Source of the DNA: Martinezella rhizogenes
Lineage (GTDB): Bacteria > Pseudomonadota > Alphaproteobacteria > Rhizobiales > Rhizobiaceae
Assembly: GCF_007002745.1 (NCBI RefSeq)
Contig: NZ_SGNY01000006.1
Coordinates: 1 to 64,000, forward strand
Length of the DNA: 64,000 nt
Reading direction: 5' to 3'
A program made the position numbers and the translations under genes. Positions 1-64,000 of this stretch are shown here, in pieces. Every line of letters starts with the position of its first letter. Within the stretch, counting starts at the first letter, position 1. The notes beneath the pieces were generated by a model. It had not been told where the DNA came from. It searched no databases and was given only the letters and a program-made list of their open reading frames with translations.

Positions 1-184
1 GTGGCGGGAAGGCGGAATCTTTCGCCGTTTTCATCAAGCACACGATGTGACCCTTCCATCTCCCATGCGAGATAGGGCGCGAGCGATCTTGCTTTTGCCA
101 GAAGCGCATTGGCGAAACCCTCATAGTCCGCTGTCCAAGCGCCGGGTCGTGCTTTAGAACGGCATGAAGACGCTCATATACCAA
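1..184 (-). pseudogene. Possible partial, frameshifted coding segment at the left edge
   Basis: On the minus strand, two stretches look protein-like but sit in different frames. From about 184 down to 134 the reading is VYERLHAVLKHDPALG. From about 137 to the edge another frame reads AWTADYEGFANALLAK and then YLAWEMEGSHRVLDE. Joining them needs a one-base frame change near 134-140. The second frame is open to base 1 but has no ATG, GTG or TTG between its upstream stop (174-176) and an internal ATG near 64-66. The upstream stretch could start at TTG 184. This may be the 5' end of a gene running out of the window with a frameshift, or a decayed remnant. I do not recognise the family. Confidence 0.25.
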
Positions 185-207
185 CCCAATGCCGCAGGCC
201 TCTTCGC

Positions 208-2694
208 ATGACCAGAACACCAGCCCCAATAAAGAACGACTTGCCCGAGCTTCCCGTCAGCGATGTTCTTGGCGATATTGCCGATGCGCTGGCAGGCGCG
301 AAGCGCGCGGTTCTTTCGGCTCCTCCCGGCGCAGGCAAAACGACACTGGTCCCGCTTCACCTGCTGCGGCAGGAATGGCGAGGCGACGGCAAGATCATTC
401 TTCTTGAACCGCGCCGGCTTGCCGCGCGGGCCGCGGCCGGGCGCATGGCTGATCTGTTACATGAAAGCGTAGGAGAAACGGTCGGCTACCGCATGCGGCT
501 TGACAATCGTATTTCTTCGAAAACCCGGATAGAAGTGGTGACCGAAGGGGTGTTTGCTCGAATGGTTCTCGATGATCCGGAACTTGCCGGCGTTTCGGCG
601 GTGATTTTCGACGAGTTTCATGAACGCTCACTCGACGGCGATTTCGGTCTGGCTCTGGCACTCGACGTTCAGGATGGATTGCGAGACGATCTGCGTATCC
701 TCGTTATGTCCGCCACCCTTGATGTGGACCGCATCAGCACGCTGATGCGCGACGCGCCAGTGGTTCAGAGCCTCGGCCGCACATTCCCAATCGATATCCG
801 CTATGAGGATCGCTGGCAGGGCGCGCCGGTTGAAGAGAAAGTCACCAAGGCAATTATCGAAGCCCATGCGGCGGAAACAGGTTCCATCCTTGCTTTCCTG
901 CCGGGGCAGGCGGAAATCACCCGCACGGCCGCACGGCTGGAGGGGCGCTTTTCCAATGATACGGACGTCATCCCGCTTTACGGTAACCTGTCACAAAAGG
1001 AGCAGGACGCAGCGATCAAGCCGGCGGCGGCCGGGCGACGCAAGATCGTGCTTGCCACCTCCATCGCGGAAACCTCGATCACCATCGACGGTGTGCGCGT
1101 GGTGATTGACAGCGGATTGCAGCGACTACCCGTGTTCGAACCGGCAACGGGAATAACGAGGCTGGAGACCGTCCGGGTATCGCGGGCTTCCGCAGATCAG
1201 CGGGCGGGCCGTGCGGGGCGAACGGAACCTGGCGTGGCAATCCGCCTGTGGCATCCGGGACAGACGGCGGCGCTTAATGCCTTTACGCCACCGCAAATTC
1301 TGGCGAATGATCTTTCCGGCCTTGCGCTGGATCTCGCCCATTGGGGTGTTCACGATCCTTCCATGCTTGCCTTTCTGGACACGCCGCCTGAAGCAGCGCT
1401 TAAGGAATCGGTGGCGCTTCTCAAAAATCTCGGCGCTCTCGATGAAAGTGGCGCACTGACACAGCGCGGTCGCCTGATGCGCGGCCTTTCACTACCGCCA
1501 CGGCTGGCGGCGATGGTGATTGCAGCGGCAAGCGAGGGTGCAGGGAAAAAGGCGGCGATGCTCGCCGTCATGCTGACGGAACAGGGGCTGGGCGGAAACG
1601 ATCTCGATCTTGATGAACGGCTACGGCGTTTTGTTTCCGACAGGAGCGAAAGGGCGCAGGCGGCGCGCAAGCTGGCATCGAGGCTGTTCGATGCGATTGG
1701 CGATATAAAGACGGCAGCCGAATTGCCAAGCGAAGCCGGCCCGCTGCTGCTGCACGCCTATCCGGACAGGATCGCGCTTCAGCGCGGAGCACGCGGCCGT
1801 TATGTGATGGCGAATGGCCGGGGTGCCGAACTTGCCGAGACCGAGCGGCTGGCGGCGAGCAGGATGCTTGTCGTGGCCGACATTACCGGGCGAGCGGTGC
1901 AGCCACGCATCCTTGCGGCAGCAGGCATCGACAGGGCCGATATAGAAGAGCGGATGCCGCACCTTATCGTTCAGCAGGACCAGTTGCTCTTTGACAAGGC
2001 AAGCGGCCAGGCACGTGCGCGCCGGGTCACGCGCCTCGGCGCCATCATCCTCGATGAAACGCCCCTGCCCCGCCCGGAAGGCGAAAAGGCCGCACAGGCG
2101 CTGGCCAATGGCATTCAGGAATTCGGCATCGGCATTCTGCCCTTTTCGAAAGAAACCCAGCAGCTGCGCGACCGGATCGGTTTTCTGAACGCGAGCATCG
2201 GTGAACCCTGGCCGGACGTCAGCGATGCAGCATTGCTTTCGCGACTTGAAGATTGGTTCGTTCCTTTCCAACACGGTGCGCGTAGCCTGCAGGACATTCG
2301 ACCCGGCAGCCTTTCCGAAGGGATTATGTCTCTCGTGCCACACGAGGTGGCGCGAGACCTCGGAAGACTAGCGCCGACACATTTCGAGGCGCCGACGGGC
2401 CAGCGGCATCCAATCCGCTACGACGCCAGCGAACCGACCCTTTCCATTCGCGTGCAGGAACTTTTCGGGCTGACGTCGCACCCCGCGATCGCGCAGGGGC
2501 GCTTGCCGCTACTGCTGGAATTGACCTCGCCCGCACACAGGCCGATACAGACCACTCGCGATCTTCCCGGTTTCTGGGCGGGATCGTGGAAAGATGTGCG
2601 GGCGGATATGCGTGGGCGTTATCCGCGTCATCCATGGCCGGAGGACCCGGCAGCGGCCCTGCCGACCAGCCGTGCGAAACCGCGCGGAACGTGA
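208..2694 (+). CDS. hrpB: ATP-dependent helicase HrpB (DEAH-box family)
   Basis: An 828-residue helicase of the bacterial HrpB branch of the DExH superfamily 2, the usual length for the family. Walker A (PPGAGKTT) is at residues 39-46, the Walker B/DExH box reads DEFH at 135-138 in IFDEFHERSLDG, and a SAT motif (VMSATLD) and an arginine-finger motif VI (QRAGRAGR) follow. The long C-terminal half matches the HrpB-specific region. Proteins of this family unwind nucleic acid using ATP; the physiological substrate of HrpB is not settled. The stop codon lies 29 bases before the chosen actS start, so the two may be co-transcribed. No signal peptide or membrane segment is seen. Confidence 0.93.
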   Translation: MTRTPAPIKNDLPELPVSDVLGDIADALAGAKRAVLSAPPGAGKTTLVPLHLLRQEWRGDGKIILLEPRRLAARAAAGRMADLLHESVGETVGYRMRLDNRISSKTRIEVVTEGVFARMVLDDPELAGVSAVIFDEFHERSLDGDFGLALALDVQDGLRDDLRILVMSATLDVDRISTLMRDAPVVQSLGRTFPIDIRYEDRWQGAPVEEKVTKAIIEAHAAETGSILAFLPGQAEITRTAARLEGRFSNDTDVIPLYGNLSQKEQDAAIKPAAAGRRKIVLATSIAETSITIDGVRVVIDSGLQRLPVFEPATGITRLETVRVSRASADQRAGRAGRTEPGVAIRLWHPGQTAALNAFTPPQILANDLSGLALDLAHWGVHDPSMLAFLDTPPEAALKESVALLKNLGALDESGALTQRGRLMRGLSLPPRLAAMVIAAASEGAGKKAAMLAVMLTEQGLGGNDLDLDERLRRFVSDRSERAQAARKLASRLFDAIGDIKTAAELPSEAGPLLLHAYPDRIALQRGARGRYVMANGRGAELAETERLAASRMLVVADITGRAVQPRILAAAGIDRADIEERMPHLIVQQDQLLFDKASGQARARRVTRLGAIILDETPLPRPEGEKAAQALANGIQEFGIGILPFSKETQQLRDRIGFLNASIGEPWPDVSDAALLSRLEDWFVPFQHGARSLQDIRPGSLSEGIMSLVPHEVARDLGRLAPTHFEAPTGQRHPIRYDASEPTLSIRVQELFGLTSHPAIAQGRLPLLLELTSPAHRPIQTTRDLPGFWAGSWKDVRADMRGRYPRHPWPEDPAAALPTSRAKPRGT

Positions 2695-2723
2695 CGACGA
2701 TGAATAGGGTAAAGGAGACGAAG

Positions 2724-4031
2724 GTGGCTGGTCATCCGATCGAAACCACAAGGCTTGGCCGCGCCAGCCGCAGAATAAGGCTGCAGACGATTGTCTGGCT
2801 GCGTTGGCTGGCGGTTGCCGGACAGACAGCGACGATCCTTTTCGTTGCTTTCGGGCTGAACTTCCCCCTGCCGCTGCTGGCCTGCGGCCTGCTGATTGCG
2901 GCGCTGGCGCTTGCCAACCTGTTTCTCACCGCCCGCTTTCCCTCCACCTATCGCCTGGAACCCTGGGAAGCGACATTGCTGCTGGCCTTCGACCTGCTGC
3001 AATTGACGGCGCTGATCTATATTACCGGCGGCCTTTCCAATCCTTTCGCGCCGCTGATCTGCGTGCAGGTCATCATCGCGTTTGCCTCGCAGCCGCTGCG
3101 GCATTCGCTTATTCTTCTTGCTTTTGCCGTCATCTGCTCGACTGCGATCGCCTTTTCGCCGTTTCCGGTTCCCTGGTATCCCGGCGAGGTCTTGCCGATC
3201 CAGCTTCTGCTGCATGTCGGTACCTGGGTCGCGATCATCGCCACCACATCCTTTGCGGCCTTTTATGCCTATCGCGTTTCGCATGAGGCCAATCAGCTGG
3301 CGGACGCGCTGGCTGCAACCGAACTGGTGCTGGAGCGGGAAAAACACCTCTCGCAGCTGGATGGGCTGGCAGCCGCCGCAGCGCATGAGCTCGGCACGCC
3401 GCTTGCGACCATCAGCGTTGTCGCCAAGGAAATGGAACGCGAGCTTGGAAATGATGAAAAATATGGCGAAGACATAGCGCTGCTGCGCAGCCAGAGTGAA
3501 AGGTGCCGCGATATTCTGCGCCGCCTCACATCGCTATCCGCCGATAATGAGGAACATATGCGTCGCCTGCCGCTGTCTTCGCTGATCGAGGAGGTGATGG
3601 CGCCGCACCGGGAATTCGGCATTCGCCTTGAGCTCGTGGAAAAGAGCAACCGGGCCGACGAACCGGTCGGCATTCGCAACGCCGGCATCATCTACGGACT
3701 GGGCAACCTCATCGAAAACGGCGTGGACTATGCGCGGGAGAAGGTGACGGTGACGGTGGAGCATGATTCGCAGAATGTCGCGGTCCTCATCGAGGATGAT
3801 GGGCCGGGTTATGCCCATGACGTGCTTGCCCGTATCGGCGAGCCCTATGTGACGGAACGGCACAACGACACCCGGGCGGGCGGGCTGGGACTTGGCCTTT
3901 TTATCGCCAAGACACTGCTTGAGCGATCCGGCGCCGCCGTTACCTTCGAAAATCGCGGCTCCAGCAAAACCGGGGCGCGGGTCACAATCATCTGGCCTCG
4001 CGCGCTTATGGACGATAAAAGAAACCGTTGA
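2724..4031 (+). CDS. actS: Redox-sensing sensor histidine kinase ActS (RegB/PrrB family)
   Basis: Membrane sensor kinase of 435 residues. The N-terminal half is a block of hydrophobic helices (about 26-182) as in RegB. It carries the RegB quinone-binding motif GGLSNPF (102-108), the family H-box AAAHELGTPLAT with His221 as phosphoacceptor, and Cys261 in ERCRDIL, matching the redox-active cysteine of Rhodobacter RegB. The ATPase boxes (LGNLIENG, EDDGPGY, GLGLGLF) follow. I chose GTG 2724 because AAGGAG lies 7 bases upstream; ATG 2700 in the same frame would add 8 residues. It is followed by actR, its expected partner. In related bacteria this pair adjusts energy, carbon and acid-stress genes to redox state. 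Confidence 0.92.
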   Translation: MAGHPIETTRLGRASRRIRLQTIVWLRWLAVAGQTATILFVAFGLNFPLPLLACGLLIAALALANLFLTARFPSTYRLEPWEATLLLAFDLLQLTALIYITGGLSNPFAPLICVQVIIAFASQPLRHSLILLAFAVICSTAIAFSPFPVPWYPGEVLPIQLLLHVGTWVAIIATTSFAAFYAYRVSHEANQLADALAATELVLEREKHLSQLDGLAAAAAHELGTPLATISVVAKEMERELGNDEKYGEDIALLRSQSERCRDILRRLTSLSADNEEHMRRLPLSSLIEEVMAPHREFGIRLELVEKSNRADEPVGIRNAGIIYGLGNLIENGVDYAREKVTVTVEHDSQNVAVLIEDDGPGYAHDVLARIGEPYVTERHNDTRAGGLGLGLFIAKTLLERSGAAVTFENRGSSKTGARVTIIWPRALMDDKRNR

Positions 4032-4103
4032 CTTTACCATCCACGTTGAAGCGGCGATAAGAAGAAGAAACAAAGCCGACGAAGTTGCCGGAAGGCCGGA
4101 AAC

Positions 4104-4691
4104 ATGAAGACAGAAGACCAGACCCCAACCACCAGCGCACCTGCGGACGATATCGACCCCATCGGACCCGACAAATCTCTGCTGATCGTCGATGATGACG
4201 GCCCGTTTCTGCGCCGGCTTGCCCGGGCAATGGAAACGCGCGGCTTTGCCGTCGACACTGCCGAGACGGTCAGCGATGGTATTGCCCGCTCCAAGGCCGC
4301 ACCGCCTAAATATGCGGTGGTCGATCTGCGGCTTGCCGATGGCAACGGACTGGAAGTAATCGAAGCCATCAGGCAGAACCGGGACGATACGCAGATCGTC
4401 GTTCTGACCGGTTATGGCAACATCGCAACCGCCGTTACCGCCGTGAAGCTTGGAGCGCTGGATTATCTGGCCAAACCCGCCGATGCGGACGATGTCTTTA
4501 ATGCCCTGACGCAGCGCAAGGGCGAAAAGACCGAAGTCCCTGAGAACCCCATGTCAGCCGACCGGGTGCGGTGGGAGCATATTCAGCGCGTTTATGAAAT
4601 GTGCGAACGCAACGTCTCAGAGACCGCCCGCCGTCTCAACATGCACCGGCGCACCTTGCAGCGCATTCTCGCCAAGCGCGCACCGAAGTAA
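4104..4691 (+). CDS. actR: Response regulator ActR (RegA/PrrA family)
   Basis: A 195-residue two-domain regulator, slightly longer than RegA. The receiver domain has the acidic pocket VDDD (29-32), phosphoacceptor Asp74 in VVDLRLADG, the conserved Thr of VLTGYG and Lys in LAKPAD. The C-terminal 45 residues form a Fis-type helix-turn-helix (VSETARRLNMHRRTLQRIL), the DNA-binding part of RegA proteins. It sits 72 bases after actS, same strand, so a two-gene operon is likely. Its TAA stop abuts the TGA stop of convergent mmcB with no base between and no visible terminator. Confidence 0.93.
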   Translation: MKTEDQTPTTSAPADDIDPIGPDKSLLIVDDDGPFLRRLARAMETRGFAVDTAETVSDGIARSKAAPPKYAVVDLRLADGNGLEVIEAIRQNRDDTQIVVLTGYGNIATAVTAVKLGALDYLAKPADADDVFNALTQRKGEKTEVPENPMSADRVRWEHIQRVYEMCERNVSETARRLNMHRRTLQRILAKRAPK

Positions 4692-5177
4692 TCACTCTCC
4701 GAAGCTGCGCCCGGTCGTCCATTCCGCCAGCATCAACCGGGTTGCAGCGGTTCTCGAGAAATCCAGCATCACCGATTTGCGGGTCGCCGGCGGCAATTTA
4801 TGCTCCGGCGCATCGCGAAGCATATGGGCACCATATCCATCCGAAAGGATCAATCCGCACTCTTCCGGAAAGATATCGGTCGGCACTTCCGGATGGGTGG
4901 CGAAAAACAGCCGGTCGCAATGCAATCGGTATTCCGGCCATTTGCGATCGACACGAAAATCCTCGATCGAAGATTTGATTTCGATGATCCAGATCTCCCC
5001 CTTGACCGACAGGCTGATGAGATCCGCCCTTCGTCCGCTCGCAAGCGGCAGCTCCGGCAGTACAGAATGACGCATCTCGTGCAAAAGGACCTGAACGCCC
5101 CGACGCACCAGCATCGCCTTGTCCGACTGGCGGCCGTCTATTAAGGGATTATTGTTGGTAACGGAAAGAATAGTCAT
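4692..5177 (-). CDS. mmcB: MmcB-family DNA repair protein (putative PD-(D/E)XK nuclease fold)
   Basis: A 161-residue protein resembling MmcB, a small alphaproteobacterial protein of the DNA-damage response in Caulobacter. The central ADLISL...IWIIEIKSS pattern supplies the Asp and Glu-x-Lys expected of a PD-(D/E)XK nuclease core, then DFRVDRKWPEY. I took ATG 5177 (MTILSVTN); the frame stays open another 45 codons upstream but that part looks non-coding, and the shorter form fits the family. Ribosome-binding signal is weak. It converges on actR with abutting stops and is divergent from the L,D-transpeptidase gene. No SOS box was identified by eye. Confidence 0.75.
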   Translation of the reverse strand: MTILSVTNNNPLIDGRQSDKAMLVRRGVQVLLHEMRHSVLPELPLASGRRADLISLSVKGEIWIIEIKSSIEDFRVDRKWPEYRLHCDRLFFATHPEVPTDIFPEECGLILSDGYGAHMLRDAPEHKLPPATRKSVMLDFSRTAATRLMLAEWTTGRSFGE

Positions 5178-5360
5178 GGATAAAGGCTGCTGAAGCGTTT
5201 GGCCTATTGTTGCAAAAAGGCAATCAACCGGTAATTTTAAATGCGCGACCGTCTCGCGGCGGCGCAACGGCTTGCCAAGAGCGGCTGAATGGAAAATAAC
5301 CGATTTATCCAATTAAGCCTACTCCTTCGCACAATTTGGCGAATTTTCCGCGAGAACAAC

Positions 5361-6074
5361 ATGCGCATCCGTACTTCATTGACCGCACTTGGTCTGACGG
5401 CAGCACTGGCTCTGGCCGGCTGCGCTGAAACCACCTCCCAATCAACTCGCCCGACATCCGGCAAGATCGCGGCGTCAGTGCCGGTTGCCGACCCCGTTCC
5501 GGCGAAGGTCGAAACCGTCCAGATTTTCAATGACGTATACGGTCCTGTGACCGATGCGGGCTATGCGCTGCCGGCCATTCCGATCAATCGCGTAAACGAG
5601 AAGTTCCGTCGTCAGATCGTTGAGTTCCAGACGAACGAACGTCCCGGCACGATCATCGTCAATACGCGCGATCGTTACCTTTATTATATCCTGTCCGGTA
5701 ACCGCGCCGTCCGTTACGGCATCGGCGTTGGCAAGGCAGGTTTTGCCTGGGCCGGTGAGGCCTATGTTGCCTGGAAGCAGGAATGGCCGATGTGGCATCC
5801 GCCGAAGGAAATGGCGGACCGCAAGCCGGAAGTCGCGAAATATGTCGAAGCAGGCATGGGCCCCGGCCTGTCCAACCCGCTCGGCGCACGCGCCATGTAT
5901 CTCTTTAACGAAAAGGGACAGGATACGCTGTTCCGCATCCATGGTTCGCCCGAATGGGCTTCGATCGGCACCGCCGCCTCTTCCGGCTGCATCCGCATGA
6001 TCAACCAGGATGTCATGGATCTTTACAGCCGTGTCCGCCCGGGCCGCAGCTCCAAGGTCGTCGTGATCCAGTAA
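5361..6074 (+). CDS. Lipoprotein L,D-transpeptidase (YkuD domain)
   Basis: A 237-residue exported protein. The N-terminus MRIRTSLTALGLTAALALAGC is a lipoprotein signal with lipobox LAGC, making Cys21 the lipidated residue. The C-terminal half is a YkuD catalytic domain with a His (FRIHGSPEW) and the active-site Cys in SSGCIRM. Such enzymes form 3-3 peptidoglycan cross-links or attach proteins to the wall in the periplasm. The start at 5361 is chosen because the lipoprotein signal begins there; an upstream ATG at 5289 would place 24 residues before it. A strong hairpin terminator follows at 6098-6128. Confidence 0.9.
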   Translation: MRIRTSLTALGLTAALALAGCAETTSQSTRPTSGKIAASVPVADPVPAKVETVQIFNDVYGPVTDAGYALPAIPINRVNEKFRRQIVEFQTNERPGTIIVNTRDRYLYYILSGNRAVRYGIGVGKAGFAWAGEAYVAWKQEWPMWHPPKEMADRKPEVAKYVEAGMGPGLSNPLGARAMYLFNEKGQDTLFRIHGSPEWASIGTAASSGCIRMINQDVMDLYSRVRPGRSSKVVVIQ

Positions 6075-6097
6075 GATCAGATAGAAGACAAAGAAAA

Positions 6098-6128
6098 AGC
6101 CGCCGTGGAATTTCCCGGCGGCTTTTTT
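6098..6128. terminator. Bidirectional rho-independent terminator between the L,D-transpeptidase gene and glcB
   Basis: Perfect 8-bp stem AGCCGCCG (6098-6105) / CGGCGGCT (6116-6123) with a 10-base loop, followed by T(6). On the other strand the hairpin is followed by TTTTTC, so it can end both convergent genes. Confidence 0.88.
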
Positions 6129-6153
6129 ATTTATCTAAACGCCTGGCTCGGTT

Positions 6154-8322
6154 TCAGGCTGATTGCTTCGCCTTCAGTTCCAGACGGCGGCGGTGCAGGA
6201 CCGGTTCTGTGTAGCCATTCGGCTGTTCGCGGCCCTTCAGCACAAGCTCGACAGCCGCCTGAAATGCGATCGATCCTTCAAAATCGGACGCCATCGGCAG
6301 ATAGGCAGCGTCGGCGGCATTCTGCCCGTCGACTACGGCAGCCATGCGCTTCATTGTCTCAACGATCTGCCCTTCCGTCACCACGCCATGGCGCAGCCAG
6401 TTCGCCATGTGCTGTGCGGAGATGCGCAGCGTCGCTCGATCTTCCATCAGTCCGACATTGTTGATGTCAGGCACCTTGGAGCAACCGACACCCTGATCGA
6501 CCCAGCGCACGACATATCCCAGAATGCCCTGCGCATTATTGTCGAGTTCGCGCTGGATTTCCTCCGGCGTCCAATTGGGACGCGGCGCGACCGGCACCGA
6601 CAGAATATCGGAAAGCTTCGCGCGACCTCGGCTTTTCAAGCCTTCCTGAACGGCGGCGACATCGACCTTGTGATAATGCGTGGCATGCAGCGTCGCCGCC
6701 GTCGGCGACGGCACCCAGGCGGTATTGGCGCCCGCTTTCGGATGCGCGATCTTCTGCTCCAGCATCGCCGCCATCAGGTCCGGCATGGCCCACATGCCCT
6801 TGCCGATCTGCGCGTGGCCGGAAAGGCCGCATTCCAGACCAATATCGACGTTCCAGTTCTCGTAAGCCGCGATCCAGGCGGCCTGCTTCATGTCGGCCTT
6901 GCGGATCATCGGCCCCGCTTCCATCGAGGTGTGGATTTCGTCGCCCGTGCGGTCGAGGAAGCCGGTGTTGATGAAGACAACGCGATCCTTCGCAGCACGG
7001 ATACTTTCCTTGAGGTTAACCGTGGTGCGGCGCTCTTCATCCATGATGCCCATCTTCATGGTGTTCGGCGCCACGCCGACAAGATTTTCGACGCGCGAGA
7101 ATATCTCGCTGGCGAAAGCGACTTCCTCTGGCCCGTGCATCTTCGGCTTGACGACATACATGGAGCCGGCGCGGGAATTGTGCCGCCGCCCGGACGGACC
7201 GACATCGTAAAGCGCGATCAGTGCGGTGACGACAGCATCCATGATGCCTTCCGGAACCTCGCGGCCATCCCTGTCGAAGATTGCCGGATTGGTCATGAGA
7301 TGACCGACATTGCGCACCAACATCAGCGAGCGACCCGGCAAAGTAAGCGCCGAACCATTGGGCGCGGTATAATAACGATCCGGATTCAGTCTGCGCGTGA
7401 AGGTCTTGCCACCCTTCGCAACCTCCTCCGTCAGATCGCCGCGCATCAGGCCAAGCCAGTTGCCGTAAACCAGAACCTTGTCTTCCGCATCGACGGCAGC
7501 GACCGAATCTTCACAATCCATGATGGTCGTCAGCGCGGATTCGAGAATGACATCGGAGATGCCCGCCTTGTCGCCCTTGCCGATTTCCGTCGACGGATCA
7601 ATGACGATCTCGGTGTGCAAACCGTTCCTGCCGAGCAGGATCGTTTCCGGCTTTTCCGCCTCACCGGTAAAGCCCTTGAATTGTGCAGCGTCCTTCAACC
7701 CCGTCGTGGCGTCGCCGATTGCAAGCTGCAACAGGCCGTCAACGATCTTGAAGCCTGACACATCGGACCAGCCTGCCGTTTCGAGCGGCGCCGATTCATC
7801 GAGGAAGTTGCGCGCCCAGGTGATGACCTTTTCGCCGCGCTTCGGATTGTAGCCCCTGCCCTTTTCCGCACCATCAGCATCGGAGATGGCATCGGTGCCG
7901 TAAAGCGCGTCGTAAAGCGAACCCCAGCGGGCATTGGCGGCATTCAGCGCATAACGCGCGTTCATCACCGGAACAACGAGTTGCGGGCCGGCGACGGCAG
8001 CAATTTCCGGATCGACATTGCCGGTTTCCACCTGGAAGCCGGGGCCTTCCGGCAGCAGGTAACCGATTTCCTTCAGAAAGCCCTCATAGACAGCAAAATC
8101 CACCGGAGCGCCGTTCTGCCGGTACCAGCCATCCAGTTTTTCCTGCAGCGCATCGCGCTTTGCCAGCAATTCGCGGTTCTTCGGAGAAAGCTCGTGGACG
8201 ATGGCCGAGAAGCCTTCGAAGAAAGCCTCGCTGTCCAGACCCGTGCCCGGCAGCACTTCATCCGTCAAAAAAGCATAAAGCTTGTCATCGATAGAAAGAC
8301 CGAATTTATTCGTGCGGCTCAC
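6154..8322 (-). CDS. glcB: Malate synthase G
   Basis: A 722-residue protein, the size of monomeric malate synthase G (isoform A is about 530 residues). It condenses glyoxylate with acetyl-CoA to give malate, completing the glyoxylate bypass or glycolate use in the cytoplasm. Recognisable stretches include [18 protein letters not shown] and [16 protein letters not shown] from the TIM barrel, [17 protein letters not shown], and the C-terminal [20 protein letters not shown] region with the active-site Asp. Start ATG is preceded by GAGGAGG. It stands alone between a terminator and the DUF1402 gene. No isocitrate lyase gene is in the window. Confidence 0.96.
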
Positions 8323-8441
8323 ATGCGCCTCCTCTATTCTAGGCGTCCAGATTGGACGTTGAAGAGGGCGCTCGTCAATTGCGGCAGGCAGCCAAATATT
8401 ATTTCCATTTTGGAAACAATGCGGCCGATAGTCGTCTTTTT

Positions 8442-9407
8442 CTACAAAAGCGCCTGCAAGTCCTTGATGCGGTCATTCACCAGCCAGCCGTAATAGTTTT
8501 CTTCGGGCATCAGGGGCTGCTCCCCGCCTGCGGCGCGCTGGCGGTTCTTCTGGGCGAGAGCGGCCGCGCGCTGCTGCGAGCCGCCAACATTATAAAGCGT
8601 GGAGGTGACGCCGGGATTTTTCGAAATATCCATATCGGCAATCGATCTGTAATCGTCGATCGACTTGCGGATGGAGGCGGCCATAAAGGCCAGCGAACGA
8701 TCAGGGTCCATGATGGCGGTATAGACGGCTGTGGCGTCGTTCTCGTCCAACCTGTCATAGCCCGACGTTTTCGACACCATATCGGACAACATCAGCGCCG
8801 TCAGCGGGTTGATCTGGCCGAGACCGAAGGTCTGCCCGGCATAGAAGGGCTGGAAAAATACGGCGCTGAAACGGTTGTTCGGATAGGCGACGCCATCCAC
8901 CGTCCTGCCGCGGAAGCTGTCGTCCCAGACATCTTCCCGACAGTTCCAAAGGCCGTAGGAATCCTTCTTCGACTGACATTTGGTAAATTGCGAGCGCGTC
9001 AGAAACTGCGCGATGGTTTCGTCCTTATACCCGAAACGGAAGCTGCTGCCGGCATAGGAGGCGGCTTTGACATAGTAGGATTGCAGCCGGTCATAGGCAT
9101 CGACATTATAAGTATGCTCGCCGACGATCGCACCGATCATATGGATCGGATCGATGCCGTAGCGCCCGGCCGTCGACTTGATCTTGGCGATCAGCGCCTT
9201 GTCGGAGGACAAGAGGTCGATCACCTTCTGATATTTACGTTCGAAAGAGCTGTTGGACGCCTTCGTCCTGCGCGCGGAAGCACCGGGGACACCGGGCTGT
9301 TCGGCATTGCGATTGCCCGGCGGAACGACCGTTGCGGCCTCGACGTAAGAAGACGAGACGACGGTGAACGTCAAAGCAGCGGCAAATGCCAGAAGAGTTT
9401 TGCGCAC
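8442..9407 (-). CDS. Exported DUF1402 family protein, possibly lytic-transglycosylase-like
   Basis: About 321 residues. Starting at GTG 9407 the protein begins [20 protein letters not shown] and then YVEAATVV, a clear Sec signal peptide; the frame runs 21 codons further up, but that would bury the signal. The mature part resembles DUF1402. It contains [18 protein letters not shown] and [11 protein letters not shown], which recall the catalytic Glu and GxGQxxP motif of lysozyme-like transglycosylases, so a role in peptidoglycan turnover is plausible but inferred. It is monocistronic, between the hslU terminator and glcB. Confidence 0.7.
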
Positions 9408-9544
9408 GAGCGAATGCCTTTTCTCAAGCCTGTGGCTTCCCTGCGAAAGAGGAAAACCAGACCATTCCACGAAAGCGGTTCCAACCGGAATGCAGCCCTT
9501 CCCATAAACAAAATGCGGGCTGAATGCGAGATGAGGCAGATAAA

Positions 9545-9575
9545 ATAAAAGAGTGCGGCAAATATGGCCGCACTC
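9545..9575 (-). terminator. Rho-independent terminator of hslVU
   Basis: Perfect 9-bp stem GAGTGCGGC (9551-9559) / GCCGCACTC (9567-9575) with a 7-base loop. Read on the minus strand the stem is followed by TTTTATTTTAT, giving a good terminator 24 bases after the hslU stop. Confidence 0.9.
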
Positions 9576-9598
9576 TTCTTTCGTTCTCCCTGAAGTCT

Positions 9599-10906
9599 TC
9601 AGAGAATATAACGCGACAAATCCGTATCGGCGGCCAGATCGCCGACATGTTTTTTGACGTATTCCTGATCGATCTTGATGGCAGACCCACCGCGATCCGG
9701 CGCGTTGAAGGAAATCTCGTCCAGAACCCGCTCCATCACCGTCTGCAGACGACGCGCACCGATATTCTCAACCGACGAATTGAGATGAACGGCCACATCG
9801 GCCAAAGCGTCAATCGCATCATCGGTGAAATCAAGATCGAGTTCTTCCGTCGCCATCAGCGCCTTGTACTGGCGGATGAGGCTTGCTTCCGTTTCGGTGA
9901 GGATCCGGCGGAAATCCTCCTTGGTCAGCGGCTTCAGCTCAACGCGGATCGGCAGGCGGCCCTGAAGCTCCGGCAAAAGATCGGATGGCTTTGCCACATG
10001 GAACGCGCCTGACGCGATGAACAGGACGTGATCGGTTTTGACAGGGCCGTATTTCGTCGAAACCGTCGTGCCTTCGACAAGCGGCAGGAGGTCACGCTGC
10101 ACGCCTTCACGCGAAACGCCAGCGCCCATGCCGCCATCGCGCGCCGCGATCTTGTCGATCTCGTCGAGGAAGACGATGCCGTCATTTTCCACCGACTTCA
10201 CTGCTTCGCGCTGGATCATTTCATTGTCGAGCAGCTTGTCGGATTCATCGCGGACGAGATCGGTATAGGATTTCGAGACCGTGGTGCGCACTTTCTTGGT
10301 GCGTCCGCCCATGGCCTTGCCGAACATTTCCGACAGGTTGAGGACGCCGATATTGGCGCCCGGCATGCCGGGAATTTCGAAACCGGGCATGCCCGATCCG
10401 CTATCGGCAACCTCGATATCAATTTCCTTGTCGTCCAACTCGCCATCACGCAGCTTTTTGCGGAAGCTTTCGCGGGTGCCGGGCGACGCGGTCGTACCGA
10501 CAAGCGCATCGAGTACCCGTTCTTCAGCGCTGGCATGCGCCTTGGCCTGTACTTCTGCGCGCTTCTTTTCACGCACGAGGCCTATACCGATTTCCACGAG
10601 ATCGCGGATGATCTGTTCGACATCGCGGCCGACATAACCGACTTCGGTGAACTTGGTCGCCTCGACCTTGATGAACGGGGCGCCGGCCAACTTTGCCAGG
10701 CGACGGGAAATCTCCGTCTTGCCGACACCGGTCGGCCCGATCATCAGAATATTCTTGGGCATCACTTCATCGCGCAGGCTCTCATCGAGCTGCTGGCGAC
10801 GCCAGCGGTTGCGCAGTGCGATCGCGACCGCACGTTTCGCATCATGCTGGCCGATGATGTGGCGGTCCAGTTCCGAGACAATTTCCCGGGGTGAAAAAGT
10901 GGTCAT
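9599..10906 (-). CDS. hslU: ATP-dependent protease ATPase subunit HslU (ClpY)
   Basis: A 435-residue AAA+ unfoldase, the typical HslU length. Walker A GPTGVGKT is at 57-64, the GYVGRD pore loop follows, Walker B reads [12 protein letters not shown], and the C-terminus ends in DLSRYIL as HslU tails do, the tail that docks into HslV. It forms hexameric caps on HslV and feeds unfolded proteins to it in the cytoplasm. hslV lies 75 bases upstream on the same strand, so this is a standard hslVU operon, closed by the terminator at 9545-9575. Confidence 0.97.
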
Positions 10907-10981
10907 TCTATCCTCTCGGCTTTCCTGTTCCGGCCGGCCATTCCGGCCCGGCCCACAGGACCCATGGTTGAGAAAATTCGC

Positions 10982-11506
10982 TTATTCGGCGTCGAGCATT
11001 TCGACGACGAGATTATGGTTGGTATAAACGCAGATATCGGCGGCGATATCGAGCGCCTGGCGCGCTACGTCTTCGGCCGACTTGTCCGTGTCCATCATGG
11101 CGCGGGCAGCCGCAAAGGCGTAGTTGCCGCCGGAACCAATGGCGATCGCGCCGTGCTCCGGCTCCAGCACATCACCATTGCCGGTGATGGCAAGCGTGGT
11201 GGATTTATCAGCGACCAGCATCATGGCTTCGAGATTGCGCAGATATTTGTCCGTGCGCCAATCCTTGGCGAGCTCGACTGCGGCGCGCATCAGCTGGCCC
11301 GGATATTGCTCTAGTTTCTTTTCAAGACGGTCAAGCAGCGTGAAGGCATCCGCGGTCGCGCCGGCAAAACCGGCAATTACTTCACCCTTGCCGATGCGGC
11401 GAACCTTGCGGGCATTGCCCTTCATGACGGTCTGGCCGAGGCTTACCTGACCATCGCCAGCCATGACGACCTTGCCGCCTTTTCTGACTGTAATAATCGT
11501 TGTCAT
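10982..11506 (-). CDS. hslV: ATP-dependent protease peptidase subunit HslV (ClpQ)
   Basis: A 174-residue N-terminal-nucleophile hydrolase. The start is fixed at ATG 11506 because removal of Met must expose the catalytic Thr ([11 protein letters not shown]); a TTG immediately upstream in frame would give an extra Met codon and is not used here. Family motifs include [25 protein letters not shown] (GDGQV block), [11 protein letters not shown] and the GSGGNYA loop. It is the first gene of hslVU and divergent from hisB, with about 200 bases between. I could not find a convincing sigma-32 type promoter by eye. Confidence 0.96.
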
Positions 11507-11707
11507 CAAACACCTGTCTGCCCTGTCGGGCCTGCGGTTAACGGGCCGGTATGCAGCCCTTCTCGAGTTCTATGTAAGTTTGCTTTTCGCGATTGCAATC
11601 TTCGAGGCGACGCACCGTTTTCGGCATGTCGGGCAAGATGATGGAACAACTGGATATTTGTGTCCCGTGCTGATAAGGAACGGCAACATTTTCACGGAGC
11701 GGCCAAA

Positions 11708-12304
11708 ATGGCAGAACGTAAAGGCGAGATTATCCGCACCACCAACGAGACTTCGGTTTCGGTGCGTGTGGATATCGACGGCACCGGCAAGTCGACAATT
11801 TCCACCGGCGTGGGATTTTTCGACCATATGCTGGACCAGCTGAGCCGCCATTCGCTGATCGACATGCACATCGAGGTCAAGGGCGACCTGCATATCGATG
11901 ACCATCACACCGTGGAAGATACTGGCATCGCCATCGGCCAGGCGATTGCCAAGGCGCTGGGTGACCGTCGCGGCATTACCCGTTATGCCTCGCTTGATCT
12001 TGCCATGGACGAGACGATGACCAAGGCTGCCGTCGATATTTCCGGCCGGCCCTTTCTCGTCTGGAACGTCAATTTTTCCGCACCGAAGATCGGCACTTTC
12101 GACACGGAACTGGTGCGCGAGTTCTTTCAGGCGCTGGCCCAGAATGCCGGTATTACGCTGCATATCCTGAACCATTACGGCGCCAACAACCATCATATCG
12201 CCGAAACATGCTTCAAGGCCGTTGCCCGCGTTCTTCGTACGGCAACCGAGATCGACCCCCGGCAGGCAGGCCGCGTTCCCTCCACAAAGGGTATGCTGGC
12301 CTGA
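11708..12304 (+). CDS. hisB: Imidazoleglycerol-phosphate dehydratase HisB
   Basis: A 198-residue monofunctional dehydratase, converting imidazole glycerol phosphate to imidazole acetol phosphate, step six of histidine synthesis. The metal-binding repeats show as [23 protein letters not shown] and [15 protein letters not shown] 11708 (MAERKGE) has GGAG about 10 bases upstream and fits rhizobial HisB length; the frame is open 16 codons further up without support. It opens a six-gene plus-strand run, hisB-DUF2628-hisH-hisA-hisF-hisE, leading into coaA. Confidence 0.96.
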
Positions 12305-12326
12305 CGCCAAAGCTGTCAGGAAGCCC

Positions 12327-12821
12327 ATGACAAGCTATCTCGTTCTGGAAGCCCGAAACGGGCCGGACAGGGACCACAAAACGACCCGTTTCATTGCAGA
12401 CCGTTTCGTCTGGCTGGCTCTGATTGCGCCGTGGTTGTGGCTCGCGATCAACCGCGCGTGGCTGGCGGCGGTGGTCGTTTTTATCGCCCTCGTTCTGGCC
12501 GGTCAGGCATCAATGTTACCCGGATTCGAACCGGTCGGCATTCTGTGCGGCTTTGCCATTTCCCTTATCACCGCACTGGAGGGACGCGATTTTCTCGTGC
12601 GGCACTTGATCCGAAAAGGCTGGAAGATGACATCGATCATCGCCGCCCCTGATCTTTCGAGTGCGGAAGACATATATTTCTCCAAACTCTCAGAAAACAC
12701 GGAAACGACGGAACAGCTTTCACAGCCGGTCTGGACCCCTTCGCCGCAGAAGAACGGTGGCAAAAACTTCGTCAACGATCCCGCCGGATCGTTTCTTTTC
12801 GACTTGAATGGAAGGCGCTGA
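12327..12821 (+). CDS. DUF2628 family small membrane protein within the his operon
   Basis: A 164-residue protein beginning [16 protein letters not shown], with two or three hydrophobic segments (about 32-50, 52-68 and 73-90) in the pattern of DUF2628. The C-terminal 60 residues are polar and low in complexity. ATG 12327 has AGGAAG just upstream. It lies 22 bases after hisB and its stop is one base before the hisH start, so it should be co-transcribed with histidine genes. It has no motif of histidine enzymes; function unknown. Confidence 0.75.
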
Positions 12822-12822
12822 C

Positions 12823-13473
12823 ATGCGTGTCGCGATCATCGACTACGGTTCGGGCAATTTGCGTTCGGCCACCAAAGCTTTCGAGCGTGCCGCCCGTGAG
12901 GCCGGCATCAATGCCACCATCGATCTGACCGACAGGCCGGATCACGTCGCTACGGCGGACCGTATCGTCCTGCCTGGTGTCGGCGCCTATGCGGATTGCC
13001 GCGCCGGTCTTGATGCCGTTCCCGGCATGCATGAGGCGCTTGTCGAAGCCGTCGAGAAAAAAGCCCACCCCTTCCTCGGCATCTGCGTCGGCATGCAGCT
13101 GATGTCCTCACGCGGCCTGGAAAAGACCGTCAGTGCCGGGCTTGGCTGGATTGAGGGAGACGTCGTGGAAATGACGCCCTCCGATACCAGCCTCAAAATC
13201 CCGCAGATCGGCTGGAACACGCTGGAAATCCGCCACGCCCACCCGCTGTTTGACGGCATCAAGACCGGCGCGGACGGGCTGCATGCCTATTTCGTGCATT
13301 CCTATCATCTGGCGGCCAAGCACTCGACGGATGTCATCGTCACCACCAATTATGGTGGCGCGATGACGGCTTTCGTAGGTCGTGACAATATGGCGGGCGC
13401 GCAGTTCCACCCGGAAAAGAGCCAGACGCTCGGCCTTGCCCTGATTTCCAATTTCCTGCGCTGGAAGCCCTGA
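12823..13473 (+). CDS. hisH: Imidazole glycerol phosphate synthase glutaminase subunit HisH
   Basis: A 216-residue class I glutamine amidotransferase that supplies ammonia to HisF. The catalytic triad is visible: nucleophile Cys88 in [11 protein letters not shown], and the His and Glu of QFHPEKSQ near the C-terminus. The oxyanion strand PGVGAYADC is present. Start ATG 12823 follows GGAAGGCG and lies one base after the preceding stop. HisA starts two bases after its stop, as expected for a tightly coupled operon. Confidence 0.96.
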
Positions 13474-13474
13474 C

Positions 13475-14218
13475 ATGATTCTTTTTCCCGCAATCGACCT
13501 TAAAGACGGCCAGTGCGTTCGCCTGAAACTTGGTGATATGGACCAGGCCACCGTTTACAACGAGGATCCCGGTGCACAGGCAAAGGCCTTCGAAGACCAA
13601 GGCTTCGAATGGCTGCATGTCGTCGATCTCAACGGCGCCTTCGCCGGCCAGACCGTGAATGGCGAGGCGGTCGATGCCATTCTCAAAGCCACGAAAAACC
13701 CGGTGCAGCTTGGCGGCGGCATCCGCACGCTTGATCACATTGAAGCGTGGCTGAGCCGCGGGCTTGCCCGTGTCATTCTCGGCACCGTCGCGGTGCGCGA
13801 TCCGGTTCTGGTCATTGAAGCCTGCAAGCGTTTCCCCGGCCAGGTCGCCGTCGGCATCGATGCCAAGGGCGGCAAGGTTGCCGTTGAAGGCTGGGCGGAA
13901 GCTTCCGAACTCGGCGTCATCGAACTTGCCAGGCGCTTCGAGGGTGCCGGTGTCGCCGCCATCATCTATACCGATATCGATCGCGATGGCATTCTTGCCG
14001 GCATCAACTGGGCCTCGACCCTGGAACTGGCGGATGCCGTCTCCATTCCGGTCATCGCGTCCGGCGGCCTTGCCTCCATCGATGACATCAAGCGCATGCT
14101 GCAGCCGGATGCCGCAAAGCTCGAAGGTGCGATTTCAGGCCGCGCGCTATATGATGGGCGTATCGACCCCGCGGAGGCGCTTGCCCTCATCAAGGCTGCG
14201 AAGGAAGTAAGCGCATGA
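13475..14218 (+). CDS. hisA: ProFAR isomerase HisA
   Basis: A 247-residue (beta/alpha)8 barrel that isomerises ProFAR to PRFAR in histidine synthesis. The catalytic aspartates are seen in [14 protein letters not shown] and IYTDIDRDG; phosphate-binding loops LGGGIRT and ASGGLAS are present. It is the paralogue of the adjacent hisF. The stop overlaps the hisF start by four bases (ATGA). Confidence 0.97.
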
Positions 14219-14991
14219 CCCTCAAAGCCCGTATTATTCCCTGCCTCGATGTAAAGGACGGCCGCGTCGTCAAGGGCGTCAACTTTGTCGATCTGATCGA
14301 TGCCGGCGATCCCGTCGAGGCGGCGAAAGCCTATGATGCAGCGGGAGCCGATGAACTCTGCTTTCTCGATATTACCGCCTCCTCGGATAATCGCGACACG
14401 ATCTTCGAGGTGGTTTCGCGCACGGCCGATCATTGTTTCATGCCGGTAACGGTTGGTGGTGGGGTTCGCAGCGTTGCGGATATTCGCAAGCTGCTTCTAT
14501 GCGGCGCCGACAAGGTCTCGATCAATTCCGCAGCGGTCAAGGATCCGGATTTCGTGGCGCAGGCTGCCGACAAGTTTGGCAACCAGTGCATCGTCGTTTC
14601 CATCGATGCCAAGCGGGTTTCCAAGGACGGAGAAGTCGACCGTTGGGAAATCTTCACCCATGGCGGACGCCAGCCAACCGGGATCGACGCCGTGGAGTTT
14701 GCCATCAAGATGGTGGAGCGCGGCGCAGGTGAATTGCTCGTTACCTCGATGGATCGCGACGGCACCAAGAGCGGCTATGATATCGGCTTGACGCGCAGTA
14801 TTGCCGATCAGGTTCGTGTACCCGTCATCGCTTCTGGCGGCGTCGGCACGCTGGATGATCTGGTGGCAGGCGTTCGTGATGGTCACGCGACGGCGGTGCT
14901 CGCCGCCTCCATCTTCCACTTCGGCACCTATTCGATCGGGCAAGCCAAGAGCTACATGGCCGAGCATGGCATCGCCATGCGTCTCGACTGA
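14215..14991 (+). CDS. hisF: Imidazole glycerol phosphate synthase cyclase subunit HisF
   Basis: A 258-residue barrel that joins PRFAR and the ammonia from HisH to give IGP and AICAR. Key residues appear in [17 protein letters not shown] (first catalytic Asp), [16 protein letters not shown] (second Asp) and the phosphate loops VGGGVRS and ASGGVG. Normal family length. It overlaps hisA by four bases and is followed 15 bases later by hisE. Confidence 0.97.
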
Positions 14992-15006
14992 TTGCAGGAA
15001 CATCTC

Positions 15007-15330
15007 ATGAGCGCATTTTCCCTTTCCGATCTGGAACGCATCGTCGCAACCCGCGCCGCTGCATCTCCTGACGAATCCTGGACGGCCAAACTCGTCGCGG
15101 CCGGGCAGGAACGGGCGGCTAAAAAACTGGGCGAAGAGGCAGTGGAAGCTGTCATCGCTGCCATCGCGAAAGACCGCGACGGGCTGAAGAATGAAGCCGC
15201 CGACCTGCTTTACCATCTGCTGGTAGTACTGAAGATCGCCGACATTCCCTTGAGCGACGTTTTTGCCGAGCTGGAGCGCCGGACGGGCCAGACCGGCCTT
15301 GCGGAAAAGGCGGCGAGGCCCAAATCATGA
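15007..15330 (+). CDS. hisE: Phosphoribosyl-ATP pyrophosphohydrolase HisE
   Basis: A 107-residue all-alpha MazG-like pyrophosphatase removing pyrophosphate from PR-ATP, step two of the pathway. The metal-binding [13 protein letters not shown] and [14 protein letters not shown] motifs are present. ATG 15007 is preceded by AGGA; a TTG at 14992 directly after the hisF stop is a weaker alternative. No HisI cyclohydrolase domain is fused to it and no hisI is in the window. The stop overlaps coaA by four bases. Confidence 0.95.
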
Positions 15331-16328
15331 ATGTCACGGCAGGCAGTGGGGAGAGAGGCATGCCGAGCACAATCGATCATTTCCGGCCCGATGAATATTC
15401 GCCCTACCACTTCTTCAGTTCGGAAGAATGGGCGAAATTTCGCGCCGATACGCCACTGACGCTTTCCGCCGACGAGGTCAAACGGCTGCGCTCGCTTGAT
15501 GATCCGATTGATCTGGACGAAGTGCGGCGCATCTATCTGTCGCTGTCGCGCCTGCTATCTTCGCATGTGGAAGCATCGCAACTGCTTTTCGAGCAGCGCA
15601 ACCGCTTTCTCAACATGGGGGATGTCAACAAGACGCCATTCGTCATCGGCATTGCCGGTTCAGTCGCGGTTGGAAAATCAACGACGGCGCGTATCCTGAA
15701 AGAGCTTCTGGCGCGCTGGCCCTCCAGCCCGAAGGTCGATCTCATCACCACGGACGGATTTCTCTATCCGAATGAGGTGCTGCGGCGTGAAAACCTTATG
15801 GAGCGCAAGGGCTTTCCGGAAAGCTACGATATCGGCGCGCTGTTACGCTTCCTGTCGGCCATCAAGGCGGGCCAGCCGAATGTGAAAGCGCCGCGTTATT
15901 CGCATCTGACCTATGACGTGCTGCCGAACGAGTTCACCGTCATCGACCAGCCGGATATCCTTATTTTCGAGGGCATCAATGTGCTGCAATCGCGGGACCT
16001 GCCGGCGGGCGGGCGGATCGTGCCCATCGTTTCCGACTTCTTCGATTTCTCGATCTATATCGATGCCGACGAGGATTTCATTCACAACTGGTATGTGAAC
16101 CGGTTCATGAATCTGAGAAACACGGCTTTCCGCGATCCCAATTCATTCTTCAACCGTTATGCGTCGATCAGTGAAGAAGCGGCGCTCAGCATTGCCGAGG
16201 GTCTCTGGCAGAACATCAACCTGAAGAACCTGCGCCAGAACATTGTTCCGACGCGCCCGCGTGCGGACCTTATTCTGCGAAAGGGAAAGAACCACCTGAT
16301 CGATACGGTGGCGCTTCGCAAACTGTAA
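15327..16328 (+). CDS. coaA: Type I pantothenate kinase CoaA
   Basis: A 333-residue kinase phosphorylating pantothenate, the committed step of coenzyme A synthesis. The P-loop reads [13 protein letters not shown], followed by [21 protein letters not shown] and [10 protein letters not shown] as in the P-loop kinase CoaA family. The start at 15327 overlaps the hisE stop (ATGA) and suggests translational coupling. ATG 15360, preceded by GGGAGAGAG, is a credible alternative that removes 11 residues. The his-coaA link is by position only. Confidence 0.95.
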
Positions 16329-16329
16329 A

Positions 16330-16351
16330 GATGCCGCGCGTGGGCGGCATC
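16330..16351. terminator. Hairpin in the coaA / LysM convergent gap
   Basis: Perfect 8-bp inverted repeat GATGCCGC (16330-16337) / GCGGCATC (16344-16351), loop 6 bases, in the 42-base gap between convergent genes. A clear T-run is missing on both strands, so termination is only probable. Confidence 0.4.
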
Positions 16352-16370
16352 TCCAGTGGCTAACCCGTTA

Positions 16371-16820
16371 TTATGCGAGGTCGGGGATACGCAGAACCTG
16401 GCCGGGATAAATCTTGTCGGGATGGGTCAGCATTGGCTTGTTGGCTTCGAAGATAATGTTGTTTTTCGCGCCATTTGCCTTGCCGTACTGGGCTTCGGCA
16501 ATCTTCCAGAGATTGTCGCCCTTCTTGACGGTGTAGAAGACGGGTTCTTTTGCCGGGGCTTCGGCCACTTTCAGTTCACCGGCCTCGACCTTGGAAATGC
16601 CGAGCGTATTGCCGACTGCAATGACCGCCTTTTCGAAAACAGACTGATCGGCCACTTCGCCCTTCAGAACGACCTTGTCGTCCACCACCTCGACCTGAAC
16701 CTTGTCCGTGCCGAGATCGTGGGAAGCGAGTTCCTTTTTGACCGCATCGACATCAGGTGCGTCATCGCCGCCGATACCAAGCTTTTTTCCCGCTTCCTTG
16801 ATGAAATTGAACAGACCCAT
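16371..16820 (-). CDS. lysM: BON-LysM protein of the Kbp/YgaU type
   Basis: A 149-residue protein starting MGLFNFIKEAGKKLG, the same N-terminus and length as E. coli Kbp (YgaU), a soluble potassium-binding protein. A BON domain spans about 20-90 and a C-terminal LysM domain about 95-147 (FYTVKKGDNLWKIAEAQYG, then YPGQVLRIPDL). No signal peptide is visible, as in Kbp, so binding peptidoglycan through LysM is not assured. GGAGGG precedes the start. It stands alone, convergent with coaA. Confidence 0.9.
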   Translation of the reverse strand: MGLFNFIKEAGKKLGIGGDDAPDVDAVKKELASHDLGTDKVQVEVVDDKVVLKGEVADQSVFEKAVIAVGNTLGISKVEAGELKVAEAPAKEPVFYTVKKGDNLWKIAEAQYGKANGAKNNIIFEANKPMLTHPDKIYPGQVLRIPDLA

Positions 16821-16906
16821 AGCACCCTCCTTGGTTGTAGGGAGGATTACCAGACGATATTTGAAGCTCTATGACAAGGGCGAAAGATTTCGCGCAGGAT
16901 TGCCAC

Positions 16907-17341
16907 CTAGTCCCCCGAAGGCTTACCGCGCATTTTCTTGACATCGGAACGGCCGGATTTTGCCTTCAGACGGCGCTCGACTGATCCCTTGGTGGGTTTG
17001 GTGGCCTTGCGCACTGGCGGAGGCGGGGCGGCGGCTTCGAGGATCAGCTCCTTCAGCCGCTCACGCGCATCTTCGCGATTGCGCTCCTGGCTGCGAAACC
17101 GGCTTGCCTCGATCATCAGCACGCCATCTTTCGAAACACGTCGCCCCCCCAGGCGCAGGGCATTCACCTTCACCCGATCGGACAGGGACGGTGAATTGGC
17201 GATGTCGAAAAACAACTGAACCGCCGTCGAGACCTTGTTGACGTTCTGGCCGCCCGGCCCACCGGCCAGCACGAATTGCTCCGTCAGCTCCCAGCCGGCG
17301 ATAGTGATACGGTTGCTGATATAAAGCGGGTCGCTGGCCAT
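16907..17341 (-). CDS. arfB: Alternative ribosome-rescue factor ArfB (YaeJ)
   Basis: A 144-residue peptidyl-tRNA hydrolase of the class I release-factor superfamily. The catalytic GGQ is in LAGGPGGQNVNKVSTAVQL, and the basic C-terminal tail (KSGRSDVKKMRGKPSGD) is the part that enters the mRNA channel of stalled ribosomes in this family. ATG 17341 (MASDPLYIS) follows GGAGAAAG; the upstream 30 codons of open frame cross the pckA terminator and are not used. Confidence 0.93.
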   Translation of the reverse strand: MASDPLYISNRITIAGWELTEQFVLAGGPGGQNVNKVSTAVQLFFDIANSPSLSDRVKVNALRLGGRRVSKDGVLMIEASRFRSQERNREDARERLKELILEAAAPPPPVRKATKPTKGSVERRLKAKSGRSDVKKMRGKPSGD

Positions 17342-17412
17342 GATCTTTCTCCGCGCCGGTGATGCCACAGAACGCGTGAAATGAAAACAGTGGCCAGAAT
17401 CGAGAGACCGGC

Positions 17413-17439
17413 AAAAAGAAACCCGGCACAAGGCCGGGT
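17413..17439 (-). terminator. Rho-independent terminator of pckA
   Basis: Perfect 7-bp stem ACCCGGC (17421-17427) / GCCGGGT (17433-17439). Read on the minus strand it is followed by TTCTTTTT. It separates pckA from arfB, both on the minus strand. Confidence 0.9.
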
Positions 17440-17466
17440 CCCCTCCTCCTCACAAATGAGGCTTTA

Positions 17467-19077
17467 TTATTCAGCCGCGAGCAGAAGGCCCGGGGCTGCG
17501 TCGCGAACCTTGCTATCGACGTGATCTTCGAACTTGGTGAAGTTCGTGACGAACATCGAGACCAGCTTCTTCGCCTGCGCGTCGTAAGCTGCGCCATCGG
17601 CCCAGGTTGAACGCGGATCGAGAATTGCACTATCCACGCCATCAAGCGACAGCGGCACCGCGAAGCCGAAATTCGCATCGGTGCGGAATTGTGCATCCTT
17701 CAGCTCGCCAGTGAGCGCAGCCGTCAGAAGCGCGCGTGTCGCCTTGATGGGCATCCGCTTGCCGATGCCGTAAGCGCCGCCGGTCCAGCCGGTGTTGACC
17801 AGCCAGCAATCAACGCCGTGTTTGCCGATCAGTTCACGCAGCAGGTTGCCATATTCCGCCGGGTGGCGTGGCATGAAGGGTGCGCCGAAGCAGGTGGAGA
17901 AGGTGGCTTCCGGCTCGGTCACGCCCTTTTCCGTGCCGGCGACCTTTGCGGTGTAGCCGGACAGGAAATGGTACATGGCCTGTTCCGGCGTCAGCCGCGC
18001 GATTGGTGGCAGCACACCGAAGGCATCCGCCGTCAGCATGATGATCGTTTTCGGATGACCGGCGATGCCGGTTTCCGATGCATTCGGAATGAAGTGCAGC
18101 GGATAGGCGCTGCGGGTATTTTCCGTCAGCGAGTTGTCGTTGAAATCGGGAACCCGGTTTTCGTCCAGCACGACATTTTCGAGAACCGTGCCGAAACGAT
18201 TGGTAGCGGCGTAGATTTCCGGCTCGGCCTCGGACGAAAGCTTGATCGCCTTGGCATAGCAGCCACCTTCGAAATTGAAGATGCCATGTTCGCCCCAGCC
18301 ATGTTCGTCATCACCGATCAAGGTGCGTGATGGATCTGCAGACAGCGTGGTCTTGCCGGTGCCGGAGAGACCGAAGAACACGGCGGAATCACCCTCAGGA
18401 CCGACATTGGCCGAGCAATGCATCGGCATCACGCCCTTGGCCGGCAGAAGGTAGTTCAGCACTGTGAAGACCGACTTCTTGTTTTCACCGGCATAGGAGG
18501 TACCGCCGATGAGGACGAGACCGTTGGTAAGGTCGCAGGCGATGACGGTTTCCGAACGCACACCGTGACGGGCGGGATCAGCCTTGAAGCTCGGCAGGTT
18601 GATGATGGTGAGCTTCTGCTTGAAACCAGCCAGTTTTTCCTGCTTCGGACGGATCAGCAGATTGCGGATGAACAGCGAGTGCCAGGCAAGCTCGGTGACG
18701 ACGCGTGTCGGCAGCGCATTTTCCTCATCGGCGCCGCCGATCAGGTCCTGCACGTAAAGCGTCTTGCCGGCGGCGTGGGCCAGCATGTCCTTATGCAGCA
18801 GCTCGAAGTTTTCCGGCGACAGCGGCTTGTTGTTATCCCACCAGATGGTGTTCTCGGTGGAAGCGTCGCGCACAACGAATTTGTCCTTCGGCGAACGGCC
18901 GGTGTGCTGGCCGGTGACGGCGCGAAGAGCGCCATCGATTGTCAGTTCGGCCTCGCCGTTGCGGATCGCCTCTTCGTATAATTCGCTCTCGTTGAGGTTA
19001 TAAAAGACGCGGGAAGCCTCGCCCAGTCCGAGTTCCGCAACTCCATTGGCAGGATTATGAACCCCAAGCTCGTTCAT
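17467..19077 (-). CDS. pckA: Phosphoenolpyruvate carboxykinase (ATP)
   Basis: A 536-residue ATP-dependent enzyme converting oxaloacetate to phosphoenolpyruvate, the entry to gluconeogenesis from organic acids. It has [15 protein letters not shown] (substrate site), the kinase-1a P-loop [14 protein letters not shown], and the metal-binding [24 protein letters not shown] 19077 (MNELGVHN) follows AAGGAA; 36 upstream codons of open frame are unlike the family. It is divergent from chvI across an AT-rich intergenic region with palindromes (19192-19229). Confidence 0.97.
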
Positions 19078-19416
19078 GACGCGTTCCTTGTAAATGACGA
19101 TAAGGCCGTTGAAATTTTCACGGAAAAATACGTGGCAGCTTTTGGAAACGCAAGAGCCGAACTTTAAAAAACTTAGTGATTTCAATATATTAATCGATTT
19201 AAAAGATTTTATTTCTTTTTAAATCGGTTGAAGACGCATTAAAATCCAGCTGCGGCGGTTTCACGAAATCCGGCCACCGCACCCGCACGATTTTGGGGCG
19301 AGTTTTCCTTTGCCACAATTTGTTCCACCTTTATACTCAAGAGAGTGGCTCGCGGCGCACAACCTGGCTGGGTGAATGTCGGGAGTTACGAGAAAATGAC
19401 GATGGAGACCAACTAC
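19078..19416. promoter_or_regulatory. pckA/chvI divergent intergenic region
   Basis: A 339-base gap holding promoters for both genes. Its pckA-proximal half is AT-rich against a GC-rich background. An inverted repeat AATCGATTTAAAA (19192-19204) / TTTTAAATCGGTT (19217-19229) has one mismatch. Each arm also contains a shorter CG-centred imperfect palindrome (TTAATCGATTTAA and TTAAATCGGTTGAA), the shape of LacI-family operators. I infer a regulator site such as PckR for pckA. The chvI-proximal half shows no repeat I can support. Confidence 0.5.
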
Positions 19417-20142
19417 ATGCAGACGATCGCGCTTGTCGACGATGACCGGAATATTCTCACTTCGGTATCGATCGCGCTCGAAGCCGAAGGCTACCGGGTC
19501 GAAACGTATACGGACGGCGCCTCCGCGCTTGACGGGTTGATCGCCCGTCCGCCGCAGCTCGCCATTTTCGATATTAAGATGCCCCGCATGGACGGCATGG
19601 AGCTTTTGCGGCGCCTGCGTCAGAAATCGGATCTGCCGGTGATCTTCCTCACCTCCAAGGATGAGGAGATCGATGAATTGTTCGGCCTGAAAATGGGCGC
19701 GGATGACTTCATCACCAAACCCTTCTCGCAGCGCCTTCTGGTTGAACGCGTCAAGGCAATCCTGCGCCGCGCCAGCAGCCGCGATGCCGCGCCAGCGGCC
19801 GGCGGCGCAATAAAGCCGACGGCGGACCAGCAGGCCCGCACGCTGGAGCGCGGGCAACTCGCCATGGATCAGGAGCGTCATACCTGCACCTGGAAGGGCG
19901 AACCGGTAACACTCACCGTTACCGAATTCCTCATCCTGCACTCGCTGGCACAGCGGCCGGGCGTGGTGAAAAGCCGCGACGCGCTGATGGACGCCGCCTA
20001 TGACGAGCAGGTTTATGTGGATGACCGCACCATCGACAGCCACATCAAGCGCCTTCGCAAGAAGTTCAAACTGGTCGATGGCGACTTCGATATGATTGAA
20101 ACGCTTTATGGCGTAGGATATCGCTTCCGCGAAGCGGCCTGA
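19417..20142 (+). CDS. chvI: Response regulator ChvI (OmpR family)
   Basis: A 241-residue OmpR-type regulator. Receiver: acidic pocket VDDD (7-10), phosphoacceptor Asp52 in [11 protein letters not shown], Thr in FLTSKDEE and Lys in ITKPFS. The C-terminal winged helix ([14 protein letters not shown], then [16 protein letters not shown] and YGVGYRF) is typical. ATG 19417 ([10 protein letters not shown]) gives the known ChvI N-terminus with GGAG upstream; ATGs at 19396 and 19402 would add seven or five residues. It pairs with ChvG, which in Agrobacterium and Sinorhizobium responds to acidity and envelope state and controls virulence or symbiosis, succinoglycan and motility genes. Confidence 0.97.
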
Positions 20143-20198
20143 ATCGGCACGCAAATCGGAAGAGACCACCCGAAGAGTGGTGGCGAGGACTTAAATAC

Positions 20199-21989
20199 GT
20201 GCTGAAGAAAACGCCGGAAACCGTCTCGGATAGCGACGATGCCGAAGAACGCGGCAACGAACGCCGCCATCGTATCCATCCGCTGACGATCATCCGGCGC
20301 ATTTTCGGCAATGCGGTGTTTTCCAGTCTGACGCGCCGCATTCTTTTCTTCAATGTCGCGGCGACGGTCGTTCTGGTCGGCGGTATTCTCTATCTCAACC
20401 AGTTCCGTGAGGGGCTGATCGATGCGCGCGTCGAAAGCCTTCTGACGCAGGGCGAAATCATCGCCGGCGCGATTTCGGCCTCCGCTTCGGTCGATACCAA
20501 TTCGATCACCATCAACCCCGAAAAGCTTCTCGAATTGCAGGCGGGGCAAAGCATCACGCCCGCTCCCAATGACGAGGACTTAAGTTTTCCGATCAATCCC
20601 GAACGGGTGGCACCAGTGCTGCGGCGGCTGATTTCACCGACGCGCACCCGCGCGCGACTGTTCGATGCCGATGCCAATCTGCTGCTCGATTCCCGCCATC
20701 TTTATTCGCGCGGACAGGTTCTGCGCTTCGATCTGCCGCCGGTAACGCCGGAAACCCAGACCTGGGGTGAGTGGTTCACCAGCATGTTCAACCGCATGCT
20801 GCAGCCAAGCAGTCTGCCGCAATACAAGGAAGCGCCTGGTGGCGACGGTTCGATTTATCCGGAAGTGATGAATGCGTTGACCGGCGTGCGCGGCGCGGTC
20901 GTTCGCGTCACCGAAAAGGGTGAGCTGATCGTTTCGGTCGCCGTGCCGGTGCAACGCTTCAGGGCGGTGCTTGGCGTATTGCTGCTCTCCACCCAGGCGG
21001 GCGATATCGACAAGATCGTGCATGCGGAGCGCCTGGCCATCATGCGTGTTTTCGGCATCGCCACCCTCGTCAATATCGTTCTGTCGCTGCTTCTGTCCTC
21101 CACCATCGCCACGCCGCTGCGGCGGCTTTCGGCCGCCGCGATCCGTGTGCGTCGCGGGGCGCGAACCCGCGAGGAGATACCGGATTTTTCGGCCCGTCAG
21201 GATGAGATCGGCAACCTTTCGATTGCGCTGCGTGAAATGACGACGGCGCTTTACGACCGTATCGACGCGATCGAAAGCTTCGCTGCCGATGTCAGCCACG
21301 AACTCAAGAACCCGCTGACCTCGCTACGCAGCGCCGTGGAAACCCTGCCGCGCGCCAAAACCGAAGAATCGAAGCAACGGCTGACCGAGATCATCTTCCA
21401 TGACGTTCGGCGTCTCGACCGACTGATCAGCGATATTTCGGATGCGTCGCGGCTCGATGCCGAACTGGCGCGCGCCGATGCCTCGCCGCTCGACCTTGAT
21501 GTGCTGATGAAAGGGCTGGTAGACATATCCCGCCAGATCAGCACCAAGAAGAAAAGCGTGGCAATCGACTATGTGGCCGACAGGAAGGCCGGAGCCAAAA
21601 CCTCCTTCGTGGTGAATGGCCACGACCTTCGCCTCAGCCAGATCGTCACCAATCTGATCGAGAACGCCCGTTCTTTCGTGTCAGAGGAAAGTGGTCGCAT
21701 CACCGTGCGTCTTTCCCGCCACAAGGATCGCTGCCTCGTGCAGGTGGAAGATAACGGACCCGGCATTCAGGCCGAAGATATCGACCGGATTTTCGAACGG
21801 TTTTACACGGACAGACCGGCGAGCGAAGGCTTCGGCCAGAATTCCGGCCTTGGTCTTTCCATCAGCCGGCAGATCGCCGAAGCCCATGGCGGCAGCCTGA
21901 GGGCGGAAAATGTCGTCGACAAATATGGCGTGATATCAGGCGCGCGCTTCACCCTGTCGCTACCGGCGGCCGAAACCCATGAACGCTGA
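20199..21989 (+). CDS. chvG: Sensor histidine kinase ChvG (ExoS)
   Basis: A 596-residue membrane sensor kinase. One transmembrane helix is near 48-66 and a second near 285-303, enclosing a periplasmic domain of about 220 residues. A HAMP region follows (PLRRLSAAAIRVRRG), then the H-box FAADVSHELKNPLTSL with phosphoacceptor His367, the N box LIENARSF, and G boxes EDNGPGI and GLGLSIS. The start is GTG 20199. In relatives the periplasmic domain is held inactive by ExoR; no exoR is in this window. It overlaps hprK by 11 bases, linking envelope sensing with the PTS regulatory genes. Confidence 0.97.
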   Translation: MLKKTPETVSDSDDAEERGNERRHRIHPLTIIRRIFGNAVFSSLTRRILFFNVAATVVLVGGILYLNQFREGLIDARVESLLTQGEIIAGAISASASVDTNSITINPEKLLELQAGQSITPAPNDEDLSFPINPERVAPVLRRLISPTRTRARLFDADANLLLDSRHLYSRGQVLRFDLPPVTPETQTWGEWFTSMFNRMLQPSSLPQYKEAPGGDGSIYPEVMNALTGVRGAVVRVTEKGELIVSVAVPVQRFRAVLGVLLLSTQAGDIDKIVHAERLAIMRVFGIATLVNIVLSLLLSSTIATPLRRLSAAAIRVRRGARTREEIPDFSARQDEIGNLSIALREMTTALYDRIDAIESFAADVSHELKNPLTSLRSAVETLPRAKTEESKQRLTEIIFHDVRRLDRLISDISDASRLDAELARADASPLDLDVLMKGLVDISRQISTKKKSVAIDYVADRKAGAKTSFVVNGHDLRLSQIVTNLIENARSFVSEESGRITVRLSRHKDRCLVQVEDNGPGIQAEDIDRIFERFYTDRPASEGFGQNSGLGLSISRQIAEAHGGSLRAENVVDKYGVISGARFTLSLPAAETHER

Positions 21990-22443
21990 ACGCTTCAACC
22001 TGCATGCCACCGCCATCATCGTTCAAAACACGGGAATCCTCTTCACGGGACCATCCGGCAGCGGCAAGAGCGAGCTTGCCTTCAGTTTTCTGACCGAGGC
22101 TGAACGTTGCGGATTGCCGGCGGCGCTGATCGCGGACGATCAGATTTTCGTGTATCGCGACGGCGAAGACATCATTGCCGAGCGGCCGCAAGCGATTGCC
22201 GGGCTGCTGGAATTGCGCGGAAGCGGCATTGTTTCGCTCAGCAGCGTTGCGAGCGCTCCACTACATTTTGCCGTCACGACAGTTCTTTCACCGGAAAATC
22301 CCAGACTTCCCGAAGATGACGAAGTGTTTTTGCTGCCCTGTGGTGGGCATCTTCCACTTCTGCGCATACCGCTTGCAAGTCTTACGCCCTATGGAAAATT
22401 TGCTGCACTTGCTCAGAATCTTTTTAAAACGAATGTGAAGTGA
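21979..22443 (+). CDS. hprK: HPr kinase/phosphorylase HprK, short alphaproteobacterial form
   Basis: A 154-residue protein, half the size of Gram-positive HprK (about 310), because it consists only of the catalytic domain. Walker A GPSGSGKS is at 24-31, the catalytic loop follows as ALIADDQIF, and the HprK signature appears as LELRGSGIVSL. It would phosphorylate or dephosphorylate a serine in HPr. It overlaps the chvG 3' end by 11 bases, and EIIA and HPr follow in the same direction, so substrate and enzyme are encoded together. Confidence 0.92.
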   Translation: MNAERFNLHATAIIVQNTGILFTGPSGSGKSELAFSFLTEAERCGLPAALIADDQIFVYRDGEDIIAERPQAIAGLLELRGSGIVSLSSVASAPLHFAVTTVLSPENPRLPEDDEVFLLPCGGHLPLLRIPLASLTPYGKFAALAQNLFKTNVK

Positions 22444-22568
22444 CGATGATTCGGGCGATTTTAGGCTTGCGATTCGCATTTTCCTCATCAAGATGAAATC
22501 CCACCGATGGACAGGATTGCCGCGTTGCGATAGTCGGCAATGAGAGTGCGTGTGCAAGGGAGCATTTC

Positions 22569-22970
22569 ATGATCGGACTAGTGCTTGTCACCCATGGCAA
22601 GCTGGCTGAGGAATTTCGCCATGCGTTGGAGCATGTCGTTGGTCCCCAGAAATTGATCGAGACGGTTTGTATCGGTCCCGAAGACGACATGGATCAGCGC
22701 CGGCAGGATATCATCGACGCCGTTGCGCGTGCCAATGATGGCAATGGTGTTATCATATTGACGGACATGTTCGGCGGCACACCGTCCAATCTTGCAATCT
22801 CCGTCATGAATAACGGCAATGTCGAAGTCATCGCCGGGGTCAATCTTCCCATGCTGATCAAGCTTGCCGGTGTTCGCAGCGAAGACAATATGGACAAGGC
22901 CCTTCAGGATGCATCCGATGCCGGCCGCAAATATATCAACGTCGCCAGCCGCGTTTTAAGCGGCAAGTGA
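22569..22970 (+). CDS. PTS EIIA component, mannose/fructose family
   Basis: A 133-residue EIIA(Man)-type domain with the phosphorylated His9 in VLVTHGKLAEEF and the conserved ILTDMFGGTPSN stretch. No EIIB, EIIC or EIID gene accompanies it, so it is probably a regulatory acceptor of phosphate from HPr rather than a sugar transporter part. AAGGGAG precedes ATG 22569. It lies 125 bases after hprK and ends 11 bases before the chosen ptsH start. Confidence 0.93.
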   Translation: MIGLVLVTHGKLAEEFRHALEHVVGPQKLIETVCIGPEDDMDQRRQDIIDAVARANDGNGVIILTDMFGGTPSNLAISVMNNGNVEVIAGVNLPMLIKLAGVRSEDNMDKALQDASDAGRKYINVASRVLSGK

Positions 22971-22981
22971 GAAGTCAGCCC

Positions 22982-23257
22982 ATGTCGCCTCTCTCCCGGG
23001 AATTGCCGATCATCAACAAGCGCGGTCTCCATGCCCGGGCATCTGCAAAATTCGTTCAGATGGTCGAGGGCTTCGACGCAACGATCACGGTTTCCAAGGA
23101 CGGCATGACCGTCGGCGGCACTTCCATCATGGGCCTGATGATGCTGGCGGCCAGCCCCGGCTGCAGCGTCTATGTCGAGGCAAGCGGCAATCAGGCGTCG
23201 GAGGCGCTGGCCGCGTTGGAAGCTCTGGTGGCCGACCGCTTCGGCGAAGAAGCCTGA
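22982..23257 (+). CDS. ptsH: Phosphocarrier protein HPr
   Basis: A 91-residue HPr. The catalytic histidine is His17 in NKRGLHARASAKFV, and the regulatory serine region GGTSIMGLMML, the HprK target, is intact. I used ATG 22982; a GTG at 22967 overlapping the EIIA stop would add five residues. Ribosome-binding signal for either is weak, so translation may be coupled to the EIIA gene. No EI gene is in the window. Confidence 0.94.
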   Translation: MSPLSRELPIINKRGLHARASAKFVQMVEGFDATITVSKDGMTVGGTSIMGLMMLAASPGCSVYVEASGNQASEALAALEALVADRFGEEA

Positions 23258-23268
23258 GCCAGCAACAT

Positions 23269-23292
23269 ATAAAGACATAAAGACCTCTTTAT
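23269..23292. promoter_or_regulatory. Candidate operator upstream of ahcY
   Basis: Two tandem copies of ATAAAGAC (23269-23276, 23277-23284) run into TCTTTAT, so the second copy forms a perfect 7-base inverted repeat with 2-base spacer (ATAAAGA-CC-TCTTTAT, 23277-23292). It lies about 93 bases before the ahcY start. Its position suggests a methyl-cycle repressor (ArsR-type SahR/SamR regulators act at this gene in many proteobacteria). The regulator is inferred. Confidence 0.5.
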
Positions 23293-23384
23293 ATCATCAT
23301 TGCCAGATCGTTTGTGGCCTGCTAAACCGCTGCTACGTTTAAAAGCCGGGCCAACAGGCGCGGCATTCTGATCTGGAGAACTTC

Positions 23385-24785
23385 ATGAGCCTTGAGAAGG
23401 ACTACATTGTCGCCGACATCAACCTTGCCGCATTTGGCCGCAAGGAGCTGGACATCGCCGAAACCGAAATGCCCGGCCTGATGTCCTGCCGCAAGGAGTT
23501 CGGCGAAAGCAAGCCGCTGAAGGGCGCACGCATCACCGGTTCGCTTCACATGACGATCCAGACCGGCGTTCTCATCGAAACGCTGAAGGAACTGGGCGCG
23601 GACGTTCGCTGGGCCTCCTGCAACATCTTCTCGACGCAGGATCATGCAGCAGCGGCCATTGCAGCGGCTGGCATTCCGGTCTTCGCCGTCAAGGGTGAAA
23701 GCCTGACGGAATATTGGGAATATACCGACAAGATCTTCCAGTGGACCGATGGCGGTCTGTCCAACATGATCCTCGACGATGGCGGCGATGCCACCATGTA
23801 CATCCTGCTTGGCGCACGCGCCGAAGCCGGCGAAGACGTTTTGTCCAATCCCGGCTCTGAAGAAGAAGAAATTCTTTTCGCGCAGATCAACAAGCGCCTG
23901 AAGGCTTCTCCCGGCTGGTTCACCAAGCAGCGCGACGCGCTGAAGGGTGTTACCGAAGAAACCACGACGGGCGTTCACCGTCTTTACGATCTCAGCAAGA
24001 AGGGCCTCCTGCCCTTCCCGGCGATCAACGTTAATGACAGCGTCACCAAGTCGAAGTTCGACAACAAATACGGCTGCAAGGAATCGCTGGTGGACGGCAT
24101 TCGTCGTGCAACCGACGTGATGATGGCCGGCAAGGTCGCCGTCGTCTGCGGTTACGGCGATGTGGGCAAGGGTTCTGCCGCCTCGCTGCAGGGCGCCGGT
24201 GCCCGCGTGAAGGTCACCGAAATCGACCCGATCTGCGCGCTTCAGGCTGCCATGGACGGTTTTGAAGTCGTTCGTCTGGAAGATGTCATCTCTTCCGCCG
24301 ATATCTTCATCACCACCACCGGTAACAAGGACGTCATCCGCATCGAGCATATGCGCGAGATGAAGGACATGGCTATCGTCGGCAATATCGGCCATTTCGA
24401 CAATGAAATTCAGGTCGCCTCGCTGCGGAACCTGAAGTGGACGAACATCAAGCCGCAGGTCGACATGATTGAGTTCCCGAAAGGCAACCGCATCATCCTT
24501 CTGTCCGAAGGCCGCCTGCTGAACCTCGGCAATGCCACCGGCCACCCGTCCTTCGTCATGTCTGCATCCTTCACCAACCAGGTGCTTGGCCAGATCGAGC
24601 TCTTCACCAAGCAGGGCGAATACAAGAACGAGGTTTACGTGCTGCCGAAGCATCTCGACGAGAAGGTTGCGCGCCTTCATCTCGAGAAGCTCGGTGTGCG
24701 GCTAACAGAACTTTCCGATCTGCAGGCAGATTATATCGGCATCTCCAAGGAAGGCCCGTTCAAGGCTGAACACTACAGATATTAA
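23385..24785 (+). CDS. ahcY: S-adenosylhomocysteine hydrolase (adenosylhomocysteinase)
   Basis: A 466-residue enzyme splitting S-adenosylhomocysteine into adenosine and homocysteine, which relieves inhibition of methyltransferases. The NAD-binding motif is [13 protein letters not shown]; substrate-site stretches include [15 protein letters not shown], the catalytic Lys/Asp region [17 protein letters not shown] and [11 protein letters not shown]. The C-terminus ends in HYRY, as usual. GGAG precedes the start. A strong terminator follows at 24824-24861. Confidence 0.98.
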
Positions 24786-24823
24786 TATCATAGTTAATAT
24801 CCACTGAAATTACACAACATCTA

Positions 24824-24861
24824 GATGCCGCGCACTTGACAAAGTGCGCGGCATCTTTTTT
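24824..24861 (+). terminator. Rho-independent terminator of ahcY
   Basis: Perfect 14-bp stem GATGCCGCGCACTT (24824-24837) / AAGTGCGCGGCATC (24842-24855), a 4-base loop GACA, then T(6). One of the strongest hairpins in the window. Confidence 0.95.
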
Positions 24862-24993
24862 GCGCCCTCCCTTTCCGCAGATTTATGAAGGCGGTATTGT
24901 CATCGGACTTGATTCGGACACGCCAAAGGGCGGCGGGGACGAAATGGGATGTCTTGTCGAAGATGCGGCACATAGGACGGAGACAGACCGGGG

Positions 24994-27579
24994 ATGACGG
25001 TTCACAATTCGGATCTGCGCGAGCAGACAGTTCAACGCGTTGAAAACACGCAAGGCTGCGTGGCATTGAGCGCGCAGGTTCTGGCGCATTGCCGACTGGC
25101 GATCAGTGCGGTCCGGACAGGCATTTCGCGGCTTCCCGTGCTGATGTCGGGGACCATTCTTGCCGGTTCGGCAAGTGTCGCGCTGGCGCAGGACGGCCTT
25201 GTTGCCAAGACCGGTGCGCGGCTGTTCTCCTCTGGCGAAACAATCACCTATTCGCTCTTTGTCGGCATGCTTTCGGCGACGCTGTTTTCCGTCGTCTGGC
25301 TGGTGCGCCAACGCGGCAATATCGAGTCGGAAAGCAGTGAATACCGCAAGGCGCTTGCCGAGACCCACCACAAGATCGCCAAATACGAAGCACTGATTTC
25401 CGATAAGGGCCGGCGCATCGTTATCTGGGATGGGGCTGACAAGCGGCCCGAATTTCTGGGGCAATTGCCCGTGGAGGCCGGCGCACCGCAAGCGGATCAT
25501 GATTTTCTGGCCTTCGGGCGCTGGCTGAAGCCATCCTCCGCGAGCCAGCTTGAAAAATCCCTCGAAAAACTTCGCAGCCATGCGCAGAGTTTCGATCTGA
25601 CCATCGAGACGCAGCGCGGCGAAGTCATTGAAGTTCAAGGCCGGGTTTCCGGCGGCAATGCATTTGCACGTTTCGTCGCGCTTAATAATCTGCGCGCCGA
25701 GCTTGCAGAATTGCAGGTGGAACGCGAGCGTCTGATCACCTCGGTCTCGACGTTTCAGGACCTTCTGGATTCCATCGAACAGCCCGTCTGGCGCCGCAAT
25801 GGCGAAGGTGAGCTAACCTGGGTCAACCACGCCTATGCGCAGGCCGTGGATGCACGCGATGCCGATCAGGCCGTACTTGAAAAACGCGAGCTGTTGAACA
25901 CGGTTACCCGGCAGAAGATACGCGCGGCCGCGACGCCGGAATCACCCTATCATGACCGCATTTCTACTGTGGTTTCCGGCAACCGTACCTTCTTCGACGT
26001 CGTGGATATCAAGACTGCGGCGGGTTCGGCCGGTATCGCCATCGATGCCACCGAAGCGGAAACCATCAGCGAAGAACTCAAGCGGGTTCTGAAAAGCCAC
26101 GCCGAAACGCTGGATCATCTGGCAACGCCTGTTGCCATCTTCGACGGCCGGCAGCGGCTGCAATTCTACAATCAGGCTTTTGCGACCCTTTGGGGTCTCG
26201 ATCTGGTTTTCCTCGAATCCGGTCCTGACAATTCCGAGCTTCTGGACAGGCTGCGCACCGCCGGCAAATTGCCCGAGCAGCTGAACTGGAAAAACTGGAA
26301 GGAGACGGCGCTCGCCGTTTACCGTTCGCTCGATACCAAAACCGATCTCTGGCACCTGCCGAATGGGCAGACACTGCGGGTCATCGCAACCGCCCATCCA
26401 CAGGGCGGCGCGACCTGGGTTTTTGAGAACCTGACCGAACAGGTCGACCTGCAGATGCGCTACAACACGCTGGTGAAGGTACAGGGCGAAACCATCGATC
26501 ATCTGGCCGAAGGTGTGGCGGTGTTCGGTGCGGATGGCCGTATTCGCCTCTCCAACCCGGCATTCCGGGCGCTCTGGGGTGTAACCTCCGAAGAGGCGGA
26601 AACGGGCACCCATATCCGCGCCATCGAAACAGCCTGCACACAATCCTATGACAGGCCGGACGGCTGGCGCGCCTTCAGCCAGTTCATCACCAGCTTTGAT
26701 GATGAGCGCCCATCCAAACAGGGAACGCTCGAACTGCTCTCCGGTCTCGTGCTTGATTTCGCTATCATTCCGCTGCCGGATGCGCAGACCATGCTGACCT
26801 TCGTCAACATGACCGACAGCGTGCGGGCCGAAAGGGCGCTCAAGGAAAAGAACGATGCACTTCTGAAGGCCGACGAGCTGAAGAATGATTTCGTTCAGCA
26901 TGTTTCCTATGAATTGCGTTCGCCGCTGACGAATATTATCGGTTTTACCGACCTTTTGAAGACGCCCGGCATCGGCCAGTTGACGGACCGGCAGGCGGAA
27001 TATCTCGATCATATTTCCACGTCGTCCTCGGTGCTTTTGACCATCGTCAACGATATTCTCGATCTTGCGACCGTCGATGCCGGCATCATGCAGCTGAATT
27101 ATTCAGACAATGATTTGAACGAATTGCTCGAAGACGTTTCTGTGCAGATCGCAGATCGCCTGCAGGAGAGCGGTATTTCGCTTGAAATCGTCGCGCCGAC
27201 CCATCTTGGCAGCCTGGTCGCCGATCATCAGCGTCTGAAGCAGATCCTCATCAAGCTGCTTACCAATGCGATCAACTTCGCCCCGGAAGGTTCCGCCGTT
27301 GAACTGTCGTGCCAGCGTAGCGAGGGCGACTTCCTGTTCTCGGTGGCAGATAAGGGCCCGGGCATTCCGGAAGACATGCTGAAAACCGTCTTCGACCGCT
27401 TCGCGACACGCGGCAATGGCGGTCGGCGGACTGGCGCAGGGCTTGGCCTTTCCATTGTCGAAAGCTTTGTCAGCCTCCATCATGGCACGGTCAGCATCGA
27501 TAGCCGCCCCGGCAATGGCACCATCGTCACCTGCCGCATTCCTTCCGGCACCCGCCCGCATTCCATCGCCGCAGAATGA
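24994..27579 (+). CDS. divL: DivL-type PAS sensor pseudokinase (tyrosine in place of the H-box histidine)
   Basis: An 861-residue membrane protein. Hydrophobic segments are near 46-66 and 84-104. A coiled coil lies near 235-250, and PAS-like regions cover about 250-350, 370-480 and 495-610 (for example AIFDGRQRLQFYNQAFATLWGL and VFGADGRIRLSNPAFRALWGV). The DHp domain has DFVQHVSYELRSPLTNIIGF: the normal phosphoacceptor His is Tyr639. ATPase boxes LLTNAINFAPEG, ADKGPGIP and GAGLGLSIV are kept. This matches Caulobacter DivL, which has Tyr at this place and steers the CckA-CtrA pathway with DivK. The tsaE fusion overlaps its last four bases. Confidence 0.85.
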   Translation: MTVHNSDLREQTVQRVENTQGCVALSAQVLAHCRLAISAVRTGISRLPVLMSGTILAGSASVALAQDGLVAKTGARLFSSGETITYSLFVGMLSATLFSVVWLVRQRGNIESESSEYRKALAETHHKIAKYEALISDKGRRIVIWDGADKRPEFLGQLPVEAGAPQADHDFLAFGRWLKPSSASQLEKSLEKLRSHAQSFDLTIETQRGEVIEVQGRVSGGNAFARFVALNNLRAELAELQVERERLITSVSTFQDLLDSIEQPVWRRNGEGELTWVNHAYAQAVDARDADQAVLEKRELLNTVTRQKIRAAATPESPYHDRISTVVSGNRTFFDVVDIKTAAGSAGIAIDATEAETISEELKRVLKSHAETLDHLATPVAIFDGRQRLQFYNQAFATLWGLDLVFLESGPDNSELLDRLRTAGKLPEQLNWKNWKETALAVYRSLDTKTDLWHLPNGQTLRVIATAHPQGGATWVFENLTEQVDLQMRYNTLVKVQGETIDHLAEGVAVFGADGRIRLSNPAFRALWGVTSEEAETGTHIRAIETACTQSYDRPDGWRAFSQFITSFDDERPSKQGTLELLSGLVLDFAIIPLPDAQTMLTFVNMTDSVRAERALKEKNDALLKADELKNDFVQHVSYELRSPLTNIIGFTDLLKTPGIGQLTDRQAEYLDHISTSSSVLLTIVNDILDLATVDAGIMQLNYSDNDLNELLEDVSVQIADRLQESGISLEIVAPTHLGSLVADHQRLKQILIKLLTNAINFAPEGSAVELSCQRSEGDFLFSVADKGPGIPEDMLKTVFDRFATRGNGGRRTGAGLGLSIVESFVSLHHGTVSIDSRPGNGTIVTCRIPSGTRPHSIAAE

Positions 27580-29087
27580 GCCAAGACATCTTGCCGATCA
27601 CTATTTCCCTTGAGGGAGAAAAAGATACCATCAGGCTCGGTGAAGACCTTGCGCTGGCATTGAAACCCGGCGATTGCCTGGCGCTGATCGGCGATCTCGG
27701 CGCCGGTAAATCGACACTCGCCCGCGCCTTCATCCGGGCGATGGCGGATGAGCCGGATCTCGAAGTTCCAAGTCCCACCTTCACGATCATCCAGACCTAT
27801 TCCACTCGCATTCCGGTTGCCCATCTCGATCTTTACCGGCTTTCTGATGTCTCCGAACTGTACGAGCTCGGCATCGACGAGATGCTGGAGGACGGCGTCT
27901 GCCTGATCGAATGGCCGGATATCGCCGCCGAGGTTCTGCCGCCGGAACAGACCGTCACGCTTCGGCTGACGCATTCCGGCGAAGGACGGCTGGCCGCCAT
28001 CGAAGCTCCGGCAAAACTGAAAGCGCGGCTTCAGCGTGTTTTCGCCATTCGCGAATTCCTCGCGAAAAATGGCAGGGGCGATGCGACCCGCCGTTTCCTG
28101 AGTGGTGACGCCTCAACGCGTGCCTATGAGACCATTTCCGCCGATGGCCCGGACCTTATCCTGATGGACTGGCGACGCCCCTTGAGAGGCGCGATCATTG
28201 CGGATGGCAAGACCTATGCGGAAATCGCCCATCTTGCCCAGGATGCGCGTTCTTTCGTGGCGATCGGCGAGTATCTGCGAAACAGCGGCTTTTGCGCGCC
28301 AGAGCTTCTGGCAGCGGATATCGATCAGGGCATTCTCCTGCTGGAGGATCTGGGGCGCGACGGGGTGCTTGCGCCCAAGGGAACGCCGATAGAAGAACGT
28401 TATCTCCAGAGCGTTGCCTGCCTCGCAGCCCTTCATCAGACCCCGCGACCCGACCTGTTGCCGGTGATTGACGGCAGCGCCTATGAGGTTCCCCCCTTCG
28501 ATCGGCAGGCGATGAAGATCGAAGTCTCTTTGCTGGCGGAATGGTATCTTCCCCACAAACGCGGCAAGCCGCTCACCGATAGCGAGAAGAGTGACTATTA
28601 CGCCCTGTGGGATAGCCTGATCGACTCGCTCGCTGATTGTGAAACAGGGCTTCTGCTGCGCGATTTCCATTCACCCAACCTTCTCTGGCAGGCGCAGAAT
28701 AGCGGTATTCGGCAGGTCGGCCTGATCGATTTTCAGGACGCGATGATCGGCCCCACCGCTTATGATCTCGCCTCCATCGTGCAGGATGCCCGGGTTACCA
28801 TCGAACCCGAGCTGCAGGCGCGTCTGCTCTCGCATTATCTCGACAGCAGAAGAAACACACCTTCATTCGATGAGGCCGCTTTCCTCAAGGCTTTCGCCAT
28901 CATGTCGGCGCAGCGTAACTGCAAGCTTGCCGGTATCTGGGTGAGGCTGTTGGAACGGGATCAAAAACCCGGTTATATGAAACATATGCCGAGGACGTTC
29001 CGCTATCTTGCCGCGGCGCTTTCGCATCCGGAGCTTCAGCCTCTTCGAGACTGGTGTGTCTGCATGGGCATGGAATTCAACGACTGA
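27576..29087 (+). CDS. Fusion of TsaE (tRNA t6A synthesis ATPase) and AmgK-like sugar kinase
   Basis: A 503-residue two-domain protein. Residues 1-150 are TsaE/YjeE: Walker A GDLGAGKST (39-47), SPTFTI and HLDLYRL are diagnostic of the ATPase needed for t6A in tRNAs. Residues about 165-500 are an aminoglycoside-phosphotransferase fold with LLRDFHSPNLLW (catalytic Asp363) and LIDFQDAMIGPTAYDLASI, the pattern of AmgK, the anomeric MurNAc/GlcNAc kinase. MurU, the partner of AmgK in MurNAc recycling, is the next gene. The reading frame is continuous with no sign of sequencing fusion. Start ATG overlaps the divL stop. Confidence 0.88.
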   Translation: MSQDILPITISLEGEKDTIRLGEDLALALKPGDCLALIGDLGAGKSTLARAFIRAMADEPDLEVPSPTFTIIQTYSTRIPVAHLDLYRLSDVSELYELGIDEMLEDGVCLIEWPDIAAEVLPPEQTVTLRLTHSGEGRLAAIEAPAKLKARLQRVFAIREFLAKNGRGDATRRFLSGDASTRAYETISADGPDLILMDWRRPLRGAIIADGKTYAEIAHLAQDARSFVAIGEYLRNSGFCAPELLAADIDQGILLLEDLGRDGVLAPKGTPIEERYLQSVACLAALHQTPRPDLLPVIDGSAYEVPPFDRQAMKIEVSLLAEWYLPHKRGKPLTDSEKSDYYALWDSLIDSLADCETGLLLRDFHSPNLLWQAQNSGIRQVGLIDFQDAMIGPTAYDLASIVQDARVTIEPELQARLLSHYLDSRRNTPSFDEAAFLKAFAIMSAQRNCKLAGIWVRLLERDQKPGYMKHMPRTFRYLAAALSHPELQPLRDWCVCMGMEFND

Positions 29088-29103
29088 AAGACGGTTGACG
29101 ACG

Positions 29104-29841
29104 ATGACGATCAAAAACGCCATGGTGCTGGCCGCCGGGCTTGGCACGCGGATGCGCCCGATCACCGATACGATCCCGAAGCCGCTCGTCAAGATTGCCG
29201 GCAAGCCGATGATCGATTACGCGCTCGACGCGCTTGTGGAAGCCGGGGCTGAGACGATCGTCGTTAATGTGCATCACCATGCGGATCAGATGATCGCTCA
29301 TCTGGAGCACCGCTCCGACGTCGAAATCCTGATTTCAGACGAGCGGGCGCAACTGATGAACTCCGGCGGCGGGCTTGCCAAGGGTCTGAAGCTGCTGGAA
29401 CCCGGCCCGGTCTTCGTCATGAATGCCGATCTATTCTGGATCGGCGAGCAATTGAATGCAGTCAGCAACCTGCGCAAGCTTGCGCAATTCTTCGATCCGG
29501 AGCGCATGGATATGGTCCTGCTCTGTGTTGATATGGATCGCACCACCGGTCATAACGGCAAAAAGGATTTCAACCTTTCTGACGACGGTAAATTGGTGCG
29601 GTATTGCGATGGTGACCCAAACCCCGTGGTTTATGCCGGCGCCATTGCCATGGACTCGCGCCTGCTTGAAGATGCGCCGACGGATGCTTTCAACCTCAAC
29701 ATCTATTTTGACCGCGCCATTAAAAATGACCGGCTTTCCGGGATTTCGCTTGATGGGCACTGGATCACCGTCGGCACGCCCGATGCGATAGAAGACGCAG
29801 AAAACATCATCCAGCAATTCAGGGAAAAACGCTCTGCATGA
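29104..29841 (+). CDS. murU: Nucleotidyltransferase, likely MurNAc-1-phosphate uridylyltransferase MurU
   Basis: A 245-residue sugar-nucleotidyltransferase with the signature LAAGLGTRMRP (pyrophosphorylase loop), PKPLVKIAGKP, and the metal Asp in VFVMNADLFW. Its place directly after an AmgK domain argues for MurU, which makes UDP-MurNAc from MurNAc-1-phosphate during cell-wall recycling. A mannose-1-phosphate guanylyltransferase is the main alternative from sequence alone. ATG 29104 is chosen (MTIKNAMVLAAG); 32 upstream open codons overlap amgK. The stop overlaps addB by four bases. Confidence 0.82.
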   Translation: MTIKNAMVLAAGLGTRMRPITDTIPKPLVKIAGKPMIDYALDALVEAGAETIVVNVHHHADQMIAHLEHRSDVEILISDERAQLMNSGGGLAKGLKLLEPGPVFVMNADLFWIGEQLNAVSNLRKLAQFFDPERMDMVLLCVDMDRTTGHNGKKDFNLSDDGKLVRYCDGDPNPVVYAGAIAMDSRLLEDAPTDAFNLNIYFDRAIKNDRLSGISLDGHWITVGTPDAIEDAENIIQQFREKRSA

Positions 29842-32800
29842 CCACGTCCCGCCACGAAAAGCGCGTCCTGACGATCGCTGCGGGAACACCGTTCCTCAAA
29901 ACGCTCGCGGAAACGCTGTGTGACGGGACACTGACAGCCGGCTATAGATATGACCCAGCCGACCCGCTTTCACTGGCCAAGGTGACGATCTATGTGCCGA
30001 CGCGACGTTCCGCCCGCGTACTGCGCTCCGAATTCGTCGACCTTCTGGGAGGCAGATCCGCCATTCTGCCGCTGATCCGACCGCTCGGCGAAACGGACGA
30101 TGATAGCGGCTTTTTCGATATCGAAAATCCTGAGATCATGGATCTCGCACCACCGATTTCCGGCACCGGCCGGCTGATCGAACTGGCGCGTCTTATTCTG
30201 GCCTGGCGCAACAGCCTGCCGGACGCCATCCGGGCGATCCATTCGGATTCGCCGCTCGTTGCCCCCGCCAGCCCCGCCGATGCCATATGGCTGGCGCGTG
30301 CGCTTGGCGAGGTGATCGATGCGATGGATACGGAAGAAAAGGATTGGGAAGCGCTTCAGCATCTCGATACCGGCGAACATGCGCAATGGTGGCAGCTGAC
30401 GGCGGATTTCCTGAAGATCGCCAGCGTCTTCTGGCCGGCGCGCCTTGCCGAACTCAACCGCTCCTCGGCCGGCCGGCATCGAAACGGCATCTTGCGGGCC
30501 GAGGCAAACCGACTTGCCAATTTGCCGGATACGGGACCGATCATCGTGGCCGGGTCTACCGGCTCCATTCCGGCCGCAGCCGACCTCATCGCCGCCGTTG
30601 CCGCCTTGCCGCAGGGCGTCGTCGTGCTTCCGGGGCTTGATCTTGCCATGTCAGAGGAGCAATGGGAGGCAATTGCCGAAGACCCGACCGACCCTTCCAG
30701 CCGTACCCATTCGCAATACGGGCTCTATATGCTGCTGCAGAAGCTCGGCATCCTACGCGACGACGTGGATCAGATCGGAGCTATCGATAGCGATCTTGAA
30801 AAACGCGCGGCCGTTTTTTCAGCGGCGCTCGCTCCGGCCAAGTCCACCAGCGATTGGAACCGGTGGCGCGAAGACAGGGACCCCGGCTTCTTCGATGAAG
30901 CTTTTGCGGCGGCCACACTGATAGAAGCCGCCAACGAGCGCGAAGAGGCAACCGCCATCGCGGTGGCGCTCAGGCTGGCGCTGGAAGCTCCGGGTGCCGG
31001 ACGTCCTTCGCAGGCCGCACTGATAACACCCGACCGCGGCTTGGCGCGGCGGGTGGCGACGGAATTGCAGCGTTTCGGCATAGAGGCCGACGATTCGGCC
31101 GGTACGCCACTTTCTGCCACACCGCGGGCCGGGCTGACACAACTGGCGCTGGAAGCGATCCTGCGGCCCGGAGACCCGGTGCCGATCATTTCGCTTCTGA
31201 AGCATCCACTCTCCCGTTTCGGGCTTTCGGAGGCGGCGTTCACACAAGCCTCAAAAGCGCTGGAACTCATAGCACTGCGTGGCGGCCGCGTCGAAACCGA
31301 AATCGGCAATCTGGAAGCGGTTCTGGAGGCGCAGCTGCTGGCGCAGCACGATGACCGGCACCCACCCGCCTGGCGGCTGGCATTGCCGGAAGGAAGCCTT
31401 GAAGCAGCCCGCGATCTGGCGCAGCGGATCGCCGTTGCAACCGAGCCGCTTGGTTCTGCCTTCGTGCGTCGGGATCAATCTGGCCGGGCCTTTACCGACA
31501 AATTACCACTCTCCCATTGGGCGGAGCGGACGGGCCGCGTGATCGAAGCCATCTGTGCGGATGAAAACAATGATCTTGCCGCGCTCTGGTCCGGTGAGGC
31601 TGGTGATACGCTTTCCGGCCTGTTCGGCGAATTGATGGAAAGCGGCGAAATCCTCGATGCGGACGGGCCTCAATGGGCTGACATATTTGCGGCGCTGGTT
31701 GCCGGGGAATCGATCAAACCGCGATCCATGCGTCATCCACGCATCTTTATCTTCGGTGCGCTCGAAGCCCGCCTGCAAAGCGTCGACACCGTCGTCATTG
31801 GCGGGCTCAATGAAGGCCTCTGGCCGGGCCAGACGGCGAATAACCCATTCTTGTCCCGCACCATGAAGACCGCTATCGGACTTGAGCCGCCGGAACGGCG
31901 CATCGGCCAGCTGGCACATGACTTTGAGATGGCCAACGGCACCCGACAAATCTTTTACACCCGGGCGTTGAGGCAGGGCTCAACGCCGGCTGTCGCTTCT
32001 CGCTGGCTGCAACGATTGCTGGCACTGGGTGGTGAGGATTTCGCCGGAGAACTGAAGAAGCGTGGCGAGACCTATCGGCATTGGGCCGGTCTGATGGATG
32101 AAAGCATCGATCAGGACGCGGCAAAGCGCCCTGCCCCCAAGCCGCCGGCTAATCTGCAGCCAACCCGTTATTCCTTCAGCGAAGTGGGACGGCTGCGCCG
32201 CGATCCCTATTCGATCTATGCGCGGCGTATCCTGAAGCTTGACCCGCTCGAGCCCTTCAACCGCGATCCAAGTGCCGCTGATCGCGGCACGCTCTATCAC
32301 GCGATCATCGAGCGTTATTCGCGTGAGGGGCACATCCCCGGCACGCCGGCTTCGTTCGACGCCATGCAACGCATTCTGGACGAATGTTTCGACGCGGAAA
32401 ACCTGCCGCCGCATGTGGATGTCATCTGGCGGCCACGTTTTGCGGCGGTGGCACGTGCCTTCATCGACTGGGAGAAGGAACGTCATCCATCCATTCGCCA
32501 CAGCTTTTTCGAGGCACGCGCCGGCCAGGAAATAGCCGAAGCGGGGATAAGGTTGACCGGAATTGCCGACCGCATCGACATCAAGTCAAACGGTCACGCG
32601 GATATTATCGACTACAAGACCGGGCTTGCGCCTTCGGTCAATCAGGCGCGCGCGCTGCTTGACCCACAACTGGCGCTGGAAGCGGCGGCGCTGATGCGCG
32701 GAGCCTTCCGCGAAGCCGGTTCGCCCACGCCGGAAAACCTTATCTATGTGCGCCTGCGGCCGGGCGATCGTTTTTTTCCCGACCAGGTCAATAACGAACA

Positions 32801-33023
32801 TTCCAGTCGCAGCGGCAAAAGACCGCCAAAATCGGCCATTGAACTGGCGACGGAATCGATCGAGCAACTTGCCAAATTCGTGCGCTCACTGCGCGAAGGC
32901 GAGAACGGTTTCGCCTCGCGGCTGGTGCCGGAAGAGCAACAATCCTATGGGGGGGAATATGACCATCTCGCCCGGGTTTCGGAATGGTCCACGGCGGAAC
33001 CGGGAGACGGCGATGACGATTGA
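29838..33023 (+). CDS. addB: Double-strand break repair protein AddB
   Basis: A 1061-residue inactivated-helicase/nuclease subunit of AddAB, which processes double-strand ends for RecA. The N-terminus has the helicase-like TIAAGTPFLKTLAETL in place of a good Walker A and VPTRRSARVLRSEF. The C-terminal RecB-type nuclease shows GIADRIDI and IIDYKTGLAP with catalytic Asp and Lys. The four iron-sulphur cysteines known from Bacillus AddB are not seen: only a few scattered cysteines are present. It overlaps murU by 4 and addA by 11 bases. Confidence 0.93.
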   Translation: MTTSRHEKRVLTIAAGTPFLKTLAETLCDGTLTAGYRYDPADPLSLAKVTIYVPTRRSARVLRSEFVDLLGGRSAILPLIRPLGETDDDSGFFDIENPEIMDLAPPISGTGRLIELARLILAWRNSLPDAIRAIHSDSPLVAPASPADAIWLARALGEVIDAMDTEEKDWEALQHLDTGEHAQWWQLTADFLKIASVFWPARLAELNRSSAGRHRNGILRAEANRLANLPDTGPIIVAGSTGSIPAAADLIAAVAALPQGVVVLPGLDLAMSEEQWEAIAEDPTDPSSRTHSQYGLYMLLQKLGILRDDVDQIGAIDSDLEKRAAVFSAALAPAKSTSDWNRWREDRDPGFFDEAFAAATLIEAANEREEATAIAVALRLALEAPGAGRPSQAALITPDRGLARRVATELQRFGIEADDSAGTPLSATPRAGLTQLALEAILRPGDPVPIISLLKHPLSRFGLSEAAFTQASKALELIALRGGRVETEIGNLEAVLEAQLLAQHDDRHPPAWRLALPEGSLEAARDLAQRIAVATEPLGSAFVRRDQSGRAFTDKLPLSHWAERTGRVIEAICADENNDLAALWSGEAGDTLSGLFGELMESGEILDADGPQWADIFAALVAGESIKPRSMRHPRIFIFGALEARLQSVDTVVIGGLNEGLWPGQTANNPFLSRTMKTAIGLEPPERRIGQLAHDFEMANGTRQIFYTRALRQGSTPAVASRWLQRLLALGGEDFAGELKKRGETYRHWAGLMDESIDQDAAKRPAPKPPANLQPTRYSFSEVGRLRRDPYSIYARRILKLDPLEPFNRDPSAADRGTLYHAIIERYSREGHIPGTPASFDAMQRILDECFDAENLPPHVDVIWRPRFAAVARAFIDWEKERHPSIRHSFFEARAGQEIAEAGIRLTGIADRIDIKSNGHADIIDYKTGLAPSVNQARALLDPQLALEAAALMRGAFREAGSPTPENLIYVRLRPGDRFFPDQVNNEHSSRSGKRPPKSAIELATESIEQLAKFVRSLREGENGFASRLVPEEQQSYGGEYDHLARVSEWSTAEPGDGDDD

Positions 33024-36000
33024 TCCTGTCGATCACGGCCCCGCCGCCGATACACCCGAAAGCTGGATCGACTGGACCAGCGCCCGGCAGCGGCTTGCCT
33101 CCGATCCGGCAAGTTCCGCATGGGTGTCGGCCAATGCCGGCTCCGGCAAGACACATGTGTTGACGCAGCGCGTCATCCGTCTGCTTCTGGCCGGATGCCG
33201 CCCGTCGGCGATCCTGTGCCTCACCTATACCAAGGCTGCCGCGTCTGAAATGTCGAGCCGTGTCTTCGACCGGCTGGCGGAATGGGCAACTTTGCCGGAT
33301 TCCGATCTCAGGGATCGCATCACAGTCATTGAAGGCAAAGTGCCAGATCGCATAAAGCTTGCCGAAGCGCGGCGGCTGTTCGCCAAGGCACTGGAAACGC
33401 CGGGCGGGCTGAAAATTCAGACCATCCACGCATTCTGCGAGGCCCTGCTGCATCAGTTTCCGCTGGAAGCCAATGTCGCCGGCCATTTCTCGGTTCTCGA
33501 TGACCGCGCAGCCACTACCCTGCTGGCCGAGGCCCGCCGCTCTCTTCTGACGGCGGTTTCGACAGGAGGCGACACGGAACTGGCGCAGTCGCTTGCCTAT
33601 GTGCTTGATCTCGCCGACGAAAGCGGACTGGAATCGCTGCTTTCCGCCATTATCGCCAATCGCAGCGCCCTTCGCGCCTTTCTGCTCGAGGCAAAACAAT
33701 CCGGCGGCATCGATACCCGTTTGCGGCAGGCTATGCAGATCGATCATGAGGAAACCGAGGAAACGGCGGCGGCGGCCTTCTGGCCCCTGCCCGGTCTTTC
33801 CGGCCTTGCGCTCGACACCTATCTGACGCTTGCCGATGAGGTGGGCGGATCGCGCGTCATCGATGTCGCTTATGCGCTAAGGGAAGCGAAACGGCAGACG
33901 GACCCGGTGCGGCGGATGGAGTTCATCGAAGCAGCACTGCTGACGGCCAAGGGCGAGAAGAAATCGGATGCCTATGTCATCAACAAGGGCATGCAGAAAT
34001 CCGCCCCCGATCTTGTGGACGCGCTAACACTGGCGCGGGATCATGTCGTTGCCTGCCGCAACCGATATCGTCTGGTGCGGATGCTGGCGGCGACGAAATG
34101 CGCGCTTGTTCTGGCCGAGAGGCTGATCGGTGATTTCGAGGATCTGAAAAAGCAGCGTAGCCAGCTCGATTTCGAAGATCTGATCGAACGCGCCGCCAAT
34201 CTCCTCAACCGCGATACCGCGGGTGCCTGGGTGCATTACAAGCTGGATCAGGGCATCGACCATATTCTCGTCGACGAGGCGCAGGACACAAGCCCCGTAC
34301 AATGGTCGATCATCCAGTCGCTGGCGGCGGATTTCTTCACCGGCGAAAGCGCCCGCATGGGGCGGCGCACGCTGTTTGCCGTGGGTGATGAAAAACAGTC
34401 GATCTACTCCTTTCAGGGCGCGCGGCCGGAACGGTTCTCGCAGGAGCGCGATGAGACCAAAAGGCGCGTCGATCAGGTGGAGCAGGCTTTTCACCGCATC
34501 CGCCTGCCGCTCTCTTTCCGTTCGACGGAGGACGTGCTGGCCGCTGTCGATCAGGTCTTCTCGATCCCACAAAATGCCAGCGGCCTCAGTGCCGATAACG
34601 AGCCCGTCGAACACCGCTCCAACCGCGCAGGACACCCTGGCACCGTGGAAGTGTGGGACATGGTGGCGCCGGAAACTGCCGATGACCAAGAAGACTGGAC
34701 GGCGCCTTTCGATGCCTTGAGGGAAAGCGCACCCGCTACCATCGTCGCCCGCCGTATCGCTGCGCGGATCGCCGACATGATCGGAAGCGAAACTATTATT
34801 GAGAAGGGCGTGGAACGCGCCGTCGAAGCAGGCGACATTCTGGTGCTGGTGAGAAAACGCCATGCCTTCGTTAATGCGCTGACGCGGGAGTTGAAACGAC
34901 GTAAAAACATTCCTGTCGCTGGCGCCGACCGTCTTCGCCTGACCGACCACATTGCCGTGCAGGATCTTCTGGCGCTTGGCCGTTTCGTGGTGCTGCCGGA
35001 GGATGATCTTTCGCTTGCCGCACTGTTAAAGAGCCCGCTCTTTAACCTGACCGAAGATGATGTCTTCGAGATCACCGCGACGCGATCCGAGACGGAGAGC
35101 GTATGGCAGCGGCTGCAGGTGCTTTCGCGGGAAGAGAACAGCCACCTTTCCGTCGTTACCGGAAAACTGCAAAGCTTCATCACGCTTTCAAGAACGGCCA
35201 CCGTACATGATTTCTTCGCGGCGGTTCTGACACTGCATGATGGGCGCAAAAAATTCCTCGGGCGGCTTGGCAACGAGGCAAGCGACGTACTGGACGAGTT
35301 CCTGTCGTTTGCGCTGGACCATGAAAGAACCGGCCTGCCCGGCCTGCAAGCTTTCCTGTCCGTTCTGGAGACCGATTCGCCTGAAGTGAAGCGTGAGCAG
35401 GACAAGGACCGTGGCGAAGTGCGGATCATGACCGTGCATGCCTCCAAGGGGCTGGAAGCACCAGTCGTTTTTGTCGTCGATGGCGGTTCGAAAGCCTTCA
35501 ACCACAGCCATGTGCCGAAGCTGCGCTTCATCGAAGCGGAAGGGGACGCCGTCCCGGTCTGGCTGCCCGGCAGCGGCTTTTCCAATCATCTCATTCGCTT
35601 GGATGAGGAACGCCTGAAGACGGCCGCCGAAGACGAATATCGCCGGCTGCTGTATGTGGCGATGACCCGTGCCGCCGATCATCTGGTTATCTGTGGTTAT
35701 CGCGGCCAAAAAGAAAATCCCGAATGCTGGCACGCCATCGTCAAGGCAGCGCTTGCGGATAATCAGGATCACTGCCAGCCGCAGCAGTTCGCAGCCGATG
35801 GCGAAGAATGGCAGGGGCTTGTCTGGCGCAAGTCCGAAGCTCGCTCGACACCTGCGCCGCAGAGGGTGCCAGAACCGCAGCAAGATGAAGACTACGCCCT
35901 TCCGGCGGGACTTCTTGCCCCCTTGCCGGCCCTGCCTTCGCTACCGAGACCGCTCAGCCCTTCCGGTGCGGGCACCATCATCGATGACGGCGCGGACGAT

Positions 36001-36570
36001 CTGGCCGTGCGTTCACCGCTATTTGGCGAAAAAGCCGATGCCTCCTCTCTGGCGTTGCAACGCGGCCGACTGGTGCATCGCATGCTGCAGGCCCTGCCGG
36101 ATTTCGCCGAGAGCGAACGGGAAGCGGCGGCCCGGCGTTATGCGGAACGGGCGGCGCGTTTCTGGCCTCCTGCCGAGCGCGAATATTTGATACAGGCGGT
36201 TTTGCGGGTTCTGTCCGAACCGGCGGTGCAACCGGCCTTTTCCGCCAACAGCCGCGCGGAAATATCCATCATGGGCACGATGACGATTGGCCGGCAGCAA
36301 TATGCCGTGTCCGGCCGTATCGACCGGCTGGCGGTGGATGGCGACCGCGTCATTCTGGTGGATTACAAAACGAACCGTGTTCCTCCACGTGAAGCCCGTG
36401 AGATCCCCTACTCCCACGTGGCCCAGCTTGCCATCTATCGGGAAATTCTGGCGTCGCTTTATCCCGGCAAGGAATTTGTCTGCGCGCTGATCTATACGGA
36501 AAATGCCAGTTTTGTGACGGTTGGCGATGATGCGATGAGAGAGGCTCTTGCCGCAATAAAGACAAAGTGA
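33013..36570 (+). CDS. addA: Double-strand break repair helicase-nuclease AddA
   Basis: A 1185-residue UvrD-type helicase fused to a RecB-family nuclease. Walker A is ANAGSGKTHVL, motif II ILVDEAQDTSPVQW, motif III GDEKQSIYSFQGARPE, then IMTVHASKGLEAPVVF and RRLLYVAMTRAAD near the end of the helicase core. The C-terminal nuclease has SGRIDRLA and ILVDYKTNRVP. ATG 33013 follows GGGAG and overlaps the addB end by 11 bases; a longer open frame inside addB is ignored. With AddB it forms the alphaproteobacterial counterpart of RecBCD. Confidence 0.95.
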   Translation: MTIDPVDHGPAADTPESWIDWTSARQRLASDPASSAWVSANAGSGKTHVLTQRVIRLLLAGCRPSAILCLTYTKAAASEMSSRVFDRLAEWATLPDSDLRDRITVIEGKVPDRIKLAEARRLFAKALETPGGLKIQTIHAFCEALLHQFPLEANVAGHFSVLDDRAATTLLAEARRSLLTAVSTGGDTELAQSLAYVLDLADESGLESLLSAIIANRSALRAFLLEAKQSGGIDTRLRQAMQIDHEETEETAAAAFWPLPGLSGLALDTYLTLADEVGGSRVIDVAYALREAKRQTDPVRRMEFIEAALLTAKGEKKSDAYVINKGMQKSAPDLVDALTLARDHVVACRNRYRLVRMLAATKCALVLAERLIGDFEDLKKQRSQLDFEDLIERAANLLNRDTAGAWVHYKLDQGIDHILVDEAQDTSPVQWSIIQSLAADFFTGESARMGRRTLFAVGDEKQSIYSFQGARPERFSQERDETKRRVDQVEQAFHRIRLPLSFRSTEDVLAAVDQVFSIPQNASGLSADNEPVEHRSNRAGHPGTVEVWDMVAPETADDQEDWTAPFDALRESAPATIVARRIAARIADMIGSETIIEKGVERAVEAGDILVLVRKRHAFVNALTRELKRRKNIPVAGADRLRLTDHIAVQDLLALGRFVVLPEDDLSLAALLKSPLFNLTEDDVFEITATRSETESVWQRLQVLSREENSHLSVVTGKLQSFITLSRTATVHDFFAAVLTLHDGRKKFLGRLGNEASDVLDEFLSFALDHERTGLPGLQAFLSVLETDSPEVKREQDKDRGEVRIMTVHASKGLEAPVVFVVDGGSKAFNHSHVPKLRFIEAEGDAVPVWLPGSGFSNHLIRLDEERLKTAAEDEYRRLLYVAMTRAADHLVICGYRGQKENPECWHAIVKAALADNQDHCQPQQFAADGEEWQGLVWRKSEARSTPAPQRVPEPQQDEDYALPAGLLAPLPALPSLPRPLSPSGAGTIIDDGADDLAVRSPLFGEKADASSLALQRGRLVHRMLQALPDFAESEREAAARRYAERAARFWPPAEREYLIQAVLRVLSEPAVQPAFSANSRAEISIMGTMTIGRQQYAVSGRIDRLAVDGDRVILVDYKTNRVPPREAREIPYSHVAQLAIYREILASLYPGKEFVCALIYTENASFVTVGDDAMREALAAIKTK

Positions 36571-36647
36571 GATACCGGGGCATTGAAATTCCGACGCGCC
36601 CGCATCACATCGATAGCGGAAAAGTTTAGCTGAAAGGAGAGCCAGAT

Positions 36648-36968
36648 ATGGCTACCGTAAAAGTCGACGCCGCCAACTTCCAGTCCGAAGTCCTCGAATC
36701 CTCCGAACCCGTTGTGGTGGACTTCTGGGCCGAATGGTGTGGCCCGTGCAAGATGATCGCGCCGAGCCTTGAAGAAATCGCGTCTGAGCTTGCCGGCAAG
36801 GTCAAGGTCGCGAAACTCAACATCGACGAAAACCCGGAACTGGCCGCCAAGTTCGGCGTTCGCTCGATCCCGACGCTCGCCATGTTCAAGGGCGGCGAAG
36901 TGGCCGATATCAAGGTAGGTGCTGCACCCAAGACAGCGCTTTCCGCCTGGATTTCCGGCGCCGCATAA
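36648..36968 (+). CDS. trxA: Thioredoxin TrxA
   Basis: A 106-residue thioredoxin with the redox pair Cys31/Cys34 in [13 protein letters not shown] and the cis-proline loop [10 protein letters not shown] cytoplasmic disulphide reductant for ribonucleotide reductase and other enzymes. Strong AAGGAGAG ribosome site. It is 77 bases after addA and ends at a bidirectional terminator. Confidence 0.97.
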
Positions 36969-36984
36969 GCCATTTTATGGAATG

Positions 36985-37016
36985 AAAAAAGCCCGGCATC
37001 ACTGCCGGGCTTTTTT
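36985..37016. terminator. Bidirectional terminator between trxA and folC
   Basis: Perfect 8-bp stem GCCCGGCA (36991-36998) / TGCCGGGC (37003-37010) flanked by A(6) and T(6). The folC TAA stop (37015-37017) lies inside the T-run. Confidence 0.93.
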
Positions 37017-38358
37017 ATTGGGGGACCGTGCCGTTCAATGCAAGGGCATTTCCGGCAAGATAAAGCGATCCGCCGATCAGGATGCGCGGCGGTGGTCCTT
37101 CCGGATCGAGGCGGCGGGACAGTTCGTCCAGCGCCTCGGTAAGCGATGAGGTCGGTGCCGCGACCAGACCGGCATCAAAGGCCGCATGGGCGAGCACGAC
37201 AGGATCAATCGCCGCATCCGTGCCACCGATCGGTACGGTGAAGACATATTCGGCAATATCGGCGAAAGCCTTGAAATAGCCCACGGGATCCTTGGTATTG
37301 ATCATGCCGGCGATGATGAACAGCGGCCGGGGCGTCTTTTCCTCAAACCCGGCCATCGCCTCGGCAATCACTTCGCCAGCGCCGGGGTTGTGACCACCAT
37401 CGACCCAGATTTCCGCATCCTTCGGAGCCATCTCGGCAATCTTGCCGGTCTGAATGCGTTGCAGACGACCGGGCCATTCTACGGAGGTCATGGCCTTTTC
37501 GATCATCCGTTCCGTCACTTCGAAACCGGCGGCCTTAACGGCGCGGATCGCGGCGGCGGCATTAGCAAGCTGGTGGCGGCCGGGAAGCCGCGGCAGCGGC
37601 GCATCGGTCAGGCCATATTCATCCTGATAGACCATGCGGCCGAATTCTTCATGGGCGGAAAAATCCTGACCATAGACCGATGCCGGGCAACCCAGGCGTT
37701 CGGCCGTGGCAACAAGAGTTTCCAGAGCCGCATCATATTCCTGATGGCCGATGATAACGGGGGAACCGGGCTTCATGATGCCCGCCTTTTCGGCGGCGAT
37801 CAGCTCCACACGGTCGCCGAGATAGGCCTGGTGGTCCAGCGAGATCGGCATGATGACCGACACGGCAGGATTGTTGATTACATTGGTCGCATCAAAGCGC
37901 CCGCCGAGACCAACCTCGACAACGGCGGCATCGGCAGGCTGTTCCGCAAAGAGCACGAACATCGCGGCGGTCAGGATTTCGAAAACCGTTATCATCTGGC
38001 CGCCATTGGCAGCTTCAATACGGCGAAGCGCATCCGCAAAGACCTCGTCCTCGACATACCGGCCCTTATCGCCGGGAACGCCGATGCGATAGCGTTCATG
38101 CCAGTTTACGAGATGCGGAGAGGTATGGACGTGGACGGAAAGGCCTGCGGCCTCCAGCAAAGCACGACAAAAGGCGGTGACCGAACCCTTGCCGTTGGTG
38201 CCCGCCACATGAATAACGGGCGGCATCCTCTTCTGGGGATTGCCGAGTTTTTCGAGAAGACGGGAAATTCTGTCGAGTGAAAGATCAAAACCCTTGGGGT
38301 GGAGCTGCATCAGCTCTTCAATGATCTTCTCTGCCTCACTAATCGCGGGCTTCGTCAT
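37015..38358 (-). CDS. folC: Bifunctional folylpolyglutamate/dihydrofolate synthase FolC
   Basis: A 447-residue Mur-ligase-type enzyme adding glutamate to folates, and probably making dihydrofolate from dihydropteroate. The ATP loop is VAGTNGKGSVTAF; further motifs are HTSPHLVNWHERYRI, VEVGLGGRFDATNV and VDGGHNPGAG. I used ATG 38358 (MTKPAISEAEK), the usual rhizobial start; ATG 38394 in frame would add 12 residues. It follows accD by 122 bases, in the trp-accD-folC row. Confidence 0.93.
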   Translation of the reverse strand: MTKPAISEAEKIIEELMQLHPKGFDLSLDRISRLLEKLGNPQKRMPPVIHVAGTNGKGSVTAFCRALLEAAGLSVHVHTSPHLVNWHERYRIGVPGDKGRYVEDEVFADALRRIEAANGGQMITVFEILTAAMFVLFAEQPADAAVVEVGLGGRFDATNVINNPAVSVIMPISLDHQAYLGDRVELIAAEKAGIMKPGSPVIIGHQEYDAALETLVATAERLGCPASVYGQDFSAHEEFGRMVYQDEYGLTDAPLPRLPGRHQLANAAAAIRAVKAAGFEVTERMIEKAMTSVEWPGRLQRIQTGKIAEMAPKDAEIWVDGGHNPGAGEVIAEAMAGFEEKTPRPLFIIAGMINTKDPVGYFKAFADIAEYVFTVPIGGTDAAIDPVVLAHAAFDAGLVAAPTSSLTEALDELSRRLDPEGPPPRILIGGSLYLAGNALALNGTVPQ

Positions 38359-38480
38359 GTCTTCTGTTCGCCTTTCAGGCGTTTTGCTTGCCATTTGTCC
38401 GCCGCACCAAAGATGAAATCATGCAACGTATAGCATCATCCCGAAGGCCGTTCAGGCCTTCGGGCGACATATTTTTTTGC

Positions 38481-39377
38481 TCAGGCCGAAGCGGCCAGCG
38501 GTACGACAGCGTTTGCGTTGTCAGCAGGCGCCTTGGTCATGATCTTAAGCAGATTGGCCAGCGTATCCGGGATTTCGCGACGGTCGATCACCATGTCCAC
38601 CATGCCGTGTTCCAGAAGATACTCGGATGTCTGGAAACCTTCCGGCAACTTTTCACGAATGGTCTGCTCGATCACACGCTTGCCGGCAAAGCAGATTTCC
38701 GCACCCGGCTCGGCGATATGAACATCGCCCAGCATAGCGTAGGAAGCGGTCACGCCACCGGTCGTCGGGTTCGTCAGAACCACGATATAGGGCATGCCGG
38801 CTTCTTTCAGCATGTTCACTGCAACGGTCGTGCGCGGCAGCTGCATCAGCGAAAGAATGCCTTCCTGCATGCGGGCACCGCCGGAGGCCGGGAACATGAC
38901 GAGCGGGCAACGCTCGGAAATGGCGCGCTCGAATGCCTTGACGATGGCTTCGCCGGCGGCAATGCCCAAGGAGCCGCCCATGAACTGGAATTCATGCACG
39001 ACGGCAACGATCTTCAGGCCTCTCAGGAGGCCGACGCCAGCAAGGATCGTGTCTTCCTGCTCGGTCTTCGTGCGGCTGTCACGCAGGCGATCGGTGTATT
39101 TCTTGGAATCGCGGAACTTCAATGGGTCCTGCGCCACCTTTGGCTGCGGCAGAGCCTCATAGACACCGCCATCGAAAAGATCGACGAGACGCGCCTTTGC
39201 CGGCATCTTCATGTGATAGCCCGAGGCCGGGATAACCCACTTGTTATCCTCGAGATCCTTATGGAAGACCATCTCACCCGTTTCCGGGCATTTGATCCAC
39301 AGGTTCTCCGGAACCTCCGGACGGCGGCCAAGCATGGAATTGATCCGGGGCCGAACGTAATTGGTGATCCAGTTCAA
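38481..39377 (-). CDS. accD: Acetyl-CoA carboxylase carboxyltransferase subunit beta AccD
   Basis: A 298-residue carboxyltransferase beta subunit that, with AccA, moves the carboxyl group from biotin to acetyl-CoA to make malonyl-CoA. The crotonase-fold core is clear ([45 protein letters not shown]). The N-terminal zinc ribbon is degenerate: only Cys30 remains; the other three ligand positions read Thr33, Ile49 and Ser52 where E. coli AccD has cysteines. It lies 26 bases after trpA, on the same strand. Confidence 0.95.
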
Positions 39378-39403
39378 TCAATTACTCCTTGACTGAGCCG
39401 CGC

Positions 39404-40243
39404 TTATTCCGCAACGGCAAGGCGCGACGCACGCACGCCCGTTGAAAGTCCCTTTACCAGCGTCGTAACGGCTGGCACGGTATCTGCGGTCGCCTTCCCG
39501 TCCTTGGTCAGGCTGCCGGCAATCTGGTTGACGATGGCCGAACCGACCACCACACCATCCGCCACGGCGCCGATTGCTTTCGCGTGATCGGCCGTCTTGA
39601 CACCAAAACCGACACAGACCGGCAGTTCCGTATGCGCCTTGATACGACCGACCGCGCCTGAGATCAACGAGGGATCGGGCAGCGCGGAACCGGTAATACC
39701 GTTCATCGAGACATAATAAACGAAACCTGAGGTATTTTTAAGAACGGCAGGCAGACGCTTGCCATCCGTCGTCGGGGTCGCGAGGCGGATGAAATTCACA
39801 CCCCGCTCAAGAGCCGGAACGCAAAGCTCATCATCCATTTCCGGCGGCAGATCGACCACGATCAGACCGTCGACGCCGGCTGCCAGCGCATCTTCCAGGA
39901 ACTGGTCGACACCGTAAATATAGATCGGATTGTAATATCCCATCATCACGATCGGGGTCGCATCGTCACCCTTGCGGAATTCACGCGCGAGATCGAGCGT
40001 GGTTTTCAGCGTCTGGCCACCCTTCAGCGCCCGCTGTCCGGCCAGCTGGATAGCCGGGCCGTCCGCCATCGGATCAGAAAACGGCATGCCGAGTTCGATG
40101 ATATCGGCGCCCGCTTCCGGCAGCGCTTTCATGATGCCGAGCGAGGTTTCAAAATCCGGGTCGCCGCCCATGAAATAGGTGATCAGGGCCGGGCGATTTT
40201 CAACGCGCAGATCGGCGAAGCGCTTGTCCATACGTGCAGTCAT
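39404..40243 (-). CDS. trpA: Tryptophan synthase alpha subunit TrpA
   Basis: A 279-residue barrel releasing indole from indole-3-glycerol phosphate. Catalytic Glu is in [18 protein letters not shown] and Asp in [11 protein letters not shown]; phosphate-binding GFGVKTADH and VVVGSAIV are present. ATG 40243 (MTARMDKRF) gives the usual length and lies four bases after the trpB stop. Part of the minus-strand trpF-trpB-trpA-accD-folC run. Confidence 0.97.
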
Positions 40244-40247
40244 GATC

Positions 40248-41468
40248 TTATACATCCATTCCAAGGAACTTGCTGACGGTGTGGACATCCTTGTCGCCGC
40301 GACCGGAAAGGTTCATCAGGATGATCTCATCCTTGCCCATCTTCGGTGCGCGCTTGATGACCTCAGCCAATGCGTGGCTCGGCTCCAGTGCTGGAATGAT
40401 GCCTTCGAGGCGGGTCAGCATCTGGAAGGCGTCCAGCGCTTCATGGTCCATGACCGGCACATATTCGACGCGGCCGATATCGTTCAACCAGGAATGTTCA
40501 GGGCCGATGCCGGGATAATCGAGACCGGCGGAAATGGAGTGGCCTTCCTTGATCTGGCCATCCTCATCCTGCAGCAGATAGGTGCGGTTGCCATGCAGAA
40601 CACCCGGCGAACCGGCGGTGATCGATGCACAGTGCTCGTCGCCTGAAAGACCCTTGCCACCGGCTTCAACGCCGACGATGCGGACATTCTTGTCATCGAG
40701 GAAAGGATGGAAGATGCCGATGGCGTTCGAGCCGCCGCCAACAGCCGCCACGACCAGATCCGGCAGGCGGCCTTCCGCCTCCAGCATCTGCGCCTTGGCT
40801 TCTTCGCCGATGACAGCCTGGAAATCACGGACCATTTCCGGATAGGGATGCGGGCCGGCAGCAGTGCCGATCAGATAATAGGTATCATCGACATTGGTGA
40901 CCCAGTCGCGCAGCGCCTCGTTCATGGCGTCCTTCAAGGTGCCGTGGCCAGCCGTTACCGGCTTAACTTCAGCGCCCAGAAGCTTCATGCGGAAAACATT
41001 CGGGGCCTGGCGGGCCACATCCGTCGCGCCCATATAAACCACGCAAGGCAGGCCAAAACGCGCGGCAACGGTGGCCGAGGCCACACCATGCTGGCCGGCA
41101 CCGGTTTCGGCGATGATGCGGGTCTTGCCCATGCGCTTGGCAAGCAGGATCTGGCCGAGGCAATTGTTGATCTTGTGCGAGCCGGTGTGGTTCAGCTCTT
41201 CGCGCTTGAAATAAATCTTCGCGCCGCCGAGTTCCGCCGTCAGGCGCTCCGCGAAATAAAGCGGGCTCGGACGACCGGTGTAATGAGCGCCGAGATATTT
41301 CAGCTGCGCCTGAAATTCGGGATCGTTCTTGGCCTTGTCCCACTCCGCCTGCAAATCCAGAATAAGCGGCATCAGCGTTTCGGCAACGAAGCGGCCTCCG
41401 TAAATGCCAAAACGGCCGTCCTCATCGGGACCAGCGCGGAAAGAATTGGGTGTTGGCGCGTCGTTCAC
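40248..41468 (-). CDS. trpB: Tryptophan synthase beta subunit TrpB
   Basis: A 406-residue PLP enzyme joining indole and serine. The PLP lysine is in [14 protein letters not shown], the phosphate-binding glycine loop is VGGGSNAIG, and ETGAGQHG is conserved. The start is GTG 41468 (VNDAPTPNS) with GGGAG eight bases upstream, giving the normal rhizobial length; an upstream in-frame start at 41501 would overlap trpF. trpF ends one base before this start. Confidence 0.97.
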
Positions 41469-41469
41469 T

Positions 41470-42132
41470 TCAAGCTCCCTTTGGGCCTTTCGACCAATCA
41501 TTCACCACATCGAAAAATGCATCGATCATGGCCAGATCCTTGACGCCCGGTGCGCTTTCGACGCCGGACGATAAATCTAATCCGCTTGCCCTGGTTTCCG
41601 CCAGGGCTTCCGCGACATTGTCCTTGTTCAGCCCCCCGGAAAGCATGTAATCAATACTTCCGTCAAGAGAGCGCAGGATGGTCCAGTCGAAGGAAACACC
41701 ATTACCGCCCGGCAGGTCGGAACCGGCGGGTGCCTTGGCATCCAGCAGGAAACGGTCGGCTATACCGATATAAGGGTCGATTTTGGCAAGATCAGCGGCA
41801 TCACGAATGGAAATGGCCTTCATGACAGGCAGGCCATACAACGCCTTGATGTTCAGCAGTCGCTCCGGGCTTTCGCTACCGTGCAATTGCAGGATATCCG
41901 GTTTTACGAGATCGACGATCTCATCGAGATAATCATTATCAGCATTGACGGTGACGGCGACAACCTTGGCGGCGCCACGGACGTCATCCGCGAGCCTGCC
42001 TGCGATATCGGGCTCGATGTTGCGCGGGCTTTTTTCAAAGAAGATAAAACCGACATGGGACGCGCCGCGCCTGACGGCGCGCTCCAGCGCTTCCGGTGTC
42101 TTCAATCCGCAAATCTTGATATCCGGTTTCAT
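41470..42132 (-). CDS. trpF: Phosphoribosylanthranilate isomerase TrpF
   Basis: A 220-residue barrel catalysing the Amadori rearrangement of phosphoribosylanthranilate. Motifs: [11 protein letters not shown] (catalytic Cys8), [22 protein letters not shown] and the [10 protein letters not shown] phosphate loop. It starts the trpFBA cluster, normal length. A parS-like site lies 60 bases upstream (42192-42207). No trp leader peptide or attenuator is evident in the upstream gap. Confidence 0.96.
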
Positions 42133-42191
42133 ACCCGCGACCTGACATGAAATGCGACGAGAGTCGAGCCAAATCGCATTCGTCTATGGAA

Positions 42192-42207
42192 TGTTTCACG
42201 TGAATCC
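42192..42207. other. parS-like site (ParB-binding), intergenic trpF/DUF45
   Basis: TGTTTCACGTGAATCC matches the bacterial parS consensus TGTTTCACGTGAAACA at 14 of 16 positions; both mismatches are in the right arm. About 14.4 kb left of the origin interval. Confidence 0.65.
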
Positions 42208-42231
42208 AGATGGCGATCCGCACCTCAAGTT

Positions 42232-42999
42232 TCAATCGAAATCGATGGCGTGCAGTTTAGAGCCGTGGCGCTTCAGCCAGCCCTTGGCTTCTTCTGTGTG
42301 CGGGCAAAGCTTTTCACATAGAGCCCAGAATTTCGGGCCGTGGTTCATTTCCCTGAGATGAGCGACCTCGTGGGCGGCGAGATAATCGATGACCTTTTCC
42401 GGGGCCATGACGATGCGCCAGGAGAAACTCAGATTTCCATCATGAGAGCACGAGCCCCAGCGACTGCGGGTATCCTTCATGCTGATCGACCGCACCGGCC
42501 GGCCCGCCGCGGTCGCATGGACCGCAACCAGCCTTTCCAGATCAGCCTTCGCTTCTTTTTTCAGGAAAGTTGCGATCCGCCGTCTCAGATGTTCCGGCGC
42601 ACCGCTGACTTTCAGAATGGCCGCGCCGTCTGCGTCTTCAGCAACATGGGTCAGGCCGCGCAGGCTGCCGGTGTGCTCTATGCGATGGGGTATGCCGCGA
42701 ATATCGATGGCCGCGCCGGGATGCAGACCGTCATCGGGGCTGAATTTCAGAAGCTTGCCTTCCAGCCAGCCTTGATGCCTTTCGAGAAAATCATCAACCT
42801 GGCCGTGGTGGAGTCCCATCGGGATCGTCAGCTTCAGCGCCCGGCCACCGGGTTCAATACGCAGGGTAATGCGGGTGGCACGTGGGTTTTCCCTTACCGT
42901 GATCGGCACCTGTCTGCCCGCCACGGCGACAGTGCGCTGGCTGGGTGCGGCCTTTTTGGCTGCCGGCGATTTCACGGATTTTCCGAAGAGCGAAAACAT
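42232..42999 (-). CDS. YgjP-like zinc metallopeptidase domain protein (DUF45)
   Basis: A 255-residue protein. The C-terminal part holds the zinc-peptidase signature AAHEVAHLREMNH, with DTRSRWGSCSHDGNLSFSWR just before, a DUF45/YgjP hallmark. The N-terminal 35 residues are basic and Lys/Ala-rich. No signal peptide, so it is probably cytoplasmic. Substrates of this family are poorly known. It is 69 bases before the phaZ 3' end, on the same strand, and divergent from nothing; the 5' gap contains no clear promoter. Confidence 0.85.
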   Translation of the reverse strand: MFSLFGKSVKSPAAKKAAPSQRTVAVAGRQVPITVRENPRATRITLRIEPGGRALKLTIPMGLHHGQVDDFLERHQGWLEGKLLKFSPDDGLHPGAAIDIRGIPHRIEHTGSLRGLTHVAEDADGAAILKVSGAPEHLRRRIATFLKKEAKADLERLVAVHATAAGRPVRSISMKDTRSRWGSCSHDGNLSFSWRIVMAPEKVIDYLAAHEVAHLREMNHGPKFWALCEKLCPHTEEAKGWLKRHGSKLHAIDFD

Positions 43000-43068
43000 G
43001 CGCTGTTCATAGCCGATTCGCCGCCGGTTTGGCCATGCAAATGCGCGGCACCGCCTGCGGTCTCACCC

Positions 43069-44301
43069 CTATGTGGTCTGGTGTTTGCGGATGAAATCCA
43101 TCATGCGCGGCACAATTTCCTTGCGGAACCGCGAACCGTTGAACACGCCGTAGTGGCCGACATCGGGTTGCATATAGTGCGCGCGTTTTTCATCTGGGAT
43201 GTTTCGGCAAAGATCATGGGCGGCCTTTGTCTGGCCGACGCCTGAGATATCGTCATTCTCACCTTCCACGGTGAACAATGCGACATTGTGAATGGCGGTG
43301 GGATCAACCGCCCTGCCCCGGTGCTGCATATTTCCCTTGGGAAGCGCATGGTCAATGAAGACGGTTTCCACCGTCTGCAGATAAAATTCCGCCGTCAAAT
43401 CCATGACTGCCAGATATTCATCGTAAAATTCGCGATGTTTTTCGGCGGAATCGCCGTCATTCTTGACGAGGTTGAGGTAAAAATCCTTGTGCGCCGTCAT
43501 GTGCTTGTCGAGGTTCATGGACATGAAACCGGACAGTTGCAGGAAGCCGGGATAGACATTTCTGCCAAAGGCAGGCTGCGGCCACGGCACCTGCATGACG
43601 ACGTTGTCGCGGAACCATTCAATCGGCTTGGCTTTGGCCAGACCATTGACGGCGGTGGGATTGATGCGCGTATCGATTGGCCCGCCCATCAACGTCATGG
43701 ATGCCGGCGCAAAACGATCTCCATCCGCTTCCATCAGGGAAACGGCGGCCAGCACCGGCACGGATGGCTGACACACGGCGACTACATGCGCGCCCGGGCC
43801 GATCTGTTGCAACATCTCAATGACATAGCTGATGTAATCGTCGAGATTGAAAGTCCCCTCACTCACCGGCACGGTGCGGGCATCAGTCCAATCGGTGATG
43901 TAGATATCCGCTGAAGGTAACAGGGCCTCTACCGTTCCGCGCAGCAGGGTGGCGTAGTGACCGGACATCGGCGCCACCAGCAGAACCTTCGGATCGAACT
44001 GACGGGCCGCATCAAGTTCTCTACTGAAATGAACGAGATTGCAGAACGGACGCGACCATACGATCTCTTCCGCCACAGTGACGCTATGGCCATCAACGAT
44101 CGTGCTGCCAAGACCAAATTCGGGCTTGACGTAACGTCGGGTCAGTCGCTCGAACACCTCGAAACCGGCATCAAGGCTACGGCCGAAGGCAGTGCTGGAA
44201 AGCGGGTTCAGCGGATTATTGCAAGCCTGGCGCATCATATCGGCACCGGCGCGCAGCGGCATCATGGCCGCATGGTTCATTTCATAAAGATGGTAGAACA
44301 C
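43069..44301 (-). CDS. phaZ: Intracellular polyhydroxyalkanoate depolymerase PhaZ
   Basis: A 410-residue alpha/beta hydrolase starting MFYHLYEMNHAAMMPLR, the typical N-terminus of intracellular PHB depolymerases. The nucleophile position is Cys177 in VVAVCQPSVPVLA, as in Ralstonia PhaZ1, instead of a lipase-box serine. The conserved C-terminal His is in QPDVGHYGVFNGSRF. It would mobilise stored polyhydroxybutyrate. The start is GTG 44301, with GGAGG eight bases upstream. No PHA synthase gene is nearby. Confidence 0.93.
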   Translation of the reverse strand: MFYHLYEMNHAAMMPLRAGADMMRQACNNPLNPLSSTAFGRSLDAGFEVFERLTRRYVKPEFGLGSTIVDGHSVTVAEEIVWSRPFCNLVHFSRELDAARQFDPKVLLVAPMSGHYATLLRGTVEALLPSADIYITDWTDARTVPVSEGTFNLDDYISYVIEMLQQIGPGAHVVAVCQPSVPVLAAVSLMEADGDRFAPASMTLMGGPIDTRINPTAVNGLAKAKPIEWFRDNVVMQVPWPQPAFGRNVYPGFLQLSGFMSMNLDKHMTAHKDFYLNLVKNDGDSAEKHREFYDEYLAVMDLTAEFYLQTVETVFIDHALPKGNMQHRGRAVDPTAIHNVALFTVEGENDDISGVGQTKAAHDLCRNIPDEKRAHYMQPDVGHYGVFNGSRFRKEIVPRMMDFIRKHQTT

Positions 44302-44373
44302 TGATGACGCCTCCCTCGCGGATCAAGCTCTTTTTTTGACCATAGCAGCTTTTCGCAAGTGCACAAAATCGAA

Positions 44374-44399
44374 GGCGCCGACAGTTTCCCGCCGACGCC
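44374..44399 (-). terminator. Probable terminator after the FAH-family gene
   Basis: On the minus strand GGCGTCGGC and GTCGGCGCC form a 9-bp RNA stem with two G-U pairs (44391-44399 / 44374-44382), followed by TTCGATTTTG. It lies between the FAH-family stop and phaZ. Confidence 0.5.
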
Positions 44400-44427
44400 T
44401 CAATTTCAGTTGAATGCCCGGCAACAA

Positions 44428-45270
44428 TCAGATGTCGGCGACAAAAGTCTGCTTCTGGGAACCGAGGGCCTCGATGCCGAGTTCCACGACATCACCGGCC
44501 TTCAGATAACGCGGCGGCTTCTGACCCATGCCGACGCCCGGAGGCGTGCCGGTGGAAATGACATCGCCGGGATGCAGCGACATGAACTGGCTAAGATAGG
44601 AAACCACATGGGCAACACCATAAACCATGGTCTTGCTGGAGCCGTCCTGCATGGTCTGGCCATTCACCTTCAGCCACATGCCGAGGTTCTGCGGATCCGT
44701 AACTTCGTCCTTCGTTACCAGCCATGGGCCGATCGGGCCGAAGGTGTCGCAGGACTTGCCCTTGGTCCACTGCCCGGCACGCTCCGTCTGGAAGGCGCGC
44801 TCGGAAACATCGTGGGAAACGCAATAACCAGCGACATAATCGAGGGCATCAGCTTCGGAGACATATTTCGCGGTCTTGCCGATGACGACACCAAGCTCGA
44901 CTTCCCAGTCGGTCTTTTCGGAGCCGCGCGGAATGGTAACGTCATCATTCGGGCCGACGATGGCCGAGGTCGCCTTCATGAAAATGACAGGCTCCGGCGG
45001 TACGGTCGCACCTGTTTCGGCGGCATGGTCGGAGAAATTAAGGCCGATGCAGATGAACTTTCCGGTTCCCGCAACGCAGGCGCCGATGCGCTCTTCGTTC
45101 AGAACCGGCAGCGTGGCAAGATCAATGGCAGCAATCTTCTTGAGGCCTTCGGGAGAGATGGCGTCGCCGCCGATATCCTTCACGTGGGCGGACAGATCGC
45201 GGACTTTTCCTTCCGCGTCGAGAATAGCAGGCTTTTCCTGGCCGGGTTGGCCAACGCGCATCAATTTCAT
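44428..45270 (-). CDS. Fumarylacetoacetate hydrolase family protein
   Basis: A 280-residue enzyme of the FAH superfamily, which hydrolyses or decarboxylates 2,4-diketo or related acids. The metal-binding acidic residues are in DWEVELGVVIG, with CIGLNFSDHAAETG, YVAGYCVSHDVSERAFQ and GDVISTGTPPGVG. The length and motifs fit the bacterial YcgM/ureidoglycolate-lyase-like group; the true substrate cannot be read from the sequence. GGGAGAGAG precedes ATG 45270. It is divergent from the nitroreductase gene across 128 bases. Confidence 0.85.
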   Translation of the reverse strand: MKLMRVGQPGQEKPAILDAEGKVRDLSAHVKDIGGDAISPEGLKKIAAIDLATLPVLNEERIGACVAGTGKFICIGLNFSDHAAETGATVPPEPVIFMKATSAIVGPNDDVTIPRGSEKTDWEVELGVVIGKTAKYVSEADALDYVAGYCVSHDVSERAFQTERAGQWTKGKSCDTFGPIGPWLVTKDEVTDPQNLGMWLKVNGQTMQDGSSKTMVYGVAHVVSYLSQFMSLHPGDVISTGTPPGVGMGQKPPRYLKAGDVVELGIEALGSQKQTFVADI

Positions 45271-45398
45271 GGAACTCTCTCCCGGTTGTCAGACAAGATG
45301 ATGCATATATGAACGATGCATTCATCCTTGTCACCCCTTGACTGCGGCAAGTTTCGAAAAATACCTTTTCCTTCCCGTCAACCAAAAGGACATGGCCC

Positions 45399-46001
45399 GT
45401 GACGAACAGCAATTCCCGGCAATCCGAATATCCCGTCGATCCCCTCTTCCTCGACCGCTGGTCTCCACGCGCCTTTGATGGCAGCGCCATATCGCAGGAA
45501 CATCTGCTGACCATTCTGGATGCGGCTCACTGGGCGCCCTCGGCATCCAACCTGCAGCCATGGCGATTTGTCTATGCCCACAAGGACAGCGAAGACTGGC
45601 CGCTCTTCGTGGAGCTGCTGATGGAAGGAAACCAGCGCTGGGCAAAAAATGCCTCAGTGCTGCTGTTCGTGGTTTCCCGGGGCTACAATATTTCCCGCGA
45701 AGGCGAGAAAAAACCTTCCGCGACCCATTCTTTCGACGCTGGCGCTGCCTGGTTTTCACTCGCGATGCAGGCGCATCTGCTGGGTTATCAGGCCCATGGC
45801 ATGGGCGGCATCCTGAAGGACAGGATCGTTGAAGCGCTGGGTATTCCTGAAGGCTACAAGGTGGAAGCCGGGATCGCCATCGGTACGCTGACCGACAGTT
45901 CCGTCCTTCCGAACGATCTGGCGGAAAGGGAGGTGCCGAGCAAGCGCCTGCCGCTTGCGGACGTGGCTTTCGAGGGGCGCTTCACCGGCAAGGCCGATTG
46001 A
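45399..46001 (+). CDS. Nitroreductase family protein
   Basis: A 200-residue FMN-dependent oxidoreductase fold. Family motifs are RWSPRAFDG near the N-terminus, AAHWAPSASNLQPWRF (flavin site) and LAMQAHLLGYQAHGMGG. Physiological substrate unknown; relatives reduce nitroaromatics or quinones with NAD(P)H. The start is GTG 45399 with AAAGGA upstream. It ends at a strong bidirectional terminator shared with gyrB. Confidence 0.87.
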   Translation: MTNSNSRQSEYPVDPLFLDRWSPRAFDGSAISQEHLLTILDAAHWAPSASNLQPWRFVYAHKDSEDWPLFVELLMEGNQRWAKNASVLLFVVSRGYNISREGEKKPSATHSFDAGAAWFSLAMQAHLLGYQAHGMGGILKDRIVEALGIPEGYKVEAGIAIGTLTDSSVLPNDLAEREVPSKRLPLADVAFEGRFTGKAD

Positions 46002-46021
46002 TATCGGGCGATTCTGAGAAG

Positions 46022-46056
46022 AAAAGGCCCGGCGATTATTGATCGCCGGGCCTTTT
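46022..46056. terminator. Bidirectional terminator between nitroreductase and gyrB
   Basis: Perfect 11-bp stem GGCCCGGCGAT (46026-46036) / ATCGCCGGGCC (46042-46052), flanked by AAAA and TTTT, in the gap of convergent genes. Confidence 0.92.
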
Positions 46057-46066
46057 GTTAAAGTTT

Positions 46067-46082
46067 CGTTTCACGTGAATCG
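46067..46082. other. Degenerate parS-like site downstream of gyrB
   Basis: CGTTTCACGTGAATCG keeps the core GTTTCACGTGAA of parS with three mismatches in the outer positions. It is intergenic, 23 bases before the gyrB 3' end, about 10.5 kb left of the origin interval. Confidence 0.5.
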
Positions 46083-46104
46083 CTACGCGAGACGCTGCAC
46101 AGGA

Positions 46105-48633
<2,529 letters not shown>

Positions 48634-48697
48634 CTACACCCAATCCCAAAGGCCGCATGCTTCAGGATGCTGCATAAAGCAGGGGATAGAGGGGGTT

Positions 48698-49063
48698 TCA
48701 ATCGCAAGAACGGCTTTTTTGCAGCACCGCTGACAGTTCCTCTATCACACTCGGCGACAGCTTGCGAATATCCCGCGCCAGGCGATTGGCGAAAGCCGTA
48801 TATTGCGGCGCAAGCCCGACCGTATCGATCACCACCTTGGGGTCGGACGAGCCGGCCAGAAAGAACAATTCCTCAGCCTCGTCCCAGATGATGTTGAAAT
48901 ATCCGGCGATACGCTGGAGCAGATCAAAGCTCGGCTTGCCGCGTTTGCCATGCTCAAGCGCCGAGAGATAGGCGGGCGACACACCGATTGCCGCCGCCAT
49001 CTGCTTCTGCGTCACGCCCTTGCGTTCGCGAAGCTGCCGCACGGCCTCAGCAAACGGCGTCAT
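48698..49063 (-). CDS. XRE-family helix-turn-helix regulator
   Basis: A 121-residue protein with an N-terminal Cro/CI-type helix-turn-helix (RERKGVTQKQMAAAIGVSPA, then YLSALEHGKRGKPSFDLLQRIAGYF). The C-terminal 50 residues are a short helical region with no ligand domain I can name. ATG 49063 overlaps the smr stop by four bases (ATGA), so it is the last gene of the timA-mltA-smr-xre chain. Target unknown; the gyrB gene follows 157 bases later, same strand. Confidence 0.85.
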   Translation of the reverse strand: MTPFAEAVRQLRERKGVTQKQMAAAIGVSPAYLSALEHGKRGKPSFDLLQRIAGYFNIIWDEAEELFFLAGSSDPKVVIDTVGLAPQYTAFANRLARDIRKLSPSVIEELSAVLQKSRSCD

Positions 49064-49629
49064 GATTTTTCGCCCCGCCGGCGCGCCAGCCGCACATAGA
49101 GGGCGCCGTCGCCGCCATGATTGGCGGATGCGTCCTCGTAGGACGAAATGAGGTGGCGATATTCTGGTTTGGAAAACCACATGGGCACGGCTCTCTTCAG
49201 CGCGCCATCGCTGCCGATCGAGCGACCCTTGCCGGTTATGACAAGCACGTGCCTTAGACCCCGCTCATGCGCACGCAATAGAAAATCCAAGAGCACCGCA
49301 TGGGCTTCGCTCTGAAACATGCCGTGCAGATCAATACGCCCTTCCAGCGGCAACCGGCCACGGGTTAGTTTGCGTTTGACCGGTTTTTCCATCGGCTGAT
49401 GAATTTTCGGCTTCTTGTCCAAAGTTGCCGGCGGCACGTCGACCGGTTCCACAAGCATGCGCGGAAAAGGGCTGCTGCCGGTTTGCGGGATAATGGCCTC
49501 CGTCGGGGCCTCTTCTATGTCGTCGAAAGCCAGCAAATCCTCCAGCCTGCCGGAGATAGGTCGCGCGGTTCTTGCGACCTTGCCCCACAGAATGCGTTCT
49601 TCCTTGCCAAGCTTTCGACTGCCTTTCAT
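49060..49629 (-). CDS. Smr domain protein
   Basis: A 189-residue protein with a C-terminal Smr (small MutS-related) domain from about 95 to 175: RIDLHGMFQSEAH (the LDLHG motif) and LVITGKGR (the TGKG motif). Family members are DNA or RNA endonucleases. The N-terminal 90 residues are low in order and proline-rich. It overlaps mltA and xre by four bases at each end. Confidence 0.88.
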   Translation of the reverse strand: MKGSRKLGKEERILWGKVARTARPISGRLEDLLAFDDIEEAPTEAIIPQTGSSPFPRMLVEPVDVPPATLDKKPKIHQPMEKPVKRKLTRGRLPLEGRIDLHGMFQSEAHAVLLDFLLRAHERGLRHVLVITGKGRSIGSDGALKRAVPMWFSKPEYRHLISSYEDASANHGGDGALYVRLARRRGEKS

Positions 49630-50738
49630 CGCCGATACCTTTCCGCAGCAATGCGCGGCAACAGTATATAAAAATCGGCCTCATTACGCACCGTTCCGGC
49701 AAGCTCTCCTGCCTCGAAACCGGAGCCGGTGAAAATATCGCCCCGCGCCGGGCCGACGATAGCCGAGCCCGTATCGAGCGCCAGCATCAGACGGGCGAAG
49801 GGTTTTCCATTATCCAGATGGGTCAGGGTTGGCGCATGGATAAAAAAGGGAAAACCGAAAGTATGGATAAGCCTGTCCACGGCCAGCGCCCGCCCGGCAA
49901 CCAGCGGCACCTTGGCGGCGGCAATCGGTCCCATGTCCTCATCCACGACATCTGCCTCGCGGAAAAAAATGAAGGAGCGGTTATGCCACAGCACCTCATT
50001 TACCTCATCCGGGTGGTCGGCAAGCCACTTGCGGATCGTCTGCATCGAGATCGTTTTCGGGTCCAGTTCACCGCGATCCAGAAGCAGCCGTCCGATCGGT
50101 GAAAACGGATGCCCGGCCTTGGCCGCATAAGTGATGCGTTTTACCGTACCATCCGGAAACACCAGACGGGCCGCACCCTGAACGTGGACGAAAAACAGGT
50201 CGACTTTCGATTTCGCCCAGGCGATCTCAAGACCCCTACCCTCCAGATATCCCTCATCGATCGCCCGGCGATCGGGAAAATAGGAAATGCCGTCCTCTTC
50301 CGCTTTTGCAAAAGCATAGGACGGATCGAAACCGGCGGGACGATTGTCGTCGTTTATATCCACCAGCTCAGGCGGTCTGCGATAGATTGGGTGGCACCAG
50401 ACATCATCACGAACGGACGAGACTTCCAGCTCGGGTTCATAGAAGGCGGTTACAAAACCGCTTTTTCCTCCAGGTGGAGAAATTTTAAAGGGTACACAAT
50501 TTGTCTCAAAGAAGCGGCGGGCCTGTTCCGGACTAGCTCCGTCCTTCTCATTGGCCACTTCCAGAAGAGAAACCAGCTCAGCAGCGGTCAGACCCAGCGC
50601 ACCGCTCCTGTAAGGTTTCGCATTCCGGAGATGAGACAGAACCGTCCGCATCACCGGAAAAAGCTTGCCGGGATCGTCTTCCTGCCAGCCGGGCAGGTTC
50701 TGGAAAGCAACTTCCTCGATCGAAAAGGGCGCGGTCAT
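49626..50738 (-). CDS. mltA: MltA-family lytic transglycosylase
   Basis: A 370-residue murein transglycosylase A. The double-psi barrel/3D domain shows GFVTAFYEPELEVS, the central VHVQGAARLVFPDG and the catalytic Asp in LALDTGSAIVGPARGDIFTGSG. It would cleave peptidoglycan with 1,6-anhydro-MurNAc formation. No signal peptide or lipobox is visible at MTAPFSIEEVAFQNL, unlike E. coli MltA. Its start overlaps the timA stop by four bases, so a longer N-terminus is unlikely. Confidence 0.9.
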   Translation of the reverse strand: MTAPFSIEEVAFQNLPGWQEDDPGKLFPVMRTVLSHLRNAKPYRSGALGLTAAELVSLLEVANEKDGASPEQARRFFETNCVPFKISPPGGKSGFVTAFYEPELEVSSVRDDVWCHPIYRRPPELVDINDDNRPAGFDPSYAFAKAEEDGISYFPDRRAIDEGYLEGRGLEIAWAKSKVDLFFVHVQGAARLVFPDGTVKRITYAAKAGHPFSPIGRLLLDRGELDPKTISMQTIRKWLADHPDEVNEVLWHNRSFIFFREADVVDEDMGPIAAAKVPLVAGRALAVDRLIHTFGFPFFIHAPTLTHLDNGKPFARLMLALDTGSAIVGPARGDIFTGSGFEAGELAGTVRNEADFYILLPRIAAERYRR

Positions 50739-51433
50739 TGCTCGGATTCGGTGGCGATCAGCTTCCAGTTCGGATCGCGCGAGCGCATGTCACGCGAGAA
50801 GGTCCAGATATCGTCCACTTCTGCAACCGCATCCGGGTCGCCATCCACCAGCTTGCCGTCCTTGTCATAGGTTGCCGAAATCAGCTGGCTGACGATCCTC
50901 AGCGTGATCTGCACCTCGGAATCGCGAATGCCGGCCTGGGTGATATCGGCTTTCTCGATACCCACGAAAGTGGATTTAACGACCTCACCGCGGCTTTCGC
51001 GTTCGGAGATCGCCGCCTCGAAGCCTTCGAAGACCTCTTTCGACAAGAGATTCTTGAGAGTATTCCGGTCGCCATCAGCAAAACCCATGACGATCATCTC
51101 ATAGGCCATGCGAGCACCGTTCAGGAATTCCTTGGGCCGGAACGTCGGGTCCTTGGTCATCACCTCGCGCAGGGACGCATTCAAGGGAGAATCCACCGGC
51201 GCCAGAGCATCCGCCTCGGCAAAGGGATTTTCATCCTCGGCCTCACCGCGTTTCGGCAGGGTCACGACCTTGTTATCATCCGTTACAGGGCCTTTGGCGA
51301 CATCGCGCGGGCTATAGGGATCGAATGGCGGTTTCTCATTGCCCGTCCGGCGGCCGAGAACACTGCGCAACTGAAGGAATATCAGCACCGCCGCAACGAG
51401 AAAAAACAATGTGATAAAGTCGCTAAAGCCCAT
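50735..51433 (-). CDS. timA: Tim44/TimA-family inner membrane protein
   Basis: A 232-residue protein with one N-terminal transmembrane helix (about 5-22, ITLFFLVAAVLIFLQL), a low-complexity linker and a C-terminal Tim44-like domain (about 85-230; RMAYEMIVMGFADGD, WTFSRDMRSRDPNWKLIATE). Bacterial TimA is the likely ancestor of the mitochondrial Tim44 import subunit; its bacterial role is uncertain. It heads the timA-mltA-smr-xre chain and is divergent from fxsA. Confidence 0.9.
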   Translation of the reverse strand: MGFSDFITLFFLVAAVLIFLQLRSVLGRRTGNEKPPFDPYSPRDVAKGPVTDDNKVVTLPKRGEAEDENPFAEADALAPVDSPLNASLREVMTKDPTFRPKEFLNGARMAYEMIVMGFADGDRNTLKNLLSKEVFEGFEAAISERESRGEVVKSTFVGIEKADITQAGIRDSEVQITLRIVSQLISATYDKDGKLVDGDPDAVAEVDDIWTFSRDMRSRDPNWKLIATESEQ

Positions 51434-51584
51434 CTTTTACCAAAACCGCCATTTAAATTCGAAAACCACACCATCATATAGTCTGCATCTTATCATCATT
51501 CAAATGTGCAGATTCAATCATTGGTGTCCCAGGGTGTCCTCAGGAACCGGCAATCTGCCAGAGATGCACACGCAAGGCTAGAAG

Positions 51585-52145
51585 ATGCGTTTTTCCTTTC
51601 TCCCCATTGTCATCCTGATGATGCCCATTCTCGAAATTGCCGGCTTCATTATTGTCGGCAAAGCCATAGGCCTCTGGCTGACCCTGGCACTCGTTCTCTT
51701 CACGTCGTTTCTCGGATTGCTCATCCTGCGCCTCGGCGGCATCGGCATGGTGAGAAATCTTCAGGATGCGGGACGCACCGGCGCCCAGCCGGCGGACGAG
51801 CTGGTCAATGGCGCCATGCGGGTCGTTGCCGGGATCCTGCTTATCATCCCCGGTTTCATCACTGACATCCTCGGCCTTCTGCTTCTGTCGACCACGGTGC
51901 GGCGTTTTTTCTGGAAGGCTTTCGGACCGCGTGTCGTCGTGGCGGGTTCGTTCCGCCAATCGGGCCGGCAATCAGGTCATCAGGCCGGTCCACAGCCGGG
52001 AGACTATTCCGGGTTCCGCAATGGTTCGGAACATGCGGGCAATTCGAAAGTGGTTGATCTGGACGAGGAGGAGTTTCACCGTGAAGAGCAGAAGGGCTCT
52101 CCATGGTCGCACAAGCCGGATGATCGCGATCTGCCCAAGCCCTGA
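51585..52145 (+). CDS. fxsA: FxsA family membrane protein
   Basis: A 186-residue inner membrane protein with about three hydrophobic helices (5-27, 29-48 and 74-100; LPIVILMMPILEIAGFIIVG, PGFITDILGLLLL) and a polar, Gln/Gly/Glu-rich C-terminal tail. In E. coli FxsA lessens phage T7 exclusion by F; a general function is not known. It begins after AAGGC and precedes secB by 103 bases. Confidence 0.88.
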   Translation: MRFSFLPIVILMMPILEIAGFIIVGKAIGLWLTLALVLFTSFLGLLILRLGGIGMVRNLQDAGRTGAQPADELVNGAMRVVAGILLIIPGFITDILGLLLLSTTVRRFFWKAFGPRVVVAGSFRQSGRQSGHQAGPQPGDYSGFRNGSEHAGNSKVVDLDEEEFHREEQKGSPWSHKPDDRDLPKP

Positions 52146-52248
52146 TCCACCCCTCAGAACCGATGTAAGGCCCCGATCACGAAGGGTTGTAAGGCTCCGG
52201 TCGAAATGATAGACCGCCATCCACGAATTCACGCCGCGAGGAAACGTA

Positions 52249-52731
52249 ATGACCGCTGAAAATGGTGCACAGGGCGCAGTTAGTCCTTCCCTCAACATTC
52301 TTACCCAGTACATCAAGGATCTTTCCTTTGAAAATCCGGGCGCACCTCGTTCGCTTCAGGCTCGTGACAATGCGCCGGCGATCAACATCAACGTCAATGT
52401 CAACGCAAACCCGATCTCCGGTTCGGATTTCGACGTTGTTCTGTCGCTGAATGCGGAAGCCAAGGATGGTGACAAGGTCCTGTTCGCGGCCGAGCTGGTT
52501 TATGGCGGCGTGTTCCGCATTGCCGGTTTCCCGCAGGAGCACATGCTGCCGGTGCTGTTCATTGAATGCCCCCGCCTGCTGTTCCCCTTCGCCCGCCAGA
52601 TCATTGCGGACGTTACCCGCAACGGTGGTTTCCCTCCGCTGATGATCGACCCGATCGATTTCGCTCAGATGTTCGCCCAGCGCGTTGCCGAAGAGCAGGC
52701 CAGAGCCAAGGTTCAGGCCGTACCGAACTGA
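52249..52731 (+). CDS. secB: Protein-export chaperone SecB
   Basis: A 160-residue tetrameric chaperone that keeps preproteins unfolded and hands them to SecA. Conserved regions include [35 protein letters not shown] and [33 protein letters not shown]. Length and start fit rhizobial SecB. A terminator follows. Confidence 0.97.
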
Positions 52732-52757
52732 AGCCTTCAACAGCCTTCAAAAAAACA

Positions 52758-52785
52758 AACCCGGGTTCTTCGCCCGGGTTTTTCT
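52758..52785. terminator. Terminator between secB and dnaQ
   Basis: Perfect 8-bp stem AACCCGGG (52758-52765) / CCCGGGTT (52773-52780), then TTTC TTT; T-rich also on the minus strand, so it may serve both convergent genes. Confidence 0.9.
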
Positions 52786-52838
52786 TTGCCTTCATTTTTC
52801 TTTTTCGGCATTCGCAGTTTTTGGGTCTGAGCAGATCT

Positions 52839-53537
52839 TCAATTCTGGTAACGGTTCCAGATCGCCTTGTCGCCCATGCCGAGAACGAGCTTGCCATGGG
52901 CTGCAACCGTCTCCGTATCCAGCCGCGACGCCAATGCCCTCGGCCTCTGTAGCGGCTCGAGTGGCACATCGTCCTCAATGATGACTGCTTCCTGCTTGGC
53001 GGCGGAACCGAAACCGAGGGCCGTCTGACGCCCGCCGATCATTTCGATATAAACTTCTGCAAGCAATTCGGAGTCGAGAAGCGCGCCGTGCTTTGTGCGA
53101 TGGGAATTGTCGATACCGTAACGCCGGCAAAGCGCATCCAGGGAATTCGGTCCCATCGGGTTCTTGCGACGGGCGAGCGAAAGCGTGTCCGTCACCAGAT
53201 CGGCTGCAACTGGCTCAATGCCGAGACGGGCAAATTCCGCATTGATGAAACCCATATCGAATGTCGCATTATGCGCCACCCAGCGGGCACCCTCGAAAAA
53301 ATCGCGGATCTGATCGACGACTTCGGCGAATTTCGGCTTGTCTTTCAAGAAGTCATCGGTGATGCCGTGAACCGCAAGCGCGTCCGGATGAACCTTGCGG
53401 TCTTCCGGGCTGATATAAAGATGCAGCGTCCGGCCGGTCGGAAAATGGTTGATAAGCTCAATGCCGCCGATTTCAATCACACGATCCAGTTTCGATTCAA
53501 GGCCCGTGGTTTCCGTATCGAAAATGATCTCACGCAT
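52839..53537 (-). CDS. dnaQ: DNA polymerase III epsilon subunit DnaQ
   Basis: A 232-residue proofreading 3'-5' exonuclease of the DEDDh type: Asp7 and Glu9 in FDTETTGLE, Asp in HNATFDMGF, and His/Asp in [18 protein letters not shown]. The C-terminal tail would bind the polymerase alpha subunit. It overlaps the coaE end by eight bases, forming the minus-strand run ppsR-maf-aroE-coaE-dnaQ that leads from the origin. Confidence 0.96.
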
Positions 53538-54135
53538 TATTCTCTCCGTGACCCGTCTTGGCCAATCTCTGCAATATTCCTCTTACCTGATCCCGTGCCG
53601 CTTCGACACCATTTCCGCTATCGATGACGAAATCGGCGCGCTGGCGTTTTTCGGCGTCTGGCATCTGCCGGGCCAAGATCATTTCAAATTTCTCTTGCGT
53701 CATGCCGGGCCGGGATAAAACCCGCTGCCGTTGAATATCCGGCGCGCAGCTCACCACCACTATCTTATCGACACGCTTCTCCGCCCCGGTTTCAAACAGC
53801 AGTGGAATATCGAGAAGGGCGAACTGGCGACCATCTTCCCTCACCTCCGCCAGAAAGGCTTCCTGGCTTTCACGGACCAGCGGGTGGACAATCGCTTCGA
53901 GTCTGCTGAAATTAGCCGGATTCCCGCGCAGAACTTCAGCGAGTTTCTGCCGATCCACAGCGCCGGAAATGCTGGTACCGGGAAAGGCCGCTTCAATCAG
54001 CGGAACCGCTTGTCCACGATAAAGCGCGTGTACGACCTCGTCCGAATCCAGAACCGGAACGCCTTCTTCGGCAAACAGCTTCGCCGTCGTCGTTTTCCCC
54101 ATTCCTATCGAGCCGGTGAGACCGATGACGATCAT
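53530..54135 (-). CDS. coaE: Dephospho-CoA kinase CoaE
   Basis: A 201-residue P-loop kinase carrying out the last step of coenzyme A synthesis. Walker A is [13 protein letters not shown], then [10 protein letters not shown] and [14 protein letters not shown] 54135 shares its first base with the aroE TGA stop; a TTG one codon earlier is an alternative start. Confidence 0.95.
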
Positions 54136-54995
54136 CAATGTTTCTCCATGTCCGCAATGATCAGGGAGCGGAGAGTTTCATCGACTTGCGGCATTTCACC
54201 GAACCATCGCTGGAAGCCGGGTTTTGCCTGGTGAAGCAGCATGCCGAGCCCATCCACCGTTGTTATGCCCTGCGCTTCCGCCATCTTCAGAATTGGTGTT
54301 TTCAACGGTACATAGATGATATCAGTCACGACGGCGTTGGTGGCGAGTGGCGAAAAATCGAATTCAGGCGCTTCGGTGCCGTCCATGCCGAGCGATGTCG
54401 TATTCACGAAAAGCCTGGCACCCCGCATGACTTCATGAAGTGCCGCCTGCGGGTGCGAAAAAACCCGGGGGCCAAAACGGTCGGCCAGTTCCCGCGCGCG
54501 CTCAACTGTGCGATTCAGGACGTGGATTTCGGCAATGCCCCGATCGCGCAGGGACTGAATGACCGCCCGGCTCGCACCGCCGGCTCCCAAAACCACCGCA
54601 CGGTCGGTCTTGTCCCAGCCGGGATGGCGCTCATCGAGATTGGCGACAAAACCATAACCATCCGTATTGGTGGCGTGGAGCTTACCTTCTTCCACCCAGA
54701 TGGTGTTGGCGGCACCCAGTTCTTCCGCCAGAGCATCGGGGCTGTCGGCTAAGTTATAAGCCGCTTCCTTGTGCGGAATGGTGACGTTGCCTCCAACCGC
54801 CGTACCCGGTTTGGCTTCCTTAAGTGTGGCAATGAAATTCGGAAAATCGTCCGGAGAAACTTCCACAGCCCTATAGGACCCGGCAATGCCGAATTTCTTT
54901 AGCCAGTAGGAATGAATGATCGGTGAGCGCGAATGCTTGATCGGGTAACCCGCGACGAAGGCGTTTATGGTTAATGTTTCACGTGAATCAGCCAT
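54135..54995 (-). CDS. aroE: Shikimate dehydrogenase AroE
   Basis: A 286-residue NADPH-dependent enzyme reducing 3-dehydroshikimate. Substrate site [17 protein letters not shown], catalytic Lys in [13 protein letters not shown], Asp in NTDGYGF and nucleotide loop [14 protein letters not shown] are present. ATG 54995 (MADSRETL) is chosen by homology. Codons 2-7 contain a parS-like site (54975-54990). The start overlaps the maf end by eight bases. Confidence 0.95.
54975..54990. other. parS-like site inside the aroE 5' end
   Basis: TGTTTCACGTGAATCA on the plus strand, one mismatch to parS. On the coding strand it provides codons for Asp-Ser-Arg-Glu-Thr at AroE residues 3-7. About 1.6 kb left of the origin interval. 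Confidence 0.75.
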
Positions 54996-55587
54996 CGATG
55001 ACATCCATCTCGCGCAGTTTCGATAAAAGTGGCAAAAGCGGCAGGCCAAGAATCGTGAAATAATCCCCCTCGATGGAGGTGAATAGCTGGATTCCCTCCC
55101 CTTCGAGCTGGTAGGCGCCGACGCTGGTCAGGGCTCTGTCACCCACCCGCTGCAAATGACGGGAGACAAATTCGGCGGTCAAAATCCGCACGGCAAGTTC
55201 CGCGCTGGAGACCGTCTGCCATATCACCTCACCGCCATGAACGAGAACAGCAGCACTGTTCAGCCGATGAACCTTACCTGACAATGACAGCAGATGGGCT
55301 TCGGCCTCCGCCATGGTTTTCGGCTTATGATAGACACGGGTCCCGAGCGCCATGGTCTGGTCACATCCAAGAACCAGCGCCGCCGGATGCAGCCTGCCGA
55401 CTGCAAGGGCCTTTGCCTTTGCCAGTTCCAGCGCGACCTCTTCCGGGTTCGCACCGTCTCGTTCCAGCTGCTCATCAAGCGCACGCTCATCAATATCCGC
55501 GGGTATTGCAGAAAATGTCAGCCCCGCATTGCGCATCAGCATCTGGCGGGATGCACTGGACGAGGCGAGGATCAACTCTTGTTTCAT
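54988..55587 (-). CDS. maf: Maf family nucleotide pyrophosphatase
   Basis: A 199-residue Maf/HAM1-type protein that hydrolyses non-canonical nucleoside triphosphates. Motifs are [39 protein letters not shown] and [15 protein letters not shown]. The subfamily (7-methyl-GTP or dTTP/UTP pyrophosphatase) cannot be fixed by eye. ATG 55587 ([11 protein letters not shown]) follows GGAGCAG; upstream open frame is not family-like. Confidence 0.92.
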
Positions 55588-55618
55588 CGACTGTCTGCTC
55601 CGAATGGTGAGATTCGGA

Positions 55619-56440
55619 TTATCGTGTCCTTTGGCGAAGGGCAAGGATGGCAGCGGCCGTTTCCTCAATGGAACGGCGTGTGACATCGATCAGCGGCCAA
55701 TTGTTGCGGGCGCAGAGCGAACGGGCATATTTCAGCTCTTCCATGATGGTGGCGCGATCCGTGTAGCGGCCGCTGTCAAATCCGCCCGTCACACCGAGTT
55801 CGCGGTTCTCGCGCACCTGCGATATGCGGTCTGACGTCGCGACAAGACCAACGATCAGCGGGCGGGTGGCTGCATAGAGGCTATCGGGCAGGGGCACATT
55901 GGGAACAACAGGTATATTCGCGGTCTTTATTCCCCGGTTGGCGAGGTAGATGCTGGTTGGAGTTTTTGACGTCCGGCTGATGCCGATGATGACGATATCG
56001 GCCTCATCATAGGTTTCCGGCATTTGCCCGTCATCATGATCCATGGCGAAATTGAGCGCTTCGATCCGCGCAAAATAATCGGCATTCAACGCATGCTGCG
56101 CCCCCACCCGTCGTCGCGATGGCGCACCGAGATAGGTCTGGAAAATGCCGATGATCGGTTCAAGGACATTAACGCAGGGAACGCCGATCGCATGGCAGCG
56201 CAGATCCAGGAACTCGGCCAGCTGCTGGTCGACGATGGTATAAAGAACGATGCCCGGTTCCTTGTCGATGAGATCCACGACCTGGCCGAGCTGTTTCTGG
56301 TTCCTGATCATTGGATAAACATGTTCCACCGGCATTGATGCATGGAACTGGGCCGAGACGGCGCGACCCGCCGACATGAGAGTCTCTCCCGTTGAGTCCG
56401 AAATCAGGTGCAGATGGAAGAAGCTTTTTTTGTTCTCCAC
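55619..56440 (-). CDS. Pyruvate, phosphate dikinase regulatory protein (PPSR/DUF299 kinase-phosphorylase)
   Basis: A 273-residue bifunctional regulator of the DUF299 family that switches PPDK or PEP synthase activity by ADP-dependent phosphorylation and Pi-dependent removal. Signature: [13 protein letters not shown] at the N-terminus, and the P-loop-like [18 protein letters not shown]. The start is GTG 56440 with GGGAG 9-10 bases upstream; 37 further open codons lie in the origin interval and are rejected. This gene next to the hemE-side origin is the arrangement described for Caulobacter and Rickettsia (RP001). Confidence 0.92.
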
Positions 56441-56848
56441 GCTGTTTTTCTCCCGCTGTTGATAAACCGGGACAAACTTCAAAATTGTCCTGAGGGCCGA
56501 GCCGCGACGTGAATAAGGTGGTGTTTTTCCACAATCCGCAAGTGGCTGCAATCCTGCCCGGCGTGCCTGTGAATTACTGGAAGAATGTAAAACTGTTCAA
56601 ACTTTTCCCCAGATTATCCACAGATGGGATGATTTCGGTTGGAAATCTAAAGTACTGAAATTATTCTGAAAATATCTGTTTTCCCATTTAGCTCGCGATG
56701 CTGCGCCGAGCAATATCCGCTGGTGGTCATCAAACCCTGCCGCTGCGGCATTTCGACTGGAATGATTTTAATCCTTGCTACCCACAGACTCTAAGAAATA
56801 GAAAATCTTTTAAATCTCTTTGATTTTATTTTTTAGAAGTTGGGTGCC
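56441..56848. other. Putative chromosomal replication origin oriC (ppsR-hemE interval)
   Basis: A 408-base gap without genes. It holds DnaA-box-like sequences: one perfect TTATCCACA at 56614-56622; TTTTCCACA at 56525-56533 (one mismatch); TTATCAACA on the minus strand at 56457-56465 (one mismatch); and CTACCCACA at 56778-56786 (two mismatches). A block rich in A and T spans roughly 56761-56836 beside hemE and could be the unwinding element; a second AT-rich patch is at about 56641-56690. Gene direction changes here, minus on the left and plus on the right. The hemE-side location agrees with origins mapped in Caulobacter and Sinorhizobium. Confidence 0.82.
56614..56622 (+). promoter_or_regulatory. 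Perfect DnaA box
   Basis: TTATCCACA, exact match to the high-affinity DnaA consensus, in the middle of the putative origin. Confidence 0.85.
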
Positions 56849-57883
56849 ATGAGCGAACGCAAGGTAATGATGGTGTTGAACGGGCAGACGGTCACACCGC
56901 CACCCATATGGCTGATGCGTCAGGCGGGACGCTATCTTCCGGAGTACAGGGAAACGCGAAAGAGCGCGGGAAGTTTCCTTGATCTCTGTTATAATCCCGA
57001 GCTGGCAACTGAAGTGACCCTTCAGCCCATTCGCCGGTTCGGGCTTGATGCCGCCATTCTCTTTTCCGATATCCTGGTGATACCGGATGCGCTTCATCGC
57101 AATGTATCCTTCAGCGAAGGAAAGGGTCCGGCCATGGATCCGATCGATGTACGCGGCATCGAGAAGCTGGATTCGACGGATGTGATGGCGCATCTTGCGC
57201 CCGTTTTCGAAACCGTTTCGCGTCTGCGCACGACGTTGCCGGATGAAACGACGCTTCTTGGCTTCTGCGGTGCGCCCTGGACAGTTGCGACCTATATGAT
57301 CGCCGGCCATGGGACACCGGATCAGGCGCCAGCGCGGCTGTTCGGGTATCAGGAACCCGCAGCCATGGAAAAGCTGCTGGCTTTTCTTGCCGATGTTTCC
57401 GCCGATTATCTGGTGGCGCAGATCGATGCCGGTGCTGATGCGGTGCAGATTTTCGATTCCTGGGCCGGCGTGCTCGGTGAAAAGGAATTCGAGGAATATG
57501 CCGTAAAGCCGGTTGCCCGTATTATCGCATCGGTGCGTGCTCGCCGGCCCTCAGCAAAGATCATCGCTTTCGCCAAGGGTGCCGGTTATCTTCTCAAGGA
57601 TTATCGTCGTAAAACGGGCGCAGATGCCATCGGGCTCGACTGGTCTGTGCCGTTGACCTTCGCCCGGGACTTGCAGAAGGAAGGCCCTGTACAGGGCAAT
57701 CTGGACCCGATGCTGATGGTGGCGGGCGGCAGGGCGTTGCAGGATGGCATCGATGCGGTGCTGCAGGCGCTCGGACAGGGCCCACTGATTTTCAATCTCG
57801 GCCATGGCATCACGCCGCAGGCTGACCCGGAAAACGTTGCAAGACTGGTGCAGCGGGTGCGTGCTGGCGGAGCCGCAGTATGA
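56849..57883 (+). CDS. hemE: Uroporphyrinogen decarboxylase HemE
   Basis: A 344-residue enzyme decarboxylating uroporphyrinogen III to coproporphyrinogen III in haem synthesis. Signatures [20 protein letters not shown] (two parts) and [13 protein letters not shown] are intact, with [13 protein letters not shown] and FNLGHGI. ATG 56849 is used; TTG 56840 in frame would add three residues. It overlaps hemJ by four bases (ATGA). Confidence 0.97.
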
Positions 57884-58425
57884 GCGAGGAGAAACAGACC
57901 TCCGCCCGCTCCGGAAACAGGGCAGCCCTGCGGGCTGGTATCGCACTCGGTGTCTTTGCGGTTTTTGTTGCGCTGTTGTTTTACGCCGATCCAGCCGATC
58001 TCTATCTCTGGATCAAGGCGCTGCATATTATCGCGGTCATTTCCTGGATGGCGGCGATTTTTTATCTGCCGCGGCTCTTCATCTATCATACCGACGCGCC
58101 CGCCGGTTCGCAGCAATCCGAAACCTTCAAGGTGATGGAGCAGCGCTTGATCAAGGTGATCATGAACCCGGCAATGATGATAAGCTGGATATTGGGGCTC
58201 TATCTGGGATGGTCGGTTTACGGTTTTTCCGGCGGCTGGTTACACGCGAAAATCGGGCTGGTCGTGCTTCTAACAGCCACTCACGTTTATTTCACCCGCA
58301 GCGCCAGACGTTTCGCGAGGGATGAAAACACCCGACCTGCCCGTCACTGGCGGTTGATGAACGAGGTTCCAACCGTGCTGATGATCCTCATTGTCATACT
58401 TGTGGTTGTGAAACCGTTTGGTTAA
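57880..58425 (+). CDS. hemJ: Protoporphyrinogen oxidase HemJ
   Basis: A 181-residue inner membrane protein with four to five hydrophobic helices. The haem-ligand type His lies in [23 protein letters not shown], and the conserved Lys in [12 protein letters not shown], both hallmarks of HemJ, which oxidises protoporphyrinogen IX. The four-base overlap with hemE and shared pathway support the call. The first 15 residues are polar. Confidence 0.93.
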
Positions 58426-58611
58426 AGGGCTTTCACGATAAATTTCGCGGAATTCGTGCTTTCCTCTTGCAGCGGCCGTATTCAGTCGCTATTTTCAGGC
58501 CACTCATCTTCGTGGCATGTGAATTACTCAGTCATCTGCGGCATTTCCCACAGCATCTGATTCGCGAACACGCCCTCCCCCGACATTACATTATTAGACG
58601 GTCTTCCCTTC

Positions 58612-59877
58612 ATGGCTGAAATGAAGCTTCAGGAACTTAAGAGCAAATCGCCTACCGACTTGCTGACTTTTGCCGAATCCCTGGAAGTTGAAAATGCGAG
58701 CACCATGCGCAAGCAGGAGCTTATGTTCGCAATCCTCAAGGTTCTCGCGAGCCAGGACATCGAAATCATCGGCGAAGGTGTCGTTGAAGTCCTGCAGGAT
58801 GGTTTCGGGTTCCTGCGATCCGCAAACGCAAACTACTTGCCCGGTCCGGACGATATTTATATTTCCCCCTCGCAAATCCGCCGCTTCTCTTTGAAGACCG
58901 GTGACACTGTCGAGGGACCGATCCGTGGTCCCAAGGAAGGCGAACGTTATTTCGCGCTTCTGAAGGTGAACACGATCAATTTCGACGATCCGGAAAAGAT
59001 TCGTCACAAGGTTCACTTCGACAACCTTACGCCGCTCTACCCGAATGAGCGCTTCAAGATGGAACTGGATGTCCCGACATCGAAGGATCTGTCGTCGCGC
59101 GTGATCGATCTCGTCGCACCGCTCGGCAAGGGCCAGCGTGGTTTGATCGTCGCGCCGCCGCGTACCGGTAAAACGGTTCTGCTGCAGAACATCGCGCACT
59201 CCATCACGGCGAACCATCCGGAATGTTATCTGATCGTTCTCCTGATCGACGAACGCCCGGAAGAAGTCACCGACATGCAGCGCTCGGTTAAGGGCGAGGT
59301 TGTTTCCTCCACCTTCGACGAACCGGCTGTCCGTCACGTCCAGGTCGCTGAAATGGTCATCGAAAAGGCGAAGCGTCTTGTCGAACATGGCCGTGACGTT
59401 GTGATCCTGCTCGACTCCATTACCCGTCTCGGCCGCGCCTATAACACTGTTGTTCCCTCTTCCGGCAAGGTTCTGACCGGCGGTGTGGACGCCAACGCCC
59501 TGCAGCGCCCAAAGCGCTTCTTCGGCGCTGCGCGTAACATCGAAGAAGGCGGTTCGCTGACGATCATCGCAACGGCGCTCATCGACACGGGCAGCCGTAT
59601 GGATGAAGTGATCTTCGAAGAGTTCAAGGGTACCGGCAACTCGGAAATCGTGCTTGATCGCAAGGTTGCCGACAAGCGTATCTTCCCGGCGCTGGATATT
59701 CTCAAATCCGGTACCCGTAAGGAAGACCTGCTGGTGCCACGTCAGGACCTGCAGAAGATCTTTGTTCTGCGTCGTATTCTCGCGCCGATGGGAACGATGG
59801 ATGCCATCGAGTTCCTGATCGACAAGCTGAAGCAGACCAAGAACAATTCCGATTTCTTCGAATCGATGAATACCTGA
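58612..59877 (+). CDS. rho: Transcription termination factor Rho
   Basis: A 421-residue hexameric RNA helicase ending transcription. The RNA-binding domain includes [22 protein letters not shown]; the Walker A is [11 protein letters not shown], Walker [17 protein letters not shown], and the Q/R loops are conserved. The 186-base leader before it shows no structure I can support, though rho genes are often autoregulated there. Confidence 0.98.
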
Positions 59878-59910
59878 TCCGGAGTTTAGCCGGATTCATC
59901 TAAAAACCTT

Positions 59911-59941
59911 GAAGCCGCGTCCGTTTGTTCGGATGCGGCTT
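59911..59941 (+). terminator. Hairpin terminator after rho
   Basis: AAGCCGCGTCCG (59912-59923) and CGGATGCGGCTT (59930-59941) pair over 12 positions with one G-U. A T-run is only loose (TGACTGTTTT), so efficiency is uncertain. Confidence 0.6.
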
Positions 59942-59965
59942 GACTGTTTTAAACCGAGGTGAGTG

Positions 59966-61294
59966 ATGCCAGCTTCCGCCGATACGATCTATGCGCTTTC
60001 AAGCGGCGCTCTGCCGGCGGGCGTTGCCGTGATCAGGGTCAGTGGTCCCCAAGCATTCCTGGCTATAACGACGCTGACAGGTCGAGAAATCCCGTCACCA
60101 AGGCGGGCTGTTTTGAGTTCGATTCGGGATCGAAACGATGAAATCATTGATCAGACACTGATCCTCGCTTTTCCTGCGCCAAATTCCTTCACGGGTGAAA
60201 ACTGCGTCGAGATACACAGCCATGGTAGCCGCGCGGTGCTCGCCTCAGTTTTTGCCGAGCTGGAGAATCTGGAGGGGTTTCGTCCTGCGGATGCCGGTGA
60301 ATTTTCCCGCCGCGCTTTTGAAAACGGCAAGATGGACCTTCTCGAAGTCGAAGGGCTGGCCGACCTGCTACAGGCGGAAACCGAAATGCAGCGGCGTCTT
60401 GCAGTGGAACAGAGCACCGGAAAGCTTTCCGCGCTCTACGATGGCTGGGCAGGTCGCTTAACGCGTGCCCGCGCCTTGATTGAAGCGGAGCTGGACTTCG
60501 CCGATGAAGACGATGTACCGGACTCGGTCGCAACTCAGGTGTGGGAGGCGATGTCGCAGTTGCGGGGGGAGATCGCCGATCATCTTCGCCAGGGTAATGG
60601 TGGCGAAATTATCCGTGATGGGTTTAAGATCGCATTGGTGGGTGAGCCGAACGCCGGTAAATCTACCTTGCTTAACGCTCTAAGCGGTCGTGACGTTGCG
60701 ATCGTCACCGATATAGCGGGCACGACGCGGGACGTTCTGAGTGTTGATATTGATCTGGATGGTTACCTTGTCCGGATATTCGACACGGCGGGCATTCGAG
60801 AGACCGAGGATGTCGTCGAAAAGGAGGGCGTGCGGCGAGCGAAATTAACAGCTGAGAATGCGGATCTCATTTTGCTGCTTCAGGACAATGATTCGCTCCC
60901 GAAACAATCCTTCATTTCATTTGGTAATACTCGTCACCTCTATCTGCGCACGAAGTCGGCTCTCTCTACAGATTCCGCAGAAAATGCCTTTGACCTTTCT
61001 ATCTCTGCCAAAGAGGGACATGGGCTGGATGAATTGCGAGCGGTGATCAACCAGGAGATCAGGAACAGGGTTGGTGCTGGCCAGACGCTGGTTCCAGCCC
61101 GCGCCCGTCACAAAAAACGGCTTGAAGAGACGCTGAACTATGTTAGTGATGCGCTGGAGTCCGAAGCCATGGACCTTGCGATAAGGTCAGAATATTTACG
61201 GCTTGCGGCGACATCGCTTGGGCGCATAACCGGCCGTGTCGATGTGGAAGATTTGCTAGGCGTAATCTTCTCGGAATTCTGCATAGGAAAATGA
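59966..61294 (+). CDS. mnmE: tRNA modification GTPase MnmE
   Basis: A 442-residue GTPase working with MnmG on the wobble uridine of some tRNAs. The N-terminal formyl-THF domain (TIYALSSGALPAGVAVIRVSG region) and the C-terminal CIGK are intact. G domain: G1 GEPNAGKST, G2 DIAGTTRD, G3 DTAGIRE. The G4 motif, normally NKxD, reads TKSA here (LYLRTKSALS). ATG 59966 follows GAGG; a GTG three bases upstream is possible. Confidence 0.96.
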   Translation: MPASADTIYALSSGALPAGVAVIRVSGPQAFLAITTLTGREIPSPRRAVLSSIRDRNDEIIDQTLILAFPAPNSFTGENCVEIHSHGSRAVLASVFAELENLEGFRPADAGEFSRRAFENGKMDLLEVEGLADLLQAETEMQRRLAVEQSTGKLSALYDGWAGRLTRARALIEAELDFADEDDVPDSVATQVWEAMSQLRGEIADHLRQGNGGEIIRDGFKIALVGEPNAGKSTLLNALSGRDVAIVTDIAGTTRDVLSVDIDLDGYLVRIFDTAGIRETEDVVEKEGVRRAKLTAENADLILLLQDNDSLPKQSFISFGNTRHLYLRTKSALSTDSAENAFDLSISAKEGHGLDELRAVINQEIRNRVGAGQTLVPARARHKKRLEETLNYVSDALESEAMDLAIRSEYLRLAATSLGRITGRVDVEDLLGVIFSEFCIGK

Positions 61295-61307
61295 TTCACG
61301 TGAAACA
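61292..61307. other. parS-like site between mnmE and mnmG
   Basis: TGATTCACGTGAAACA, one mismatch to parS, overlapping the mnmE TGA stop. It is the exact reverse complement of the site at 54975-54990. About 4.7 kb right of the origin interval. Confidence 0.75.
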
Positions 61308-61356
61308 TTGGCTCCCGCGGTGGCTATGTGGATGATTTAGGATAAGGCGCAGGGAC

Positions 61357-63240
61357 ATGCACCAATCATATGATGTCATAATTATCGGCGGTGGCCACGC
61401 CGGCAGTGAAGCTGCCGCCGCCGCGGCGCGACATGGCGCAAAAACCGCCCTCATCACCCATAAGCGCGAGACGATAGGCGTGATGTCCTGCAACCCTGCG
61501 ATTGGCGGTCTCGGCAAGGGGCATCTGGTTCGTGAGATTGATGCGCTTGACGGCTTGATGGGCAGGGTCGCTGATGCTGCCGGTATCCAGTTCCGTATGC
61601 TTAATCGTAAAAAGGGTCCGGCCGTTCGCGGGCCGCGGACGCAGGCTGACAGACGACTTTACCGCGAGGCGATGCAGCGTGAAATCGACGCGATTGAAAA
61701 TCTGACGATTATCGAGGGCGATGCCTTCGATATCGAGATGGCGGATGACCGTGTCTCCGCCGTTATTATGGCGAATGGTAGCCGGATTCCGTGTGGGGCG
61801 GCTGTTCTGACCAGTGGCACTTTTTTGCGTGGCCTGATTCATATCGGTTCCGAAAAGATTCCTGCCGGTCGTGTCGGGGAAAAGCCATCGGTGGGTCTCT
61901 CCGAGACACTTTCTCGTCTTGGCTTGGTTATGGGGCGATTGAAAACCGGCACGCCTGCCCGGCTCGATGGTCGCACCATTCACTGGGATGCTGTCGATCG
62001 ACAGGGGGCGGATGAAGATCCGGTGCCTTTTTCCTTCATGACGGATCAGATTCTCAACCCGCAGATCGAGTGTGGCGTAACCCGCACGACGCCGGCCGGT
62101 CATAAGATTATCCAGGACAATATTCATCTTTCGGCGATGTATTCCGGGCAGATCGAGGGAGTTGGCCCACGCTATTGCCCGTCCATCGAAGATAAGATCA
62201 CCCGTTTTGGGGAACGGGATGGCCATCAGATATTTCTGGAACCAGAGGGTCTGGACGACCACACTATTTATCCGAATGGTATCTCGACCTCCCTTCCCGC
62301 TTCCGTGCAGGAACAGTTTATTCGTATGATACCAGGGCTCGAACAGGTCACTATTCTTCAGCCCGGTTACGCCATCGAATATGACTATGTCGATCCGCGG
62401 GAGCTCAAGCCCTCGCTTGAATGCCGCAAAATTCCTGGCCTGTTCCTGGCGGGGCAGATCAACGGCACCACTGGTTATGAAGAAGCCGGCGCTCAGGGTC
62501 TTGTTGCGGGGCTGAACGCTTCTCTTTATGCTAGCAATACCGATCCGCTCTATTTCAGCCGAACGGAATCCTATATCGGCGTCATGGTCGATGATCTGAC
62601 CTCGAAGGGCGTAAGCGAACCCTACCGGATGTTTACATCGAGGGCCGAATACCGGCTTTCCCTGCGTGTGGATAATGCCGATTTGCGGCTGACGCCAATT
62701 GGCCAAAAAGCCGGGATTATCGGTTCCAAGCGCGAAAAGCGCTTTGAGGCATTTATTGCTGATCTGGAAGCGGGTCGTGAGCTGATGAAGGCAGCGACCA
62801 TCAGCCCTTCCCAGGCGGCGAAACAGGGATTGAAGCTCAATCAGGATGGTCAGCGCCGTTCCGTTTATGAATTGCTCGCTTACCCTGATATAACACTGGA
62901 TGTTCTTACGCAGCATTGGCCGGAGCTGCAGTCGCTTCGCGGCAAGGTTGCGGAAACTCTGGAAATTGAAGCAAGTTATGCGGTTTATATGCAGCGGCAG
63001 AGCGCGGATATTGTTGATATCAAACGGGATGAAGACAGGAAAATCCCGGATGATTTCGATTTCCAAAGTCTCTCAGGTCTTTCCAATGAACTGAAACAAA
63101 AGTTGGAAAAGGTCCGCCCCGAGAACATTGCGCAGGCTGCACGTGTTGACGGTATGACGCCGGCTGCTATATCGCTGCTGCTTGCCCTACTGCGAAAAAG
63201 TTCCGCTGGGCAAGGCGAAAAATTACGCATGCACCAATAG
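61357..63240 (+). CDS. mnmG: tRNA uridine-5-carboxymethylaminomethyl modification enzyme MnmG (GidA)
   Basis: A 627-residue FAD protein, partner of MnmE. The Rossmann FAD loop is [20 protein letters not shown], then [41 protein letters not shown] and [17 protein letters not shown]. Full length for the family, including the C-terminal helical domain. It lies 62 bases after mnmE and 11 bases before rsmG, the usual mnmE-mnmG-rsmG-parA order near origins. Confidence 0.98.
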
Positions 63241-63251
63241 CGAGTCGGATT

Positions 63252-63869
63252 ATGAAGATAAACGGCCAGAGTGTTTCACGTGAAACACATGAGAGGCTCG
63301 AACACTTTGTCGAGCTTTTTAAGAAGTGGAATAAAACCACCAACCTGGTCGCGCCCTCCACTCTCACAGAGCTTTGGAGTAGGCATGTGGCCGACAGCGC
63401 CCAAATATTCCAGCTCTCTCCCAAGGTACAACGATGGGCTGACTTAGGCAGCGGCGGCGGTTTCCCGGGCGTTATAACCGCTATCTTTCTCGCGGAACTC
63501 GGCGATGGTTGGGTAGATCTGGTCGAAAGCAACAATAAAAAGGCTGCATTTTTGCGGATTGCCCTAAAGGAAACCGGGGCGAGAGGTAGCGTTCATCCGA
63601 TAAGGATCGAAAAAGCGCCTGAAATTGTCAAAACCTGCGATGCCGTTTCCGCGCGAGCACTGGCCGAGCTTGATCTGCTTTTCGACTATATTCATCCCTG
63701 GGCGCAGAATAATCCAAACCTCAAGGCCTATTTTAATAAAGGCCGGGATTATGATTCCGAAGTGCAGAAAGCGCATGGTCGCTGGCAGTTTGATCTGGTA
63801 AAACATCAGAGTGCCATTGAGGCAGATTCTGTTGTTCTTGAAATCAGCAACCTCACTTTGAGACGCTGA
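63252..63869 (+). CDS. rsmG: 16S rRNA m7G527 methyltransferase RsmG (GidB)
   Basis: A 205-residue SAM-dependent methyltransferase for G527 of 16S rRNA. The SAM loop is [13 protein letters not shown], followed by [13 protein letters not shown] and SARALAELD. Residues 7-12 (SVSRET) are encoded by a perfect parS palindrome. ParA begins 19 bases after the stop. Confidence 0.96.
63272..63287. other. Perfect parS site within rsmG
   Basis: TGTTTCACGTGAAACA, identical to the bacterial parS consensus and fully palindromic, about 6.7 kb right of the origin interval and 600 bases upstream of parA. Confidence 0.93.
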
Positions 63870-63888
63870 CAAGCTGGCCAGGTGCGGC

Positions 63889-64000
63889 ATGACTTTTGAA
63901 AAAAACCGGATTATCGCAGTCGCAAACCAGAAAGGTGGGGTTGGAAAAACAACGACCGCCATTAATCTGGCAACGGCGCTGGCTGCTATTGGTGAGCGCG
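63889..64000 (+). CDS. parA: Chromosome partitioning ATPase ParA, 5' part
   Basis: The first 37 codons run to the window edge: [20 protein letters not shown], then [17 protein letters not shown]. The deviant Walker A KGGVGKTT identifies a ParA/Soj ATPase. It is incomplete only because the window ends. Its place after rsmG and beside parS sites fits parAB-type chromosome segregation; parB is expected just beyond. Confidence 0.93.

Follow-up and report, generated by a model that had tools for sequence, protein, structure and literature searches.

A predicted hemE-type chromosomal origin of replication in Martinezella rhizogenes with a conserved candidate unwinding module upstream of hemE

Results

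The gap between ppsR and hemE

The window analysed here comprises bases 1–64,000 of contig 6 of the 5.75 Mb genome of Martinezella rhizogenes, which is assembled into 27 contigs. The GTG start codon of ppsR (56440–56438, minus strand) and the ATG of hemE at 56849 are separated by 408 bp, the length given in an initial annotation of the sequence, which described the gap as gene-free and proposed it as the chromosomal origin. Inside the gap, two reading frames that start with ATG reach 30 residues or more, with lengths of 41 and 34 amino acids. On paper, ppsR could be extended to 56551 and hemE to 56840 from TTG codons. The flanking genes are divergent, as annotated, and encode a Kinase-PPPase (PF03618, minus strand) and a uroporphyrinogen decarboxylase (PF01208, plus strand). 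Scans of the 64-kb window for Rfam families and tRNAs gave no matches.

The oriC of S. meliloti is a hemE-type origin. The initial annotation had named Caulobacter and Rickettsia as organisms with hemE beside the origin, in agreement with the published order, in which hemE and COG1806 (ppsR) flank the origin (PMC1914354). The gap occupies this position between hemE and COG1806, the Kinase-PPPase gene. The dnaA gene itself is located on contig 3. Because the contig of one relative terminates 206 bases upstream of hemE, base 1 of that sequence (G006) appears to have been placed in the ppsR/hemE gap. The gap and its DnaA boxes are as follows:

56441..56848, no strand: oriC gap between ppsR and hemE, supported by boxes, skew, parS sites and duplex stability
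56457..56465, minus strand: DnaA box A, TTATCAACA, one mismatch, in the ppsR leader
56525..56533, plus strand: DnaA box B, TTTTCCACA, one mismatch
56568..56576, minus strand: weak DnaA box C, TAATTCACA, two mismatches, core kept in congeners
56614..56622, plus strand: DnaA box D, TTATCCACA, perfect

DnaA boxes

The perfect box, the two one-mismatch boxes and the weaker fourth reported in the initial annotation are all present, and sites with two mismatches are located at 56508, 56568, 56603 and 56778. Shuffled 64-kb sequences contain 6.48 boxes with at most one mismatch, equivalent to 0.04 per 408 bp, and the gap contains three; nowhere else in the window do three fall within 400 bp. The genome has nine perfect boxes spread over five contigs; within 400 bp of eight of them there is no more than one other near-perfect box, and within the same distance of the perfect box of the gap there are two. 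The cluster is of the kind found in hemE-type chromosomal origins.

The gap was aligned with 24 congeners, one of which is incomplete, leaving 24 rows for the left part. Across the window and 23 congeners, ten of the eleven columns spanning box A (56455–56465) do not vary; the initial annotation had proposed that DnaA could influence ppsR expression through this box. Box B is kept across congeners with variation mainly in its third base, and reads TTTTCCACA in 14 rows, TTATCCACA in 7, TTGTCCACA in 2 and TTATCCCCA in 1. Box D is perfect in 17 of the 24 rows.

Several other sites were observed. A second perfect DnaA box (62667–62675, minus strand) occurs singly within mnmG at a distance of 6 kb from the origin, and two more close pairs of one-mismatch DnaA-like sites are located at 11730–11775 and 49810–49870. 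In the more distant congeners (loci L023–L033), boxes B and C flank a block, GTGTAGCAAGC, upstream of hemE, which the closest relatives of the window do not have.

GC skew and parS sites

Skew was analysed in the window and in the relative G019, whose HemE is 99% identical and encoded on a 3.05 Mb contig. The cumulative skew, proposed in the initial annotation as a check of its origin assignment, bears the assignment out as far as these sequences allow: the G−C minimum of the window is at 55,543, 0.9 kb from the gap. In G019, the minimum within 355 contiguous kb is at 2,735,538, and hemE starts at 2,734,234 on the minus strand. The two minima are thus 0.9 to 1.3 kb away from the gap or hemE, and a minimum at the site is characteristic of an oriC. 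Samples of the G019 contig between 1.2 and 2.7 Mb have negative skew in 11 of 11 cases, and those from 2.735 Mb via the contig ends to 1.05 Mb have positive skew in eight of nine, the exception being the sample at 300 kb (−0.006). The opposite switch comes after the sample at 1.13 Mb and before that at 1.16 Mb, approximately half-way around if the contig is circular.

All six parS-like sites (at most two mismatches) of the 5.75 Mb genome are located in the 42.2–104.4 kb interval of contig 6, around the gap, and the reversed control pattern had no matches in the same genome. Such sites in the vicinity are a further characteristic of hemE-type chromosomal origins. Four are positioned inside the window:

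42192..42207, no strand: parS-like site, two mismatches
54975..54990, no strand: parS-like site, one mismatch
61292..61307, no strand: parS-like site, one mismatch
63272..63287, no strand: parS-like site, TGTTTCACGTGAAACA, perfect, in rsmG (gidB)

DnaA boxes also occur in promoters, and box A is placed in the ppsR leader, so that the gap could be read as a divergent ppsR/hemE control region under DnaA regulation instead of an origin. The skew switch, the parS cluster, the gene order and the conservation oppose such a reading, which we consider highly improbable. The same features, together with the box cluster, support the oriC assignment of the initial annotation, and, short of an experiment, the identification of 56441–56848 from its sequence as a hemE-type, DnaA-dependent chromosomal origin can be regarded as settled. 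It resembles other alphaproteobacterial origins of this type (Caulobacter Cori, Rickettsia, A. tumefaciens ori1) in its position between hemE and COG1806, its DnaA boxes, its AT-richness, its location at a skew switch and the proximity of parS. The published description of the Caulobacter origin also includes CtrA and IHF sites (PMC1914354).

A conserved module upstream of hemE

The most conserved part of the gap is the segment 56769–56804, which was missed in the initial annotation and contains none of its three best boxes. The plus strand of the segment reads TAATCCTTG CTACCCACA GACTC T AAG AAA TAG AAA, and can be divided into two tandem boxes, a spacer and four candidate DnaA-trios:

56769..56777, plus strand: weak box I, TAATCCTTG, four mismatches
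56778..56786, plus strand: box II, CTACCCACA, two mismatches
56787..56791, no strand: GACTC, a GANTC (CcrM site) in the spacer that separates box II from the trios, conserved in relatives
56793..56804, plus strand: four DnaA-trios, AAG AAA TAG AAA, conserved in relatives

As judged from its sequence, the module has the layout of the published basal unwinding system (BUS). The BUS rule, as given in PMC8287927, asks for a single DnaA box carrying no more than two mismatches, or for two boxes with two and four, for a spacer of 0–16 bp, and for three or more trinucleotides whose middle base is A, with 3'-GAT-5' the commonest near the box. The boxes of the window fit the rule as a pair, the trios begin 6 bases from box II and 15 from box I, both within the published spacer range, and the run of NAN trios exceeds the minimum of three. 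The module is similar to the BUS described in that paper in having DnaA boxes, a spacer and NAN trios on one strand adjoining DNA of low stability. The boxes of most relatives, in this register, are weaker than the published rule demands: among 165 relatives, a box II with two mismatches or fewer occurs in only 39 and such a box I in 12, and the trios are better kept than the boxes. The published permissive box–spacer–trio rule is loose, and conservation was therefore used as the evidence.

Conservation was assessed in 168 hemE-upstream regions of the family. No HemE match was obtained in five of the 151 family genomes, which were left out, and one of two hemE copies was used for each of G169 and G072. 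The HemE starts of 35 of the 168 regions were flagged by a rough check; they were read by eye, and all 168 were retained. A position matrix detected the module upstream of hemE with more than 15 bits in 162 of the 168 regions and more weakly in three (4.9–14.2 bits), giving the set of 165. The module is absent from the other three regions: that of the reduced genome G046, that of G119, and that before one hemE copy of the two in G169. When three mismatches were allowed, a 21-base pattern had 49 matches in 47 of the 151 family genomes; 45 of these are positioned 43–69 bp before hemE and four away from it, and the reversed control pattern had eight matches in the same 151 genomes. A longer, exact pattern was found in 119 records; hemE starts 41–51 bp downstream in 115 of them, and the other four loci end sooner.

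The middle A is present in all four trios at 162 of the 165 origins, and the first three trios are NAN at 163; the first trio is AAG or TAG at 145. Across 36 same-genus pairs, drawn from genera other than that of the window, there are 24 differences within the trios, one of which falls in the four middle columns (P = 8e-4). This periodic conservation of the trios, together with the position, the skew, the parS cluster and the overall conservation, is a direct result of the computation. Trio 2 is as constant in its first base as the trios are in their middle bases, which counts against reading the segment as an unwinding module, as do the weakness of boxes II and I in most relatives and the three regions without a module.

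In an exploratory comparison with other families of the order, for which the pattern was chosen after some of the loci had been inspected, 13 of 28 loci carry, no more than 130 bp from hemE, a box and a spacer together with four or more NAN trios, and the module was not seen in 15. The spacer consists of 2–5 mostly G/C bases at 10 of the 28 loci, whereas that of the family is GA[C/G]TC, and a GANTC occurs in the spacer at none of the 13. A trio search at the level of the class was too ambiguous to use.

Two further words were observed upstream of hemE. At 56744–56751, TGCGGCAT is kept in most congeners; it occurs in 28 of the 168 hemE-upstream regions, and the reversed word occurs in none. In other alphaproteobacteria (for example at loci L374, L376 and L387), TTATCCAC or a near form of it is followed by AGGCATC and CAC/TAC-like triplets.

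Duplex stability and the site of opening

The two AT-rich patches noted in the initial annotation are among the least stable parts of the window when it is divided into non-overlapping 50-mers:

56792..56841, no strand: probable unwinding region in the hemE leader, second least stable 50-mer
56642..56691, no strand: first AT-rich patch, possible second unwinding region, fourth least stable 50-mer

The least stable 50-mer of the window, 19174–19223, is located in a second AT-rich zone.

Low duplex stability coincides with the DnaA-trios. From the layout and conservation of the module, the most likely site of opening is therefore 56792–56841, in the hemE leader. The existence of the patch at 56642–56691 counts against this placement. 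It is also the starting point of an alternative in which the region is an origin that unwinds at 56642–56691, behind box D, and in which 56769–56804 is mainly a hemE promoter with a GANTC read by GcrA and CcrM. Approximately 45 bp separate the end of the conserved block from hemE, promoters under CcrM/GcrA regulation are known to contain GANTC (PMC11514494), and the first patch is itself the fourth least stable 50-mer, all of which would suit this alternative. However, the plus strand of the gap contains no sigma-70-like promoter of the E. coli-type consensus used, and a possible −35 TTG is lost in many relatives, which retain the box core, the spacer and the middle As. Furthermore, the bases around 56642–56691 are poorly conserved within the genus, as seen in the congener alignment. 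We consider the promoter alternative unlikely, and favour a primary-chromosome oriC with a directional module at 56769–56804 that opens the hemE leader, to which we assign a probability of about 0.87.

The GANTC site of the spacer

The GACTC at 56787–56791 is the only GANTC in the gap, a number that is unremarkable given the 0.59 expected per 408 bp. The spacer contains GACTC at 107 of the 165 origins, GAGTC at 48 and neither at 10. A GANTC is kept by every member examined in 97 of 104 genera other than that of the window. In the 36 same-genus pairs, the N differs six times, always C versus G, and differences in the four fixed bases are confined to two pairs, from genera in which the site has already been lost (P = 1e-3, all pairs). 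Switching between C and G with the fixed bases kept is expected under selection on the self-complementary GANTC. The N is never A or T, which points to an added preference for G or C in the sequence.

A joint loss of the site and of ccrM was considered and was not borne out, as ten of the ten genomes without the site retain ccrM; the set contains no near-complete genome without ccrM. CcrM matches were missing in G149 (68% complete), remote in G188 and partial in G126. The retention of ccrM in all ten genomes without the site counts against a role of methylation.

Gammaproteobacterial origins are marked by Dam and SeqA and have an adenine-methylation site at the opening region. The origin described here is similar in that a methylation site is kept in the probable opening region, as in a methylation-marked origin. 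Unlike in the Dam/SeqA origins, which are mentioned in PMC11514494, there is a single site, the enzyme is CcrM, and published work on origins of this kind found initiation without a clear response to CcrM. For most of the alphaproteobacteria that have been studied, CcrM is reported to be essential (PMC6090056). Its depletion in A. tumefaciens left the duplication of ori1 without obvious change (PMC11514494), and in Caulobacter, where the origin contains several GANTC sites, CcrM is described as dispensable for the control of initiation (PMC3973325). These results at ori1 and at the Caulobacter origin count against a role of methylation. The open-licence PMC papers searched contained none in which DnaA-trios and GANTC occur together, and a BUS spacer that would itself be a CcrM methylation site apparently has so far been undescribed.

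Discussion

We propose that DnaA binds boxes A–D and is then guided onto the module at 56769–56804, where two weak tandem boxes and a 6-base spacer with GACTC precede four plus-strand trios facing hemE. The assembly of DnaA along the single plus strand at the module would melt the AT-rich hemE leader (56792–56841), and helicase loading and two outward forks would follow. The loading of DnaA and the opening of the strands at the module are predicted by analogy with work on Bacillus subtilis and Helicobacter. More tentatively, the GANTC may allow CcrM to mark the site of opening. It is a speculative possibility, to which we give rather low odds, that the spacer of the Rhizobiaceae in the wide sense has been selected as a CcrM GANTC and that a one-site hemi-methylation mark delays or licenses re-initiation. 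If this were true, the passage of the fork would leave the opening site hemi-methylated until it is reset by CcrM late in the cell cycle, a logic comparable to that of Dam and SeqA.

The origin itself is expected, of a known kind, and was correctly guessed in the initial annotation. The present analysis adds the tests that the origin passed, a module at which it probably opens, and, within that module, a CcrM site that is conserved. The resulting fine map names the bases that are the most likely site of opening of the main chromosome in Agrobacterium, Rhizobium and Sinorhizobium. The depletion of CcrM from whole cells had not closed the question of its effect on chromosomal initiation; the map singles out one GANTC, the change of which would probe directly whether CcrM methylation touches chromosomal initiation.
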